Part shown: piece after piece, positions 1 to 64,000 of the stretch
Numbering within the stretch: position 1 is the stretch's first letter
How the letters are laid out: every line of letters starts with the position of its first letter
DNA from: Acidobacteriota bacterium
GTDB lineage: Bacteria > Acidobacteriota > Terriglobia > Terriglobales > Acidobacteriaceae
Assembly (NCBI GenBank): GCA_021780315.1
Contig: JAJXYY010000030.1
Span: 1 to 64,000, forward strand
Reading direction: 5' to 3'
DNA: 64,000 bases
Notes under the pieces: model-generated
Seen by the model: the letters and a program-made list of their open reading frames with translations, nothing else
The model's database searches: none
What the model was told of the DNA's origin: nothing
Translations under genes and position numbers: made by a program

Positions 1-533
1 TCGCCGGGTTGTTGTTCGAGTCACCGCCATAGCTCGCCGTGATCGGATCGCTGCCCACGGGCAGATTCGTCGTTGTGATCGTCACCGTACCCGTCGAACT
101 CACCGTGCCCGATCCAATCACTACACCGCCACTGGTAAACGTCACCGTACCTGTAGTCCCGGCTGGCAACGTCGCCGTCACTCCGACTGATCCGCCATAC
201 GTGCTCGGCCCAGTCGTCGTCACGCCCACCGTTGGCGTAGCCTTGGTCACCGTCTGCGTCACCGTTCCACTCGCCGGGTTGTTGTTCGAGTCACCGCCAT
301 AGCTCGCCGTGATCGGATCGCTGCCCACAGGCAGATTTGTCGTCGTGATCGTCACCGTACCCGTCGAACTCACCGTGCCCGACCCAATCACTACACCGCC
401 ACTGGTAAACGTCACCGTACCTGTAGTCCCGGCTGGCAACGTCGCCGTCACTCCGACTGATCCGCCATACGTGCTCGGCCCAGTCGTCGTCACGCCCACC
501 GTTGGCGTAGCCTTGGTCACCGTCTGCGTCACC
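1..533. repeat. Near-identical 270-bp (90-aa) tandem repeat of an Ig-like domain; more diverged units continue to ~1400
   Basis: Bases 1-270 and 271-533 align with four visible substitutions (positions 59, 68, 74, 113 of unit 1). Confidence 0.93.
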
Positions 534-3500
534 GTGGCAACCGATGTGTTGTAGTTCGAATCGCCATTGTAAGTCGCGGTCACGACTTCGCTTCCCGCCG
601 GCAGACTCGTAGTCGTCACACTTGCAACGCCACTCGTAACCGTTCCAGTTCCAATTATTACGCCACCGCTGCTGAATGTAACTGTTCCAGTCACAGTAGA
701 AGGCAACGTATCTGTAAACGTAACGGAGTTGCCCGAGACCGATGGATTCAACGACGAGGTCAAAGTCGAAGTGACAGTCGCCTTGCTCACACTCTGGCTG
801 CCCGTACCTGTTGCAGCAGTATAGTTCGTGTCGCCGCCGTAGCTCACCGTGATCGGGTCAGTACCTCCCGGCAGCGTCGTCGTACTGATGCTCACTGTCC
901 CGCTAGAGTTGACCGTCCCGCTTCCCAGGGTCGTCGTCCCGCTCATAAACGTAACCGTACCCGTTGCTCCAGCCGGCAACGTCGCCGTCACCGTCACCGA
1001 TCCACCGTAGGTGCTTGGCCCAGAAGTGGAAACACCAACAGTCGGAACAATCTTATTTACTGTCTGTTGTGCACTGCCGGTTGCCGCGTTGTAGTTGGTA
1101 TCGCCACTGTAAGTTGCAGTGATCCCATCCGTACCCGTAGGCAGCACGCTGGTCGAGATCGATGCCACCCCACCTGCGCTCACAGGGGCAGTACCAAGCG
1201 TCACCGTACCGCTCATAAACGTTACCGTGCCCGTCGGCCCGGCTGGCAGCGTTGCAGTAATCGTCACCGCACCACCATACGTACTCGGACCCGAGGTCGC
1301 TAGACCCAGCGTCGGCGTAGCCTTGTCTACTTCTTGCGCCAGCACCGGCGATGTAGCAGTGGCGTGGGTGCTGTCACCGCTGTAAACGCCCGTAATATCA
1401 TGGATTCCGATCACTAGAGTTGATGTCGTAAATGTGGCCGTAGTCCCAGAGATTGTTCCCGTACCCAGCACCACAGTCCCATCTTTGAAGGTCACCGTTC
1501 CAGTAGCTCCAGACACCACCGATGCCGTGAACGTCACCGTCTGACCATACGTAGAGGGGTTAACAGTGGACGAAAGAATAATTGTCGTCACCGTCACGTT
1601 CAAGGTGCTGGATGTACTGGTCAGATAGTTCGCATCTCCCGGAAACACTGCCTTCAATGGCACCGATCCGGCAGGCAGCGACGAAGTCGCCAAAGTCGCC
1701 AGACCATGGTTCAACACACCGCTACCCAGCAGTGTGCTGCCATTGTAAAAATTCACCGACTCGCCGTCCGTTGTCGTATTCGGAGGTCCAACACTGTAGG
1801 GAGAAAGTGTAGCCGTCAACGTCACTGATTGACCCAGCAACGTACCCGATGAAGGAGAAGCACCTAAAGTCAGCGTCGTCGGTGCCGGTGCAGCCAGCAG
1901 CGGAGTAGACGACGACACGCTGCCCATGTAAATCGAATCACCGCCATAGCTGGCGTCGACATAGTGCGTACCACTGCCCAGAGGAAGCATTGCCACACCT
2001 GTCAACGCCGCGCCAACTGCACTCTGCTGTACCTCGCTCAACGAGACGGCAGCGCGTGGGGACTGCGCATCCGTACCAATCAAGTCCGCATTACCATCGT
2101 TATTGAAGTCGCCTGCATTCACCGCATAGGTCAGCGAGAACCCGCCTATGGATGGCTCCGTGTATGGCTGAAACGTGCCATCCCCATTACCCAGATACAC
2201 GTCCGCACCATAACTTCCGCCAGCAATAATATCTGGCTTTCCGTCTCCATTTACATCCGTCAAATGAGGGTCAGACGGAATATCAGAGCGGTAAGTCACC
2301 GTCGGCTTGAACGTGCCGTCTCCATTGCCAATCAAAACGAAAAGAGTGTTTCCGACCGTGTTGGTAGACGTAGTGCCGGTGATAGTTGTGGAGATAACGT
2401 CAACTTTGTTGTCTCCATTCGTATCTCCGGTAGTTAGAAATTCACCCACGGTGGACGCAATCTGAACTGGAGTCTGGAAGGTGTCATTCCCGTTTCCAGC
2501 CGCGAAATACAGGTCGGACAATGCACTATTGGCGGTAGCCGTATTTACGGCATAGATCACGTCATCGCGGCCATCACCATTAAAATCTGCGACCACAATG
2601 TCATGCAGTACAGCCACCGTCGAAAGCTCAATCACCCCAGCGCTAAACGTACCGTCGCCCTTACCCGTAAAGATCATCACATTCTTCTGAGCGTGATTGG
2701 TTACAGCCATATCCAGAATTCCGTCACCGTTAAAATCACCCAGTGCGATTCCAGCCACGTCGCCCGCTGTGTAAGAAGTGGGCGCAAGAAACGTGCCGTC
2801 TCCTTTACCCAGCAGAATGGTCAAGCTTCCATTTGTCCCGTCCGAGCAGCCCAAAGCAATATCCGCATTTCCGTCACGATTGAAATCAGCCAGCAATATC
2901 TTCAGTGCAAGCCCCGACGGGCAGCCCGGGTAGTTCGTCTTCGGCTGAAACGTGCCATCCCCATTCCCCAAAAGCACCGTAATCGTCTGCAACGAATCAC
3001 CAGTCACAACATCCAGATAGTTGTCATTATTTAGAAACGCCGACGCAATCGCGACTGAGCGGACAGTCGTCGTGGATGTAGCAATCGCAAATGGAGATCC
3101 AGGAGCACTGTAAAAAGCATTGCTCAGCACCGACATCCCCAAAGGCTCCGTCCCTAGCACCTTGTTGCCCGCACTTGTATCCAGAAAAGTTACATCCCCG
3201 CTAGGTCCCACCGTTGTCGATCCAACTCCAACAACGCCACCCGTTAACGTATAACTTCCAACACTCCCGGTAGAACTGATCGTCGAACTGGAAGCATAGG
3301 TACCAGAGACCGTATACGAAACCGTATTGGATACACTCCCGGCAAAGCTGTTGTTCGGTTTGTACAGTGCCTTAAAGCTATGCACACCCAACGGACCGCT
3401 GCCTAACTTTACCGTCGCCGTCGCCTGCGGGCTCGTCACTTGTACCGTTGCTAGGGCCGAGTTCGTCTCACAAAACGTAGCAGTTGCATCGCAGAAGATG

Positions 3501-3739
3501 ACCACGCCCGTACTTACCGGCGAACCCGCTGCCGTCACCGTCGCTGTCAGCGTTATAGGAGTCTTGTACGGCACTACGCTCGACGAAATCGTCAACGCAG
3601 TCGATGTAGCCGCAGGCGTAAATGCATGCGCCATCGGAGCGATCTGTGCAACCAATACAACAGTTACTATGCGACCAATGTGGCTGCGAAAGAGGTGTGA
3701 AACAGCGCGTCCTACGGAACGGAGGGACGGAGATGTCAT
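1..3739 (-). CDS. Partial secreted protein with FG-GAP/VCBS repeats followed by tandem bacterial Ig-like (Ig_3-type) repeats; C-terminus beyond the window
   Basis: Reverse-strand reading from ATG (complement of 3737-3739, AGGAG upstream) gives MTSPSLRSVGRAVSHLF..., then many 'xDFNGDGxxD...LGNGDGTF' units and 'TPTVGVTTTGPSTYGGSV..TATLPAGTTGTVTFTSGGVVIG..YGGDSNNNPA' units. Frame is consistent from 3739 to base 1. Not in ORF track because no stop lies in the window. Confidence 0.9.
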   Translation of the reverse strand, partial: MTSPSLRSVGRAVSHLFRSHIGRIVTVVLVAQIAPMAHAFTPAATSTALTISSSVVPYKTPITLTATVTAAGSPVSTGVVIFCDATATFCETNSALATVQVTSPQATATVKLGSGPLGVHSFKALYKPNNSFAGSVSNTVSYTVSGTYASSSTISSTGSVGSYTLTGGVVGVGSTTVGPSGDVTFLDTSAGNKVLGTEPLGMSVLSNAFYSAPGSPFAIATSTTTVRSVAIASAFLNNDNYLDVVTGDSLQTITVLLGNGDGTFQPKTNYPGCPSGLALKILLADFNRDGNADIALGCSDGTNGSLTILLGKGDGTFLAPTSYTAGDVAGIALGDFNGDGILDMAVTNHAQKNVMIFTGKGDGTFSAGVIELSTVAVLHDIVVADFNGDGRDDVIYAVNTATANSALSDLYFAAGNGNDTFQTPVQIASTVGEFLTTGDTNGDNKVDVISTTITGTTSTNTVGNTLFVLIGNGDGTFKPTVTYRSDIPSDPHLTDVNGDGKPDIIAGGSYGADVYLGNGDGTFQPYTEPSIGGFSLTYAVNAGDFNNDGNADLIGTDAQSPRAAVSLSEVQQSAVGAALTGVAMLPLGSGTHYVDASYGGDSIYMGSVSSSTPLLAAPAPTTLTLGASPSSGTLLGQSVTLTATLSPYSVGPPNTTTDGESVNFYNGSTLLGSGVLNHGLATLATSSLPAGSVPLKAVFPGDANYLTSTSSTLNVTVTTIILSSTVNPSTYGQTVTFTASVVSGATGTVTFKDGTVVLGTGTISGTTATFTTSTLVIGIHDITGVYSGDSTHATATSPVLAQEVDKATPTLGLATSGPSTYGGAVTITATLPAGPTGTVTFMSGTVTLGTAPVSAGGVASISTSVLPTGTDGITATYSGDTNYNAATGSAQQTVNKIVPTVGVSTSGPSTYGGSVTVTATLPAGATGTVTFMSGTTTLGSGTVNSSGTVSISTTTLPGGTDPITVSYGGDTNYTAATGTGSQSVSKATVTSTLTSSLNPSVSGNSVTFTDTLPSTVTGTVTFSSGGVIIGTGTVTSGVASVTTTSLPAGSEVVTATYNGDSNYNTSVATVTQTVTKATPTVGVTTTGPSTYGGSVGVTATLPAGTTGTVTFTSGGVVIGSGTVSSTGTVTITTTNLPVGSDPITASYGGDSNNNPASGTVTQTVTKATPTVGVTTTGPSTYGGSVGVTATLPAGTTGTVTFTSGGVVIGSGTVSSTGTVTITTTNLPVGSDPITASYGGDSNNNPA

Positions 3740-4046
3740 AGGGCTCCTAAGGCACAATCATTGCGCCGCAAAATCTGCCCCAAAAGTAACCTGCATAGTT
3801 TTGCGAACAAATCACCCGAAAGTTGCACCTCTACAACTCGACCACCCAATCACCACGAAATACAACCAAACCACCCGCCCCACACCATTCAGCTCCTGCG
3901 TGCGCGTTGCAACCCAATATCAGCCACTTCGCAGTCACCCAAATGAAACGCACCAGCGCTGGCGGGCCCATTACCCATCGCAACAGAGCCCTAAATATAG
4001 TCGTAAAAAAATACATGGTCCCCCGATGCCGCGACGCACGGAAGAC

Positions 4047-5327
4047 CTATGGGGCAACCTCAGTTGCGCTCGCCAGGCTCAATTGATGGATCGACATCCA
4101 GGTCTGACTATATGCAGCCAACGCGTTCGCCGTCGTCGTGCGGGAGTCTCGCAGGGCGTCCAGATAGTCAATCAATGCGATCCCACCATGGTCATAGGCA
4201 AACTGCGCAATCGAAACTACGTCTTTCATCTCATCAAGGTAGTGGTTCTTGTACCTGTCCGATAGCGACTTCGATAGCGTGTATCCCACCCAGGCCTGCG
4301 CCACGTCCGAGTGAACTTGATTCAGTGCAGCAGTCTCACTGAACCGAACTGCCTGCGCCTGATAGCGTGCCGTCTCTTTATTCCCTTGGTTCCGATCGAA
4401 TATCCGTAGCGGAATATTGATACTGAACCCAGCCGAGTTATACGTTCCGCTACGGTCATACTCGCCCTCCAACGTCGGATCGGTCAGCCCATACGCTCGC
4501 GCCAACTTCACGTTCGCATCCGCCACCGACACCGCAGCTTGCGTCGCCTGGTAGTCCGGACGCGCTGCCACAGCCTTCTGGTCTAGCGATGCCAACGTCT
4601 CCTGCACAGCCGGCGGATACACATCGCCCACGACGTCGAAGCTATCACTCAACTGCGAATAGCCCAGCAGCGTCTGCAACTGATAACTCGCCTGCTGTAG
4701 ATTCTGCTTCGCGCTGGCGGCATCACTTTCAAATTGCGATAGCTGTAGATCCAGTCGCTCATAGTCCAGCTTTCCAATATCGCCAGCCTTGTATCGGTCC
4801 TGACTGATGTCCACCTCCCGCCGAAAATCCGTCAGGTTCTGGTCCGCCAGCTTCACCGCCTCCTTCGCAATTAGCATCGTCGTAAATGCAGTCTTGACGG
4901 CATACATCGTCTGCCGTTGCTGGTCGCGCAACTGTGCTGCAGTCTGCATTGTCGTAGAGCGCGCCGCATCCAGTCGCCACCGCCGCTTCTCTCCCAACTC
5001 AAACAGTCGACTCACCTGCGCCGAGTATGCATAGGGATTCGACGCACCCTGCGCCGGCAACGTCACGTTTGTTCCGTACAACGTAAAGTATGGGTTCGCA
5101 CGCACACCGGCCTGCACCTCCTGCGCCTTTACCGCCTGCAAGTTCTCCTCTGCACCCAACAGTTGCGGATTCTTCTGACGCGCAATCTCCAGCACCTGTT
5201 GCAGCGTCAACGCACCAGTCGTACTCACAGGCCCCTGCGCATACCCTGCACTGGCCACACACAACAGCAAAAGCATTAAATCCAGACCACGACTGCTCTT
5301 CCGCAACATCTTCCTTATCCTCGCCAT
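4047..5327 (-). CDS. TolC-family outer membrane efflux protein (CzcC-like)
   Basis: Signal peptide, 'LTLQQVLEIARQKNPQLLGAEENLQAVKAQ' and the paired coiled-coil pattern; downstream of CzcA/CzcB. Likely start MARIRKML with AGGAG upstream; ORF track extends to 5396. Confidence 0.85.
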   Translation of the reverse strand: MARIRKMLRKSSRGLDLMLLLLCVASAGYAQGPVSTTGALTLQQVLEIARQKNPQLLGAEENLQAVKAQEVQAGVRANPYFTLYGTNVTLPAQGASNPYAYSAQVSRLFELGEKRRWRLDAARSTTMQTAAQLRDQQRQTMYAVKTAFTTMLIAKEAVKLADQNLTDFRREVDISQDRYKAGDIGKLDYERLDLQLSQFESDAASAKQNLQQASYQLQTLLGYSQLSDSFDVVGDVYPPAVQETLASLDQKAVAARPDYQATQAAVSVADANVKLARAYGLTDPTLEGEYDRSGTYNSAGFSINIPLRIFDRNQGNKETARYQAQAVRFSETAALNQVHSDVAQAWVGYTLSKSLSDRYKNHYLDEMKDVVSIAQFAYDHGGIALIDYLDALRDSRTTTANALAAYSQTWMSIHQLSLASATEVAP

Positions 5328-5392
5328 TCCGTCATCTCCTGTGGCAAGCAACCTGTGCCCAGCGCGCTCTCCCCACAGACGCTCATCGTGCC

Positions 5393-8300
5393 TCAATTCT
5401 CAAACTCCAACTCCGGCGATGGCAGCACATCGGTGTCCCGGGCAATCCACACATAAAGCGTTGGCAGCAGAAACACATTGATCGCCAGCGCACCTATTAA
5501 TCCACCCACAATTACAATCGCAAACGGCCGTTGAGAGTCCGATCCAATCCCGTGCGAAGTCGCCGCCGGCAGCAGTCCCAGCGTCGCCACCAGCATCGTC
5601 ATCATGATTGGGCGCAACCGTAGTACCGCACCTTCCACCGCAGCCGTCTCAAAACTATGCCCCTGCACGCGCAACTGGTTGATGTACTCCAGCATGATGA
5701 CACCCGTCTGCACCGACACTCCAAACAGCGCCAGAAATCCAACCCCCGACGACACGCTGAAGTTCGTCCCCGTCAGCAACAGCGCCAGTAACCCGCCCAC
5801 CGGTGCCATCGCTACATTCGCCAGTATCAGCATCGCCCACTTCCCTGACTTGAACATCGTGTACAAAATCACAAAGATGATGATCATCGTGATGGGCAGA
5901 ACAATCATCAGTCGCCGCGACGACCGCTTCTGGCTCGCATACTCACCAGCCCAGTCCATCTTGTAGCCGCTCGGCAGCTTCACCTGCTCGTTCACCTTCG
6001 TGATCGCCTCTTCCACCGTGCTACCCAGATCGCGCCCGCGCACGCTGTACTTGATCGCGACATATCGTTGCCCGCCCTCACGATAGATCTCCTCCGCACC
6101 GTCCTCCGTCTTCACCTTCGTCAATTGCGCCAGAGACACCCGCTCTCCCGAAGGCGACAGCAACCGTATATCGTTGATCGCCTCTTCCGTGTTTCGGTAC
6201 TGCGGCAGATACCGCACCACCAAGTCATATCGTGCCTCGCCGCGTAGCACCTGAGTCACCGCATTCCCACCCACTGCTGTCTGGATCGCATCCTGAACAT
6301 CCGAAACATTGATCCCATACCGAGCCGCGGCTTTACGATCCACCACAAAGTTCAGGTTCGGCTGTCCAATCACCCGGAAAAGCCCCAGGTCTTGCACCCC
6401 CTTGACCTTGCTCATCACATTCACCACTTCGTCGCCGGTCTTCTCCAACTCCTTCAGATCATCGCCGTAAATCTTGACTGCCAGTTCACCCTTCACACCG
6501 CTTACAGCCTCTTCCACATTGTCCGAAATCGGCTGAGAAAAATTCCAAATCACTCCCGGCGTCTTAACGAGCTCCCTGTTCATCGCCGCAATCAACTCTT
6601 CCTTGTTCTCATGGAAAACTGGTCGCCACTTCTCCTTTGGCTTCAAGTCGACAAAGTACTCGGTATTGAAGAATCCAGTTGTGTCGGTCCCATCATCCGG
6701 GCGGCCAGTCTGGCTAGCCACCTGAGTCACTTCCGGGAACGAAGCCAACGTCAACCGTGCCTTCTCCATCACAGCCACACTGTCCGTAGGCCCTTCGCTC
6801 GGTGCCAGTGTTCCTCGCACCCAGATCGCACCTTCATCCAAATGCGGCAAAAACTCCGACCCGATCACCCCACTGAACATCAGGAACGCAGACAACACCA
6901 GCGCACATCCTGCCACGCTCACCGTCACCACCCGATGCTCTATCGCCCACGTCGCCGAAAACCGATACCGATCGGTAATCCAGTTCAGCACCGGATTGTG
7001 CCACTCCTTCGCACCTTTCTGAAAGAGAAAACTCGACAACACTGGCGCCAGCAGCATCGAAAAGATCAGTGCTCCCAACAGCGCAAACGCCACCGTCCAG
7101 GCCATCGGCTTGAACAACCGGCCCTCCACAGCCTGCAACGTAAAAATAGGCAGATACGCCGTGATAATGATCCCGATCGCATAGAACACCGGACGCTGCA
7201 CCTCGTGCGTCGCCTCCCGAATCCGTTCCAACGAAGTCCGCCCCTGCGGATTCGGGCGGCCCAGATGACGGATAATGTTCTCCACCATCACCACCGCACC
7301 GTCTACCACCATCCCAAAATCCAACGCACCCAGCGACAACAAGTTCGCCGGAATATGCCGCAGATCAAGGCATATCGAGGCAAACAGCAGCGCAAACGGT
7401 ATCGTCAACGAAACAATCAACGCCCCACGAACATTCCCCAAAAACAGAAACAGAATAATGACAACGAGGATGATGCCCTCGGTCAGGTTATGCATCACCG
7501 TATGCGTCGTGTAGTGAACCAGATCGCTTCGGTCCAGATACGGCACAACCTTTACTCCCGGAGGCAGTATTCTCTCGTTCAACTCCTTGATCTTCTCGTG
7601 AATCGCCTCCAGCGTTGGATCCTCGTCCGCACCCTTCAGCAGCAGCACGATGCCATCCACCGTATCGCCATCATCCACAATCTTGCCGTCCTCGCGATGC
7701 AGGGCATACCCCATCTGCCCCAACCGGATCCGCGCTCCCTGCGTCACCACCGCTATATCTTTCACCCGCACCGGCGTCCCCGCCTGCGCCTTCAAAACCA
7801 CATTCTCGATATCGTGAACATTCTGTACCAGGCCCACCGCACGCACGTTCACCTGCTGCTGCCCTTGCTCGATAAAGTTGCCCCCGGCGTTGATGTTGTT
7901 ATTCGTCAGCGCCTGCTCCACCTGCGCAATGCTCAGCCCATACGACACCAGCTTATTCGGGTCCACTCGCACCTGGTACTCGCGCGTCTTCCCTCCAAAG
8001 CTCGATACGTCCACCACACCGGGAACCGACTTGAACTGCTTCTCGATCGTCCAATCTTCCAGTGACTTCAACTCCATATTGTCGTACTTGGGATTCGTAC
8101 TCGTCAGCCGGAAGAACATGATCTGGCCCACAGGGCTGTAATCCGTTCCAATCTGCGGCTGCAATCCCGTCGGCAGCGTCACCTGCCCCAGCCGTTCCAA
8201 CACCTTCTCGCGGTTCCAGTCGTTCACCGAGTCGTCGTCGAACACCAGCGTCAAGCTCGACAATCCCGCCAGCGTCGTCGAACGCAGATGAACCATGTGC

Positions 8301-8533
8301 GGAATCCCGGCCATCTGAATCTCGATCGGAATTGTAACCTGCTGCTCCACCTCTTCCGCCGCACGCCCCGGCCACTGCGTAATGATGGTCACGTAATTGT
8401 TCGCAACATCCGGATATGCTTCTACCGGAAGATTGTGAAACGACAAAATGCCCCACCCAAACAGCAGAATCGCCGCTCCCAGCACTAGCCATCGATTGTT
8501 CAGCGCAAAATCAACTAGTTTCTTGATCATCAC
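5393..8533 (-). CDS. czcA: Heavy-metal efflux RND transporter permease (CzcA/CusA family)
   Basis: 1046 aa; 'FALNNRWLVLGAAILLFGWG..LPVEAYPDVANNYVTIITQWPGRAAEEVEQQVT' and 'LGALDFGMVVDGAVVMVENIIRHL' (HME-RND motif). Confidence 0.92.
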   Translation of the reverse strand: MMIKKLVDFALNNRWLVLGAAILLFGWGILSFHNLPVEAYPDVANNYVTIITQWPGRAAEEVEQQVTIPIEIQMAGIPHMVHLRSTTLAGLSSLTLVFDDDSVNDWNREKVLERLGQVTLPTGLQPQIGTDYSPVGQIMFFRLTSTNPKYDNMELKSLEDWTIEKQFKSVPGVVDVSSFGGKTREYQVRVDPNKLVSYGLSIAQVEQALTNNNINAGGNFIEQGQQQVNVRAVGLVQNVHDIENVVLKAQAGTPVRVKDIAVVTQGARIRLGQMGYALHREDGKIVDDGDTVDGIVLLLKGADEDPTLEAIHEKIKELNERILPPGVKVVPYLDRSDLVHYTTHTVMHNLTEGIILVVIILFLFLGNVRGALIVSLTIPFALLFASICLDLRHIPANLLSLGALDFGMVVDGAVVMVENIIRHLGRPNPQGRTSLERIREATHEVQRPVFYAIGIIITAYLPIFTLQAVEGRLFKPMAWTVAFALLGALIFSMLLAPVLSSFLFQKGAKEWHNPVLNWITDRYRFSATWAIEHRVVTVSVAGCALVLSAFLMFSGVIGSEFLPHLDEGAIWVRGTLAPSEGPTDSVAVMEKARLTLASFPEVTQVASQTGRPDDGTDTTGFFNTEYFVDLKPKEKWRPVFHENKEELIAAMNRELVKTPGVIWNFSQPISDNVEEAVSGVKGELAVKIYGDDLKELEKTGDEVVNVMSKVKGVQDLGLFRVIGQPNLNFVVDRKAAARYGINVSDVQDAIQTAVGGNAVTQVLRGEARYDLVVRYLPQYRNTEEAINDIRLLSPSGERVSLAQLTKVKTEDGAEEIYREGGQRYVAIKYSVRGRDLGSTVEEAITKVNEQVKLPSGYKMDWAGEYASQKRSSRRLMIVLPITMIIIFVILYTMFKSGKWAMLILANVAMAPVGGLLALLLTGTNFSVSSGVGFLALFGVSVQTGVIMLEYINQLRVQGHSFETAAVEGAVLRLRPIMMTMLVATLGLLPAATSHGIGSDSQRPFAIVIVGGLIGALAINVFLLPTLYVWIARDTDVLPSPELEFEN

Positions 8534-9675
8534 TGAGCCGCCGAATTCTGTAGATCCAGTGCCATCGTCACTACCTTCTGTCCTACAGCCAGACCCGACA
8601 TAATCTCCTGCTGGCCGCCCCCAATCATGTCGCCCCCATGTACCTCCGTCTTCCGAAACTGCCCGCTCCCCATCGGTACAAACACCCAGTCGCGATCTTG
8701 TAAATGCAGCACCGCCGTCGCAGGAACCACCGTCCGCGTCTCTTCCTTCTGTCCATGCAGCGTCGCTGTTGCAAACATGCCCACCCGCATCACCATCCCA
8801 GGATTCTCCACCTGCACCCTAACCTTCGCGGTCCGTACCGTCGGATCCAGCACCGCCCCAATATCGCTGACCGTCCCACGAAACGTCCGGTCAGGATAAG
8901 CCGACAGATGAATCTCCGCCTCCTGTCCCAGGTGAACCATCGACAGATCGTTCTCAAACACATCGCACAGTATCCAAACATGCGATAGGTCCGCAATCGT
9001 AAACGCAGTCGAAGAGCCAGATAGCGTCACGCCCGCCGCAGCGGCATTCGTTACGTTCTGCGCAATGATCACGCCACTCGATGGCGCATACACCTTCACC
9101 GCAGCCGTCGGATTCGCCTTATCCACACCCAGCACCTTCAACTGCTGCTCCGCAGCCGTCAGGTCCGTCTTCGCGTCTAGTTCCGCGTTCTCCGACACCT
9201 CCATCTGGGACTTCGCAATCGCACCCTTATCAAATAGCGTCTTCGCACGGTCAAACTGCGTCCGCGCCAACCGCTCATCGTTCACCGCCTTCAGATACTG
9301 ATCGAATGCCCCCGACACATCCGTACTCTGCACTTCCATCAGCAACTGCCCCTTCTTCACCGTATCGCCAAGCCGCGCAAACACCTCCACCACCCGCCCA
9401 TTCGCCAGAGATATCACCGGAATCGTCCGCGATACATCTGGATTCACCGAACCCGTCACATTCAGTGTCGACACGGCCTTCCGCTCCACCGCCGTCGTCA
9501 AGCCAAACCGCTCCGCATGCTCCACCTGCAGCACGTTCAGGTCTCCAGTCTTCTCCACCTTGGCCGCTGGAGGTGCCTCGGCCGCCTCGTCCTTCGCTGC
9601 ACTCTTGCATCCTGTCATCGCTGCAATCGAGAGCACCACAGCCACCACAGCTCGTCCGGTCCATACCTTCATCAT
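8530..9675 (-). CDS. czcB: Efflux RND periplasmic adaptor subunit (CzcB family, lipoprotein-like)
   Basis: Lipobox-like 'AAMTGCKS', 'GRVVEVFARLGDTVKKGQLLMEVQS' biotinyl-lipoyl-like domain; 4-bp overlap with czcA. Confidence 0.88.
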   Translation of the reverse strand: MMKVWTGRAVVAVVLSIAAMTGCKSAAKDEAAEAPPAAKVEKTGDLNVLQVEHAERFGLTTAVERKAVSTLNVTGSVNPDVSRTIPVISLANGRVVEVFARLGDTVKKGQLLMEVQSTDVSGAFDQYLKAVNDERLARTQFDRAKTLFDKGAIAKSQMEVSENAELDAKTDLTAAEQQLKVLGVDKANPTAAVKVYAPSSGVIIAQNVTNAAAAGVTLSGSSTAFTIADLSHVWILCDVFENDLSMVHLGQEAEIHLSAYPDRTFRGTVSDIGAVLDPTVRTAKVRVQVENPGMVMRVGMFATATLHGQKEETRTVVPATAVLHLQDRDWVFVPMGSGQFRKTEVHGGDMIGGGQQEIMSGLAVGQKVVTMALDLQNSAAQ

Positions 9676-9983
9676 TCGCTATCCTTTTAGCTGCAATACT
9701 TCTGCTCCGCCTGCACTCGACCAATACCACCATGCCACTTGCCTGCTACGAATGCCATCCAATCACTACATTCAGCGTGACTGCATCCGCTATAAACAAT
9801 TCGTGGAACATCCCACCACCACGAAAGCAACACGCCTGACACTCATCTTCTAACTTATAGGAACTGAGGCTGCTCCAAATCGTCTCTGACGATATCCGGC
9901 TTCTATCTTTAGATAGTCCAATCGCTCCCGGGATACACTTTCACGTAACCTGATCGCAGTAGTCCTGTAGAGCACAACGCCAC

Positions 9984-11408
9984 ATGGTCCTTCCCCTCCT
10001 TACCAAAAATCGTGCGGCCATCCTCACCACCGCCGCGCTCCTCACCGCGCTCATCGCCTTCACCGACTGGGCCATCCCCGCCGAAACCCCACTCTCACTC
10101 CTCTATCTCCTCCCCGTCGCGCTCGCCGCTACCGTCCTCTCCCGCACCAGCATCGTCGTCGTCGCACTCGCCTGCACCTTACTCGCCGAGCTATTCGACA
10201 GCTTCATCTGGAACCCGCAGGTCGGCATCCCACGCGATTTCCTCTACTTCTTCGCCTTCTGCGGCTTTGGTCTCTATGTCAGCGAAGGTGTCCTTAGCCG
10301 TCAGCGTGCCGCCCTCCATCTCACCGACGTCGAAAGCGAAATCATCGCCCGCCGCGACGCCGAAGAGCAGCTCCACGTCCTCATCGAAAGCAGTCCCGTC
10401 GCCATCCTCACCACCGACGCCAACAGCACCGTCCTCCTCGCCAACGACGCCGCCCACCGCCTCCTCGGCCTCCCACCCACCACCCTCGCCGGACAACCCG
10501 TTCAAACCTACCTCCCTGCACTCGCCACCGTCCCGCCGCTCCGCCAAGGACAGCCGTCCTTCCGCACCGTCATGCAATGCAGCGGCCACCGCAGCGACGG
10601 CGATCCCTTCATGGCAGAGATCTGGTTCTCCACCTACCTCACCTCCGCCGGACCACGCCTCACCGCCATCGTCGTCGATACCTCCCAGGATATGCGCGAC
10701 CGCGAAGAAGCCAATCTCTACCATCTCCTCGCCGGCTCACGCATCCTCGTCGGAGCAGTCTCGCACGAAGTCCGCAACGTCTGCGGAGCCATCGCCCTTG
10801 TCCACGAAAACCTAGCCCGCAGACACACCCTCGATGGCGATCAGGACTTCGAAGCCCTCGGCACACTCGTCCTCGCTCTCGAACAGATCGCCTCCATGGA
10901 TCTACGTCAAGCCGCCAACCAGGCAGTCCAACTCGACCTACCCTCCTTCCTTGATGAACTCCGCGTCATCATCGGTCCCGCACTCCACGAGCAGGACATC
11001 CGCGATCACTGGCTCATCGAGCCCGATCTCCCACCCGTCTGGGCTGATCGTCAAAGCCTCATCCAGGTCTTCCTCAACCTCAGCCGCAACAGCCAGGCCG
11101 CCATGGCCAACCAATCGGAACGCCTCCTCACCATCCACGCTCAGTCCGCCCCGCACGGCGTCGTCATCTCCCTCGCCGACAATGGCCCCGGCGTCCACTC
11201 CCCCGAACTTCTCTTCAAGCCATTCCAGCCCCAGGCTCGCCAGACCGGTCTCGGCCTCTTCCTCTCCCGAGCCCTCATGCGTTCCTTCAAAGGCGACCTC
11301 CGTTATCAGTCCACCCCGCTCGGTGCCACCTTCCTCGTCGAACTGTCCACCCCACCCGTAGCTCCCAGTCCCGACCTACTCTCCGCCACCCCCCGCACCG
11401 CCAGCTAA
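9984..11408 (+). CDS. Membrane sensor histidine kinase with PAS domain
   Basis: N-terminal TM segments, PAS region 'LIESSPVAILTTDANSTVLLANDAAHRLLG', H-box 'GAVSHEVRN', N-box 'VFLNLSRNSQAAM', G-box 'ADNGPGV'. Confidence 0.9.
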   Translation: MVLPLLTKNRAAILTTAALLTALIAFTDWAIPAETPLSLLYLLPVALAATVLSRTSIVVVALACTLLAELFDSFIWNPQVGIPRDFLYFFAFCGFGLYVSEGVLSRQRAALHLTDVESEIIARRDAEEQLHVLIESSPVAILTTDANSTVLLANDAAHRLLGLPPTTLAGQPVQTYLPALATVPPLRQGQPSFRTVMQCSGHRSDGDPFMAEIWFSTYLTSAGPRLTAIVVDTSQDMRDREEANLYHLLAGSRILVGAVSHEVRNVCGAIALVHENLARRHTLDGDQDFEALGTLVLALEQIASMDLRQAANQAVQLDLPSFLDELRVIIGPALHEQDIRDHWLIEPDLPPVWADRQSLIQVFLNLSRNSQAAMANQSERLLTIHAQSAPHGVVISLADNGPGVHSPELLFKPFQPQARQTGLGLFLSRALMRSFKGDLRYQSTPLGATFLVELSTPPVAPSPDLLSATPRTAS

Positions 11409-11414
11409 CTCGCC

Positions 11415-12077
11415 ATGCCTACCAAAACTCCCGCTCCCATCCGCCTCCTCCTCGTCGACGACCACGGCCTCTTCCGCGAAGGCCTCAAGCGTCTCCTCGA
11501 AGCAGAGCCCGGCTTCACCCTCGCCGGCGACTTTCCCTCCGCAGACGCTGCCCTCCACGCCCTCCGCCACACCCACGTCGACGTCGTACTCCTAGACTTC
11601 GATCTCGGCGAGCAGACCGGCCTCCGCTTCCTGGAAGCCGCCCGCCAAATCAACTTCCAAGGACGCATCCTCATGGTCACCGCCGGCCTCAGCGACGCCG
11701 ATACCCTCCGCATCCTCCAACTCGGTGCTGCAGGCATCTTCCTCAAGCACAGCCCGCCCTCCGAACTCATCGCCGCCATCCGCCGCGTCCTCGCCGGCGA
11801 AGTCTCCCTCAATCCCGCCTCCCTCAACGCCATCGTCTCTGCCGCAGCCCACCCGCAACCTGCTCCCACCACCCTCAGCCCTCGCGAGCACGACGTCCTC
11901 AAAGCCGTCTTCGAGGGCCTCTCCAACAAGGAGATCGGTGCCCGCCTCGACATCTCCGAGGCTTACGTCAAAGCCGTCCTCCAGCAACTCTTCAACAAAA
12001 CTGGAGTTCGCAGCCGCAGCCAACTCGTCCGCATCGCCCTCGAAAAACCCAGCCTCTACGGAATCACCCCCTCCTGA
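11415..12077 (+). CDS. NarL/FixJ-type response regulator (REC + LuxR HTH)
   Basis: 'RLLLVDDHGLFREGLKRLLE' and 'LSPREHDVLKAVFEGLSNKEIGARLDISEAYVKAVLQQLFNKTGVRSR'; follows the kinase. Confidence 0.93.
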   Translation: MPTKTPAPIRLLLVDDHGLFREGLKRLLEAEPGFTLAGDFPSADAALHALRHTHVDVVLLDFDLGEQTGLRFLEAARQINFQGRILMVTAGLSDADTLRILQLGAAGIFLKHSPPSELIAAIRRVLAGEVSLNPASLNAIVSAAAHPQPAPTTLSPREHDVLKAVFEGLSNKEIGARLDISEAYVKAVLQQLFNKTGVRSRSQLVRIALEKPSLYGITPS

Positions 12078-12124
12078 CCTCCCACCACTCGCCCACCTCA
12101 CCTCTCCCGCGATACCATCTCTCC

Positions 12125-13156
12125 ATGCTGCGAGTCCCCTTCGACCTCCTCCGCAACACCCTCGAACAAGCCGTCCTCAACCTCGGCTTCTCCCCCGACC
12201 GCGCAGCCCTCTGCGCCCGCCTATTCGCCGAAACCACCCGCGACGGCGTATACACCCACGGCCTCAACCGCTTCCCCCGCTTCGCCGCCATGGTCCGCAA
12301 CGGCAGCATCGATATCCACGCCCAGCCCACCCTCGTCACCAGCTTCGGAGCCCTCGAGCGATGGGACGGACACCGCGGCCCCGGCAACCTCAACGCCTAC
12401 GCCGCCATCCACCGCTCCATGCTCCTCGCCCGCCAGCACGGCATCGCCGCCGTAGCCCTCGGCAATACCAACCACTGGATGCGTGGCGGTACCTACGGCT
12501 GGCTCGCCGCCGAGGCTGGCCTCTTCTCCATCTGCTGGTCCAACACCCTCGCCAACGTCCCCGCCTGGGGTGCCACCTCCCCCTCCATCGGCAACAACCC
12601 CCTCATCCTCGCCGTCCCCCGCACCAACACCGCCGGACAACCCACCCCCGTCATCCTCGATATGGCTGCCTCCCAGTTCTCCTACGGAACCCTCGCCTCA
12701 TACAGCAAACGCAACACCCCACTCCCCGTCCCCGGTGGATACGACTCCGCCGGCAACCTCACCACCGACGCCGCCGCCATCGAAGCCTCCCAGCGTGCCC
12801 TACCCGTCGGCTACTGGAAAGGCTCCGGCCTCGCCATCGTCCTCGACATGATCGCCGCCATGCTCTCCGGAGGCCTCGCCACCCACCAATTCGGCCCCGA
12901 TCCACTCCGCGAAGCAGGCCAGTCCCAGATCTTCCTCACCATCGACCCCTCCGCACTCGCTACCGCCACCGAACTCTACCACATCGCCGACGGCATCATC
13001 GACTCCCTCAAGCAGGCCACCCCCATCGACCCCGCCAAACCCATCCGCTATCCCGGGGAGCAAACCCTCCAACTCCGCGAAGAAAACCTCCGCCTCGGCG
13101 TCCCCGTTGACCCCGACATCTGGAACACCATCTCCGGCCCAGCCCCCTCCGCCTAG
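12125..13156 (+). CDS. yiaK: Ldh_2-family oxidoreductase, YiaK-like (2,3-diketo-L-gulonate reductase type)
   Basis: 'ETTRDGVYTHGLNRFPRFAAMVRNGSID', 'NTNHWMRGGTYGWLAAEAG', 'PVGYWKGSGLAIVLDMIAAMLSGG' match recalled YiaK motifs. Confidence 0.82.
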   Translation: MLRVPFDLLRNTLEQAVLNLGFSPDRAALCARLFAETTRDGVYTHGLNRFPRFAAMVRNGSIDIHAQPTLVTSFGALERWDGHRGPGNLNAYAAIHRSMLLARQHGIAAVALGNTNHWMRGGTYGWLAAEAGLFSICWSNTLANVPAWGATSPSIGNNPLILAVPRTNTAGQPTPVILDMAASQFSYGTLASYSKRNTPLPVPGGYDSAGNLTTDAAAIEASQRALPVGYWKGSGLAIVLDMIAAMLSGGLATHQFGPDPLREAGQSQIFLTIDPSALATATELYHIADGIIDSLKQATPIDPAKPIRYPGEQTLQLREENLRLGVPVDPDIWNTISGPAPSA

Positions 13157-13187
13157 CCAACCCCCTGCACCCCGCGAGCACATCATC

Positions 13188-14552
13188 ATGGATAAACGAG
13201 CTTTCTTGAAAACCACCGGAGCCTTCCTCGCCAGCAGCCTGCTTCCACATCAGGCCTCAGGCCAGACCACCACCGCACCCCTCCCAGCCCCCACCCCCCG
13301 CACCAACTGGGCCGGCAACTACACCTTCCACACCGACCACCTCCACCAGCCCAAATCCGTCGCCGAAGTCCAGCAGATCGTCCGCGCCTGCGACCACCTC
13401 CGCGCCCTCGGCTCCCGCCACTCCTTCAACGGCATCGCCGACAGCTCCCACAACCAGATCTCCCTCAAAGCCCTCGACACCATGACCATCAACCCCGCCG
13501 ACAGCACCGTCACCGTCGGCGCCGGAGTCACCTACGGACAACTCTCCCCTTGGCTCGACGCCCACGGCTATGCCCTCCACAATCTCGCCTCGCTCCCCCA
13601 CATCTCCGTCATCGGAGCCTGCGCCACCGGTACCCACGGCTCCGGCCCCACCAACGGCAATCTCTCCACCGCCGTCGCCGCCCTCCAACTCGTCACCGCC
13701 GACGGCAAACTCCTCACCGTCTCCCCCCAGCAAGACCCCGAACACTTCCGTGGAGCCGTCGTCAACCTCGGCGCACTCGGCATCGTCACCGCCGTCACCC
13801 TCCACATCCAGCCCACCTTCCAGATGCGCCAGATCGTCTACGAAGACCTCTCCATGGACCAACTCGAACACCACATGGACACCATCTTCTCCTCCGGCTA
13901 CAGCGTCAGCCTCTTCACCGACTGGCAGCACCACCGCATCTCCCAGATCTGGATCAAATCCCGCGTCCAGCCCGGCGGTCCCACCCCCATCCCACCCACC
14001 TTCTACGGTGCCACCCTCCAGCAGCACAAACTCCACCCCCTCAGCGGACACCCCGCCGAAAGCTGTACCGAACAGATGGGCATCCCCGGCCCCTGGTACG
14101 AGCGCATGCCCCACTTCCGCATGAACTTCACCCCCAGCAGCGGCCAGGAGATCCAGTCCGAGTACTTCGTCCCCCGCAACCGCGGCTATCAGGCCATGCT
14201 CGCCGTCGAGCAACTCCGCGACCACATCACCCCCCACCTCTTCATCACTGAACTCCGCACCATCGCCGCCGACAACCTCTGGCTCAGCGAAGCCCACGAC
14301 CGCGACTCCATGGCCATCCACTTCACCTGGAAGCCCGAAACCGACGCCGTCAACCACGTCCTCCCCCTCATCGAAGCCGCCCTCGCCCCCTTCGACGCAC
14401 GCCCCCACTGGGCCAAGGTCTTCACCATGTCCCCCACCCGCCTCCAGTCCCTCTACCCCCAGCTACCCGCCTTCCGCCAACTCCTCCAACACCACGACCC
14501 CCAGGCCAAATTCCGCAACGCCTTCCTCCAAACCAACCTCTACACCACCTAA
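13188..14552 (+). CDS. FAD-dependent alditol/xylitol oxidase-like protein (VAO/ALO family) with N-terminal signal
   Basis: 'NWAGNYTFHTDHLHQPKSVAEVQQIVRACDHLRALGSRHSFNGIADS' and 'GACATGTHGSG' FAD-binding PCMH motifs. Start chosen at MDKRAFLKTTGAFLASSLL. Confidence 0.82.
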   Translation: MDKRAFLKTTGAFLASSLLPHQASGQTTTAPLPAPTPRTNWAGNYTFHTDHLHQPKSVAEVQQIVRACDHLRALGSRHSFNGIADSSHNQISLKALDTMTINPADSTVTVGAGVTYGQLSPWLDAHGYALHNLASLPHISVIGACATGTHGSGPTNGNLSTAVAALQLVTADGKLLTVSPQQDPEHFRGAVVNLGALGIVTAVTLHIQPTFQMRQIVYEDLSMDQLEHHMDTIFSSGYSVSLFTDWQHHRISQIWIKSRVQPGGPTPIPPTFYGATLQQHKLHPLSGHPAESCTEQMGIPGPWYERMPHFRMNFTPSSGQEIQSEYFVPRNRGYQAMLAVEQLRDHITPHLFITELRTIAADNLWLSEAHDRDSMAIHFTWKPETDAVNHVLPLIEAALAPFDARPHWAKVFTMSPTRLQSLYPQLPAFRQLLQHHDPQAKFRNAFLQTNLYTT

Positions 14553-14819
14553 CCCACCCAAACCCTTGCTCCTGCCCTTGCCCTTGCACTATCAATTGCC
14601 GCAACCAAAGCCCGGGTGCCCCATACATACGGCAGTCTCACCGACGGATGTGTGGGAAGGTAAAACTCCACCCACATGCCATTGCCCTTGCTTTTGCCCG
14701 CCCCCCCACTAACACCAACACCCTTGCCATCTCCCCTTACCGTGGCACCCGGCCAACACCATTTCTCACCCAACTCTCCTACAATATGTGTCTGTACCAA
14801 CGACCTCCCCTTGGCAAAC

Positions 14820-15680
14820 ATGAACCTCACCCAAAAATCCGCTCTCCTCACCACCACCCTCCGCGACCTCGGCTCCCTCCTCGTCGCCTACTCCGGCGGC
14901 ACCGACTCCGCCTACCTCGCCTACGCCGCCCACCAGACTCTCGGCGACCACATGCTCGCCGTCATCGCCGACTCAGCCTCACTCCCCCGCGCCGAACTCG
15001 CCGCCGCACTCGCCTTCACTGCCCAGCACCGCATCCCCACCCACATCCTCCACACCGAAGAACTCGACAACCCCGACTACCGGCGCAACGACGCCCACCG
15101 CTGCTTCCACTGCAAGGACGAACTCTTCACCCACATGGAGCGCACCCGCCTCACCCGTAACTTCCGCCACATCGCCTACGGCATGAACCTCGACGACCAG
15201 GCCGAATCCGTCGCCCGCTTCCGCCCCGGCCAGCAGGCCGCCGCACTCCACCACGCCGTCGCCCCCCTGGTCACCGCCCAACTAACCAAACCCGAGATCC
15301 GCACCCTCGCCCGCGAAGCCGGACTCTCCCTTGCCGACAAACCCGCCTCCGCCTGCCTCTCCTCCCGCATCGAGTACGGACGCCCCGTCACCCGCGAAAA
15401 CCTCGCCCAGGTCGAGCAGGCCGAAGCCGCTCTCCACGCCCTCGGCTTCCCCCAGGTACGCGTCCGTCACCACGGCGACCTCGCCCGCATAGAAATCGCC
15501 CGCCCCGACCTCCACCGCGCCCTCTCCCTCGATGCCCTCGACCGCATCACCGCCGCCCTCAAGCCCCTCGGCTTCCTCTACATCACCCTCGACACGCAGG
15601 GATACCGCTCCGGCAGCATGAACGACGTACTCCCCGCCTCCGCGATCACCCCCGCCGTACCCCGCCTCATGAAACAATAA
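14820..15680 (+). CDS. larE: LarE, ATP-dependent sacrificial sulfur transferase (nickel-pincer cofactor)
   Basis: PP-loop 'LLVAYSGGTDSAYLA', 'CFHCKDELF', 'KPASACLSSRIEYG'; followed by larC and larB. Confidence 0.92.
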   Translation: MNLTQKSALLTTTLRDLGSLLVAYSGGTDSAYLAYAAHQTLGDHMLAVIADSASLPRAELAAALAFTAQHRIPTHILHTEELDNPDYRRNDAHRCFHCKDELFTHMERTRLTRNFRHIAYGMNLDDQAESVARFRPGQQAAALHHAVAPLVTAQLTKPEIRTLAREAGLSLADKPASACLSSRIEYGRPVTRENLAQVEQAEAALHALGFPQVRVRHHGDLARIEIARPDLHRALSLDALDRITAALKPLGFLYITLDTQGYRSGSMNDVLPASAITPAVPRLMKQ

Positions 15681-15685
15681 CCACC

Positions 15686-17014
15686 ATGCGTATCGCCTAC
15701 CTCGACTGCTTCGCCGGCATCTCCGGTGACATGTTCCTCGGCGCCCTCCTCGACGCCGGAGTCGACCCCCAGGTCCTTCACCACGCCACCGCCGCCCTCA
15801 ACCTCGGAGCATCCCTACACATCGAAACCGTCGACCGCAGCGGCATCTCCGCCACCAAAGTCAACGTCATGCTCGGAGAGTCCCTCGCCGAAAACACCAC
15901 CCCGTCCCATACCCACGTTCCACCAGCAAAAGACCACACTCTATCCACCCAAAATACCGTCCTGAATCAGCCCCACCAGCACCCCCACTCCCACCAGCCT
16001 AAGACCCAGCACGAACATAAAGCAGGCCAACCACACTCCCACGGTCGCTCCCTCTCCACCATCCGCTCCCTCATCCAGGCCACCAGCCTCCCCGCTCCCG
16101 TCAAGCAAACCGCCATCCACACCTTCGAACTCCTCGGCGCCTCCGAAGCCAAAATCCATAACGTCGACATCGAAAAAATCCACTTCCACGAAGTCGGCGC
16201 CGTCGATGCCATCGTCGATATCGTTGCCGCCAGCGCCGCTATCCACGCGCTCAACATCGACCGCTGGTACGCCTCCCCTCTCAACGTCGGTGGCGGCATG
16301 GTCGATTGCGCCCACGGCCGCTTCCCCGTCCCCGCGCCCGCCACCGCCGACCTGCTCCGCGGACTCCCCACCTACTCCGCCCATATCGAAAAGGAACTGG
16401 TCACCCCCACCGGTGCCGCTCTCATCCGCGCCCTCAACCCCACCTTCGGCCCTCAACCCGCCATGCGCGTCCAGCACATCGGCTACGGCGCAGGCTCCCG
16501 CAACCCCAAAGACTTCCCCAACGTCCTCCGCCTCTCCCTCGGCGAATCCGACGAGGCTCCCAAACACCCCACCGACACCGTCACCATCCTCGAAACCGCC
16601 CTCGACGATCTCTCCCCTCAGGTCATCGCCCACGTCACCGAATCCGCCCTCACCCTTGGCGCGCTCGACGTCATGCTCACCCCCGTCACCATGAAAAAAG
16701 GCCGTCTCGGCACCCTCATCACCATCCTCACCGACGACGCTCACGCCCCCGCCCTCGAACGCCTCCTCCTCACCCAGACCACCACCCTCGGCATCCGCAT
16801 CCACCGCCAGCAGCGCTCCTGCATCGACCGTGCTCACACCACCGTCACCACCCCCTACGGAGACATCCGCATCAAGATCGGCTCCCTCCACGGCGAAGTC
16901 CTCAACGCCGCCCCCGAGTTCGAAGACTGTCGCACCGCCGCCACGCTCCACGCAGTCCCCGTCAAACTCGTCATCCAGGCCGCCACCGCCGCCTACCTCC
17001 AGCAAAAGCAATGA
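15686..17014 (+). CDS. larC: LarC, nickel insertion protein for nickel-pincer nucleotide cofactor
   Basis: 'MRIAYLDCFAGISGDMFLGALLDAG', His-rich linker, 'EVGAVDAIVDIVAASAAI'. Confidence 0.93.
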   Translation: MRIAYLDCFAGISGDMFLGALLDAGVDPQVLHHATAALNLGASLHIETVDRSGISATKVNVMLGESLAENTTPSHTHVPPAKDHTLSTQNTVLNQPHQHPHSHQPKTQHEHKAGQPHSHGRSLSTIRSLIQATSLPAPVKQTAIHTFELLGASEAKIHNVDIEKIHFHEVGAVDAIVDIVAASAAIHALNIDRWYASPLNVGGGMVDCAHGRFPVPAPATADLLRGLPTYSAHIEKELVTPTGAALIRALNPTFGPQPAMRVQHIGYGAGSRNPKDFPNVLRLSLGESDEAPKHPTDTVTILETALDDLSPQVIAHVTESALTLGALDVMLTPVTMKKGRLGTLITILTDDAHAPALERLLLTQTTTLGIRIHRQQRSCIDRAHTTVTTPYGDIRIKIGSLHGEVLNAAPEFEDCRTAATLHAVPVKLVIQAATAAYLQQKQ

Positions 17015-17131
17015 GCCATCCGCCCGCGCCAACTTGGGTGCCCCATCTTCGCGCAGTATCATCGCGCTAAGGTGGGCATTCGCAAAGCGAACCGCAATCC
17101 TCCACTCAACCTCGATTCTCCCAGCCAGCCT

Positions 17132-17887
17132 ATGAACCCCACCACGCTCCTCGAACTCCTCGCCGAAGTCCAACGCGGCAACCTCACCCCCGCCGACGCC
17201 TCCACCCGCCTCGCCAACCTCCCCTTCGAGGACATCGGCCACGCCCGCATCGACCACCACCGCACCCTCCGCACCGGCCTCCCCGAGGTCATCTACGCCG
17301 CCGGAAAAACCCCCGCCCAGACCGCCGAAATCTTTGCCACCATGGCCGCCGCCGGCTCCAACGTCCTAGCCACCCGCGCCGACACCACCACCGCCGACGC
17401 CGTCCTCGCCACCACCCCCACCGCCCTCTACCATCCCCACGCCCGCGCCATTACCCTCCGCCAGTCCACCCCGCCCGCAACCCTCGGCCACATCGCCATC
17501 CTATGCGCCGGAACCAGCGATCTCCCCATCGCCGAAGAAGCCTCCGTCACCGCCGAACTCTTCAACACCCGCGTCTCCCGCATCTACGACGTAGGCGTCG
17601 CCGGACTCCACCGCCTCCTCGCCGTCCGCGACCAACTCCTCCAGGCCGACGTCGTCATTGTCTGCGCCGGTATGGAAGGCGCGCTCCCCTCCGTCGTCGG
17701 CGGTCTCGTCGCCGTCCCCGTCATCGCCGTCCCCACCTCGGTAGGCTACGGAGCCTCCTTCGCCGGAGCCGCCGCACTCCTCGGCATGCTCAACTCCTGC
17801 TCCCCCAACGTCACCGTCGTCAATATCGACAACGGCTTTGGCGCTGCTTATACTGCTGTTCTCATCGCACGCACCGCAAGTCGCTAA
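17132..17887 (+). CDS. larB: LarB, nickel-pincer cofactor biosynthesis carboxylase/hydrolase
   Basis: 'GLPEVIYAAGKTPAQTAEIFATMAAAGSNVLATRA', 'VVIVCAGMEGALPSVVGGLVAVPVIAVPTSVGYGASFAGAAALLGMLNSCSPNVTVVNIDNGFGAAY'. Confidence 0.93.
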   Translation: MNPTTLLELLAEVQRGNLTPADASTRLANLPFEDIGHARIDHHRTLRTGLPEVIYAAGKTPAQTAEIFATMAAAGSNVLATRADTTTADAVLATTPTALYHPHARAITLRQSTPPATLGHIAILCAGTSDLPIAEEASVTAELFNTRVSRIYDVGVAGLHRLLAVRDQLLQADVVIVCAGMEGALPSVVGGLVAVPVIAVPTSVGYGASFAGAAALLGMLNSCSPNVTVVNIDNGFGAAYTAVLIARTASR

Positions 17888-17925
17888 CCCCATCTCCATC
17901 TCCAGCACCCATCAACGGAGCCACC

Positions 17926-18942
17926 ATGGAACGCCGAGACTTCCTCAAATCCGCCGCCGCCACACTCACCGCCGCCGCAACCACCTTTCCCGCCGCAGCC
18001 CAATCTCCCTCCCCTGCCGCCATCACCCGCCCCCAGTCGCCCGACATGATCTACCGCAATCTCGGAACCACCGGAGAAAAGGTCTCCGCCATCGGTCTCG
18101 GCGGACACCACATCGGTCGTCAGGCCGACCCCGCCGACAGCATCGCACTCATCCACAAAGCCATCGACCACGGCATCACCTTCATGGACAACTGCTGGGA
18201 CTACAACGACGGCATCAGCGAAGTCCGCATGGGCCAGGCACTCCGCGACGGCAACCGCGCCAAGGTCTTCCTCATGACCAAAATCGACGGCCGCACCGCC
18301 GCCGCATTCAACCGCCAACTCGAAGAGTCCCTCGGCAGACTCCAGACCGACATGATCGACCTCGTCCAGTTCCACGAGATCATCCGCATGGAAGACCCCG
18401 ACCGCATCTTCGTACCCGGCGGAGCCATGGAAGCCGCTCTCGCCGCCAAGCAAGCCGGCAAACTCCGCTACATCGGATTCACCGGCCACAAGGACCCCAT
18501 CGTCCACCTCCGCATGATCGACATGGCCCATCAGCACGGCGTCCACCTCGACACCGTCCAGATGCCCATCAACGTCATGGACGCCCACTTCCGCTCCTTC
18601 ACCAACGAAGTCATCCCCATCGCCCTCCAGCAAGGCATCGGAATCCTTGCCATGAAGACCTTCGGCGACTCCTTCGTCCTCCAAAGCAACACCGTACAGC
18701 CCATCGAGGCCCTCCACTACAGCCTCACCCTCCCCGTCTCGGTCGTCATCACCGGCATCGACTCCATGCCCATCCTCGACCAGGCGCTCACCGCCGCCCG
18801 CACCTTCCAACCCCTCACCCACGCCCAGATCGCCACCCTTCTCGATCGAACCCGTCAGGCCGCGCTCACCGGAAAATTCGAGCCCTTCAAAACCACCCAG
18901 CACTTCGACGGCACCGCTTCCAACCCCAAGTGGCTCGGCTGA
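17926..18942 (+). CDS. Aldo/keto reductase with N-terminal signal sequence
   Basis: 'MERRDFLKSAAATLTAAATTFPAAAQ' signal; 'YRNLGTTGEKVSAIGLGGHHIGR', 'GITFMDNCWDYNDGISEVRMGQALRDG'. ORF track starts upstream at 17503 over larB. Confidence 0.85.
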   Translation: MERRDFLKSAAATLTAAATTFPAAAQSPSPAAITRPQSPDMIYRNLGTTGEKVSAIGLGGHHIGRQADPADSIALIHKAIDHGITFMDNCWDYNDGISEVRMGQALRDGNRAKVFLMTKIDGRTAAAFNRQLEESLGRLQTDMIDLVQFHEIIRMEDPDRIFVPGGAMEAALAAKQAGKLRYIGFTGHKDPIVHLRMIDMAHQHGVHLDTVQMPINVMDAHFRSFTNEVIPIALQQGIGILAMKTFGDSFVLQSNTVQPIEALHYSLTLPVSVVITGIDSMPILDQALTAARTFQPLTHAQIATLLDRTRQAALTGKFEPFKTTQHFDGTASNPKWLG

Positions 18943-19079
18943 ACCACCCACACCATCAACTCATTTCACCTTCATCTTGACAACCGTCCCCACACAGTCC
19001 TAACGTCGTCCTGCACGAATTTACCTGCAACCCACTGGACCCATCCACCAGCGCAGCAGGTAAATCAAGGGGACCAAGC

Positions 19080-19334
19080 ATGTTGCCGTGCCAAAACAGT
19101 ACGTGGTCCAAATCGATCGCTCGTTCCATCATCGCCCTCGCGATCCTCGCCGCCATCGTCACCGCGTACTACCTCCACGACCAACACCTGCTCTATATCC
19201 CCGAAATCACCATCCTGCTGCTCCTCCTGCTCGCCATCCTGCCGCCCAACATCGCCATACTCTTCCGTAAAGACGACATCGGTTCCTCCGCCTCCACCCT
19301 CGATCACAACCACTCCCACCACCACGCACGCTGA
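19080..19334 (+). CDS. Small membrane protein with His-rich C-terminus, unknown function
   Basis: 84 aa; AGGGGA 7-10 nt upstream of ATG; two hydrophobic segments and C-terminal 'LDHNHSHHHAR'. Confidence 0.6.
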   Translation: MLPCQNSTWSKSIARSIIALAILAAIVTAYYLHDQHLLYIPEITILLLLLLAILPPNIAILFRKDDIGSSASTLDHNHSHHHAR

Positions 19335-19344
19335 TAGTCATAAC

Positions 19345-19388
19345 CCACAAAAAATCAGGGCGCATGTGAGTCCATCTCACACACGCCC
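19345..19388 (-). terminator. Rho-independent terminator for the SDR/gntK/uxaE minus-strand unit
   Basis: GGGCGcATGTGAG-tccat-CTCACacaCGCCC hairpin (19358-19388) with AAAAAA on the plus strand (T-tract when read on minus). Confidence 0.7.
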
Positions 19389-19424
19389 CATGTACTGCCC
19401 GCAGCTATCAGCTGCCAGATCGCT

Positions 19425-20201
19425 CTACTGATTCACGCCGCTCGCCAGAAATCCTCCATCCACCACCAGTATCTCCCCAGTCACAAACGCCGAAGCATCA
19501 CTCGCCAGGAAAATCGCCGATCCCACCAGCTCCTCCGTCTTGCCAAACCGACCCATCGGAGTCCGCATTAACAACTCCTTGCCGCGCTCGCTTTCATCCA
19601 GCAACTTCTGGTTCAACGCCGTCCGGAATACCCCCGGGGCAATCGCATTCACCGTCACCCCCTGCGAACTCCACTCCACCGCCAGCGACTTCGTCAGCGC
19701 TCCCACAGCAGCTTTACTCGCCGCGTAAGCCGTCACTTCTTTCAAGCTCACAAACGTATTCAACGAAGCGATATTGATAATCCGTCCATAGCCACGCTCC
19801 AGCATGTGACGCCCAAAGATCTGGCACGCCCGCAGCGTCCCCGTCACGTTCGTGTCCATAATGTCGTCCCACACGTCTTCCGGAAAATCCACCGTCGGCG
19901 CACGCTTGATCTTGCCCGCGCAGTTGATCAAAATATCTACCTTGCCGAAGGCCTTCAGCGTCCCCTCCAACAAAGCCTCCAACGACCCACGGTCGCCCAC
20001 ATCCGACGTCAGCCGCAGCGACTTCCGGCCCTTGGCCTCAATCGCCGTCGCCGCCTCATCCACCTGCTCCGCACGGCGCGAACTCGCCACCACATCGGCT
20101 CCGGCCTCCGCCAGACCAATCGCCATCGCCAGCCCAATTCCAGACGTCCCACCCACAACAACTGCCGTCTTGCCGCTCAGATCAAACAACGGATGCCCCA
20201 T
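19425..20201 (-). CDS. SDR-family oxidoreductase (gluconate/uronate dehydrogenase-like)
   Basis: 'GKTAVVVGGTSGIGLAMAIGLAEAGADVV', 'YAASKAAVGALTKSLAVEW', C-terminal 'GEILVVDGGFLASGV'; next to gntK and uxaE. Confidence 0.85.
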   Translation of the reverse strand: MGHPLFDLSGKTAVVVGGTSGIGLAMAIGLAEAGADVVASSRRAEQVDEAATAIEAKGRKSLRLTSDVGDRGSLEALLEGTLKAFGKVDILINCAGKIKRAPTVDFPEDVWDDIMDTNVTGTLRACQIFGRHMLERGYGRIINIASLNTFVSLKEVTAYAASKAAVGALTKSLAVEWSSQGVTVNAIAPGVFRTALNQKLLDESERGKELLMRTPMGRFGKTEELVGSAIFLASDASAFVTGEILVVDGGFLASGVNQ

Positions 20202-20212
20202 CGAAAATCCCT

Positions 20213-20743
20213 CTATTCCTTCGTAGTCTTTTCTTGCTTGGACGATTTGCCAGCAGGAAGTTGCGCCAGTATCTCGCGCACAACCTCCTCCGGGCTACGG
20301 TCATTTACTATACGCAATGCATCTACCGGTCGTTCCAATGTAGCCAACTGGCTGTCCAGCAGCTTCCCCGTCATGAACTCATGCTGCCGTGCAGCCAACC
20401 GCTCCGCAATCAACTCCCGCGAACCATCCAGCAGCACGAAATCCACCGCTCCCGCTGGCATCCCAGACGACAGCGTGGCACGGTACTTCTCCTTCAGCGC
20501 GGAGCACGCCAGCACCCCACCGCTCCCCGCCTCGTACCACCCCCGCATCAGCCGGTTCAACTCCTCCAGCCATGGCTGCCGGTCATCGTCATTCAACGCC
20601 TCACCGGCAGCCATCTTCTGCTTGTTCGACACGGGGTGATAGTCGTCCGCATCCGCAAAGACGCATCCGGTCCGCTCTGCCAGCAGCGTCCCAATCGTCG
20701 TCTTCCCAGACCCACTCACGCCCATCAATACAACAATCATCAC
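20213..20743 (-). CDS. gntK: Gluconokinase
   Basis: 'MIVVLMGVSGSGKTTIGTLLAERTGCVFADADDYHPVSNKQKMAAGEALNDDDRQPWL' is the GntK signature. Confidence 0.93.
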   Translation of the reverse strand: MMIVVLMGVSGSGKTTIGTLLAERTGCVFADADDYHPVSNKQKMAAGEALNDDDRQPWLEELNRLMRGWYEAGSGGVLACSALKEKYRATLSSGMPAGAVDFVLLDGSRELIAERLAARQHEFMTGKLLDSQLATLERPVDALRIVNDRSPEEVVREILAQLPAGKSSKQEKTTKE

Positions 20744-20764
20744 GCTGACCCTTACCTGTTCTCG

Positions 20765-22027
20765 TTACAGTCCCAGAAACACTGGCTTGATGTGCCGCTC
20801 AAACAGGTTCGTCGTCACGTTCTTCGCCACAATTGCCTCATTCGCTTCCAGTGCCTTCAGATACCGGTCGCCCATCTTGGCCGCCACCTTGAACCCAACA
20901 TGCAGCAACTGCCGGAAGCTCGAGTTGTACGCCGCATTGCTCTGTACATGACGCAGCGCCGACGTGTACTGCTCGCTCGTCCAGCCATTCACCTCAGCCG
21001 GTGTCGGCAGCTTCGTAGGATCGATATCGATCACCGTCGCATACGGCGCGCACAACTCCTCCGCATGCGCAAACGCCTCCGCGTAAACCTCCTTGGCAAT
21101 CTCCAGTCCCGAGCCACCGGCCTCTGCCAAACCAATCAACTCTTCCAGCCACGTCGTCCCGGCCGTCTTCACATGCACGCCCACATCAAATCGCTTCACC
21201 GCATCGTGAATCGCCTTGTAGATCGAAAACTTGTCCGACCCCGAGTGAACGCTCAGCTTCAAATTATCCGGCAACCCGTACGTCTTGATCGCAAATGCAA
21301 TCGCCGCCAGGTCTTCGTTGAACTCCTTCGTAAACTGCGCTACATCCCCCACATAGTCCACGCCCTTGTTGAAACGGCCCGTAAACTTCGGCGCAATCGT
21401 CTGGATCGGAATCTTCTCATCCGCAATCGCCGCCAGAATAATCAGCAACTCCACCGGCGTCTGCGGCGCATCCGTCTCGTCCATCGAAACCTCAGGCACA
21501 AACTTCCCAACGCCCTTCTTCTCCACCAACAGTCGGTAGATCTCGCCCGCATGCTGCACCGCAGCCAGAAACTTGTTCGCCACCCCACGCACAAACGCCG
21601 CATCCGTCTGGAATGGCGCATCAATGTGCGGTATCGTCACCGTGCCCACCAACTCCGGATGACGAGCCACAAATGCATCCACATCGCTCTCCTTCGCCGG
21701 CTTGCCAATCAGGTCAGCCACATCCAGCGTAAAGAAGTCGCATGGCTCCAGAAAACGTCCCACTGTATTCAAATTGATGTGGTCCGCATCCAGAAAATAA
21801 GGTTTCGTCCAGCCCAAAGCCTTCACAGCGGCATCCGCCGCAACCCGCGTCATGCTCGGCTCAGAACCGATAATCATGTGCTCGCGGTTGGACTTGTTCC
21901 ACACCGGTACGACCTCAACACCGGCATCTGCCGCCATCACACATGCTGCCAACTGCGCCTTCGCCTGATGCGCAAAACGATCCCCTACGCCAACGGAATA
22001 CTTCGGTAGCCTCAATCCATCACTCAT
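20765..22027 (-). CDS. uxaE: Tagaturonate/fructuronate epimerase family protein
   Basis: 'KYSVGVGDRFAHQAKAQLAACVMAADAGVEVVPVWNKSNREHMIIGSEP..', 'VSMDETDAPQTPVELLIILAAIADEKIPIQTIAPKFTGRFNKGVDYVGD'; next to gntK and SDR. Confidence 0.85.
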   Translation of the reverse strand: MSDGLRLPKYSVGVGDRFAHQAKAQLAACVMAADAGVEVVPVWNKSNREHMIIGSEPSMTRVAADAAVKALGWTKPYFLDADHINLNTVGRFLEPCDFFTLDVADLIGKPAKESDVDAFVARHPELVGTVTIPHIDAPFQTDAAFVRGVANKFLAAVQHAGEIYRLLVEKKGVGKFVPEVSMDETDAPQTPVELLIILAAIADEKIPIQTIAPKFTGRFNKGVDYVGDVAQFTKEFNEDLAAIAFAIKTYGLPDNLKLSVHSGSDKFSIYKAIHDAVKRFDVGVHVKTAGTTWLEELIGLAEAGGSGLEIAKEVYAEAFAHAEELCAPYATVIDIDPTKLPTPAEVNGWTSEQYTSALRHVQSNAAYNSSFRQLLHVGFKVAAKMGDRYLKALEANEAIVAKNVTTNLFERHIKPVFLGL

Positions 22028-22053
22028 CGAATTTCATTCTCCATCTCAAGTCT

Positions 22054-22070
22054 AATTGGTCGAACCAATT
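22054..22070. promoter_or_regulatory. GntR/FadR-type operator palindrome upstream of uxaE
   Basis: AATTGGT-CGA-ACCAATT, perfect 7-bp arms, 27 bp upstream of the uxaE start; resembles the ExuR/UxuR consensus (AATTGGTATACCAATT) as recalled. Confidence 0.65.
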
Positions 22071-22212
22071 CCAGCCGTCCAAGCATACCGACTCTCCCCC
22101 ATAATCCGCAAATTAAATGCAACAAACATCCTCAGCCCCTCGCCCAGACCAAGTACCTGCTCCTGCACTTGCCTCTTAACCCTGCACTCGCACTAGCCTT
22201 TGCCTGTTTCTA

Positions 22213-22335
22213 GTTGTCATCCTTCGCGCAGCGGAGGACCTGCTGTTGCACTTGTTCTTGTACTGGCATTCGCCTTTGCTTGTTTTTTTAGTGGTCATCC
22301 TTCGCGTAGCGGAGGACCTGCTGTTGCACTTGTTC
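22213..22335. repeat. Two copies of the dispersed repeat 'GTYGTCATCCTTCGCGYAGCGGAGGACCTGCTGTTGC'; third copy at 34839
   Basis: Copies start at 22213 and 22291 (78-bp period) and at 34839, nearly identical over ~37 bp. Confidence 0.85.
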
Positions 22336-22346
22336 CACACCGCCCC

Positions 22347-23621
22347 CTACCCCTTGAACCGCCCCTCATACGCCCACAATCCCAGCCCAGGATTCGAGAT
22401 GAAAAATATCTCTTCCCCATCCACCACATTCCACCCATCCTGCAGCTTCGTCACGTCGTACTTTGCCGAGTACTCCGCCAGATCCCCATACTCAAAATGC
22501 GCCGCTTCAATCTCCTCCCGCGTCAAATGCCCCGGGCAGTACCGAATCGTAAACCGCCCCTCGCTCGACCCATGAATCAGGTGCGCCGCCGCACTCAAAT
22601 TCCCCGCCAGCTCCGGATCGTCCTTTACCGCCTCCAGTGTCGCCGGCGTCCCGCAGTACCCATACTTCCGAATCAGCGTATCGATCGCCCCATCCTCGCC
22701 AAACTCATGCACCCCCGGAGCCAGCACAATCAACTCCGCCCCATCCGCCAACGCCATCCGCGTCCGGTACACACTCTTATTCCCCAGCCACGTACTCCGA
22801 AACTCATGCGGATCAAGAAACACTACGGCCTTCTTGATCTCCCGGTCCATCATCAGAAAGTTCACCTTCAGGCTCAGCGCCGCCGCCTTCTCGAAGCACT
22901 CCGCGTCATCCCCCACATACATCCCGCGAATCACCAGCTTGCCCGCGGCATTCTTTCCCACCACCGTCTGCACGTACACAATCGGCATCCCCTTGGCAAA
23001 GTGCTCACTCGCATAGTTCAGCACCCGCCGCACCGGAGTCTCCGCCCGCCCCATCATTCGCTCCATCCCATACACCGCACCCAGAAAATGCGAGCGATGA
23101 ATCCCCATCACTCCACCCGTACCCACAAAAATATTCTTGTTCCCATTCGCCATCCCCACCACTTCATGCGGAACCACCTGCCCAATCGACAGAATCAGAT
23201 CATGCCCGCCATCCCGCAGCAGCTTGTTCACCTGCGCCGGCCACGTGTAGTCCAGCTTCCCCTCGCTCACCTCGTACATGAACTCGCTCGGCACCTCTCC
23301 CAGCGTCACAATATCGTTCCGCCAGTCATGCACCCGGAACAACCCTCGCGGAGTCTTCCCAAACATCGTGGCAATCTCATGGTCGGTCATCGCCTTGTGC
23401 GTTCCCAGCGCAGGCAGCACATCCACCAGCTTCTCCCCGTAGTACTCCCACGCCAACTCCGTCAGCATCCCGCTCTGCGAGTGCATCCGCGTAAAGTCCG
23501 GCGGAACCACCAGCACTCGCTTCCGTTCCCCAATCATCTCCAGCGCGGTAAACAAATTCGCCCGCACCTCCGCGGGCGACATCTCGGTACTAGGCGATCC
23601 AGCTGCAAAATATAAGCTCAT
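22347..23621 (-). CDS. LarA-family (DUF2088) nickel-dependent hydroxyacid racemase/epimerase homolog
   Basis: 'VVPPDFTRMHSQSGMLTE', 'LPALGTHKAMTDHEI', 'VVPHEVVGMANGNKNIFVGTGGVMGIHRSHF': His and Lys positions match the LarA Ni/NPN-binding motifs. Confidence 0.85.
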   Translation of the reverse strand: MSLYFAAGSPSTEMSPAEVRANLFTALEMIGERKRVLVVPPDFTRMHSQSGMLTELAWEYYGEKLVDVLPALGTHKAMTDHEIATMFGKTPRGLFRVHDWRNDIVTLGEVPSEFMYEVSEGKLDYTWPAQVNKLLRDGGHDLILSIGQVVPHEVVGMANGNKNIFVGTGGVMGIHRSHFLGAVYGMERMMGRAETPVRRVLNYASEHFAKGMPIVYVQTVVGKNAAGKLVIRGMYVGDDAECFEKAAALSLKVNFLMMDREIKKAVVFLDPHEFRSTWLGNKSVYRTRMALADGAELIVLAPGVHEFGEDGAIDTLIRKYGYCGTPATLEAVKDDPELAGNLSAAAHLIHGSSEGRFTIRYCPGHLTREEIEAAHFEYGDLAEYSAKYDVTKLQDGWNVVDGEEIFFISNPGLGLWAYEGRFKG

Positions 23622-23929
23622 AGGCCGTCCATTTTACCCCTTCTAGCCAAATGGTAGTACCGCACCAACCATCGATCCAACATCTCCATCCAGCACCGCC
23701 TTTTGCTATCCCATCAAATTCACCCATCACAAATCTAGCCACCCGCAACGTCACGTGCTAGCATCCCGCAATACCACATAGGTTGTACCCGCCTCACCTC
23801 TGCACTTCTTCGTACTCCTTCTCTCGCACTCTGGGTCTGCAGTCACCGGCTACCTCGCTCGTCATCCGCGACGCGAATCACCACTCGCGCCCAGTCCTCC
23901 TCCAACTGCGCCACCTTATCGAGGCTTCC

Positions 23930-25768
23930 ATGAAGATCACCCTCCGTCTCGTCCTTGCCGCCCTGGCCATCTGCTTCCTCTCTCTGCCCGCCAGCACGCT
24001 CTTCGCAGCCGAAAAGGCCGAAGTCCAGGACCGCACCGCCGCCTCCCAGACCGTCACCTTCGACGTCTACCTCCCCCTCCAGCATCACGACCAGCTTGAA
24101 GATCTCCTCAACTCCCTCCACAACCCCGACTCTCCCAGCTATCACAAATGGCTCACCCCGGCTGAGTTCAACGCCCGCTTCGCCGCCACCGCCGACACTG
24201 TCTCGACTATCCAGCAGCAGCTCTCCTCCTACGGACTCAACGTCGCCGTCCTCTCCCCTCACCAACTCCATGTCACCGGCCCCGCGGCCTCCGTCGAACA
24301 CGCGCTTGGAACCGTCCTCAAAAATGCCACCTACCCCAGCGGTAAAAAAACTATCGTTGCCACCCAGTCCCTCACCCCCGTCTCCTCGCTCGCCCAGGCC
24401 AACGCAGTCGTCACCGGACTCTCCGGCATGATCCGCATGCGCGCCCACTCCCAGCGGCTCGCCCAGCCTTCCAACCGCTACACCTCCGGTGGACCCTACT
24501 GGTTCGACGATCTCAAGCAGGCCTACAGCTACCCCAGCTATCAGGAGCTCAACGGCAAAGGCGTCACCATCGGAATCCTCATGGCCGGAGACTTCAACCC
24601 AGCCGACATGGACCTCTACTTCGGCCACGAAAAGCTGGCCACGCCCCACTACACTTCCATCCCCGTAAACGGAGGCTCCCCCTTCGATCCCAATGGCTCC
24701 TTTGAGACCCACCTCGACCTACAGCAGTCCGGCGGTATGGCTCCCAAGGCCGACGTCGTCCTCTACAACCTCCCCGACCTCAGCGACACCAACATCATGG
24801 CCGGTCTCACCCAGATCCTCAATGATAACCGCGCCGACGTCGTCAGCATGTCCTTCGGTGGACCGGAAATCTTCTACACCGCGGCCTTCAACGGTGGCAT
24901 CGACTACACCTACATCCTCCAGCAGTACGACGATCTCTTCGCCCAGGGCAACGCCCAGGGAATCACCTTCATCGCATCCTCCGGCGACTCCGGCGGCCTC
25001 GCCGCTGTTCCCCTCGCCTGCTTTGATCCCACCGCCACCGCCACCTGTGGCAGCGCCATCGCCTCCGTCGAGTCCCCAGCCTCCTCACCCCACGTCACCG
25101 CCGTTGGCGGCACCAACCTCGTCACCACCTACACCGGAATCCCCGGCGACCTCAACTCCACCTACATCCGCGAGCAAGCCTTCGCCGATCCCCTCGCTGG
25201 AGACATCTTCTACGGAACTCCAGCCACAGGCAGCGTCTGGGGGTCAGGTGGTGGTGACAGCATCGTCTACAGAAAGCCCCACTATCAGCGCTACGTCCAC
25301 ACCGGCAACGAGCACTTCCGCACCGTGCCCGACGTAGCCCTCCACATGGGTGGATGCCCCAACGGTGCCATCTCCTGTAGCCCCGACGATAGCGCAGACA
25401 TCGACGTCATCGGCGGCGCAGCCTACGGGGTCATCGGTACCAGCGCCTCCGCACCGGACTTCGCTGGCCTCACCGCACTCACCATCCAACGCTTCCACTC
25501 CCGCCTCGGCAACGAGAACTACTACATCTACGCCCTCGCCGCCTCCGAACAAAATCGTGGCGACGACCGCGAAGATGACCACAGCGATCGCCGCCGTCCC
25601 TCATCCCTCGTCTTCCGCACCGGCATCCCAGGATTCAACGGCGTCTTCTCCACCACCCCCCGCGGCTACAACCGTGTCCTCGGCAACGGAACCGTCAACG
25701 GCGTCAACTTCCTCCTCGCCCCCGAGATTCCCGTCGCTGGCACCCCACAAACCCCCAGCAACCCATAA
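23930..25768 (+). CDS. S53-family (sedolisin/kumamolisin) serine-carboxyl peptidase precursor
   Basis: Signal peptide, pro-kumamolisin activation domain ('NPDSPSYHKWLTPAEFNARFA'), catalytic 'GTSASAPDFAGL'. Confidence 0.93.
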   Translation: MKITLRLVLAALAICFLSLPASTLFAAEKAEVQDRTAASQTVTFDVYLPLQHHDQLEDLLNSLHNPDSPSYHKWLTPAEFNARFAATADTVSTIQQQLSSYGLNVAVLSPHQLHVTGPAASVEHALGTVLKNATYPSGKKTIVATQSLTPVSSLAQANAVVTGLSGMIRMRAHSQRLAQPSNRYTSGGPYWFDDLKQAYSYPSYQELNGKGVTIGILMAGDFNPADMDLYFGHEKLATPHYTSIPVNGGSPFDPNGSFETHLDLQQSGGMAPKADVVLYNLPDLSDTNIMAGLTQILNDNRADVVSMSFGGPEIFYTAAFNGGIDYTYILQQYDDLFAQGNAQGITFIASSGDSGGLAAVPLACFDPTATATCGSAIASVESPASSPHVTAVGGTNLVTTYTGIPGDLNSTYIREQAFADPLAGDIFYGTPATGSVWGSGGGDSIVYRKPHYQRYVHTGNEHFRTVPDVALHMGGCPNGAISCSPDDSADIDVIGGAAYGVIGTSASAPDFAGLTALTIQRFHSRLGNENYYIYALAASEQNRGDDREDDHSDRRRPSSLVFRTGIPGFNGVFSTTPRGYNRVLGNGTVNGVNFLLAPEIPVAGTPQTPSNP

Positions 25769-25785
25769 CCCAAAACTCCAACAAA

Positions 25786-25824
25786 AAGCGGGAGCAGACC
25801 GAACCATCCGGTCTGCTCCCGCTT
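25786..25824. terminator. Bidirectional intrinsic terminator between S53 peptidase and uxaC
   Basis: Perfect 15-bp arms AAGCGGGAGCAGACC / GGTCTGCTCCCGCTT with 9-nt loop between convergent genes. Confidence 0.85.
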
Positions 25825-25840
25825 GCTTCTCGCTCACGCC

Positions 25841-27247
25841 CTACAGCTTGTAAGCTTTCTTCACCAGACCCACCGTCAGGTCCTTCACCACTTCGAACGC
25901 CTCTGCCTCATCCAGCCGGTGCTCGGCCACCAGCCGTCCCAGAAACGCGCAATCAATCCTACGTGCCACATCATGCCGCGACGGTATTGAGAGGAACGCC
26001 CGCGTATCGTCGTTGAACCCCACCGTGTTGTAGAACCCAGCCGTCTCTGTCGCCGTCTCCCGAAACCGCATCATCCCCTCTGGAGAGTCGTGGAACCACC
26101 AAGGCGGACCCAGCTTCAGCGCCGGATAGTGCCCCGCCAGCGGTGCCAGCTCCCGCGAGAACACCGTCTCATCCAGAGTAAACAGGATGAACGTCAGCCG
26201 CGAGTCGTTCCCATACTTGTTCAGCAACGGACGTAGATTCCGCACATACTCCGTCGGCGAAGGCATATCCGCGCCCTTGTCACGCCCAAACTTCTCATAC
26301 ACCTTCAAGTTGTGGTTCCGAACGCTCCCCGGATGCAACTGCATCGTCAGACCGTCCTCTACGCTCATCCCCGCCATCTCCGTCAGCATCTGCGCCTGGA
26401 ACAACTCCTGCTCCGCCGCCGTCGAACTACCCGATAGTATCCGCTGGTACAACGCCTCCGCCGCACCCGCATCCAGGTCCGCCGTCCGCGCCGTCAAATG
26501 TCCATGGTCCGTCGCCGTCGCACCCAGCTTCTTGAAGAACGCACGCCGGTTCCGCAGCGCATTCAGATACCCCCTGTAGCTACCAACATCCTCTCCGGAC
26601 ATCGCCCCCAGTTTCGCAATGTTATCCAGAAATCCCGCATACTCCGCATCAATCACCGCATCCGGACGAAACGTCGGCACCACCCGTCCCTTCCAGCCGG
26701 AATCCCGGATCTCCTGGTGATACTCCAGCGTATCCAGCGGCGAATCCGTCGTCGCCAGAACCTCAATATTGAACTTCTCGAACAGCGCCCGCGGACGAAA
26801 CTCCGGCGTCCCCAGCTTCTGCGCAATCAAATCGTAGTAAGCATCCGCATTCTCAGGCGACAGCCGCTCCGTCAACCCAAACTGGTTCTCAAACGTATAG
26901 TCCAGCCACAGCCGCGTAGGCGTCCCGCGAAACAGATAATAGTGCTTCGCAAAGATCCGCCACACCTCCCGCGGATCGGCCTGCTCCTTCCCATCCACCT
27001 GCGGAATCCCCAGAGACTCCAGCGAAACTCCCTGCGAATACAGCATCCGGAAGATGTAATGATCCGGCTGAATCAGCAACGCCGCAGGATTAGGAAACGC
27101 CGCATTCTCCGCAAACCACCGTGGGTCCGTATGTCCGTGCGGCGAGATGATCGGCAGGTCCTTCACCACCGCATACAGCTTCACAGCCACGGCACGCGCC
27201 GCACCTTCAACAGGAAATAAACGCTTCGCATCCAACATCGTCGTCAC
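25841..27247 (-). CDS. uxaC: Glucuronate isomerase
   Basis: 'DLPIISPHGHTDPRWFAENAAFPNPAALLIQPDHYIFRMLYSQGV', 'GFNDDTRAFLSIPSRHDVARRI'. Confidence 0.95.
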   Translation of the reverse strand: MTTMLDAKRLFPVEGAARAVAVKLYAVVKDLPIISPHGHTDPRWFAENAAFPNPAALLIQPDHYIFRMLYSQGVSLESLGIPQVDGKEQADPREVWRIFAKHYYLFRGTPTRLWLDYTFENQFGLTERLSPENADAYYDLIAQKLGTPEFRPRALFEKFNIEVLATTDSPLDTLEYHQEIRDSGWKGRVVPTFRPDAVIDAEYAGFLDNIAKLGAMSGEDVGSYRGYLNALRNRRAFFKKLGATATDHGHLTARTADLDAGAAEALYQRILSGSSTAAEQELFQAQMLTEMAGMSVEDGLTMQLHPGSVRNHNLKVYEKFGRDKGADMPSPTEYVRNLRPLLNKYGNDSRLTFILFTLDETVFSRELAPLAGHYPALKLGPPWWFHDSPEGMMRFRETATETAGFYNTVGFNDDTRAFLSIPSRHDVARRIDCAFLGRLVAEHRLDEAEAFEVVKDLTVGLVKKAYKL

Positions 27248-27375
27248 TCACCCTTCTTCACATTCAAGTCGCGTTCACGAACGCCAGCCTTAGCAGCCTA
27301 TCAAAAATTGGACGGACCACGCTCAAAACTCCGCAAATCCCCAAAAAACATTGCCGGTCAACTCCCCCTCCAAAG

Positions 27376-27401
27376 AAAAAGGGCACCCGCCAGGGGTGCC
27401 C
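27376..27401 (-). terminator. Intrinsic terminator of the porin gene
   Basis: GGGCACCC-gccag-GGGTGCCC with AAAAA on its left (T-tract on minus). Confidence 0.7.
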
Positions 27402-27423
27402 CATCTCAGTCTTGCAGTACAGC

Positions 27424-29259
27424 CTACGGCAGGTAGTAGCGGAAGCTCGTGAACACCATGTTGTTGGTGCCCTTCGGAGCCGCCACTGCGCCACCCGTCA
27501 AGCCGCCGTTGCCAGCCCACGCGCCACGCTGCAGATAGCTATACATCAGCTCATACTGCACCTTGCCCTTGGGGCCCTGGTAGAAGCGGTAGATGTAGCC
27601 CAGCGAACCTTCCGTTACCACGCGAGTCGCCGCGCCGCAGCTTCCAGCAGCAGTGTACGGAGGTGCGCCGGCAAAGCCGTTACCCGCCGTACCCGGCAGA
27701 CCTTCCGTGTTGCAACCCGTGTTGTTCAGCGTAATCGGCGCATAGCCAACCAGCTTCCCGGCAGCATTCAGGTAGGTCGTGCGCTGGATGTACTCGGAAC
27801 CCGCATACGCCAGCAGGTCCAGCTTCTTCGTCGGATGTGCTTCCAACGAGAACAGGCCCTGGTACGAGCGCAAAGGCTCCAGCGTGCCATCCGGATGAAC
27901 CGTCGTATCCGGCAGACCAACCGTGCCATAACGGCCAACACCATCGCCAGCCATCACGTGCACACCGAGATCAACATACTTGCTCGGAGAAACCCGGATG
28001 TTGCCAATCACGCCGCCGCCAACCTTGGTGTTGTTCGTCGCACCAGCAGCACTGGGCGTCGTCGCAGACTGGTTCGGGTAGTAACGATCACGGAAGAAGC
28101 TCGCAACGCCACCAACTTCGATGTGCGCATGCTTCGGATCGAACGCAACCTTCGCAATAATGTCAGGCGAAACGTTGTTCGTGTAGTTCGTCGTCGGGTT
28201 CAGCAGGCCACCAGGGTTACCCGCGCCGCCGATAAAGAAGTTGTTCGGTGCATTTGCAGCCGCAAACGTCGTCTGCGAACCTTCCAAAGCCACCGCAACC
28301 GTAGTCAGGCTGCCCAGCTTCTGCTGCGCGCGAACACCATACTGACGTGCCCAGCTGAAACCCACGTGGTACTGAGGGTCAATCGTCTGTGGCAGGTTCT
28401 CCGTACGGGCATCCGTTCCAACCTTCGTCTCCGTCACCAACGACCACATCTGGCCGCCTGTGAACTTGAAGCCGCTGTCGGTCGCAACCTGACCCCAGAT
28501 CTGACGCTGACGCAAAGGATAGCTGTTGCTCTCGTTGTTGTTGCTCGAAACACCGGCGTTCAGGAAGTCGGCCTCAAAGTAGCCCGAGTACTTGAACATC
28601 CCGTTCTTGGCTTCAATCAATCCACCCAGACGGCTCTGACGACCCGTCGCATTGAACTCGCTCACATGGGCATTGCCCGCATTCATGAACGGAGTCGCGC
28701 CAAATGGCGTATTGATGTCCGAGTTCAGAGAGCGAGTACGGTAAACAGATTCAGCCGCGAAGAACGCAACCGGCGTAATCGTCACACCCTTGTAGTGAAT
28801 CGCCAGCGGAGACTCGAATTTGTCCGTCAAATCCTTCTTCGCATCGCTGATCGTCTGCGCCAGACCCGTGTTCGCAGCTTTCAAGTCCGTCACTGTGCTG
28901 TTCAACGTCGTCACCGCTTCAGTGTTGGCCTGCACGCTCGAGCTCACGCTCTGGGCCTGAGCCGTAGCAGCCGCTGCCGTCGCATTCGCAGCCTGCGCAT
29001 CCTGAGCCGTCGCCGCCAGCTTCGCATCCTTATCGGCAATCTGCGACTTCAGGCTGTTGATCTGAGCCTGCTGGCTCTGCATCTCTTCCCGCAGCTCGCG
29101 AATCTGCCGCTCCGTCGCCGACTCAACCGGTGCCTTCTTGGCAACCGCCTTCTTCGTCGTCTTCTTCGCCGGCGTAGCCGTCGAACTGGTTTGCGCTGGC
29201 ACCGATATGGCTGAAATCACCAGTATCGCCGCCAGAGTCGCTTGTAATTGCTTCGTCAT
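27424..29259 (-). CDS. Porin-like outer membrane beta-barrel with N-terminal coiled coil
   Basis: 'MTKQLQATLAAILVISAISVPAQ' signal; coiled coil 'IRELREEMQSQQAQINSLKSQIADKDAKL'; barrel ending in 'FTSFRYYLP'. Confidence 0.8.
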   Translation of the reverse strand: MTKQLQATLAAILVISAISVPAQTSSTATPAKKTTKKAVAKKAPVESATERQIRELREEMQSQQAQINSLKSQIADKDAKLAATAQDAQAANATAAAATAQAQSVSSSVQANTEAVTTLNSTVTDLKAANTGLAQTISDAKKDLTDKFESPLAIHYKGVTITPVAFFAAESVYRTRSLNSDINTPFGATPFMNAGNAHVSEFNATGRQSRLGGLIEAKNGMFKYSGYFEADFLNAGVSSNNNESNSYPLRQRQIWGQVATDSGFKFTGGQMWSLVTETKVGTDARTENLPQTIDPQYHVGFSWARQYGVRAQQKLGSLTTVAVALEGSQTTFAAANAPNNFFIGGAGNPGGLLNPTTNYTNNVSPDIIAKVAFDPKHAHIEVGGVASFFRDRYYPNQSATTPSAAGATNNTKVGGGVIGNIRVSPSKYVDLGVHVMAGDGVGRYGTVGLPDTTVHPDGTLEPLRSYQGLFSLEAHPTKKLDLLAYAGSEYIQRTTYLNAAGKLVGYAPITLNNTGCNTEGLPGTAGNGFAGAPPYTAAGSCGAATRVVTEGSLGYIYRFYQGPKGKVQYELMYSYLQRGAWAGNGGLTGGAVAAPKGTNNMVFTSFRYYLP

Positions 29260-29370
29260 GGATCCTCGCAAAATAGTAGAAAGGCCAAGGACGTAACAGA
29301 ACGCAACATGACCCCTTTCAGGCCACGTTCACACTCTTCCTTTGCTCTTTGTCATCAATCCTCGCAGCCT

Positions 29371-29382
29371 TTTGTTAACAAA
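29371..29382. promoter_or_regulatory. Perfect palindrome TTTGTTAACAAA between divergent porin and GH20 genes
   Basis: 12-bp perfect inverted repeat in the divergent intergenic region. Confidence 0.3.
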
Positions 29383-29519
29383 CCTGCGCAGATAGATGAA
29401 CGGATGATGAATTTCAGCCAAAATATCCATCCACCTTCCAATCCCACCCGTTTTCGTTCATCCCATCCCCCACCCTCTCCCGCTCCAACTTTCTCGCCAT
29501 TTCATATACCGTTATCCCC

Positions 29520-31646
29520 ATGCCTCTCTCCCGTCCCGGCCTCCTGCTGCTTCTCCTCGCCACCGCCCTCGCCCCTGCCGCCGCCCAATCCCTGCAGCTC
29601 ATCCCCGTCCCCCGGGAACTCCACGCCGTCGGAACCCAGCCCCTCACCGCCGGCATCGACATCGCCTGCGCCGCACCCTGCGCTCCCGAAGATCTCTTCG
29701 CCATCGAAGACCTCAAAGCCACCCTCACCACCCGTGGCATCGTCATCAATCCCGCCGCACCCGTCCATATCCTCGTCACCCGCTTCGGCACTCCCCTCGC
29801 CAACTCCATCTACTCCGAATCCCTCACCCCCACAGCCTCCACCCCAGCCACCCCGCCACCCGAATTCAAGCCCGAGGGCTACAGCATCGTCCCCGACAGT
29901 AAAGGCATCGCCCTCACTGCCGTCACCGCCTCCGGTGTCTTCTACGCCCTCCAAACCGTCAAGCAGCTCATCGAAGGCTCCGGCCCCGCCGCCATCCTCC
30001 ACACCGCCACCATCCGCGACTGGCCCGCTCTGGCCTACCGTGGTCTCTCCGACGACCTCTCCCGCGGCCCCATCCCCACCCTCGAATTCCAGAAAAAAAT
30101 CATCCGCACCCTCGCCGCCTACAAAGTCAACATCTACTCCCCCTACTTCGAAAACACCATGCAGTACTCCAGCATCCCCCTCATGGCGCCCCCCGGCGGC
30201 ACATTCACCCAGGCCCAGGCCCGCGAACTCATCGCCTACGCCGCCCCCTACCACGTCACCATCCTCCCCCAGCAGGAAGCCTTCGGCCACCTCCACTATC
30301 TTCTCAACTGGGAGCAGTACTCCCCCATCGCCGAAACCCCGCACGGACACGTCTTCGCCCCCGCCCAGCCCCAATCCCTCCAGCTCACCCACTCCATGTT
30401 CTCCGAGCTCGCCGCCGTCTACCCCAGCCCCTTCCTCCACATCGGTGCCGACGAGACCGTAGACCTCGGCAAAGGTCAAACCAAAGCCGCCGTAGACACC
30501 CAGGGCCTCGGCCCCGTCTACCTCGACTTCCTCCAGAAGATCGTCACCGACCTCCAACCCCTCCACCGCAAGCTCCTCTTCTGGGGAGACATCGCCATGC
30601 ACGACCCCGACCTCGTCAAGCAACTCCCCCCAGCCTTCAAGCAAGCCACCATCGCCGTCGCATGGGAGTACAACCCCCAGCCCAAAGGCTTCGCCCGCTG
30701 GATCACCCCCTTCACCGACGCCCACATCGAAACCTGGATCGCCTCCGGAATCAACAACTGGTCACGCGTCTATCCCAACTGGAACAACGCCCTCGCCAAC
30801 ATCCAGCAGTTCACCGCTCAAGGCGAAGCCTTGGGAGCCACCGGACAGCTCAACACCATCTGGAACGACGACGGAGAAACCATCGCCAGCTCCAACTGGT
30901 ACGGCATCCTCTTCGGGGCCGAAGCCGCCTGGCACAAAGGCGAAGCCTCCATCCCCGCATTCCAGTCCTCCTACGCCGCAGTCTTCCACGGAGACCTCTC
31001 CGGCAAAATCGACGAAGCCCAGCGCGAACTCATGGCCGCCCACCAACTCCTCCACGACTCCCCCCTCAAAGTCGACGCCTCCGACCTCGCCTATTGGGTC
31101 GATCCATGGTCCCCCGACGGCCAGCATCAGGCCGCCCTCATCCGCCCCATCCTCGCCGACCTCCGCCTCCACGCCGAGCGCGCCATCACCCTCACCGCCC
31201 AGGCCCGCGCCGCCAACCCCAACCTCCGCGAGACCGACGCCCTCGACGCCCTCGACCTCGGCGCCCGCCGCATCGACCTCATCGGCCTCAAATACCAGCT
31301 CACCGACGAGATCGCCGCCAGCTACGCCCACGCCGTCTCGCTCCAGTCCTCCCGAAAAAAAGAAGACCGCGAAGAGGTCTACCGCGAACTCAACGACATC
31401 AACTCCCCCAACGGTAAACTCCAGGACCTCCGCAACAACTACGCCCTCCAGCGCGACCTCTACGAGGACCTCTGGCTCCGCACCGATCGCCCCTACTTCC
31501 TCCGCAACAACCTCGAACGCTTCGACTTCACCATCCAGCTCTGGCTCGCCCGCATCGACAAACTCCGCTCCGCCCAGCGCCAGTACGCCCAGTCCCAAAC
31601 CCTCCCCACCGCCACCGACCTCGGCATCCCCATCCCCCCCAAATAA
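29520..31646 (+). CDS. GH20 beta-N-acetylhexosaminidase
   Basis: Signal peptide; 'LIPVPRELHAVGTQPLTAG', 'DWPALAYRGLSDDLSRGPIP', 'LHIGADETVDLG' catalytic D-E. Confidence 0.88.
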   Translation: MPLSRPGLLLLLLATALAPAAAQSLQLIPVPRELHAVGTQPLTAGIDIACAAPCAPEDLFAIEDLKATLTTRGIVINPAAPVHILVTRFGTPLANSIYSESLTPTASTPATPPPEFKPEGYSIVPDSKGIALTAVTASGVFYALQTVKQLIEGSGPAAILHTATIRDWPALAYRGLSDDLSRGPIPTLEFQKKIIRTLAAYKVNIYSPYFENTMQYSSIPLMAPPGGTFTQAQARELIAYAAPYHVTILPQQEAFGHLHYLLNWEQYSPIAETPHGHVFAPAQPQSLQLTHSMFSELAAVYPSPFLHIGADETVDLGKGQTKAAVDTQGLGPVYLDFLQKIVTDLQPLHRKLLFWGDIAMHDPDLVKQLPPAFKQATIAVAWEYNPQPKGFARWITPFTDAHIETWIASGINNWSRVYPNWNNALANIQQFTAQGEALGATGQLNTIWNDDGETIASSNWYGILFGAEAAWHKGEASIPAFQSSYAAVFHGDLSGKIDEAQRELMAAHQLLHDSPLKVDASDLAYWVDPWSPDGQHQAALIRPILADLRLHAERAITLTAQARAANPNLRETDALDALDLGARRIDLIGLKYQLTDEIAASYAHAVSLQSSRKKEDREEVYRELNDINSPNGKLQDLRNNYALQRDLYEDLWLRTDRPYFLRNNLERFDFTIQLWLARIDKLRSAQRQYAQSQTLPTATDLGIPIPPK

Positions 31647-31650
31647 CCCG

Positions 31651-31797
31651 GGGTGCCGGGTGCCGGGTGCCCCATGTCTCGCCTCTGAGACATGGGAGTG
31701 TAAAAAGCCCGGGTGCCCCATGTCTCGCCTCTGAGACATGGGAATGTAAAAAGCCGGGGTGCCCCATGTCTCGCCTCTGAGACATGGGAATGTAAAA
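31651..31797. repeat. Three tandem 46-bp copies of the GGGTGCCCCA hairpin element
   Basis: GGGTGCCCCATGTCTCGCCTCTGAGACATGGGARTGTAAAAAGCC starting at 31665, 31711 and 31757; 10-bp stem CCCATGTCTC/GAGACATGGG. Confidence 0.95.
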
Positions 31798-31876
31798 CTC
31801 CCAACGACCTAACCTCCCACCTCCAAATACCTCGGAATATAAAAACGCAAACCACCGCGCGTACACTACTTCAGTC

Positions 31877-33031
31877 ATGCAAACCCTCACCGCCCGACGC
31901 CTCCTCACTCCGCACGGACACCTCGACCACCCCGTCATCACCCTCACCACCGACGGCCTCATCGCCGACATCTCCTCCGACCCCACCATCCGCTCCGAAG
32001 ACACCCTCACCGCCACCTTCCTCGACATCCACACCCACGGCTGCGCCAACCACGACGTCATGCAAGCCACCCCCAGCGGCTTCCAGACCATCCACGCCTT
32101 CCTCGCCACCAAAGGCGTTGGCCGTTATCTCCCCACCACCGTCACCGCCCCCATCGACCCCACCCTCCGCGCCCTCGAACGCATCGCCAACGCCATCGAA
32201 TCCCCCTCCACCCCCGGCCACGCCACCCCCATCGGCATCCACCTCGAAGGCCCCTTCATCTCCCATGCCAAACGCGGAGTCCATCCTCCCGCCAACATCC
32301 AGCCCCCCAGCATCGAACTCTTCCAGCGCTTCCAGCAAGCCGCCCGTGGCCACATCCGCCTCATCACCATCGCCCCCGAAGTACGTGGTGCCCACGGAGA
32401 AGCAGACGCCCTCGACCTCATCCAATACGCCACCCAATCAGGCACCCGCGTCTCCCTTGGCCACTCCAACGCCACCGCGCCCGAAACCCTCGCCGCCATC
32501 GCCGCCGGAGCCACCTCCGCCACCCACACCTTCAACGCCATGCGCCCCCTCGACCACCGTCACCCCGGCATCCTCGGCACCGTCCTCGACAACGATGCAC
32601 TCTTCGCCGAACTCATCTGCGACGGCATCCACGTCGCCCCAGAACTCATCCGCCTCTGGCTCCGCACCAAGGGCCCGGACCGCGCCATCCTCGTCACCGA
32701 CAGCATCTCCGCCACCGGCATGCCCGATGGCACCTACGCCCTCGGCAACCTCACCGTACAGGTCGCCAACCACACCTGCCTCCTCGTCGAAAACGGCAGC
32801 CCCACCCCAACCCTCGCCGGCTCCGTCCTCACCATGGACCGCGCCGTTGCCAACCTCCAGCACTACACCGGAGCCACTCTCGCCACCGCCATCCACCTCG
32901 CCAGCCACAACCCCGCCACTCTCCTCGGCCTCCCCACCAACCTCGCCGCCGGCCAGCCCGCCAACTTCAACCGCTTCTCCCCCCACGGCCACCTCCTCTC
33001 CACCATCCTCCAGGGCCAACCCACCAACTAA
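31877..33031 (+). CDS. nagA: N-acetylglucosamine-6-phosphate deacetylase
   Basis: 'FLDIHTHGCANHDVMQA', 'IGIHLEGPFISHAKRGVHPP', 'LGHSNATAPETLAAIAAGATSATHTFNAMRPLDHR', 'LVTDSISATGMPDGTY'. Confidence 0.95.
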   Translation: MQTLTARRLLTPHGHLDHPVITLTTDGLIADISSDPTIRSEDTLTATFLDIHTHGCANHDVMQATPSGFQTIHAFLATKGVGRYLPTTVTAPIDPTLRALERIANAIESPSTPGHATPIGIHLEGPFISHAKRGVHPPANIQPPSIELFQRFQQAARGHIRLITIAPEVRGAHGEADALDLIQYATQSGTRVSLGHSNATAPETLAAIAAGATSATHTFNAMRPLDHRHPGILGTVLDNDALFAELICDGIHVAPELIRLWLRTKGPDRAILVTDSISATGMPDGTYALGNLTVQVANHTCLLVENGSPTPTLAGSVLTMDRAVANLQHYTGATLATAIHLASHNPATLLGLPTNLAAGQPANFNRFSPHGHLLSTILQGQPTN

Positions 33032-33271
33032 CCCCAACCACCACCAAGTCCCACCACAACTCCCACCACAACTCTCTGGGTGCCCCATTCATGCAGTCTC
33101 ACCGCATGAGTGGGCATCGGGCAAAGCCCGACCGCTCTCCCATCCTAACCACCAAATCTTCGCAAAATCCCCTGTCAACCCCCATCCCCTCCTAACCCCA
33201 ACAAAATCAACCCAATCCCCCTGAACAATCCACCCCACCCAATCCGCTAAAATAGACTTAGACCCGAAACT

Positions 33272-33297
33272 GGCCCAGCGCATCACCGCTGGGCCAT
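33272..33297. repeat. Inverted repeat upstream of Hsp70-like gene
   Basis: TGGCCCAGC-gcatcacc-GCTGGGCCA perfect 9-bp arms; no clear T-tract. Confidence 0.5.
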
Positions 33298-33309
33298 CTC
33301 ATTCAGAAT

Positions 33310-33402
33310 CAAGACTTTACCAGTAACCCATTGCAACACAAGACTTTACGCCTGCACGCACCACCAAGTCCAAAGCTATTCCCTTTGCAATCAAGACTTT
33401 GC
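33310..33402. repeat. Three direct copies of CAAGACTTTRC
   Basis: 33310-33320, 33339-33349 and 33392-33402 in the leader of the Hsp70-like gene. Confidence 0.6.
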
Positions 33403-33471
33403 ATCAAATAGCACCCCGGGGGGGGATACCCCCAAAGCAGCTCACGCAACCCAGGCCCAGCCGGAGAAGTC

Positions 33472-34809
33472 ATGTCTCATCCACAAACCGCCATCGGCAT
33501 CGACTTCGGCACCACCAACAGCTCCGTCGCCCTCGCGCTCCCCAGCGGCCACGTCGAACTCGTCTCCTTCCCCACCGCCACCACCCCCACCCAATCCTCC
33601 CGCTCCGTCCTCTATCTCGAACAGCGCAAACAAGCCGGTCGCACGCAGATCAAAGGCTTCACCGGCCCCTCCGCCATCGAGCACTACCTCACCGCCGACC
33701 CCAAGGGCCGCCTCATCCAATCCCTCAAGTCCTACCTCCCCAGCCGCACCCTCACCGGAACCGAAGTCTTCGGCCGTCGCTACTCCGTCGAAGACCTCAT
33801 CTCCCGCATCCTCTCCGACCTCCGCCTCCACGCCGAACTTGCCCTCCAGCAGCCCATCCACCACGCCACCGTTGGCCGCCCCGTCCGCTTCGTCGGCTCC
33901 GAATCCGACGAGGATGACGCCTTCGCCCTCTCCCGCCTCGAAGCCGCCTTCCTCCACGCCGGCTTCCACTCCGTCACCTTCGAGCTCGAACCCATCGCCG
34001 CCGCCTACGCCTACGAGTCCACCCTCAGCCGCGACGAACTCATCCTCATCGGCGACTTCGGCGGCGGAACCAGCGACTTCTCCCTCGTCAACGTCGGCCC
34101 CTCCAGCCGCACCATCCCTCGCGCCCAGCGCATCCTCGGCAACTCCGGCCTCGGCCTCGCCGGAGACGCCTTCGACGCCCGCATCGTCCGCCATCTCGTC
34201 TCCCCAGCCCTGGGCTCCACCTCCTTCGAGCGCTCCTTCGCCCAGGCATCCGACCGCCCCGCCAACCTCATCCCCGCCGCCCCCGCCTGGATCTACGCCA
34301 ACCTCGAGCGCTGGCACTACCTCTCCTTCCTCAAAACCCGCAACGTCGCCGAAATCCTCAAATCCGCCCGCGCCCGCGCCGAACAGCCCGAAAAAATCGC
34401 CGCTCTCATCACCCTCATTGAAGAAGACCTCGGCTACCAACTCCATCAAGCCGTTCAACGCCTCAAAGTCGATCTCTCTCGCCACGAAACCGCCCACTTC
34501 CGCTTCCCCCAACTTGGGCTGGCAGGCAGCATGGAGATCGAACGCACCGTCTCCCGCTCCGACTTCGAACTCTGGATCGCCGACCAGCTCCAATCCATCG
34601 AATCCTGCGTCGACAACCTCCTCCAAACCACCGGCATCGCCCCCGCGCAAGTAGATCGCGTCTTCCTCACCGGAGGCACCAGCTTCGTCCCCGCCGTCCG
34701 CCGCATCTTCGAGTCCCGCTTCACCCCAGCCCGCGTCCGCACCGGCAACGAGTTCACCTCAGTAGCCCAGGGCCTCGCCCTCCGCGCCCTCGAATCCACC
34801 CCCGCCTGA
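33472..34809 (+). CDS. Hsp70-family (YegD-like) actin-fold chaperone
   Basis: 'AIGIDFGTTNSSVAL', 'LILIGDFGGGTSDFSLV', 'VDRVFLTGGTSFVPAVRRIF'. Confidence 0.88.
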   Translation: MSHPQTAIGIDFGTTNSSVALALPSGHVELVSFPTATTPTQSSRSVLYLEQRKQAGRTQIKGFTGPSAIEHYLTADPKGRLIQSLKSYLPSRTLTGTEVFGRRYSVEDLISRILSDLRLHAELALQQPIHHATVGRPVRFVGSESDEDDAFALSRLEAAFLHAGFHSVTFELEPIAAAYAYESTLSRDELILIGDFGGGTSDFSLVNVGPSSRTIPRAQRILGNSGLGLAGDAFDARIVRHLVSPALGSTSFERSFAQASDRPANLIPAAPAWIYANLERWHYLSFLKTRNVAEILKSARARAEQPEKIAALITLIEEDLGYQLHQAVQRLKVDLSRHETAHFRFPQLGLAGSMEIERTVSRSDFELWIADQLQSIESCVDNLLQTTGIAPAQVDRVFLTGGTSFVPAVRRIFESRFTPARVRTGNEFTSVAQGLALRALESTPA

Positions 34810-34838
34810 CCACGAACCACAACGGATCGTGTTTCTTA

Positions 34839-34880
34839 GTTGTCATCCTTCGCGCAGCGGAGGACCTGCTGTTGCTGTTG
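34839..34880. repeat. Third copy of the 'GTCATCCTTCGCGCAGCGGAGGACCTGCTGTTGC' repeat, followed by a CTTGC/TGTTGC low-complexity tract
   Basis: Near-identical to 22213 and 22291 copies. Confidence 0.8.
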
Positions 34881-34931
34881 CCCTTGCTGTTGCTGTTGCC
34901 CTTGCCGTTACCGCCCTTACCCTCGCCCGCT

Positions 34932-35873
34932 CTACTGCCCACCCCTCGCCCGCCACAAAGCCCCAGCCAACGAATCCACCGCACCCGACAACACCCGCAC
35001 CGATGGAGCCGACTCCCGCAAAGCCTCCACCATCGCCTCCCGCACCGGAGCAATCTTCTCCAACACACTTCCCGTATACGCCAACCCCACCTCACCGCCC
35101 GCCCCACCAAACTCCACCAACTTCAACTCCACCAGCGCCACCTGCTCCGCCAACTCCGCTCCCGCCCGCGCCAGCACCGCACCCGCCAACTCATCGCCAC
35201 CCGCCGCACACTTCGCCACTACCGGAGCCAGCGCCGCAAAGTCCGGCCCCGGCTGTCCATTCCCCATCTCCACCAACTCCCCCAGCGACCCCGCGCCCCA
35301 CGCCTCCTCGATCGCCTCCAGCAATCCCGTCGGCACCCCACGATCCCGCGCCCACAACCCCGCCCGCACCGCCTCCAGCCCAATCCAGTACCCCGAACCC
35401 TCATCCCCCAGCACCGGCCCCCAACCACCCGCCCAGAACCGCACCATCTCCCCCGTCTCCCCATCCACCGTACGCCCCACCACATTCGACCCCGTACCCG
35501 AGATCACCAGCACCCCCCGCCCCCCCTCAAACGCCGCATCCAAAGCAATCTCTTCATCCCCACACAGCAACACCTCCCCACCCACCGCCTCCCCCAGCGT
35601 CCGCTCCGCCCACCCCCGCACTGCCGCAATCGAAAGCCCAGCCAGCCCCATGCAAGTACGCGAAATCTCCCCCAACCCCACCCCGGCCTGCTTCGAAACC
35701 TCCACCAGCAGACCGCGCAAACGCTCCGTCGCCTCCGCCTCCGACACCCGCATCAGCTTCACGCTCCCGCAACTCGCCCGCGCCAGCACCCGCGTCTCAT
35801 CTGCCAGCACGCACTCCGTCTTCGTCCCACCCGCATCCACCGCCAGAAAGTATGCCAAATCCCCATCCCCCAT
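34932..35873 (-). CDS. BadF/BadG/BcrA/BcrD-type sugar kinase (N-acetylglucosamine kinase-like)
   Basis: 'FLAVDAGGTKTECVLADE', 'LVISGTGSNVVGRTVDGETGEMVRFWAGGWGPVLGDEGSGYWIG'. Confidence 0.85.
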   Translation of the reverse strand: MGDGDLAYFLAVDAGGTKTECVLADETRVLARASCGSVKLMRVSEAEATERLRGLLVEVSKQAGVGLGEISRTCMGLAGLSIAAVRGWAERTLGEAVGGEVLLCGDEEIALDAAFEGGRGVLVISGTGSNVVGRTVDGETGEMVRFWAGGWGPVLGDEGSGYWIGLEAVRAGLWARDRGVPTGLLEAIEEAWGAGSLGELVEMGNGQPGPDFAALAPVVAKCAAGGDELAGAVLARAGAELAEQVALVELKLVEFGGAGGEVGLAYTGSVLEKIAPVREAMVEALRESAPSVRVLSGAVDSLAGALWRARGGQ

Positions 35874-35957
35874 ATCTCAAAACATCAAACCAACCCTAAG
35901 CCCGTTATCATAACCTTCACGAATCCCAGCCGTCAGCCAGCACTCAGGAGAGACGCA

Positions 35958-38900
35958 TTGCCGCTTAGCCTCACCGCCCTCATCGCCTCTCTGCCACCTG
36001 CCCTGCCCCAGCACCTTCGCCCCTTCGACCTCGCGCTCATCCTCATCTACCTCATCGGCATCACCCTCTTCGGCCTCCGCTTCCGCAAAACTACCTCCAC
36101 CGGAGCCCCCGACAGGTCCCTCAAGTCCTACTTCCTCGCCAACAACACCATCCCCTGGTGGGCCATCGCCCTCTCCATCGTCTCCGCCGAAACCTCCACC
36201 CTCACCATCATCTCCATCCCCGGCGTAGCCTTCACCGGAGACTTCGGCTTCCTCCAGATCGTCATCGGCTACATGCTCGGCCGCATCGTCGTCGCCGTCC
36301 TCTTTCTCCCCAAATACTTCCACGGCGAGATGCTCACCGCCTACCAGCTCATCGACCGCCGCTTCGGCCCTACCCTCCACAAAGTCACCGCCAGCCTCTT
36401 CCTCCTCACCCGAGCCGCTGCCGAAGGCGTCCGCGTCTTCGCCGTCTCCATCGTCGTCGGCATCGCCATCGGCACCAACGACACCCTCTCCATCGCCATC
36501 ATCTCCTTCCTCACCCTCCTCTACACCTTCGAGGGCGGCATGACCGCCGTCATCTGGACCGACGTCGTCCAAATGGCCATCTACATCGGCGGAACCCTCG
36601 TCGCCATCTTCACCCTCGGCACCCACGTCCCCGGCGGCTGGCAACACATCCACACCGTCACCTCCGCCACCCACAAACTCACCGTCTTCCACTTCGCCTT
36701 CAACCTCACCCAGTCCTACACCTTCTGGGCCGGCATCCTCGGAGGAACCTTCCTCACCATGGCCTCCCACGGCACCGACCAACTCATGGTCCAGCGCATG
36801 CTCGCCGCCCGCAACCTACGCGAATCCCGCCTCGCCCTGCTCTCCTCCGGCGTCGTCATTTTCTTCCAGTTCACTCTCTTCCTCCTCATCGGAGCAGGCC
36901 TCTACGTCTTCTACAATCTCCACCCCCAAATCTTCTCCAGTCCCGACCGCATCTTCCCCACCTTCATCGTCTCCCAGATGCCCATCGGCACCGCCGGACT
37001 GCTCGTCGCTGCCATCCTCGCCGCCGCCATGTCCAACCTCTCCGCCGCCCTCAACTCCCTCTCCTCCACCACCGTCGTAGACTTCTATATGCACTGGCGC
37101 CGGGTGCCCCATGCACACGACAGTTCCACCGTCGGGTGCGTGGGTGAAGCGTCACGACCTTCGACGGAGGCAGCCATCTCAGATCGCGAACGCATCTTCG
37201 TCAGCCGGGCATCCACCGTCCTCTGGGCCTTCGTCCTCTTCGCCATCGCCGTCTACAGCATCCACACCGGAGGCAAAGGCCATGTCGTCGAAACCGGCCT
37301 CTCCATCGCCTCCGTAGCCTACGGCTGCCTCCTCGGCGTCTTCCTCCTCGGAACCCTCACCCAATACGCAACCCAAACCGGAACCATCATCGGCATGATC
37401 ACCGGCTTCGCCCTCAACCTCTACCTCTGGCAAGGCAACTTCCCCGTTCACCTCGGCCCCATCACCATCCCCCACATCGCCTTCACCTGGTACGTCCTCA
37501 TCGGAGCCATCGTCACCTTCGCCATCGGCTCCCTCGCCAGCCTCATCTTCCGCAAACAGTCCACCCACAAAGCCGTTGCCGCCGCCGCTCTCATCCTCTG
37601 CCTGAGCCTCACCCATCACGCATCCGCACAAACCCGGGCACCCCATCTTCACGCCAGCCTAATCGTCGCCAAACCGGGCATCGGCGAAACCGCCCCTTCC
37701 ACCACCGCCTCCCCACCTCAAACGCCAAAACAAAATTCCGCAGCCCCAACAAGAACTACCCCCCTAAGCAAAATCAAGCTCCCCGCACCCGCTTTTGCCC
37801 TGGCTTCTAGGTACCCCAAGGCTTCAGCCTTGGGTCTCTCTCCCCTCGCCCAGAACACCGGGCTTCAGCCCCTGGGGTATGCTCTCCTTCAATCCACCAC
37901 AAACCCCGCACGAGCCACCCCCGACTTCACCCCCATCAACACCCTCATCAACAACGCCATCGCCGCCCACAAAATCCCCGGAGCAGTCGTCGTCATCGGC
38001 CACAACGGAAAAATCGCATTCGAGCAAGCCTACGGCGTCCGCAAACTAGCCGGAGAACCCAGCCCCTTTGGAACCGCCGCCGAACCCATGACCGAAGACA
38101 CCATCTTCGACATGGCCTCCCTCACCAAAGTCCTCGTCACCACCACCGCAATCATGCAACTCTACGAGTTACATAAACTCGACGTCGACGACCCCGTAGC
38201 CAAATACCTCCCCGACTTCGCCGCCAACGGCAAACAAAACGTAACCATCCGCGAACTCTTAACCCACTACTCCGGTCTACCCGAAGACGTCGACCTCAAA
38301 GACCCCTGGGGCCTCACCGCACCCGACAAAGCCGAAGGCATCCGCCGCGCCCTCGCCTCATCGCTGGTCGCAACACCCGGCACCCACTTCGAATACTCCG
38401 ACATCAACTTCATCACCCTCGGAGCACTCGTCGAAAAGCTCAGCGGGCAACCACTCGATGTCTATGCGCGAGAGCACATCTTTATCCCCCTCGGCATGGC
38501 CGGGACCCGCTATCATCCGTTCGAAAAAGCCTGTGGCCCTATTCAGCGTCTTGGCGCCGATATTCTGCTGCCTCGTTTCAACGCCACGCAACGCCGCCCC
38601 TCTGGTGATTGTATGGTCGGATGGACTCCAGCCGATTCCAACACCGCCCCCACCGCCCACGACAACGAAGGTTCCCCCGCCACCAACCCCGACTTCGACC
38701 ACCTCCTCCGCGGCACCGTCCACGACCCCACCACCCGCCGCATGGGCGGAGTAGCCGGACACGCCGGCGTCTTCTCCTCCGCCCACGACCTCAGCCTCTT
38801 CGCCCAGGCCCTCCTCGACAAGCTCCTCTCCAACACCGGCCCCTTCCCCCTACAACAATCCACCCTCCAGCTCATGCCCCGCCCCCAGCAGCCCCCCACC

Positions 38901-40688
38901 GCCCAACCCGGAGCCACCATCTTCACCCCCGACGGCCAGGTCACCAAAGGCGTCGCCACCCGTGGCTTCGGCTGGGACATCAACTCCGCCTTCTCCCGCC
39001 CCCGCGGCGTAGTCTTCCCCATCGCCACCGCCGAGCACCCCGGCTCCTTCGGCCACACCGGCTTCACCGGCACCTCCCTCTGGATCGACCCCACTACCAA
39101 CACCTACGTCATCCTTCTCTCCAACGCCATCCACCCCCGCGGCGCACCCCCCATCTCCACACTCCGCGGCCAAATAGCCACCGCCGCCGCCCTCGCCCTT
39201 GGCCTCGCCTCCGCACGCTCCGCTGAGTGCGATCAGCCCAACACCTTCTGCGATCCCTCGAAACGGCCAAAAGAAGCCACAACCCTGGGTGCCCCACATC
39301 TCGTTTCTGAGATGTGGGCATCAAGCGAAGCTCGACCGTCTTCCCCCACGCCACTCCCCACTTCCACTCCCGCCACCCTCACCGGCATCGACACCCTCGA
39401 AGCCACCCGCTTCGCTGCTCTCGCCTCCGCCGCCGCTCGCCACCACAACACCCTCCGCCTCGGCCTCCTCACCAACCACACCGGCCTCGACGCCATGCAC
39501 CGCCGCACCATCGACATCCTCTTCTCCGACGCCCCCAAAGACGTCCCCGGCCTTCGCCTCACCGCCCTCTTCTCTCCCGAGCACGGTATCCTCGGCGCCG
39601 CCGACACCGAACACATCGGCAACGACACTGACCCCACCACCCACCTCCCCATCCTCTCCCTCTACGGACCCCACGACACCGACAAGCGTCCCTCCCACGA
39701 TGCCCTCGTCAACCTCGACGCCGTCGTCATCGACCTCCAGGACGCCGGTGTCCGCTTCTACACCTACGAGTCCGTCGTCGGCTACTTCCTCGAAGCCGCA
39801 GCCGCCGAGCGCACCCTCGGCCACAACCTCGAAGTCATCCTCCTCGACCGTCCCAACCCCCTCGGCGGCCTCGCCATTCAGGGCCCCATCTCCGACGCCG
39901 ATCTCTCCTCCTACACCGCCTACATGCCGCTCCCCATCCGCCACGGCCTCACTCTCGGCGAACTCGCCCGCTATATCAACGGAGAGCGCCGCCTCCCCAG
40001 CCCCACCTCCCCCAATATGTTTCTCCCCCTCAGTGCCCCGCTCACCGTCGTCCCCATGCAGTACTGGCGTCGCAGCATGTACTACGACGACACTGGTCTC
40101 GCTCCCCACGGCGAGTGGCCCACCCCCAGCCCCAACCTACGCTCCCTTACCGCAGCCACCCTCTACCCCGGCGTCGCCCTGCTCGAAACCACCAACGTCT
40201 CCGTAGGCCGCGGCACCGACACTCCCTTCCAGCACATCGGAGCCTGCTGGGCTCCCCTCAAGCCCCCCGCAAAAAAATCCCCACCCCGCACCACCTGCGC
40301 CCCCGAAGACCAGGTCGACGGCCCCGCCCTCGCCGCCTACCTCACCGCACGCCATATCCCCGGCGTCACCTTCGCCCCCACCACCTTCACCATCCCGGAT
40401 GACGCCAACCGCTACCCCTACCACGGCCTCAGCATCAACGGCGTTGCCATCACCCTCACCAACCGCACCCTCCTCGACGCTCCCGAACTCGGCATCGAAC
40501 TCATCGCCGCCCTCCACCACCTCTACCCCAACCGCTTCGACCTCGCCAAAGCAGCCACCCTCATCGCCAGCGTCAACACCATGCAATCCCTCGCCAACAA
40601 CGAAGATCCCCGCACCATCGCCGCCGCCTGGGCAGCCGAACTCAACGCCTTCAACCAGCGCCGCCAACCCTACCTCCTCTACCCCTAG
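35958..40688 (+). CDS. Apparent triple fusion: sodium:solute symporter (SSS), beta-lactamase-fold serine hydrolase, and DUF1343/NamZ (exo-N-acetylmuramidase-like) domain
   Basis: TTG start with AGGAGA 5' of it; single open frame for 1576 aa. SSS 35958-~37600 ('FDLALILIYLIGITLFGLRF..'); hydrolase ~37930-39230 (S-x-x-K 'DMASLTK'); DUF1343 ~39380-40688 ('RLGLLTNHTGLDAMHRRTIDIL', 'LFSPEHGILG', 'VVIDLQDAGVRFYTYESV'). ORF track's 34872 start is antisense to the kinase. Confidence 0.8.
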   Translation: MPLSLTALIASLPPALPQHLRPFDLALILIYLIGITLFGLRFRKTTSTGAPDRSLKSYFLANNTIPWWAIALSIVSAETSTLTIISIPGVAFTGDFGFLQIVIGYMLGRIVVAVLFLPKYFHGEMLTAYQLIDRRFGPTLHKVTASLFLLTRAAAEGVRVFAVSIVVGIAIGTNDTLSIAIISFLTLLYTFEGGMTAVIWTDVVQMAIYIGGTLVAIFTLGTHVPGGWQHIHTVTSATHKLTVFHFAFNLTQSYTFWAGILGGTFLTMASHGTDQLMVQRMLAARNLRESRLALLSSGVVIFFQFTLFLLIGAGLYVFYNLHPQIFSSPDRIFPTFIVSQMPIGTAGLLVAAILAAAMSNLSAALNSLSSTTVVDFYMHWRRVPHAHDSSTVGCVGEASRPSTEAAISDRERIFVSRASTVLWAFVLFAIAVYSIHTGGKGHVVETGLSIASVAYGCLLGVFLLGTLTQYATQTGTIIGMITGFALNLYLWQGNFPVHLGPITIPHIAFTWYVLIGAIVTFAIGSLASLIFRKQSTHKAVAAAALILCLSLTHHASAQTRAPHLHASLIVAKPGIGETAPSTTASPPQTPKQNSAAPTRTTPLSKIKLPAPAFALASRYPKASALGLSPLAQNTGLQPLGYALLQSTTNPARATPDFTPINTLINNAIAAHKIPGAVVVIGHNGKIAFEQAYGVRKLAGEPSPFGTAAEPMTEDTIFDMASLTKVLVTTTAIMQLYELHKLDVDDPVAKYLPDFAANGKQNVTIRELLTHYSGLPEDVDLKDPWGLTAPDKAEGIRRALASSLVATPGTHFEYSDINFITLGALVEKLSGQPLDVYAREHIFIPLGMAGTRYHPFEKACGPIQRLGADILLPRFNATQRRPSGDCMVGWTPADSNTAPTAHDNEGSPATNPDFDHLLRGTVHDPTTRRMGGVAGHAGVFSSAHDLSLFAQALLDKLLSNTGPFPLQQSTLQLMPRPQQPPTAQPGATIFTPDGQVTKGVATRGFGWDINSAFSRPRGVVFPIATAEHPGSFGHTGFTGTSLWIDPTTNTYVILLSNAIHPRGAPPISTLRGQIATAAALALGLASARSAECDQPNTFCDPSKRPKEATTLGAPHLVSEMWASSEARPSSPTPLPTSTPATLTGIDTLEATRFAALASAAARHHNTLRLGLLTNHTGLDAMHRRTIDILFSDAPKDVPGLRLTALFSPEHGILGAADTEHIGNDTDPTTHLPILSLYGPHDTDKRPSHDALVNLDAVVIDLQDAGVRFYTYESVVGYFLEAAAAERTLGHNLEVILLDRPNPLGGLAIQGPISDADLSSYTAYMPLPIRHGLTLGELARYINGERRLPSPTSPNMFLPLSAPLTVVPMQYWRRSMYYDDTGLAPHGEWPTPSPNLRSLTAATLYPGVALLETTNVSVGRGTDTPFQHIGACWAPLKPPAKKSPPRTTCAPEDQVDGPALAAYLTARHIPGVTFAPTTFTIPDDANRYPYHGLSINGVAITLTNRTLLDAPELGIELIAALHHLYPNRFDLAKAATLIASVNTMQSLANNEDPRTIAAAWAAELNAFNQRRQPYLLYP
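37102..37160. repeat. GGGTGCCCCA hairpin element inside the SSS coding region
   Basis: GGGTGCCCCATGCACACGACAGTTCCACCGTCGGGTGCGTGGG; arms pair except one G.U and one mismatch. Confidence 0.75.
37812..37879. repeat. Second palindromic element: TACCCC...GGGGTA with two internal hairpins
   Basis: TACCCC AAGGCTTCAGCCTT GGG ... CCGGGCTTCAGCCCC TGGGGTA, within the hydrolase linker. Confidence 0.65.
39288..39339. repeat. GGGTGCCCCA hairpin element at the hydrolase/DUF1343 junction
   Basis: GGGTGCCCCACATCTCGTTTCTGAGATGTGGGCATC; perfect CCCACATCTC/GAGATGTGGG stem. Confidence 0.8.
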
Positions 40689-40840
40689 CCCTTGCATTTG
40701 CCTTCTATCCCCTAACCCCTACCCCCTCTACCCTGCCCTTCAGACGTATCCACCTCACCACTCCTCCACACAATATTCATCACCTCGTCGCCTACAGTGC
40801 GTCACAATATACGAATCAGTTTCAAAAGGGAGCCCGATCC

Positions 40841-41515
40841 ATGCCCCGCATTAACTTCCAGCAGCAACTCGTCGCTCTCAAAGACAAACTCCTCGCTATG
40901 GCAGCCCTCTCGCAGCAGGCTCTGGGCCTCGCGCTCGAAGCCTACATCGCCACCGACCTCAGCCTCTGCGAGCACGTCTTCGAGATCGAGAACGCCATCA
41001 ACACAGCCGAAACCTCCGTCGACGAGATGGCCTACGACCTCCTCGCCAAAGAGCAGCCCATGGCCATCGATCTCCGCTTCATCCTCTCCGTCATCAAGAT
41101 CAACGGTGATCTCGAACGCATCGGCGACCAGGCATCCAACATCGCCCAGCGCGCCCGCACCATGAAGGACATGCCGCCCATCTCTCTGCCCCTCGACATC
41201 CCCGACATGGGAGAAAAAGTCGGAGTCATGATCCGCACCGCCATCCAGGCGCTCCTCGAGGCAGACGCTAAACTCGCCGAACACGTCCTCAAATTGGACG
41301 ACGAGATAGACGACATGAACCGAACCGTTCAGGCTGAACTCGTCGAAGCCATGCAGCGGCAACCGGAACTCAGCAGTCAGGCCCTCAACGCCATCATCGT
41401 CTCCCGAAACCTCGAGCGTGCCGCCGACCACGCCACCAACATCGCAGAAGACGTCATCTTCTGGGTCCGCGGCTCCGACGTCCGCCACAAACTCTCCCTC
41501 TCCGAAGCCGACTAG
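40841..41515 (+). CDS. phoU: Phosphate signaling complex protein PhoU
   Basis: 'LLAMAALSQQALGLALEAYIATDLSLCEHVFEIENAINTAETSVDEMAYDLLAKEQPMAIDLRFILSVIKINGDLERIGDQASNIA'. Confidence 0.93.
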   Translation: MPRINFQQQLVALKDKLLAMAALSQQALGLALEAYIATDLSLCEHVFEIENAINTAETSVDEMAYDLLAKEQPMAIDLRFILSVIKINGDLERIGDQASNIAQRARTMKDMPPISLPLDIPDMGEKVGVMIRTAIQALLEADAKLAEHVLKLDDEIDDMNRTVQAELVEAMQRQPELSSQALNAIIVSRNLERAADHATNIAEDVIFWVRGSDVRHKLSLSEAD

Positions 41516-41621
41516 CCCCTCATCCAACACCACACAACACTGCAGCACTTTTGCTTGACATCCCATAAACCTCTCAGTACCCTTAATACAAATGTTCAGT
41601 CACTTCATGCAGGCCGAAGCC

Positions 41622-41687
41622 ATGGGAACCACCTGTTGTCCGGGTGCCGCGCGCTACTGCCTTTGTCTGAACTCGATGACCACCTAA
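41622..41687 (+). CDS. Candidate cysteine-rich leader peptide MGTTCCPGAARYCLCLNSMTT (in-frame upstream ATGs at 41592 and 41607)
   Basis: Four Cys codons (TGT TGT ... TGC CTT TGT) within 11 codons, ending 32 nt before an intrinsic terminator that precedes the sulfite reductase gene. Below the ORF-track size cutoff. Confidence 0.6.
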   Translation: MGTTCCPGAARYCLCLNSMTT

Positions 41688-41718
41688 AGTCTCGAACCCC
41701 ACAGCAAATGCACACCGC

Positions 41719-41745
41719 GCCCACTCATCCAGTGGGCTTTTTCTT
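41719..41745 (+). terminator. Intrinsic terminator in the sulfite reductase leader (candidate attenuator)
   Basis: GCCCACT-catcc-AGTGGGC followed by TTTTTCTTTT, 67 nt upstream of the sir ATG. Confidence 0.8.
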
Positions 41746-41811
41746 TTGCCCCATCCTCAAAAAATCCAGCGCTTTCACTCTGCTCTTCGCCGAAAAAGGA
41801 ACGAACCCATC

Positions 41812-43548
41812 ATGACCGACCTCGCCGCCACACCCGCCGCCCCCGCAGTCAAAGAAACCAAGGCCCAGAAGTCCGAGCGCCTCAAGCTCGCCAAAAACCC
41901 CTGGGAAGCATGGGACGAAGTCCGCGAGTACGCCAAAGGCGGACGCGACACCGTCGCTCCCGAGTGGACCGGCCTCTACTTCAAGTGGTGGGGCGTCTAC
42001 ACCCAGGGCGACGGCCTCGGTGTCACCGGTGGCTCCGGCGGAGAAGGCAAAACCAGCCCCTACTTCATGATGCGCATCGGCATGCCCAACGGCCTGCTCA
42101 CCTCCCACCAGACCCGCGTCATCGCCAACCTCACCAAAAAGAACGCACGCAACCTCGCCGACATCACCACCCGCCAGAACATCCAGCTCCACTGGCTCAC
42201 CATCGACTCCCTCGTCGAAACCGTAGACGCCCTCACCGAGATCAACCTCTCCCCCAAAGGAGCCTGCGGCGACGTCGTCCGTAACGTCACCGGATGCCCT
42301 CTCGCTGGCATCGACGGCCACGAACTCATCGATTCCAGCCCCCTCGCCGTCGAGGTCGCCCACCTCCTCACCGCCAACCCCGAGTTCTACAACCTCCCCC
42401 GCAAGTTCAAAATCTCCATCACCGGCTGCCCCATCTGGTGCACCTACCCAGAGATCAACGACGTAGCCCTCACCGCCATCAAGCGCACCGTCAACGGTGT
42501 CGATGAGATCGGCTACACCCTCCGCGTCGGCGGCGGCCTCTCCACCGAGCCACACCTCGCTGTACGCATCCCCGCCTTCATCCCCCAGGACAAGGCCCTC
42601 GAAGTCGTCACCGCCATGGTCCGCATCTTCAAGGAGCAGACCGCCCTCCGCGAGAACCGCACCCGCGCCCGCATCAAGTACCTCTTCATGCGCCACGGCT
42701 GGACCGCCGAGTCCATGCTCGAAGCCATCGAAGCCAAACTCGGCTACAAACTCGATCCCAGCCCCGTCTCCGAAGACACCGTCCCCGACGACGTCTACCG
42801 CGATCACATCGGCATCACCCCGCAGAAGCAGCCCGGCCTCAGCACCGTCGGAGCTTCCGTCCTGAACGGTCGCCTCTCCGGCGACCAACTCGCCAAACTC
42901 GCCGACCTCGCCGACAAATACGGCAACGGACAACTCCGCGCCACCATCGGGCAGAACATCCTCATCACCAACGTCCCCGACCGCGAAGCCGCCGCACTCG
43001 TCATCGAACTCAACAGCATCGGCCTCCACGTCGACACCTCCGCCTTCTGGCGCGGAGCCATCGCCTGCACCGGCACCGAGTTCTGCAAGCTCGCCATCGC
43101 AGAGACCAAGGGCTTCAACAAGTGGCTCGTCTCCGAACTCGAAGACCGCCTCCCCGGCTTCGACCAGCAGGTCCGCATCAACGTCACCGGATGCACCAAC
43201 TCCTGCGGACAAAGCTGGATCGCAGACATCGGCCTCGAAGGCAAAAAAATCAAGAAGGACGGAAAAATGGTCGACGCCTTCTACTTCTGCCTCGGAGGAG
43301 CCGTCGGCAAGTACGCCAGCATCGCCCGCCAGATCGGCTTCCGCGCCGCCGCCGAAGACTGCCCCGACGCCATCGAGCGCCTCCTCAACACCTACCTCGA
43401 AACCCGCAACCCAGGCGAAGACCTCCGCGCCTACTTCGCACGCCACGACGACGAAGCCCTCCGCACCCAACTCGCCGGAGCCAACCTCGAACCCGTCCAG
43501 CGTGACAATCCTCCCGTCCTCGTAGGCTTCCACGCCCCCGGCGAATAG
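41812..43548 (+). CDS. Ferredoxin-type assimilatory sulfite/nitrite reductase (siroheme/4Fe-4S)
   Basis: 'NVTGCPLAGIDGHELIDSS', 'ISITGCPIWCTYPE', 'ACTGTEFCKLAIAETKGF', 'NVTGCTNSCGQSWIADIGL'; RBS AAGGAA. Followed by siroheme genes. Confidence 0.92.
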   Translation: MTDLAATPAAPAVKETKAQKSERLKLAKNPWEAWDEVREYAKGGRDTVAPEWTGLYFKWWGVYTQGDGLGVTGGSGGEGKTSPYFMMRIGMPNGLLTSHQTRVIANLTKKNARNLADITTRQNIQLHWLTIDSLVETVDALTEINLSPKGACGDVVRNVTGCPLAGIDGHELIDSSPLAVEVAHLLTANPEFYNLPRKFKISITGCPIWCTYPEINDVALTAIKRTVNGVDEIGYTLRVGGGLSTEPHLAVRIPAFIPQDKALEVVTAMVRIFKEQTALRENRTRARIKYLFMRHGWTAESMLEAIEAKLGYKLDPSPVSEDTVPDDVYRDHIGITPQKQPGLSTVGASVLNGRLSGDQLAKLADLADKYGNGQLRATIGQNILITNVPDREAAALVIELNSIGLHVDTSAFWRGAIACTGTEFCKLAIAETKGFNKWLVSELEDRLPGFDQQVRINVTGCTNSCGQSWIADIGLEGKKIKKDGKMVDAFYFCLGGAVGKYASIARQIGFRAAAEDCPDAIERLLNTYLETRNPGEDLRAYFARHDDEALRTQLAGANLEPVQRDNPPVLVGFHAPGE

Positions 43549-43650
43549 CTCCACCCTCCGGTGGCCTCTCCTGCATCCTCGCAAAAGAGGCCACCCCCAA
43601 CACCCAACACCACTCCCGCAACACCCGCTATCATCTCAATGGGAGTAACC

Positions 43651-44304
43651 ATGGATCTCTTCCCCATCTTCCTCAAACTCACTGGCCGCCGCTGTCTCGT
43701 CATCGGAGCAGGCAACCTCGCCGAATCCAAAATCGAGTCCCTCCGCGCCGCCCACGCCGATGTCACCGTCATCGCACCCGACGCCCGTCCCCGCATCCTC
43801 GACATGGCTGCCTCCGGCGAACTCCACTTCCTCCAGCGACCCTTCGCTCCGGGCGACGTGCTCAGCTACTTCCTCGTCGTCACCGCCACCGACAACCCTG
43901 CCGTCAACCGCGCCGTCTACCAGGAAGCCGTAGCCCAGAACATCATCTGCAACGCCGTAGACGACCCACCCTTCTGCGACTTCTACTTCCCGTCCGTCGT
44001 CCGCCGCGGAGACCTCCAGATCGCAATCTCCACCGCCGGAGCCTCCCCCGCACTCGCCCAGCGCCTCCGCAAGGAGATCAACGCCCAACTCCCCCTCGAC
44101 ACCGGAGACTGGCTCACCGACCTCGGCAACCTCCGCCGCGAAGTCACCCAGATCGAGCCCCTCAACGAAGAGCGCAAGCTCCTCCTCCACCAACTCGCCC
44201 AGCGTGAAGTCTGCGGATTCGACCAGTGCCCTTCTCGCGTCCTCGCCCGCCAACACGCCAAAACCAACCCCCTCCCGCATCCAGAAAAAGAGACCCCGCA
44301 GTGA
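43651..44304 (+). CDS. Precorrin-2 dehydrogenase / sirohydrochlorin ferrochelatase (CysG N-terminal/Met8-like)
   Basis: 'LFPIFLKLTGRRCLVIGAGNLAESKIESLRAAHADVTVIAPDA'; GGAG before ATG 43651. Confidence 0.9.
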   Translation: MDLFPIFLKLTGRRCLVIGAGNLAESKIESLRAAHADVTVIAPDARPRILDMAASGELHFLQRPFAPGDVLSYFLVVTATDNPAVNRAVYQEAVAQNIICNAVDDPPFCDFYFPSVVRRGDLQIAISTAGASPALAQRLRKEINAQLPLDTGDWLTDLGNLRREVTQIEPLNEERKLLLHQLAQREVCGFDQCPSRVLARQHAKTNPLPHPEKETPQ

Positions 44305-45053
44305 GCACTGACTCCCAGCCCGGTACCGTCTACCTCGTCGGCGCAGGCCCCGGCGACCCCTCCCTACTCACCCTGCGCGCCGCCGATCTCCTCCGCACCT
44401 GCGACGTCATCCTCCCCGACGACCTCGTCTCCGACGAAATCCTCGACCTCGCCAGCCCCACCGCCAACATCATCCCCGTCGGCAAGCGCTGCGGCCAGCC
44501 CCGCATCACCCAGGCCGGCATCCACGCCCTCATGCTCGAACACGCCACCCAAGGCTCCTCCGTCCTCCGCCTCAAGTCCGGCGACCCTCTCATCTTCGGC
44601 CGCGCCGGCGAGGAGATGGCCTTCCTCCGCCAGCACCACATCCCTTTTGAGATCGTCCCCGGCATCACCTCTGCCTTCGCCGCTGCCGCCGCCCTCCAGA
44701 CCCCTCTCACCGACCGCACCTCCGCCAGCAAACTCATCCTCGCCACCGCCCACCACGCCGCCGGTAAACTCGCTCTCCCCTCCTGGCAAGGTGCCTTCCC
44801 CGACGAGTCCACCCTCGTCCTCTACATGCCCGGCCGCGACTTCACCACCCTCGCCACCGACCTCATCGCCTCCGGCATCCCCGCCCACACCCCCTGCGTC
44901 GCCGTCAGCAAAGCCACCACCCCCGACCAGTTCGTCACCTCCACCACCCTCCAACACCTCGGTACCGCCACCATCGGCCCCGCACCCGTCCTCCTACTCA
45001 TCGGACACGCCATCCAACCCGCACCACAGCTCCCCATCCCCAAAACCAGCTAA
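44301..45053 (+). CDS. cobA: Uroporphyrinogen-III C-methyltransferase
   Basis: GTG start overlapping the previous stop (GTGA); 'GTVYLVGAGPGDPSLLTLRAADLLRTCDVILPDDLVSDEIL', 'LRLKSGDPLIFGRAGEEMAFL'. Confidence 0.92.
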   Translation: MSTDSQPGTVYLVGAGPGDPSLLTLRAADLLRTCDVILPDDLVSDEILDLASPTANIIPVGKRCGQPRITQAGIHALMLEHATQGSSVLRLKSGDPLIFGRAGEEMAFLRQHHIPFEIVPGITSAFAAAAALQTPLTDRTSASKLILATAHHAAGKLALPSWQGAFPDESTLVLYMPGRDFTTLATDLIASGIPAHTPCVAVSKATTPDQFVTSTTLQHLGTATIGPAPVLLLIGHAIQPAPQLPIPKTS

Positions 45054-45083
45054 ACTGGCTCCAACAACATCGGAGCCACCACC

Positions 45084-45557
45084 ATGAAGTCCTACTTCAC
45101 CAGATTCTTCCTCGCCGCACTCCTCCCCCTTCTGGCCTTCACCACCGCAGCCAACGCCCAGAACGCCCCTGCATCCTCCATCCCCACCGCCGCACTCCTC
45201 CAGCCAGCCGAACTCGCCGCCGCCCTCAAAACCCCCACCCCCCACAAGCCTCTCATCCTTCAGGTAGGCTCCCACGTCCTCTTCGCCGAAGCCCACATCC
45301 CCGGCTCCGAGTACGCCGGGCCCACCGGCCAGTCCTCCGGCCTCCAGACCCTCCGCGACCGCGTCGCCCACCTCCCCAAAGACTCCGCCATCATCCTCTA
45401 CTGCGGCTGCTGCCCCTGGAGCCGCTGCCCCAACATCGCCCCCGCCTACTCGCTCCTGCGTTCCCTCGGCTACACCCACCTCCAGGTCCTCTACCTCGCC
45501 GAAGACTTCGGCACCAACTGGGTCGACAAGGGCTATCCCACCACCAAAGGCCGCTAA
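45084..45557 (+). CDS. Secreted rhodanese-like protein
   Basis: Signal peptide; 'EAHIPGSEYAGP', 'IILYCGCCPWSRCPNIAPAYSLLRSLGY'. Confidence 0.82.
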   Translation: MKSYFTRFFLAALLPLLAFTTAANAQNAPASSIPTAALLQPAELAAALKTPTPHKPLILQVGSHVLFAEAHIPGSEYAGPTGQSSGLQTLRDRVAHLPKDSAIILYCGCCPWSRCPNIAPAYSLLRSLGYTHLQVLYLAEDFGTNWVDKGYPTTKGR

Positions 45558-45561
45558 CCTC

Positions 45562-46092
45562 ATGAATCCACGCCCCTTCGCACTCCTCCTGTCCCTCGGC
45601 CTCAGCACGCCTTCGCTCCTTACCCAGACCCACCCCACCTCGGCACCGCACGCCAGACAGACCGCTAAATCCACCGCCAAGCTCGCCCCCGACTTCACCC
45701 GCTCCGACCTCACCGGCAAACCCATCCACCTCTCCGCCTATCGCGGAAAACTCGTCCTGCTCAACTTCTGGGCCACCTGGTGCGGCCCCTGCCTCGCAGA
45801 GATTCCACGCTTCTCCGCCTGGCAGCAAAAGTATGCCGCCCACGGCCTTCAGGTCATCGGCGTCTCCATGGACGACGAAGCCGCTCCCGTACAAAAGGTC
45901 TATCGCAAATTCCAGCTCACCTACCCCGTCGTCATCGGCGACGAGCACCTCGGCAACCTCTACGGCGGCATCCTCGGACTCCCCATCACCTATCTCGTCG
46001 ATCCCCAGGGCCACATCCTCGCCCGCTACCAGGGCGAACCCAACCTCTCCCAACTCGAAGCTACCATCCAGAAAAATCTCCCCACCCCCTAG
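45562..46092 (+). CDS. TlpA/ResA-like thiol:disulfide protein
   Basis: 'LLNFWATWCGPCLAEIPRFSAWQQKYAAHGLQVIGVSMDDE' CxxC motif; N-terminal signal. Confidence 0.9.
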   Translation: MNPRPFALLLSLGLSTPSLLTQTHPTSAPHARQTAKSTAKLAPDFTRSDLTGKPIHLSAYRGKLVLLNFWATWCGPCLAEIPRFSAWQQKYAAHGLQVIGVSMDDEAAPVQKVYRKFQLTYPVVIGDEHLGNLYGGILGLPITYLVDPQGHILARYQGEPNLSQLEATIQKNLPTP

Positions 46093-46239
46093 ATACCACC
46101 GCTCCACTCCGAACCGCCAAGCAACTATTTCACTGAACTTGCGTTCATACTTACAAGAGTCGGGAGCGCTAAAGCCCTGAACTCTTGCAGCATCCCCATC
46201 GGCCCATCAGCCCCTAGAGGAACTGCCAGGAGGCTAACA

Positions 46240-46917
46240 ATGCGTTTCCTACGGTACCTCGCCCTTCTCGCCATCATTGCAGTTCCCGCAGCAACAAAAG
46301 CGAACGCACAAGTCTCTTTCGGTATTGGCATCGGTGGCCCCGTCTACGCACCCGCCTATGGCCCTCCCGCCTGCGAATACGGCTACTACAACTACGCCCC
46401 CTACTCCTGCGCTCCCTACGGATACTATGGTCCTCAATGGTTCAACGGCGGTGTCTTCATCGGCGCAGGCCCATGGTATGGCGGCTACGGCGGAGGATGG
46501 GGCGGAGGATGGGGCGGTCGCGAAGGATGGGGTGAAGGAGAGCACGGATGGGGCGGTCGCGAAGGATGGGGAGGCGGAGAGCACGGATGGGGTGGTCGCG
46601 AAGGATGGGGAGGCGGTGACCGCGGATGGGGTGGTCGCGGAGGATGGGGAGGCGGTGACCGTGGAGGCTGGAACCGCGGCGGCGGCGAAGGCTTCCGTGG
46701 CGGTGGCTGGAATCGTGGCGGAGGAGGAGGATTCCGTGGCGGTGGTGGCCAGGCCTTCCGTGGCGGTGGTGGCCAGGCCTTCCGTGGCGGCGGTGGCGGA
46801 TTCCACGGCGGTGGCGGTGGTGGATTCCACGGCGGTGGTGGTGGTGGATTCCACGGCGGCGGTGGCGGTGGTGGATTCCACGGCGGCGGCTCCCACGGCG
46901 GTGGCGGACGCCACTAA
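46240..46917 (+). CDS. Secreted Gly/Trp/His-rich repeat protein
   Basis: Signal 'MRFLRYLALLAIIAVPAATKANAQ', then GGREGWGGGEHGWG and GGGGGFHGGG repeats; AGGAGG-like RBS upstream. Confidence 0.8.
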   Translation: MRFLRYLALLAIIAVPAATKANAQVSFGIGIGGPVYAPAYGPPACEYGYYNYAPYSCAPYGYYGPQWFNGGVFIGAGPWYGGYGGGWGGGWGGREGWGEGEHGWGGREGWGGGEHGWGGREGWGGGDRGWGGRGGWGGGDRGGWNRGGGEGFRGGGWNRGGGGGFRGGGGQAFRGGGGQAFRGGGGGFHGGGGGGFHGGGGGGFHGGGGGGGFHGGGSHGGGGRH

Positions 46918-46939
46918 CCAACCACCTGTCACACAAATC

Positions 46940-46976
46940 AAGTGGCGGTCAGGATCTCCTGACCGCCACTTGTTTT
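46940..46976. terminator. Strong intrinsic terminator between Gly-rich gene and DUF296 gene
   Basis: AAGTGGCGGTCAGG-atct-CCTGACCGCCACTT then GTTTTG. Confidence 0.85.
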
Positions 46977-47000
46977 GTCCGCCGCACCAGAACTATCCGG

Positions 47001-47582
47001 CTATTTCGCCGGATCAATCACCTTCATCCCCGATTCATCATCCGGAACCTTCTCCAAAGCAACTGTATTCACCGTCACAAATACTTCAAGTGTCGGATTC
47101 ACAATTGCCTCCCAAAGATGTCCTCCCACAGTTGATCCATCCTGCTTGCCCAACACCAGATGCGCATGAACCACGGGCCGCCCGTTGAACGTCGCCACAT
47201 CGCCAATCATCGATAGCACCTCCACCTGCTGGTTCACCGGGATCCGGTGATACACCTTCCGACTCAGGTCCAGCCAGCCAACCGTCGCGCCACTCACCGC
47301 GCCAATCCCTGTAAAGTGCGCATCCCCAACGTGGTACTGCAACGCAAAGTCGGTCAGCCCGCTCAGCACCTCATCGCCTTTGCGAAAGATCACCGCATAA
47401 ACCTTCTCGCCAGCCGTATCCTGCACCAGCTTTACCCGCATCCCCGGAGCCTTCCCCACCGGCACCGGACGCGTCGGCGGAATCGTATCCCCCGCCCACT
47501 CCTGCGCCAACCCACTCCCCAAACCCAGCATCACCACACCCAAAACTCCAACCCGTCCCATCCATCCAAAACCCATTCTCAT
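47001..47582 (-). CDS. Secreted PPC/DUF296-domain protein
   Basis: 'GIGAVSGATVGWLDLSRKVYHRIPVNQQVEVLSMIGDVATFNGRPVVHAHLVLGKQDGSTVGGHLWEAIVNPTLEVFVT' pattern. Confidence 0.75.
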   Translation of the reverse strand: MRMGFGWMGRVGVLGVVMLGLGSGLAQEWAGDTIPPTRPVPVGKAPGMRVKLVQDTAGEKVYAVIFRKGDEVLSGLTDFALQYHVGDAHFTGIGAVSGATVGWLDLSRKVYHRIPVNQQVEVLSMIGDVATFNGRPVVHAHLVLGKQDGSTVGGHLWEAIVNPTLEVFVTVNTVALEKVPDDESGMKVIDPAK

Positions 47583-47630
47583 TCCCTCCCTTACCCGTTA
47601 TAATCCATGATTTGTTCCGAATGATTCCCG

Positions 47631-47820
47631 GGTGCCGGGTGCCCCATGTCTCGCTTCTGAGACATGGGAATGTAAACCGCCCAGGTGTCCATCTTCACCG
47701 CCCGGGTGCCCCATGTCTCGCTTCTGAGACATGGGTATGTAAAACTCCCGGGTGTCCCATCTTCACCGCAGCCTCATCGCGGTGGGCATTCGCGAAGCGA
47801 AACGCTCTCCTCATCGACGC
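47631..47820. repeat. Second array of GGGTGCCCCA hairpin elements (two type-A copies plus one variant)
   Basis: GGGTGCCCCATGTCTCGCTTCTGAGACATGGG twice (from ~47637 and ~47703) and GGGTGTCCCATCTTCACCGCAGCCTCATCGCGGTGGGCATTCGCGAAGCGAA from ~47751. Confidence 0.92.
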
Positions 47821-47910
47821 CCAACCGCTCCTGTACCCATCCATCGCCCTACCCTCTCCTCGTCATTCTGGTCATCAATCGCACCGAAGTAGACCTGCCC
47901 TCGCCATCCC

Positions 47911-48681
47911 CTAACCCAACCGTGCCTCCGCTGCCTTCGTCGCCTCGTAAACCTGCTCAAACGACTCCACTGCATACAGCACCGGCTGCATCTCCCCGGT
48001 ATCCACCACCGTCTCCAGCACCGCATCCAGATCGAAGTCCCGCACCTCGCATCCGCCCTCCAACACCCGCGTACATTCCCCATTCGATGAGATCAGACCA
48101 CTCCCATACACCTTAATCTCCCCATCCTGCCGAATCAGCCCAAACTCCACCGTAAACCAGAACACCCGCCCCATTCGCTCCAGTGCCACTGGATCATGCA
48201 CCAGCCCCGCGCAAACTCGTCCATAATGCTGCAGAAAATCCGCAAATACCGGGTTCGCATGCATTGGAACATGACCGAACACATCGTGGAAGATATCCGG
48301 CTCCGGCGTGTACTCCATGCTCTCCCGCGACCGCAGCCAGGTCGTCGTAGGAAACATCCTCGCCGCCAGCATCTCAAAAAACGCATCCGCCGGCAGAAAG
48401 CCACTCACCGGCGTCGACTGCCACCCTGTCCGCGGAGACAATCGCGCGCTCACCGCCTTCAAATCCGGCAACAGGTCTTCCCGCAAGCCAATCTGCTCAA
48501 ACCCATCCAGATACTCCCGGCACGCATGACGCCGCAACTGCGGCATCCGTCGGCTCACCAACTCCGCCCACAACGCATGTTGTTCCCGCGTATAGTCCGC
48601 CCAAACCTGCTCGATCACGTACGGCGCAGCCACCGTCAAAGAACCTGACATCCCCGTAACCGCCTCTGCTCGAACTCCCAT
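47911..48681 (-). CDS. phhA: Phenylalanine 4-monooxygenase
   Basis: 'RTGWQSTPVSGFLPADAFFEMLAARMFPTTTWLRSRESMEYTPEPDIFHDVFGHVPMHANPVFADFLQHYG' (HDVFGH iron site). Confidence 0.93.
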   Translation of the reverse strand: MGVRAEAVTGMSGSLTVAAPYVIEQVWADYTREQHALWAELVSRRMPQLRRHACREYLDGFEQIGLREDLLPDLKAVSARLSPRTGWQSTPVSGFLPADAFFEMLAARMFPTTTWLRSRESMEYTPEPDIFHDVFGHVPMHANPVFADFLQHYGRVCAGLVHDPVALERMGRVFWFTVEFGLIRQDGEIKVYGSGLISSNGECTRVLEGGCEVRDFDLDAVLETVVDTGEMQPVLYAVESFEQVYEATKAAEARLG

Positions 48682-48949
48682 TGCAATCTACTCCCCATCT
48701 GTGTCGCCAAATCGGCCACTACCATCAACCTGCAAAAGCATACATCCTGCCACCTGCTCCTCGCTGAAAACTCCCCTGTACCAGTTGGGAACGATCCCAG
48801 TCACTAGTACCTGCCTCGCTCCCACTGGCCGAAAGATACCTCTTCCAACATCAACCTATGCCTTAGACTGCACATGAGTAGATCAGGAGAGAGCCATCCA
48901 ACCGACACGACCAAAAAAATGGCTCCTGCTATCCGTCTGGCTCATCGTC

Positions 48950-50251
48950 TTGCTCTCTTCTCTGGATTTCGCCTTTCGCGGCCCACTCCGTGCCAGCGGT
49001 GACCACGCCAACGACTTCGCCGCACCCTACATCTCAGCCCGCCTCTGGCTCCTCCAGCAGAACCCCTACGACCCTGCCGCCTTCTTCCCCACCTGGCATC
49101 AAGCCCACGGACCCCAGGGACAGGTCTACGTCAACCCCTCCAGCCTCCACTCCGTCTACCCACCACCTTCCATCGTCTGCCTTATACCCTTCGCGCTGCT
49201 GCCCTGGCCCATCGCCATGCCCGCCTACGTCCTCACCAGCATCGCACTGTACCTCACCGCACTCCTGCTTCTGGCGCAGTTGGCTCCAGGAACCTGGCAA
49301 GGCCTGCATAAGCCCATCTTCCTCGCCTGTGGACTGGCCTTCGCCCCGGTTCACTCGTCGCTCCACGTCTCCAATCCCTCCTGCCTCTCGGCCAGTCTCC
49401 TGTTCCTTGGCATCTACCTCATGCAGCACCTCGGCACCTCCCCCGCAAGGCAACCGGTCCAGACCTCCTCCACCCGCGACACGCTCGCCATCGCAGCCCT
49501 ACTGGCACTCTCCATCTGCATCAAACCCACCCAGGGCTCGGTCATCCTCGTCTTCCTGCTCTGGTCACGAGCCTGGCGCACCTTGGCAGCCACCATCGCC
49601 GCCGTAATCCTCATCACGGCCACCTCCCTGCTCCCACTGCTGCACCTCGGCCAGGCATGGCTCACCCAGCTACGCGCCAATATCCAATACGCCTTCACCG
49701 ACGGCACCGCCAGCCTCTTCGCTCACAACCTCGTCCGCCTTGATCGTATCGACCTGCAACTTCCGCTCTACATCCTCACCAGCAGCACCACTCTGGCCGC
49801 CAACCTCGCTGCCACCATCGCTGGCGTCCTGCTTCTGCTTGCCCTCACCCTCCAACCCACCGCCCGCCTCATCACTCGCGATCAAGCCCTGCTCCGCCTC
49901 TCCGCCATGCTCGCCATTGGTATCCTCCCCATGTACCAGCGCTTTTACTCCGCAACTGTCCTGCTGCTCCCCATCCTGTGGGCCATCCGCAACCTCGCCG
50001 CGCCACCCACCACCCGCTGCGTCGCCCGCGCCATCCTCGCGCTCTCCACCATCTTTCTCATCAACACCACCGTCCTCCAACGTTACTTCCATCTGGCGCA
50101 ACGACTCTCAGGTCATCTCCCCATCTTCGCCAATGCGTTCATTGCCCCCCACCTCAACTGGTTCCTGCTCGGCTTCGCCGTCCTGCTCCTCGCAGCCATC
50201 CCCATCACCCAGCGCAATCCCACCAAAACTCAAGCCCCAAACCAAGCTTGA
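48950..50251 (+). CDS. Polytopic membrane protein, DUF2029/glycosyltransferase 87-like
   Basis: Many TM helices; 'DFAAPYISARLWLLQQNPYDPAAF', 'SVYPPPSIVCLIPFALLPWPIA'. Annotated start (TTG) probably too short. Confidence 0.7.
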   Translation: MLSSLDFAFRGPLRASGDHANDFAAPYISARLWLLQQNPYDPAAFFPTWHQAHGPQGQVYVNPSSLHSVYPPPSIVCLIPFALLPWPIAMPAYVLTSIALYLTALLLLAQLAPGTWQGLHKPIFLACGLAFAPVHSSLHVSNPSCLSASLLFLGIYLMQHLGTSPARQPVQTSSTRDTLAIAALLALSICIKPTQGSVILVFLLWSRAWRTLAATIAAVILITATSLLPLLHLGQAWLTQLRANIQYAFTDGTASLFAHNLVRLDRIDLQLPLYILTSSTTLAANLAATIAGVLLLLALTLQPTARLITRDQALLRLSAMLAIGILPMYQRFYSATVLLLPILWAIRNLAAPPTTRCVARAILALSTIFLINTTVLQRYFHLAQRLSGHLPIFANAFIAPHLNWFLLGFAVLLLAAIPITQRNPTKTQAPNQA

Positions 50252-50350
50252 AAAAAACAGCCTCCCGCGGCCCAGCCTGACCACACAAATCTCCACAAGC
50301 TGTCCACCCAAAAACCACACACCAAACTCCAAAAGTACGAGATTACCTCT

Positions 50351-51613
50351 CTAAACCGTTAAATCTGCCCCCTTCGCCTCCGGCCCCAAAGCCGTCACCA
50401 ATGCCACAAATAAAGCCACCACCGCCACCGTTCCAGCCAACACCGGACGCAGCATCCCACCAAAGTAAGTAGCCGCCAACCCCGCCTGAAACACCCCATT
50501 CCGCGAAGAAATCAAGTTCCCCATCTGGTACGCCAAACCCGGAAAAATCGCCCGAACAGGCCCCGGAGAAAGCTCATTCAGATGCGCCGGAATCACTCCC
50601 CATGCACCTTGCACCATCACCTGCATCAAAAATCCCCCTAAAGCAAGACCCAACATCGAATGCGACCAGGCCCACAGCGGAATCATAGGCATCGTCAACA
50701 GTGCCGCAAAAATTATCGTCTTCTTTCGACCAATGCGTTCCGATAACGCACCGCAGCAAATCCCCCCCAGCAACGCACCTAAATTACTCACCACCACAAT
50801 CAGACCCACCGCGCGCGGTGCCAATCCATTATCTTTCGCCAAAAAAGTAGGGTAAAGATCCTGCGTACCATGACTGAACGCAGTAAACATGGTCATCAAA
50901 ACCACAATAAACAGAAACATGGGTAAATACCCCACCATCCCCTTCCATTTCCACCCAGAACGCCCCGAACTCCGCGCCAGTGCTCGCGTTTCCCGCGCGG
51001 CCAGCCACGTCGGCGACTCTTCAACATTGAAGCGCAGATAAAACGCCAGCAAAGCCGGCAACGCACCAATCATGAACATCACCCGCCAGCCAGTAAACAT
51101 CCCCAGCCCATGCAAGTGTGGAAACAGCACCCCATACAACGCCGCAGCCAGCAGGTTTCCAACAACATAGCCTTCCTGTAGCAGCCCGGAGAAGAAACCT
51201 CGCCCCGAAGCTGGCAAAGTCTCCAGCGCCAGTGCCGCGCCTACTCCCCACTCCCCACCCATAGCAACTCCGAACAGGGCCCGGCACACCAGAAAGCTCC
51301 CGAGTGACGGTGCAAACGCAGAAGCCAGTTCAAATAAAGAGAAAGCAACTACATTCACCATCAGGGTAGGACGCCGCCCATACCGCTCTGCCATCCACCC
51401 GAAAACTAACGCTCCCACTGGACGCATCACCAACGTCCAGAAGATTGCCTCCGCTACTTCCTTGATCCCCACATGGAACTCCGCCGCAATGGCCGGAAGA
51501 CATAACGTGAGGAGAAAGAAATCAAAAGCATCCAGACTCCACCCCAAAAAACAGGCGGTAAACGTACTCGTCTGGACCCGGGTCAGGGATCGTATTTCCT
51601 TGAAAAACGCCAT
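50351..51613 (-). CDS. MFS transporter, SHS (sialate/lactate:H+ symporter-like) family
   Basis: 'FLGWSLDAFDFFLLTLCLPAIAAEF', 'RPVGALVFGWMAERYGRRP', 'GVAMGGEWGVGAALALE'. Start MAFFKEIRS. Confidence 0.8.
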   Translation of the reverse strand: MAFFKEIRSLTRVQTSTFTACFLGWSLDAFDFFLLTLCLPAIAAEFHVGIKEVAEAIFWTLVMRPVGALVFGWMAERYGRRPTLMVNVVAFSLFELASAFAPSLGSFLVCRALFGVAMGGEWGVGAALALETLPASGRGFFSGLLQEGYVVGNLLAAALYGVLFPHLHGLGMFTGWRVMFMIGALPALLAFYLRFNVEESPTWLAARETRALARSSGRSGWKWKGMVGYLPMFLFIVVLMTMFTAFSHGTQDLYPTFLAKDNGLAPRAVGLIVVVSNLGALLGGICCGALSERIGRKKTIIFAALLTMPMIPLWAWSHSMLGLALGGFLMQVMVQGAWGVIPAHLNELSPGPVRAIFPGLAYQMGNLISSRNGVFQAGLAATYFGGMLRPVLAGTVAVVALFVALVTALGPEAKGADLTV

Positions 51614-51676
51614 ATCGTCGCATCCTAGCATCCACAAGGCCAGAAGACCGTACAAAAAAGCTCGCGAAAATAAAAC

Positions 51677-51703
51677 AGCCACTCCGCATAGGCCAGAGTG
51701 GCT
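51677..51703 (-). terminator. Intrinsic terminator of the LuxR-type regulator (end of the minus-strand amide-ligase unit)
   Basis: AGCCACTC...GAGTGGCT hairpin; on minus followed by GTTTTATTTT. Confidence 0.75.
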
Positions 51704-51727
51704 CAAATATCAATAAATCCAGCTTGG

Positions 51728-52510
51728 CTACATCTTGGCGCGCAGTGGCTGTGACGGCTCAGTCTGGCCAAAACCAGTGCTGTCGGCCTCCTGCAAATAC
51801 TGCTTCAACAACTCATGATGCAGACAGTAGAGAGCCAGCTCAAGACGGTCCGAGACTCCCAGCTTGTCATAAATCTTGCGCAGATAATTCTTGATGACCT
51901 GCTCAGTCGTTCCAATCTGATAGGCGATCTCCTTGTTCCGCATACCCCGCGTAATGCAGCTAATAATCGCCAGTTCTTTTTTGGACAACTTGGGCTGAAC
52001 GCGCGGATCAGTCAAGGTCGTAGCCTGCGACCGATACGCCTCAATTACCCAGCTAATCGACTGGTTATCGATCCAGGTCTCGCCTTCCGCAATCTTCCGA
52101 ACACACTTGACCAGCAGGTCGGGCGATATTGAGCGCGGTACAACCCCACGTACCCCACGTCGGTACAGTTCCACCGTGTTCGACTCATCTGTCTCACTCA
52201 CCTGCACAATAATCTTCGCGTCAGGTGCACGCCGAACCAGCTCAGGAATCGCATCGATCGTCCCCGATATCAGTTGACCTTCCAGAACCACCACATCCGT
52301 AGGGTAGCGCTGCAATGCGGCGTACAGATTCGCCAGTGTCTCAACCTGCGCTACTACGCGGATATCATCCTCAACGGCGAAGATCTTCTTCATTCCCACA
52401 CGGTAGATAGCTTGCGAGTCAGCTAGAATCACGCGTATTCCAACACCGGATGTGCTCTCGTCCAGTGGCTCTTCTTCATTACGACTTGGATCTATATTTA
52501 CAACCGTCAT
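51728..52510 (-). CDS. Response regulator, REC + LuxR-type HTH
   Basis: 'RVILADSQAIYRVGMKKIFAVEDDIRVVAQV', 'LSKKELAIISCITRGMRNKEIAYQIGTTEQVIKNYLRKIYDKLGVSDRLELALY'. Confidence 0.9.
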   Translation of the reverse strand: MTVVNIDPSRNEEEPLDESTSGVGIRVILADSQAIYRVGMKKIFAVEDDIRVVAQVETLANLYAALQRYPTDVVVLEGQLISGTIDAIPELVRRAPDAKIIVQVSETDESNTVELYRRGVRGVVPRSISPDLLVKCVRKIAEGETWIDNQSISWVIEAYRSQATTLTDPRVQPKLSKKELAIISCITRGMRNKEIAYQIGTTEQVIKNYLRKIYDKLGVSDRLELALYCLHHELLKQYLQEADSTGFGQTEPSQPLRAKM

Positions 52511-52512
52511 GT

Positions 52513-52923
52513 TCAGGCCTTTAGAAAATATTCGTCGATCACTGCGGCGGCCTTCTTGATATCACCCTGTTGCTGGTGACGAACCACACGGCCAACGCAA
52601 TGAATGGTCACATCTTTTGCAGATCCCATCACCGCAGAAGGCATCGCAATTGTGAATTCGATTCTGCTATCGATCTCAGGCAGGGTCTCGCTCACAAATA
52701 ACAATCCGTTCGCAGAGATGTTCTCCGTGACTGCTTCTAATGCACCGCTTTCCGTCTTCACATGCAAAATTAACTTCATGGGAAAACGAACCGCAGTACG
52801 AACTGGATTTTCCCCGTTGGGCTTGTGCCGTAGGGCCACATGTCCTCCTTGCACCACTCGCTCAGATACACGCATGTTTTCTACGTTGAAGTCTACCGTA
52901 CCTGAATAGTAACCGGAACGCAC
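52513..52923 (-). CDS. PilZ-domain protein
   Basis: 'RTAVRFPMKLILHVKTESGALEAVTENISANGLLFVSE' PilZ-like pattern; 2-bp gap to the regulator. Confidence 0.75.
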   Translation of the reverse strand: MRSGYYSGTVDFNVENMRVSERVVQGGHVALRHKPNGENPVRTAVRFPMKLILHVKTESGALEAVTENISANGLLFVSETLPEIDSRIEFTIAMPSAVMGSAKDVTIHCVGRVVRHQQQGDIKKAAAVIDEYFLKA

Positions 52924-52943
52924 ATTTAATAGGAGTTAAGTAC

Positions 52944-54158
52944 TCACTCCTGCGGAAAAAGCACGGCAGACCCTCCTACCCATTCCCGGTTACGGTTATG
53001 GTCCACCCCCATCATCAGCCCGCGCCCCATACGAGCCAGACTCACCACGGGTTCCAGAACTCCTCCGTCCGGCCACAAATACATGATCCGTATCTCAGCC
53101 TGGGTCAGCCCGTGCGGCGTTGCAATGACAGGCTCAAAATCGACCCGCTCCTGCATTAGGTAATTATGTCGATGCCCCTCTGGAATCAAGTCCAAACTAG
53201 CATCAGAAGGTTCAAACTGTATGCCATTCCCAGCAAAGGAATACAACGGCTTCAATAGCACTCGTTCCCGCTCTTCCGGAAAGCCAACACCCAAACGACC
53301 TGCATACCAATCGTCAAGAAATACCGCTCGCGGAACCGCTTCATGATGCAAATATGGGAGAGAAAACTTGCTTATCTTGAAATACCAGTTCGGATGCCCA
53401 GCCCACTCCACTTCCAAGTCATCCCGATAATCGAACGGCAGTTTCACCTCCTTGCGTTCAATTTCGTCAGCGATCACCCGATTGAATATACGTTCAATCG
53501 GTATCCACCGTCCCCCGCGTTCGTACCACAACTTGCTCCCGACTTTGCGCACTTTCTGAACATCAACGGTCCTCACGGCCAGACGATCTTCGTAAACGTG
53601 AAAATCTGGCCGTGTCTTCTGGCTCTCCGGCTCTATCTCCATCAACACTACATTCTCGGGGTCGTGGTCTCCGACAATTACGCGCCGCAGCAAGGCCCAA
53701 TAGCTCGCATCATCATGCCCACCCAGAAGCCAGTTCAGTTTGCTGTCGAGACCATAGGTCTCGATATATGCAAGGCCTAGCACATCCTGATATCCGAACA
53801 TCGAAGGAAATGCCTGCATCTCGACCAGTTTCGGACGCAGCCTTCCAGACTCATCCTTCGTCAGACCGAAATCCACTGTCATGAAGTGCGGATGCCCGCT
53901 CACGCCCGGAACCCGATAAGTAGAAGGCACTGCATCTTCAGCTGCCTGTAAATACGCAGAATTATTCAGGAGTAGTTGAGTCAATTCAACGCCAAAACCA
54001 GCCATCTCCTGAACCATGTCCTGTGATAGAAAACAAGGAGTCTCGCACACCCTGAAATCAATCGCAGCCCTGGTATCCCGCTCCAGGCGAGACAACAGGG
54101 CTGCATACTGTGCCGCGGAGTAACGGTGATTGAACTCCTCACGAAAAGACTGAAGCAT
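52944..54158 (-). CDS. Uncharacterised ATP-grasp-like protein
   Basis: 'RVLLKPLYSFAGNGIQFEPSD', 'NYLMQERVDFEPV', 'AEIRIMYLWPDGGVLEPVVSLARMGRGLMMGVDHNRNREWVGGSAVLF' resemble ATP-grasp ligase motifs. Confidence 0.6.
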   Translation of the reverse strand: MLQSFREEFNHRYSAAQYAALLSRLERDTRAAIDFRVCETPCFLSQDMVQEMAGFGVELTQLLLNNSAYLQAAEDAVPSTYRVPGVSGHPHFMTVDFGLTKDESGRLRPKLVEMQAFPSMFGYQDVLGLAYIETYGLDSKLNWLLGGHDDASYWALLRRVIVGDHDPENVVLMEIEPESQKTRPDFHVYEDRLAVRTVDVQKVRKVGSKLWYERGGRWIPIERIFNRVIADEIERKEVKLPFDYRDDLEVEWAGHPNWYFKISKFSLPYLHHEAVPRAVFLDDWYAGRLGVGFPEERERVLLKPLYSFAGNGIQFEPSDASLDLIPEGHRHNYLMQERVDFEPVIATPHGLTQAEIRIMYLWPDGGVLEPVVSLARMGRGLMMGVDHNRNREWVGGSAVLFPQE

Positions 54159-54198
54159 GGCTGCTAGTCTATCCTTACTCAGTCCCGGCCCACGATTT

Positions 54199-55152
54199 TT
54201 ACGTCAACTGGGTTGCCAGATACTCACCGATCTCAGCGTACTCCGCCTCGCTCAACGCGAATTCCAGGGCAGGGATAACACCATCTACCTGTTTGGCGCT
54301 GCGCCCGCCGACGATCGCAGCCGTAATTGCCGGGTTATGCCGAGTCCACGCAATCGCAACAACTCCGGCAACGACACCATGCCGAGAACCTATCTGCTGC
54401 ATCAAGTCCGCCAGCCCCAGGTTCCAAGTCAGGAAGGGCTCCTGGTATTGTTTTGCCTTCCGGCGAAAATCGTTATCGGGCAGTGCCGCTACCCTCTCCT
54501 TGCTCATTGCGCCAGTCAACATACCGGAGTGCATCGGAGCATAGTTAATGACGCCAATACCTTGCTTCAGGCAGAACGGCAAAATATCCGCCTCAACCGA
54601 GCGATTGATCGCGGAGTATGGCGGCTGCAACGATGTAATTGGAGCGATCTTCATGGCTCGTTCCATCTGCGCCACGCTGAAGTTGGAAACACCAATCCAG
54701 CGCACTTTGCCTTCCCGTCGCAGCTCCGCCATTGTCGTCCAGCCTTCTTCTACTTCTTCATCCGGAAATGGCCAGTGGATCTGATAAAGGTCAATCACAT
54801 CTACCTGCAACCGTCGCAAACTTGCCTCTACTTCCGCCCGTATCGTTTTGAGAGACCGCGAAACCTCGCGATTTTCGTCCCATACCATCCCACATTTGGT
54901 AAAGACATAAGGCTTCACACTAGATGTCTTTAAGGCAGCTGCGACGATCTCTTCTGAATATCCCAGCCCATAAACAGCCGCAGTATCAATCCAGTTGATC
55001 CCCAGTTCGAGTGCCCGGTGTATCGCAGCAATCGAATCAGCGTCGTCCTGCGGACCCCATCCAAACGCCCAGTCACCGCCGCCAATCGCCCACGCACCAA
55101 ACCCTACCGGGGAAAGGTGCAAATCAGAGTTGCCTAACTGCTTCTTAGTCAT
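54199..55152 (-). CDS. Aldo/keto reductase
   Basis: 'KKQLGNSDLHLSPVGFGAWAIGGGDWAFGWGPQDDADSIAAIHRALELGINWIDTAAVYGLGYSEEIVAAAL'. Confidence 0.93.
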   Translation of the reverse strand: MTKKQLGNSDLHLSPVGFGAWAIGGGDWAFGWGPQDDADSIAAIHRALELGINWIDTAAVYGLGYSEEIVAAALKTSSVKPYVFTKCGMVWDENREVSRSLKTIRAEVEASLRRLQVDVIDLYQIHWPFPDEEVEEGWTTMAELRREGKVRWIGVSNFSVAQMERAMKIAPITSLQPPYSAINRSVEADILPFCLKQGIGVINYAPMHSGMLTGAMSKERVAALPDNDFRRKAKQYQEPFLTWNLGLADLMQQIGSRHGVVAGVVAIAWTRHNPAITAAIVGGRSAKQVDGVIPALEFALSEAEYAEIGEYLATQLT

Positions 55153-55266
55153 AATGTCCTTTTAGATGCCACCAAAAGAATAAAGCACCGCTTGCGACTC
55201 GAAAACCAGACCTGCCAACCATTGGCATCCTCAGGCTCCACCGATCAGCGATGGAACATGACGACG

Positions 55267-56334
55267 CTAAACGTCGAGCAGGAAGGCCCCATCACGCATG
55301 ATCTGCTCTTCCCCATCCGGTCCACCCAGCCAGATATTGAATCCCAGGCCCACCACATCAATATGTGTCGAGGACTTCCACGGCGCTCCGGTATGTGCTC
55401 CATAGGGATCGCCAAAGGCGATATGCACCCCAGGAAATTTCTCATCCTGTAGGATGTTCCCAATTACCCGCTTTACGCCGATGTTGGTTCCAATTGCAAA
55501 CTCACCCACCCTATCCGAATTTTCGTCAGTATGCGTGTACTCCCAGAACTCCTGCTCCAGAGCCTTGTTCTCACACGAAATCTGTGTGATCCGGTTACCT
55601 TCAATGTGAATTGTCAGCGGCGTCTCTCGCAAGATTCCATATCGCTTGCACAGGTAATCGCCAACAACGCCATCCACCACAAACACACCATTCACCTCCG
55701 CTGGCGATGTAAAGCACTCACCTCCCGGAAGATTACCCCACTTCTCCGGACTGATGATCCCAGAGGTTTTGAACCAACGATAATGCGGCGAAAGCTCGGC
55801 ATGGATGTCCGTACCTGCTGCTGTCGTCGCACGGACGTATGTTGCCTTACGAACCTTATCCAGCACAGCTTGGCTCAACGTGTCGATCGCAAGAAAATCC
55901 GCACGCATGCCCTGCATCATGATCTCTGCCGTAATATTCACCATGTGCGCATGGCGCATTCGTCTCCGATTGACAACGTCGGTCATCTGCATGCGGCTAT
56001 GTAGCTCATTCGGCTGCACCTCAACTGCAAAGATGCTCACCTGCGAAGTCTCCATATCTTCGAGCACGACCGGCGGCATCTCAACCAAAGGACGTGATGC
56101 CACGGCTTCCAAGACAAACGCATTCCAGACACAGCCAATACTATCCAGTTCACTTGCCAGTGACGCTGCAATTTCCACACATCGCTCGTCCGTTATCAGT
56201 GTCACTTTCTCACTTGGCTGAATCTTCAGACAGGTCTTCACCGCATTCCGTGCACCCGATGTAAACTCGGCCGGAAATGTCGTCGTCCGAAGATCTACAG
56301 ATCCATACATCGTTGCCAACTCAACCATATTCAT
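55267..56334 (-). CDS. Aminopeptidase, M29-like metallopeptidase
   Basis: 'AVKTCLKIQPSEKVTLITDERCVEIAASLASEL', 'GGECFTSPAEVNGVFVVDGVVGDY', 'VGEFAIGTNIGVKRVIGNILQDEKFPGVHIAFGDPYG..THIDVV'. Confidence 0.8.
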   Translation of the reverse strand: MNMVELATMYGSVDLRTTTFPAEFTSGARNAVKTCLKIQPSEKVTLITDERCVEIAASLASELDSIGCVWNAFVLEAVASRPLVEMPPVVLEDMETSQVSIFAVEVQPNELHSRMQMTDVVNRRRMRHAHMVNITAEIMMQGMRADFLAIDTLSQAVLDKVRKATYVRATTAAGTDIHAELSPHYRWFKTSGIISPEKWGNLPGGECFTSPAEVNGVFVVDGVVGDYLCKRYGILRETPLTIHIEGNRITQISCENKALEQEFWEYTHTDENSDRVGEFAIGTNIGVKRVIGNILQDEKFPGVHIAFGDPYGAHTGAPWKSSTHIDVVGLGFNIWLGGPDGEEQIMRDGAFLLDV

Positions 56335-56486
56335 CGTCCTTTAATAACAACTCGTCTACAGCTTATATTGAGTTCCGCGTTTCATGACTAATCAGGTTTG
56401 GAGTAATTTGAGATAGAAATATAAAACGCCAACCGACAAACGCCAGATTCACAGAATCTGTTTACCGAAACAAGGCCACAACTACC

Positions 56487-57590
56487 TCAAAGACCTGCCT
56501 TTGTCTCCCGTGCCATGTAATCCACTACGGCGCGCAACGATCCCGTCTCGCGAAATACTTTCAACTGCCTATCAGCGCCTGAGCCATGTTCAAGCATCGT
56601 ACGGATGTAGTTGATTTCGTTCCGGCTCCCCAACTCGTCCAGTACGTCATCGATAAACAAAAGGTATTCCTCAATCAGCTCACGTGCAGGAACCTCCTGT
56701 TGTTTGCCGAAGTCGATCATCTTTCCGTCCAACCCATACCGCACAGCACGGAACTTGTTCTCCATCAATAGTGCCCGCGAATACTGACGATAGTCCAGAT
56801 TGCGTGCATGCAGATGCCATAACTTACATGCCGTGGCCTGAATCAGAGCTGCAATAGCAATGGATTCCTGCGCCCGCAGGGGTATGTCGCAAACCCTCAC
56901 CTCGACAGTATTGAAGAACGGATGCGGACGAACGTCCCACCAGATCTTCTTTGCATTATCGATGCTGTTTGTCTTGATTAGGAGATTCACGTAACTCTCA
57001 AATTCGGAGTAGCTCGCAAAGCTATCAGGCAGATTCGTTCTGGGAAAGTTCTCAAAAACTTTCGCTCTGTAGCTTTTGTAACCCGTCTCCATGCCGAGCC
57101 AGAACGGAGAGTTTGTCGACAACGCCAGAATATGCGGCAGAAAATATCTCAGCGAATTCATGATGTGGATCGCCGCCTCGCGATCCTCAATCCCTACATG
57201 AACATGCAATCCGAAGATCAGGTTCGCACGCGCTACCAACTGCAGATCCTCTACCACCTGCTTGTATCGCGGATCCGGATAGATCTCCTGAACCCGCCAA
57301 TCAGCGAAAGGATGGGTCGCGCCTGCAACCAGTACTAAGTTATGCTCCTCAGCCAGACGAATCATGTTACGACGCAGATCGAACAGGTCTTCCTGCGCCT
57401 CATGAATATCCTTGCAGACCCGTGTTCCCACCTCAATCACCGACTGGTGCATCTCAGCCTTGACCCGCTCCTCCAGCCGCAACTTTCCCTGCGCCAACAT
57501 CTCCGTCGCTATATGCGAACGCAGATCACGCGTCTCAGGATCAACCGTCTGGTACTCTTCCTCAATACCCAGTGTGAACGTAGGACGCAT
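56487..57590 (-). CDS. ybdK: YbdK-family carboxylate-amine ligase (GCS2)
   Basis: 'FTLGIEEEYQTVDPETRDLRSHI', 'RVCDIPLRAQESIAIAALIQATACKL', 'ENKFRAVRYGLDGKMIDF'. Confidence 0.92.
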   Translation of the reverse strand: MRPTFTLGIEEEYQTVDPETRDLRSHIATEMLAQGKLRLEERVKAEMHQSVIEVGTRVCKDIHEAQEDLFDLRRNMIRLAEEHNLVLVAGATHPFADWRVQEIYPDPRYKQVVEDLQLVARANLIFGLHVHVGIEDREAAIHIMNSLRYFLPHILALSTNSPFWLGMETGYKSYRAKVFENFPRTNLPDSFASYSEFESYVNLLIKTNSIDNAKKIWWDVRPHPFFNTVEVRVCDIPLRAQESIAIAALIQATACKLWHLHARNLDYRQYSRALLMENKFRAVRYGLDGKMIDFGKQQEVPARELIEEYLLFIDDVLDELGSRNEINYIRTMLEHGSGADRQLKVFRETGSLRAVVDYMARETKAGL

Positions 57591-57646
57591 AGCACTCTCC
57601 AGAATGTCGCTGCAAAACCACTAGAGCGATGTTATTTGGAATTACT

Positions 57647-58690
57647 CTAACTCGACTTCACCTTCGTTGCTCTGGCGGCCTTCGGTTTTGACACAGCTTT
57701 TACCGGAGCCTTGACGGGTTCCTTCCCTTTTGCCTTCGTCTCGCTTGCCCCGGACAATAAGACAGTCCAGTTCATACCTGACTGCTGACTACCAGCGTGC
57801 TTTGCTTTCTTCACGGCCAGTTTGGCGACAGCATCCACTATCCAATGGAAGCTAGCTTCCCCAACAGAGTGCAGGTCCGCATCTGGTGCGGGGTTCATAA
57901 AGTCGATTGCGTAAGGAATCCCATCCTCGACCGCAAACTCAACGGTATTCAGGTCGTACCCCAGAGCCCGGCACAAGGTAATTGCGTCCTGTTCCACCCG
58001 CTTGAGCAGCTTCTTGTCATACTTCGGTGGATCAAGCACGTACCTCTGCTCATGCGGTCGGCGCGGGTCGTACGGCATAATCCGCACATGCGATTGCCCA
58101 ACAACATAGCAGCGAAAATACTCCTTGAAACTCACTGCAGCTTGCAGCGTCATGCAGAGATCACGAGTCTGATCGTACGCAGCAAAAAACTCTTCGCGAT
58201 TGTGAACATGGAAGACATCCCGCCATCCACCACCATCATGTGGCTTGAGAAAAGCTGGAAATTTGACGTACTCAAAAATCCCTTCCCAATCCAGTGGATA
58301 CTCCAGATTTCGGAGGGAACGGCTTGTCGTCTGGGGCGGATATTGTTTGTGTGGCAGTAGCACTGTGCGAGGGACCGCGACACCTAACTTCGACGCCAAA
58401 GCATAATTGAAAAATTTATCGTCCGCGGACCACCAGAAAGGATTGTTGATCACTTGAGTCCCGGTAAGCACAGCATTTTTCAAGTAAGCCCGATAGAAGG
58501 GTACGTCGTGCGATATACGGTCTACGATGACATCATAGCCACAGGGTTCTGCCATCTTAACGCCACCCAACTCCACAAATTCGGCTCGAATCCCATCAAT
58601 CTCCATCGAATTGATCTTGTCGACAAGAGCACTGGGAAAAGTATTTTCCATCCCGAACAGAACACCGATCTTCTTCACCTGACTCCTCCG
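57647..58690 (-). CDS. RimK/D-Ala-D-Ala-ligase-like ATP-grasp enzyme with Lys/Ala/Pro-rich C-terminal tail
   Basis: 'FPAFLKPHDGGGWRDVFHVHNREEF', 'EQDAITLCRALGYDLNTVEFAVEDGIPYAIDFMNPAPDADLHSVGEASFHWIV'; tail 'KAPVKAVSKPKAARATKVKSS'. Confidence 0.85.
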   Translation of the reverse strand, partial: RRSQVKKIGVLFGMENTFPSALVDKINSMEIDGIRAEFVELGGVKMAEPCGYDVIVDRISHDVPFYRAYLKNAVLTGTQVINNPFWWSADDKFFNYALASKLGVAVPRTVLLPHKQYPPQTTSRSLRNLEYPLDWEGIFEYVKFPAFLKPHDGGGWRDVFHVHNREEFFAAYDQTRDLCMTLQAAVSFKEYFRCYVVGQSHVRIMPYDPRRPHEQRYVLDPPKYDKKLLKRVEQDAITLCRALGYDLNTVEFAVEDGIPYAIDFMNPAPDADLHSVGEASFHWIVDAVAKLAVKKAKHAGSQQSGMNWTVLLSGASETKAKGKEPVKAPVKAVSKPKAARATKVKSS

Positions 58691-58731
58691 CATAACATCT
58701 AACCAAACTGCACAACCGAGTTGCGTGCAGC

Positions 58732-59442
58732 CTAAAGATACGTCTGTATCATCCGCTGCCACCATGGCCAATCATGCCCGGTATGGTCACCCCAGACATC
58801 CAACCGACAAGGTATCTGTTTGCTCCGGAACACTCGCGCCAAACGCTCATTGTCGTCCCAGCACATATCTTCTACGCCTGTGGCAAGGACGTAATTACCC
58901 TGCCGATATCTTTCCAGAAACCAAGGGTCCGTGGTTTTGGGCAGATAATCCAAAGGTAGATTGAAGTAACAATCCTCGTCGTAGTAGCCGCGGAGAAAAT
59001 TTGCAGGATGAAATGCGCCGCCCATCGACAGAAATCCGCTGAATATGGCGGGATGACGCAAAGCCAGATTGACCGCATGATAGCCGCCAAAGCTGCATCC
59101 AGCAGTCACCAGACTCGAGGTCTGGTTGTATCTGCGAATCAGGGGGAGAACTTCCTTCATAAGGTATTGCTCGTACTGAAGGTGCCGGGCAATCCTCCAG
59201 CGTGGGGGGACAGCGCGGTTATACCAACTCTCTGAATCGACCGAATCAACGCAGATAAGCTGAAGCCGCCCCTTTTCCAGATCATCATTCACCGCCTGAA
59301 CCATCCCTCGATCTTCAAACTCGAAGAACCGGCCGCACGAGGTTGGAAATACCAGAACCTGCATGCCAGCATGACCAAAAACAAGCAACTCCATGTCGCG
59401 CCCAAGTGCCTGTGAGTACCACCTGTGATAATCGCGTTTCAA
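58732..59442 (-). CDS. Esterase/alpha-beta hydrolase family protein
   Basis: 'LVTAGCSFGGYHAVNLALRHP' nucleophile elbow (GCSFGG), 'WGDHTGHDWPWW' His. Confidence 0.85.
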   Translation of the reverse strand: MKRDYHRWYSQALGRDMELLVFGHAGMQVLVFPTSCGRFFEFEDRGMVQAVNDDLEKGRLQLICVDSVDSESWYNRAVPPRWRIARHLQYEQYLMKEVLPLIRRYNQTSSLVTAGCSFGGYHAVNLALRHPAIFSGFLSMGGAFHPANFLRGYYDEDCYFNLPLDYLPKTTDPWFLERYRQGNYVLATGVEDMCWDDNERLARVFRSKQIPCRLDVWGDHTGHDWPWWQRMIQTYL

Positions 59443-59445
59443 TCG

Positions 59446-60354
59446 ATGCCCTCTGCTAACATCTTACTCACGGGAGCCGCCTTCTTCGCATTGGAACTAC
59501 CACCCAACCAATCTGACATCCGTCGTCCTATCAACGGTCCCGTTGCACAACGGATCCTACATCCACATGCCAGCGAAGAACTTGTAGCAAATCCCCGTTA
59601 TCACTTTTACAGCTTTCACTCAGCAATTCTCCCCGATGATCGAGCAGTGTCCGTTTATCTGCCACCGCAGTATCTAGTCGATCCAACCCGCAGATTTCCC
59701 GTCTTTTATCTTCACGATGGACAGAACCTCTTCGATGGCACCACATCCTACATTGCTGGCAGAACTTGGAAAGCACAGACAACAGCCGATGCACTCAATC
59801 AAGCCGACAGCATAGAACCGATCATCCTGGTTGGTGTCGCTAACACAGGGCTTCGCCGTTTGGCGGAATACACCCCCACCCGTGATTTCAAGATGGGCGG
59901 CGGCGAAGGCCGCAACTATGGGCGTTTGCTCATTGAGGAGTTAAAGCCGTTCATTGATGCGACCTACCGGACCTTTGTTGACCCGGCCAACACTGCACTT
60001 GGAGGCTCATCTCTGGGCGGTCTGATAACGTTGCACCTAGGCCTTGAGCATCCAGAGGTCTTCGGGAAACTCGCGGTAATGTCACCATCCTTATGGTGGG
60101 ACCATCGATCAATCCTGACCGCTGTCGCCAATATGAAAATAAACAGTGTTCCTAGGATATGGCTTGACATGGGGACAGCGGAAGGCGCCCGCCATGTCCG
60201 CGATGCCGACCAACTTTACAGCCTTCTGATCCAGCGAGGCTGGAGGAGCAATATCGATGTTATTTACTACCGAGACCAGGATGCCGTTCACGATGAGGTT
60301 GCATGGTCGAACCGCCTCGGAAGCGTACTGCGCTTCCTCTTCCCCGCGATATAG
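59446..60354 (+). CDS. Esterase D/enterochelin-esterase-like alpha/beta hydrolase
   Basis: 'RRFPVFYLHDGQNLFDGTTSYIAGRTW', 'TALGGSSLGGLITLHLGLEHPEVFGKLAVMSPSLWW'. Divergent from the minus-strand esterase. Confidence 0.85.
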   Translation: MPSANILLTGAAFFALELPPNQSDIRRPINGPVAQRILHPHASEELVANPRYHFYSFHSAILPDDRAVSVYLPPQYLVDPTRRFPVFYLHDGQNLFDGTTSYIAGRTWKAQTTADALNQADSIEPIILVGVANTGLRRLAEYTPTRDFKMGGGEGRNYGRLLIEELKPFIDATYRTFVDPANTALGGSSLGGLITLHLGLEHPEVFGKLAVMSPSLWWDHRSILTAVANMKINSVPRIWLDMGTAEGARHVRDADQLYSLLIQRGWRSNIDVIYYRDQDAVHDEVAWSNRLGSVLRFLFPAI

Positions 60355-60495
60355 CCGTCTCTATATCTTTTTCAGAATTGCGAAAAACAACAATATCCGC
60401 CATACTTAGGTGTTGGGTGATATCAGGCTTCGTAACCTGCTTAGAACTTCGAGATGCTGTTTCGCCCAAAATAAACGTTTTGAAAGGCAATCCCA

Positions 60496-60756
60496 GTGTT
60501 GATGATCCGATTGGCGCGCGTTGGAGCGCGCAAGCAGCCCCACTACCGCATTGTTGTTATCGAAAAAGACCGCGCTCGCAATGGTCGTTCCGTTGAGGTA
60601 GTAGGCACCTACAATCCCCGCACGAATCCAGCAACCGTCGACCTGAAGCGTGATCGTATCGATTACTGGACTGGCAATGGCGCTCAGCTTTCTGATCGCG
60701 TTGGCAAACTGCTTGCCGCTGCGGCCTCGAACAATCCCGAAGCAACCGCCGCCTAA
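60496..60756 (+). CDS. rpsP: 30S ribosomal protein S16
   Basis: 'MLMIRLARVGARKQPHYRIVVIEKDRARNGRSVEVVGTYNPR'. Confidence 0.97.
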   Translation: MLMIRLARVGARKQPHYRIVVIEKDRARNGRSVEVVGTYNPRTNPATVDLKRDRIDYWTGNGAQLSDRVGKLLAAAASNNPEATAA

Positions 60757-60776
60757 GGTTACCCAAGATACGCACC

Positions 60777-60805
60777 CTTTGGGAACATAGCTCAAGTTCC
60801 CAAAG
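60777..60805 (+). terminator. Hairpin downstream of rpsP (terminator/attenuator candidate)
   Basis: CTTTGGGAAC-atagctcaa-GTTCCCAAAG followed by TTTGCTTATGTTTTT. Confidence 0.55.
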
Positions 60806-61045
60806 TTTGCTTATGTTTTTGATTCTGCTAGTTTCTTCTGCATTTCATCTCACGTAGACTTCTGGTTGATGCGGCGTTTCACTGCCTAACCGTCGCACCT
60901 TTTTGATCGCAAGCAAAATACCGCTGCCCGATTCAATTAAATCGGTATCGTTCTCGCAATAGCTCACGCCTGGAAGATCTCGCAAAAGACGAGACGATAG
61001 GTTTGAGCATGAGCCCTGTACCGTTACTCCCAGGAGGTATGTGTA

Positions 61046-61372
61046 ATGACAGAAGCCCCTACCTCGGCTTCATTAGATAGTTTTACAGCTAACATGGTCG
61101 ACCTCATCGCGGAGATCGCACATGCCTTGGTGGACAAGCCAGAACATGTGACGGTTGAAGCTTTGCCCGATCGCGATGGAACTGTTTTGAGGTTACGGGT
61201 AGCACTTGGCGATGTTGGAAAGGTGATCGGGAAACAGGGTCGTACTGCGCGCTCGATCCGCACAATCCTAAGTGCTGCAAGTATGAAGCTCAAACATCGC
61301 TACTCTTTGGACATCGTCGAAGAAGACCCCTCGCTCACAACTCCAGCACTCGATTCACATCAGATCATCTGA
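61046..61372 (+). CDS. khpA: KH-domain RNA-binding protein (KhpA-like)
   Basis: 'VDLIAEIAHALVDKPEHVTVEALPDRDGTVLRLRVALGDVGKVIGKQGRTARSIRTILSAASMK'; syntenic with rpsP/rimM/trmD; AGGAGG upstream. Confidence 0.9.
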   Translation: MTEAPTSASLDSFTANMVDLIAEIAHALVDKPEHVTVEALPDRDGTVLRLRVALGDVGKVIGKQGRTARSIRTILSAASMKLKHRYSLDIVEEDPSLTTPALDSHQII

Positions 61373-61999
61373 GTGAATCGAGTTCCTGACACAGCATCTT
61401 TGATCGATCTCGGAATGACCAAACCTACATCATGGGTCGTGTTGGCGGAGCTAATAAGGCCACAAGGCCGAAAGGGAGAGCTGCTGTCCGAACTGCTCAC
61501 CGACTTCCCGGAACGATTTGACGAGCCGACGCCCGTTTATCTTGCGAAAGCAAACTTCGCCGGCCCCGCTGAAGCTGCACGTAACGCGGTGATTCTCTCC
61601 TACTGGTTACCTGTTGGAAAAAATCATGGGCGAATCGTTCTCAAATTTTCTGGCACCGACACCATTTCGCAGGCCGAAGAACTTGCTGGATTGCAGGTAA
61701 TCGTTCCTCAGGAAGATCGACTGCCACTTGAGGAAGATTCCAGCTACATCAGTGACCTTATGAACTGCACGGTCTTTGATAAAGGTAATCCTGTCGGCAC
61801 CATAGTAGATGTACAGTTTCCTTCAACCGCAGACGGCACCCGACGCCTATTGGAAGCAGCTCCAATCCTTGTGTTGGAATCTGCAGACCAGGACGAGATA
61901 CTCATCCCTTTTGTTAAGAAATTTATTGTCAACATTGACGTCCTGCAACAACGCATTGACATGGATCTTCCCGATGGCTTAGTAGATATCAACCGATAA
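61373..61999 (+). CDS. rimM: Ribosome maturation factor RimM
   Basis: 'WVVLAELIRPQGRKGELLSELLTDFPERF', C-terminal PRC-type barrel 'ILIPFVKKFIVNIDVLQQRIDMDLPDGLVDI'. GTG 61373 or ATG 61415. Confidence 0.92.
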   Translation: MNRVPDTASLIDLGMTKPTSWVVLAELIRPQGRKGELLSELLTDFPERFDEPTPVYLAKANFAGPAEAARNAVILSYWLPVGKNHGRIVLKFSGTDTISQAEELAGLQVIVPQEDRLPLEEDSSYISDLMNCTVFDKGNPVGTIVDVQFPSTADGTRRLLEAAPILVLESADQDEILIPFVKKFIVNIDVLQQRIDMDLPDGLVDINR

Positions 62000-62015
62000 C
62001 GCGGGAAGCTGACAG

Positions 62016-62936
62016 CTAAAATTTGTAAGCAAACCCCATCGAAACAATCGGATAGATCTGGTACTTCTTCAATTGTTCGTTGATCAGCGCTGCTTCCTGA
62101 TTGATACTAGCTTGGCTCGACGGATCTGTCGCCATGTTGAAACAGCCCTGTGAGGTGCAGGCCGTTCCGGCCAGCTTGATATTCATCCGCGCTGCACCCA
62201 TGTATCCTGCCCCAACTTCGATCGGTATCGTCAGATGCTTATGTCTTCGGGGCAGGATATTCCCAAAGCCCACCGTGAACATTGGCGCAAATCTGTGCGC
62301 ATACCCGATCGAGGCCGTACCGGTAACAGGGTCGTCGATACTGTTCACAAAGGTTGCATCGCCCAATTGAAACTGCTGTCCAGGAGGTGCACTGAGAACG
62401 CTGCTCACAGAGTTCTTGAAGTAAAGAACACCCGGACTGAGGTGTAGTCCGCCATGAAACGGAAACCAATCGATGCTGGCTTGCTCAGACTGAAAATGCA
62501 GTTTTGATGCATAGCTCACACCATCTAGATTCAATCCATAGCCAAACCGTAGAAAATTACCGCCGGTACGAAGATTGAAACTCTGCGAAAGCGGTGTCGC
62601 AAACTCGATCCCTCCACCAAGAGTATCAACCTTGAACCCCACACCAAAACTTGAGAACGGACGAACCCGTCGCGGATCCTGGTTTGACTTGATTTTCTGC
62701 TTGATAAGACGGGGAGGTAGCGTGCTACCGGTAGCTGCTTCCGCTGCAATCGCTTCAGGTACCCCAGCACTCGCCGAAACTTCCATATCTTTAGCCCCGC
62801 CGACATCCTCACTGTTCGACGAGCTCAACGCGATTCTGTCGATCGAGGAGCTTCTGGCTACAAGCGTTTGCCCAAAAACCGCAGCACCGCCCGGGACAAG
62901 CAGCAACATCAATGCGGCACTTCGCTTTAGTAACAT
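62016..62936 (-). CDS. Predicted secreted outer-membrane beta-barrel protein, unknown function
   Basis: Signal 'MLLKRSAALMLLLVPGGAAVFGQ'; alternating amphipathic strands, C-terminal 'YQIYPIVSMGFAYKF'. ORF track start 63095 probably too long. Confidence 0.65.
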   Translation of the reverse strand: MLLKRSAALMLLLVPGGAAVFGQTLVARSSSIDRIALSSSNSEDVGGAKDMEVSASAGVPEAIAAEAATGSTLPPRLIKQKIKSNQDPRRVRPFSSFGVGFKVDTLGGGIEFATPLSQSFNLRTGGNFLRFGYGLNLDGVSYASKLHFQSEQASIDWFPFHGGLHLSPGVLYFKNSVSSVLSAPPGQQFQLGDATFVNSIDDPVTGTASIGYAHRFAPMFTVGFGNILPRRHKHLTIPIEVGAGYMGAARMNIKLAGTACTSQGCFNMATDPSSQASINQEAALINEQLKKYQIYPIVSMGFAYKF

Positions 62937-63097
62937 GGCGCGGGCCCTTTCATTACCTCTGTTATCGGCCTGAGTCTGAGCACGGATAGTGAGTACGTCA
63001 ACCCCAAATTGAATACACTGAGAGATGATCACCTTGTACGCTATCAATTTGCTCGCAGGAGATCGATACAACCATTGTTTGATTTGCCGACCCAACT

Positions 63098-63922
63098 ATG
63101 CGCTTTGATCTCCTGACCATCTTTCCCGACTTTTTTACCAGCCCTTTCCGCTATGGCATTTTGAGCCGGGCCATTGCGGTCGGACAGGTTGAGATCGCGA
63201 CCCACGATCTCCGCAGTTTTACGCATGATCGGCATCGTACCGTTGATGATCGACCCTTTGGTGGTGGAGAGGGTATGGTTCTCAAGCCTGAACCTATCTT
63301 CGATGCCGTCGCCACACTCAATATCGCCCCAAAGGAGCGCCGCGACCCGACGCAGGAGACCGTCATCCTCCTCTCGGCACAAGGTCGGCCTTTCACCCAG
63401 GCCATCGCTCAGGATCTATCTACTCTGAAGCGAATTGTCATGATCTGTGGACGCTACGAAGGTGTCGACGAACGCGTAAACGATCTGCTTTGCGACCGCG
63501 AGATCTCCATTGGCGACTACGTCCTGTCCGGAGGGGAATTAGCCGCTGCAATCATCGTGGATGCAGTTGTACGTGTGCTTCCAGGCGCTTTGGGCAATCC
63601 GGATTCATCCCGATTTGAAAGCTTCGGCGAGGTAGATATTCCAGAAAATCGGGATCCTGCGCTAGGGCCGCCGCGCTCAACCCATGGCTCGGGTGGCTTG
63701 CTCGACTACCCACACTACACTCGGCCAGCTGAGTTTCGCGGCATGGCCGTTCCCGAAGCACTCTCCAGTGGCAACCATGAGCTTGTTCGTAGATGGAGAC
63801 GACGTATGTCTCTGGAAAAAACGAAGCGTAATCGTCCGGATCTGCTCGCCAAAGCGCATCTGACCCGGGAGGATCAAGAGATACTGCGCAAATTCGAGGC
63901 GCAAAATAGTTTCGAAGAATAA
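63098..63922 (+). CDS. trmD: tRNA (guanine-N1)-methyltransferase
   Basis: '[70 protein letters not shown]', '[27 protein letters not shown]'. Confidence 0.97.
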
Positions 63923-64000
63923 GCAGAACCGGAACCAAGCATGAGTCCAGCCGTCGGTTGAGCTGCTACGCATACCCAGTATGCTCTTATTCGTGTACAC

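Follow-up and report, generated by a model that had tools for sequence, protein, structure and literature searches.

A sodium/solute symporter joined to an S12 hydrolase and NamZ through a predicted internal signal peptide in Acidobacteriaceae

In a 64,000-nt stretch of an Acidobacteriota genome (contig JAJXYY010000030.1; the whole stretch analysed is referred to as the window), one gene joins an SSF sodium/solute symporter, a predicted Sec signal peptide, an S12 hydrolase and a NamZ exo-β-N-acetylmuramidase (Table 1). Comparison with related genomes confirmed the joined architecture as real, neither a product of chance nor an assembly fault. Its best explanation, favoured here with moderate confidence, is a polyprotein of peptidoglycan amino-sugar salvage that would be cut by signal peptidase.

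The original prediction of a single frame holding a symporter, a serine hydrolase and a NamZ/DUF1343 domain was borne out. A frame check of the window found zero internal stops between the TTG at 35958 and the TAG ending at 40688, and all Pfam domains were far over cut-off: SSF at residues 58–390 (1.7e-34), Beta-lactamase at 661–1061 (6.7e-68), NamZ_N at 1169–1397 (2.5e-61) and NamZ_C at 1402–1575 (1.4e-32). The frame is formally open already from 34872; the TTG at 35958, preceded by AGGAGAG, is the sole ATG/GTG/TTG within 60 codons ahead of the first helix. The fused gene carries the only NamZ of the genome.

Table 1. Coordinates of the fused gene, its parts and its neighbours in the window (the slash marks the predicted cleavage point).
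Feature	Position	Strand	Basis or details
Whole fused gene, SSF symporter – signal peptide – S12 hydrolase – NamZ	35958..40688	+	1576 aa, open frame
SSF sodium/solute symporter, residues 1–528, about 13 TM helices	35958..37541	+	PF00474, TIGR00813, PDB phmmer, hydropathy
Palindromic-repeat-like insert, ~22 aa, within a symporter loop predicted to be cytoplasmic	37101..37172	+	Alignment, DNA fold
Predicted internal signal peptide, R532–A557	37551..37628	+	Basic n-region RKQSTHK, core AVAAAALILCLSLT, site ASA/Q
Linker 1, hypervariable	37629..37901	+	Holds palindromic-repeat-like stretch
S12 / beta-lactamase-fold hydrolase	37902..39227	+	S721-x-x-K724, Y813-S-D, H1033-T-G
Linker 2, between hydrolase and NamZ	39228..39362	+	REP-type palindrome 39285–39330 read in frame
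NamZ exo-β-N-acetylmuramidase domains	39363..40685	+	FSPEHG, invariant E1208
BadF/BcrAD-family sugar kinase (NagK/MurK-like), divergent neighbour	34932..35873	-	PF01869; NF046058 below cut-off; synteny
NagA, GlcNAc-6-phosphate deacetylase	31877..33031	+	TIGR00221 over cut-off; synteny
GH20 β-hexosaminidase, probably exported	29520..31646	+	PF00728/PF02838; synteny

The search for the same fusion, or for adjacent separate genes, covered 60 related genomes and 80 named loci (81 with the window), classed by a script according to whether hydrolase and NamZ lay in the stop-free frame of the symporter. The hydrolase was in this frame in 57 of the 81 loci and formed a separate nearby gene in 18; none was seen in the remaining six, comprising four true absences and two loci (L068 and L087) cut by a contig end. 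In the Granulicella/Edaphobacter clade all 49 informative loci were fused, as were most Terriglobus loci, including that of the complete T. roseus genome, while in a few fused loci from metagenome-assembled genomes NamZ was frame-shifted (L065, L088) or absent at a contig end. Across the 7,860 in-frame junction codons of the 57 fused loci no stop occurred in frame 0, as against 212 in frame +1 (57/57 loci) and 129 in frame +2 (49/57 loci); the fused class being itself defined by an open frame, the strength of this count rests on the clade-wide absence of alternatives. Thirty different lengths of the junction linker were seen, the shortest 24 bp and the longest 360 bp, every one in frame. In four pairwise comparisons, dN/dS was ~0.13–0.5 for symporter, signal peptide, hydrolase and NamZ, indicating purifying selection; for the linkers, most comparisons were saturated or close to neutral. 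An open frame arising by chance from C-rich sequence, or an artefact of assembly or sequencing, would find some encouragement in the long spurious frames that C-biased codons yield elsewhere in the window, but is rendered negligible in probability by the 57 fused loci, the occurrence of the same fusion in independent isolates and a complete genome, and the selection acting on all domains. The earlier caveat that such codons make an open frame weak evidence was not upheld, given the stops in the other two frames.

The linkers appear to tolerate the insertion of palindromic elements. In linker 1 a palindrome-like stretch at 37811–37880 is read as RYPKASALGL...GLQPLGYAL, and RYPKASALGL...GLQPLG-like peptides were also found at this linker in L033, L055 and L069. 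The REP-type palindrome GGGTGCCCCAnnTCTCGnnnCTGAGAnnTGGG matched exactly at 36 sites of the genome and at none in a reversed control, with further sites in the window at 31663–31800 and 47637–47735; changes in its stem were compensatory (ATGTCTC/GAGACAT, ACATCTC/GAGATGT, ACGTCTC/GAGACGT and AGGTCTC/GAGACCT). The insert in the symporter is likewise read in frame, being absent from nearly all relatives with a single match among the loci examined; L054 carries a different insert at the same loop site. These in-frame palindromes are reminiscent of Rickettsia palindromic elements.

The symporter scored 119.8 bits against PF00474 (cut-off 22.8) and 187.6 against TIGR00813 (cut-off 184), and its closest solved relative was the sialic-acid symporter SiaT (5NV9; PDB phmmer, 8.4e-38). 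In the Na2 region S342/S343 of SiaT align with S359/N360, the second Ser of the motif standing opposite Asn, and both positions are invariant in 42 members. Also invariant are R152, E156 and R159, which bracket the alignment position of SiaT Arg135 and, judging from this alignment, could bind an acidic amino sugar.

In the hydrolase, S721/K724, Y813-S-D and H1033-T-G are invariant or nearly so, giving the SxxK, YxN-type and KTG/HTG motifs. The nearest curated family was PBP4B (YfeW; NF002968) with 149.5 bits against a cut-off of 385, which put it before every beta-lactamase family, class C trailing with 46.7 bits; by these scores the hydrolase is a PBP4B relative and not a member of PBP4B/YfeW. 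Both NamZ domains exceeded their cut-offs (PF07075, 207 bits; PF20732, 114 bits), and the FSPEHG glutamate, in an alignment with 4JJA and 4K05, was invariant in 39 sequences; its position is presumably that of the catalytic glutamate of NamZ. Throughout the class the hydrolase is found in company with NamZ. From its fold, its similarity to PBP4B and this linkage to NamZ, we infer that the S12 domain acts as an amidase on MurNAc-peptides.

Averaging hydropathy over 42 sequences gave about 13 helices, after which come a basic patch and one more hydrophobic core, a short one, and this layout is present in all fused proteins. By the alternation of these segments RKQSTHK is predicted to face the cytoplasm. 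If the N-terminus lies outside, as is known for 13-helix members of the SSF, the basic patch would lie inside and the sequence after the core, with hydrolase and NamZ, in the periplasm. With signal-sequence calls made from a simple motif and hydropathy, a [small]xA[QED] site was found just past the core in 49 of 56 fused proteins, corresponding in the window gene to a predicted cut between 37628 and 37629, and the seven exceptions were mostly near misses (AVGQ, GVSQ, AHGQ, CEAA and, beyond the search window, SAAQ). Shuffling within windows yielded 14 such sites on average and never more than 24 (2000 shuffles; mean 13.5 with pooled shuffling), which somewhat overstates significance since related sequences are not independent, and the motif statistics are accordingly descriptive. 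The motif was present in 36/165 windows further down the linker, in 9/47 in the second linker and, among split relatives, in 12/18 genuine signal peptides at the N-terminus. The ends of other SSF helices (10/586) were replaced as a null by the composition shuffles and linker windows, because the linkers are Ala-rich and the helix ends too lenient a null. The segment KAVAAAALILCLSLTHHASAQ (residues 538–558), earlier read as a former signal peptide, retains the signal-peptide features, and ‘former’ does not hold, the site being kept about as well in fused proteins (49/56) as in unfused relatives (12/18). Three signal peptidase I (S26) genes were found in the genome.

The gene neighbourhood agrees with the peptidoglycan recycling theme of the original prediction, the neighbours being GH20, NagA and a BadF-type kinase, which also flanks the symporter in unfused relatives and outgroups. 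Two TIGR00274 (MurQ) matches over cut-off lie elsewhere in the genome, and among the loci examined no MurQ was found beside the fusion or its relatives. An HSP70/actin-like chaperone gene (33472–34809; best match PRK11678, below cut-off) sits inside this neighbourhood and is syntenic in many relatives.

Among split relatives, those of Acidipila, Silvibacterium, Paracidobacterium and Acidobacterium encode hydrolase–NamZ as a gene of its own, which the symporter gene adjoins or overlaps, in several cases through a 4-nt stop/start overlap (GTGA/ATGA), and the N-terminus of the separate gene bears a signal peptide like that of the fused junction. The pairs of the sister genera Acidipila, Silvibacterium and Acidobacterium share with the window gene the same parts, order and signal peptide but consist of two genes, abutting or overlapping and mostly in different frames. 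In Terriglobus albidus a DUF3738 gene (L084:9488-10306) lies between symporter and hydrolase–NamZ; L081 and L082 show a similar spacing between the halves. In the wider class NamZ normally occurs in frames of ~400 aa or, as hydrolase–NamZ, ~800 aa. Outgroup genomes have, behind the symporter, a gene for an amino-acid permease where the hydrolase would otherwise stand (L107:9530-10900, L111:1993-3393 and L112:7780-9210), and this permease might import the released amino acids. On the symporter tree, which does not fix the root, the fused and split states require two changes, compatible with one fusion and one re-split. The earlier idea of a recent gene fusion is right as to the fusion (57/81 loci) and unsupported as to ‘recent’, the fusion being clade-wide and old.

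A 1379-aa frame (L120:552-4691; G052:C115) from another Acidobacteria family, with the fusion in one genome, combines a different SSF with a signal peptide, hydrolase and NamZ. Its SSF shares 21% identity with that of the window (E 4e-4) and adjoins hydrolase–NamZ in many other genomes, often divergently (e.g. G078, G170 and G184). L120 represents an independent fusion of a distant SSF to the hydrolase–NamZ unit.

Taken as a cleaved polyprotein, the symporter of about 13 helices would end in a predicted cytoplasmic C-terminus, and an intact Sec signal peptide immediately behind it would re-enter the membrane and carry both enzymes, the S12 hydrolase and NamZ, out to the periplasm. There, cleavage by signal peptidase I would most likely fall after A557, giving one symporter per soluble amidase–NamZ enzyme. 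Once exported, the S12 domain would remove the stem peptides of MurNAc in the manner of AmiE/PBP4B, NamZ would free MurNAc at non-reducing ends and GlcNAc would be freed by GH20 from the neighbouring gene; the symporter, as a MurNAc/GlcNAc-type importer, would then take up the sugar for the BadF-type kinase, MurQ and NagA. Points against this scheme are the sialic acid moved by the nearest solved relative of the symporter, the Asn360 opposite the second Na2 Ser and the minority of junctions that deviate from the strict cleavage motif.

A permanent tether, in which the hydrophobic segment would be a 14th TM helix and the amidase–NamZ part, bound to the symporter, would feed it sugar directly, is possible and distinctly less probable than cleavage. 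The same topology would also make the enzymes periplasmic, a single chain is most simply accounted for by its joining them to the transporter, and a minority of members lies off the strict cleavage motif (e.g. ASPQ in L033 and CEAK in L064). The core is short for this reading (14 residues in the window gene, median uncharged run 16), and a tether needs no small-x-A site before Q, E or D, yet the site is kept beside a freely diverging linker; its conservation next to hypervariable sequence favours cleavage of a polyprotein over lasting attachment. Of the membrane-tethered degrade-and-import machine proposed at first, the amino-sugar salvage theme stands, with the tether modified to a cleaved polyprotein as the favoured form.

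Separate initiation of hydrolase–NamZ at an internal translation start, yielding two proteins, has its models in the split relatives, which initiate this unit separately, and in L120, where a Met is kept directly ahead of the signal peptide; it is nevertheless very improbable and was rejected, as the window gene has no in-frame ATG/GTG/TTG from the last symporter helix to the signal-peptide core and none is conserved by position before the core among fused relatives. The same fused protein might instead serve another role, such as beta-lactam hydrolysis or transport of another, sialic acid-like solute, as could be read from the beta-lactamase/esterase fold of the S12 domain and from SiaT as nearest solved SSF. 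This is unlikely in view of the lead of PBP4B over class C beta-lactamases, the joint occurrence of hydrolase and NamZ throughout the class and the kinase/NagA/GH20 context.

The cleaved polyprotein would be catabolic: signal peptidase I would split a nutrient importer from the two enzymes that produce its substrate outside the cytoplasm, so holding their supply at 1:1, in an arrangement kept clade-wide and with a similar fusion arising a second time with a distant symporter. We hold this wider reading to be slightly better than even. The presence of the symporter in the same chain, its conservation across the clade, the second fusion and the adjacent gene pairs make it a strong candidate for a non-PTS MurNAc-type importer. 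This candidate occurs in abundant soil bacteria, with a link to peptidoglycan-sugar release as direct as genomics can make it. If the reading is correct, the gene would encode a rare bacterial polyprotein cut by signal peptidase, and to annotate it as an error or as an enzyme tethered to the membrane would mislead. Living relatives display every step towards it, from separate through overlapping genes to the fusion.

A precedent for the mechanism is Bradyrhizobium fbcH, the cytochrome b/c1 polyprotein, in which a multi-helix membrane protein and a second protein are separated by signal peptidase at an internal signal peptide; fbcH differs in serving a respiratory complex, not transport or catabolism. 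A symporter–NamZ fusion with a conserved internal signal peptide was not found in the open-access literature searched; the parts and pathway are already known. MurNAc operons include the genes of both AmiE and PBP4B, and that of B. subtilis has ybbC (later NamZ) as its last gene (PMC5061867). This murQ-murR-murP-amiE-nagZ-ybbC(namZ) operon has the same function set as the window gene, namely a MurNAc transporter, the muropeptide amidase AmiE and NamZ, but encodes them as separate genes with the PTS transporter MurP, whereas the window has one chain with a sodium-symporter-family importer (PMC5061867). In E. coli murQ-murP-yfeW a PBP4B-type S12 protein accompanies a MurNAc transporter, as in the window, although here too the genes are separate and the transporter is of the PTS type, and the window hydrolase falls under the PBP4B cut-off (PMC5061867). 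In Tannerella forsythia, where murTKQ stands with ampG, non-PTS MurNAc import is followed by a kinase and MurQ, with ybbC in the same transcription unit (PMC5388701); the theme is shared with the window, but the genes are separate.

Follow-up and report, generated by a model that had tools for sequence, protein, structure and literature searches.

A YbdK-type ligase, an M29-type peptidase and a protein with a predicted glutathione-synthetase fold co-occur as a unit in sampled Acidobacteriaceae

Introduction

The predicted peptide-metabolite clusters of amidoligases described by Iyer and colleagues (2008-2009) place ligases beside peptidases of unrelated folds, so that a hydrolase partner open to exchange has a precedent there (PMC2588565). 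GS-fold ligases are there linked to an amidotransferase-like thiol peptidase or to a gamma-glutamyl cyclotransferase, from which the synthesis of glutathione-like peptides was inferred, and the GhExE signature forms the Mg/ATP site of the GCS2 group (PMC2588565). Among ATP-grasp enzymes, the fungal ligase Cp1B joins trans-epoxysuccinate with an amino acid in the synthesis of E-64 and is a proven dicarboxylate-amino acid ligase (PMC12568646).

In the present study we analyse a locus of an acidobacterium from soil that encodes ligases of both the GCS2 and the ATP-grasp kind together with a peptidase. An ATP-grasp ligase and a peptidase also share one operon in the NAGGN system, which yields a dipeptide osmolyte; that system, however, relies on an enzyme resembling asparagine synthetase and on a peptidase of the M42 family, and the operon described here showed neither. 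Within the GCS2 group, YbdK of E. coli is a weak gamma-glutamylcysteine ligase.

Results

The window, by which we mean the whole stretch of DNA analysed, comprises 64,000 nucleotides (GCA_021780315.1, contig JAJXYY010000030.1, positions 1 to 64,000, forward strand) from a member of the Acidobacteriaceae (GTDB lineage Bacteria; Acidobacteriota; Terriglobia; Terriglobales; Acidobacteriaceae). Six metabolic genes lie on its minus strand between 59442 and 52944, encoding in this order the esterase Est1, a RimK-like ligase, YbdK, an M29-type peptidase, an aldo-keto reductase (AKR) and a 404-residue protein, here called G404. An earlier note on this DNA gave the strand and the order correctly, although it counted seven tightly spaced genes; the gaps from Est1 to G404 measure about 38, 56, 152, 114 and 40 bp, so that the genes are closely spaced, if not tightly throughout. 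Since these gaps are too short for a sizeable open reading frame, a precursor peptide or carrier encoded within the operon is argued against. Est1 (58732-59442) is an alpha/beta-hydrolase by profile (PF00756) and carries the GxSxG motif as GCSFG, and the AKR gene occupies 54199-55152. The regulatory genes that the note had placed downstream were both found after G404 on the same strand, namely a PilZ-domain protein (52513-52923) and a NarL/LuxR-type response regulator (51728-52510), and past the latter the proposed intrinsic terminator (51677-51703, minus strand) is present as a pattern, a hairpin with a 10-bp stem followed by a T tract. The diverging second esterase, Est2, was likewise recovered as an alpha/beta-hydrolase on the plus strand (59425-60354); its conservation often begins near residue 57 and the true start may be near 59590.

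The YbdK-type carboxylate-amine ligase (56487-57590, minus strand; GCS2, PRK13515/TIGR02050) passes the curated cut-offs of its family, with 532.9 versus 371 bits for NF010039 and 316 versus 176 bits for TIGR02050. The GhExE signature is intact as G-I-E-E-E, in which the glycine and the first and third glutamates are invariant. The preceding gene (57647-58771, minus strand) encodes a protein of 374 residues as annotated, whose start is likely near 58693 as judged from homologues. With 24.1 bits against a cut-off of 143.4 it falls far short of rimK_fam (TIGR00768) and is not classed in the RimK family; its model (pLDDT 85) predicts a canonical ATP-grasp fold, common to RimK, D-Ala-D-Ala ligase and LysX/ArgX, and lies between D-Ala-D-Ala ligase and LysX/ArgX, the best target-normalised TM score being 0.76 to LysX/ArgX. 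Unlike the RimK and LysX/ArgX systems, the locus shows neither a LysW carrier nor a ribosomal S6 context.

G404 (52944-54158, minus strand) gave no sequence match in Pfam, NCBIfam or the PDB, nor did it resemble any glutathione synthetase at the level of sequence. Its AlphaFold model, built with 62 homologues, reaches a pLDDT of 93.7 and a pTM of 0.92. Comparison of this model with the PDB by Foldseek returned 24 matches at E<0.001, all of them glutathione-synthetase-like, 3n6x, YgiC or Cp1B; the best are the yeast and human (GSS) glutathione synthetases, 3n6x, which is a putative glutathionylspermidine synthase, YgiC and Cp1B, with yeast glutathione synthase at E 2.4e-15 and a TM score of 0.61. 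A PF14403 family aligned to the G404 profile with 95.6% probability (hhalign). The model thus predicts an overall fold common to eukaryotic glutathione synthetase, YgiC, Cp1B and PF14403 (Foldseek E down to 2.4e-15), with the eukaryotic glutathione synthetases predicted to be closest, and G404 is best described as a putative circularly permuted ATP-grasp protein in a family of its own, about 400 residues long and without a Pfam model, at about 14% identity to the glutathione synthetase-type ATP-grasps. Both proteins that the earlier note had called ATP-grasp are in this way borne out by predicted fold, the RimK-like one canonical and G404 circularly permuted, the fold of the latter being one on which the note had made its reading depend. 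Residues K303, E113, E355, R227 and R376 are invariant in 62 sequences; by alignment the lysine would be the ATP-site lysine of the glutathione synthetase-type ATP-grasps, and a glutamate and an arginine would match metal and substrate residues. The catalytic set nevertheless appears partly unusual, as glutamine replaces the asparagine of the E-x-N motif of the fold neighbours (E-x-Q) and the glycine-rich loop carries S307 where related proteins have Glu or Asp. Because these features of the fold neighbours are missing, activity is likely rather than assured.

The M29-type metallopeptidase (55267-56334, minus strand) matches PF02073 with 49.6 versus 27 bits (E 3.6e-13) over residues 163-350, that is, in its C-terminal half only, and comparison of its profile with solved structures found no M29 structure. 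E206, E278, H304, H324 and D326, which we take to be the metal ligands, and Y311, presumably the catalytic tyrosine, are invariant in 9 sequences. M29 peptidases are exopeptidases. In other families the same slot is held by an unrelated GAT-like protein of about 340 residues with invariant Cys-His and HHPE motifs. Among the 50 genomes with G404 from our phylum sample, M29 occurs in 28, the GAT-like protein in 15, neither in 7 and both in none, a lack of overlap with a chance probability of 7.6e-8 when the relatedness of the genomes is ignored. The two proteins alternate even within genera (g93, genomes G145 and G387 versus G203 and G318; g128, G227 versus G366), where the GAT-like gene does not adjoin the cluster in some genomes. 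The motifs of the GAT-like protein are suggestive of a class I glutamine amidotransferase, an assignment that we did not retain: the protein has no Pfam match, only the region of the HPE motif aligns to the amidotransferases, and the hhalign probability to them is 6.6%.

Such an exchangeable amide hydrolase, together with a GS-fold ligase and an oxidoreductase, would fit a Puu-like utilisation of amines under gamma-glutamyl protection, in which the amine would be glutamylated by YbdK, the resulting protected intermediate would be the substrate of the AKR, and the M29 or GAT-like protein, the latter with its invariant Cys-His and HHPE motifs, would take the glutamyl group off again. We consider this route unlikely, as the AKR is optional, two further ATP-grasp ligases would be needless in catabolism, G404 and YbdK never occur apart in the family, and the amidotransferase identity of the GAT-like protein is unsupported by profile comparison. 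Slightly less likely still is the tagging of proteins or peptides, in which the ligases would add amino acids or a small peptide, like RimK on ribosomal protein S6, and M29 would remove them. The pairing of ligase and peptidase would suit writing and erasing, and the RimK-like model does match RimK, LysX and ArgX; on the other hand the operon gaps are too small for a sizeable tag gene, YbdK and G404 look like small-molecule ligases, and M29 peptidases act as exopeptidases.

In order to define which genes belong together, we compared 44 genomes of the family, each listed as at least 99% complete, bearing in mind that absence from a draft genome can reflect missed sequence. YbdK, M29 and G404 are confined to the identical 21 of the 44, and these three constitute the obligate unit in the family, with G404 and M29 as obligate partners of YbdK; the earlier note had treated the whole operon as the unit, which is too broad. 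On an rpoB tree, which includes near-identical genomes and has several weak forks, the trio was gained or lost at least seven times, always together, and six of six independent pairs are concordant (p=0.031). Est1 occurs in all 21 trio genomes and 10 others, and the RimK-like gene in all 21 and 8 others; both always accompany the trio and can persist without it. Of the AKR and two esterases formerly counted as members, Est1 stands, while AKR and Est2 are optional neighbours. All five same-genus genomes lacking the trio keep Est1-RimK, followed in four by (AKR)-PilZ-response regulator, with a few hundred bases at the place of the trio. The response regulator is found in 44/44 genomes, with or without the ligases; therefore it is a syntenic neighbour, as is PilZ to judge from its position, and we rejected the regulators as parts of the system, contrary to the note.

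The cluster is real and far beyond chance, as many other acidobacterial genomes repeat its gene order. Within the genus and family this order reads Est2 / Est1-RimK-YbdK-M29-(AKR)-G404-PilZ-response regulator, as in Granulicella sapmiensis, Granulicella sp. L60 and Acidobacteriaceae bacterium KBS 89, and Bryobacterales MAGs carry Est1-RimK-YbdK-M29-G404. This recurrence outside the source genome answers the question of co-occurrence that the note had raised. In Edaphobacter lichenicola and close relatives G404-PilZ-response regulator lies hundreds of kilobases from Est1-RimK-YbdK-M29, so a single transcript for all genes is not required. In the phylum sample of 396 Acidobacteriota genomes, G404 was found in 50, the RimK-like protein in 130 (E<1e-30), YbdK in 123 (E<1e-100) and M29 in 31 (E<1e-60); the 50 genomes with G404 include 46 with RimK and 44 with YbdK, and in 44 RimK and YbdK occur together. 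Genomes without G404 often have a permuted ATP-grasp of PF14403 beside RimK, followed in several cases by YbdK, so that a second ligase of the fold of G404 seems to be a general part. Mere neighbourhood of unrelated genes does describe the PilZ and regulator genes exactly, and Est1 and the RimK-like gene do persist without the rest; as an account of the cluster it is nonetheless scarcely credible, and for YbdK, M29 and G404 it is largely refuted by their perfect co-occurrence in the family and the order conserved across many families. The best 80 of at least 595 confirmed stretches in a contig scan are all titled Acidobacteriota. Spread of the cluster by plasmids was rejected, G404 and the RimK-like protein having no match in 72,556 plasmids, as was an anti-phage defence system, PADLOC giving no match for the five proteins queried.

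A GCS2 ligase with a ligase of glutathione-synthetase fold reproduces the chemical logic of glutathione synthesis, and a glutathione-like thiol made for redox defence might be imagined as the product. This appears improbable, since BshC is present in 44/44 family genomes, whether they carry the cluster or lack it, so that a primary thiol probably exists already, and a patchy presence in 21/44 is ill-suited to a housekeeping thiol. BshC is the last bacillithiol enzyme. The cluster is accordingly unlikely to be the primary thiol pathway. A bifunctional glutathione-ligase-like gene (TIGR01435) was found in none of five genomes examined.

Discussion

We consider it probable that YbdK, G404 and M29 serve one dedicated pathway for the synthesis and the trimming or turnover of a small, soluble, amide-linked compound, peptide-like and possibly gamma-glutamyl. 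The earlier note had proposed that the operon makes and processes an amide-linked compound; a pathway of ligases plus peptidase is still the best reading, whereas the inclusion of regulators finds no support. A GS-fold ligase together with a ligase of glutathione-synthetase fold matches the chemistry by which a tripeptide is assembled step by step; the order of the reactions, the gamma-glutamyl chemistry and a small-molecule product are inferred. YbdK would convert a carboxylate into an acyl phosphate and join it to an amine, the likely group being the gamma-carboxylate of glutamate or of a similar acid. G404 would then phosphorylate a free carboxylate of the YbdK product and add a second amine or amino acid. 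M29, or the unrelated hydrolase-like protein of other lineages, would cut one of the amide bonds so formed, leading to release or recycling of the product, a role suggested by the exchangeability of the hydrolase. The RimK-like ligase and Est1 may provide a building block or alter one, and would also function without the core trio. RimK-type ligases can modify proteins too, which weakens the small-molecule reading.

The locus resembles the amidoligase clusters in joining ligases to a peptidase, and in the literature on those clusters, the 2009 survey aside, we found neither the combination with G404 nor the exchange of M29 for the GAT-like protein. That exchange predicts that both proteins cut the same bond. 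A predicted fold is hereby given to a protein family without annotation that about one in eight of the acidobacterial genomes sampled encodes; Cp1B too had been annotated as hypothetical (PMC12568646).

The analysis singles out a trio of genes that comes and goes as one, and some close relatives differ mainly by YbdK, M29 and G404, which offers a clean test. Acidobacteriota are abundant in many soils and few of their metabolites are known. As a more tentative proposal, which we hold at well below even chances, these bacteria may make an undescribed gamma-glutamyl-type peptide metabolite by means of a GCS2 ligase acting with ligases of a new glutathione-synthetase-fold family, its processing falling to one or the other of two non-homologous amide hydrolases that alternate within genera.

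Genes and base composition around the cluster

Downstream of the response regulator gene the window carries, on the minus strand, an MFS transporter (50351-51706) resembling sialate:H+ symporters (TIGR00891), with a score of 342 bits that lies under the 553-bit cut-off of that model. Several relatives likewise keep an MFS transporter gene at this place, and the protein may either carry the product of the cluster or be a plain neighbour.

Two further minus-strand genes encode proteins without any Pfam match. The 129-aa protein (60406-60795) is conserved at ~40-57% identity in many related genomes, being sited between the esterase Est2 and a KH-domain gene, and the 359-aa protein (62016-63095), kept in part of the genus, is encoded between rimM and trmD on the strand opposite to both. 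The GC skew, followed in 2-kb steps, is strongly negative throughout 10001-50000 (mostly about -0.3 to -0.47; GC 0.57-0.67), and compared with this stretch the cluster region shows a weaker skew and a GC content down to near 0.51-0.53.

Rearrangement and replacement in other genomes

In an Edaphobacter lichenicola-like genome (G014; loci L018 and L096) the cluster lies in two pieces of one contig, with ~370 kb separating G404-PilZ-response regulator from Est1-RimK-YbdK-M29. At L071 (4892-10511) the cluster is apparently in decay: the ligase YbdK is present as a fragment only and the G404 frame is broken near its start, the peptidase M29 being still open. At L069 the GAT-like protein (15999-17021, minus strand) is found outside the peptidase position, ~5 kb from its own cluster.

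In acidobacterial families without G404 (the window's protein with a predicted permuted ATP-grasp fold), RimK-like genes, often together with YbdK, adjoin a PF14403 circularly permuted ATP-grasp. This protein, adjoining the RimK-like gene at L134 (9992-11332, plus strand), L120 (10089-11444, plus strand) and L126 (7843-9183, minus strand), is probably the counterpart of G404.
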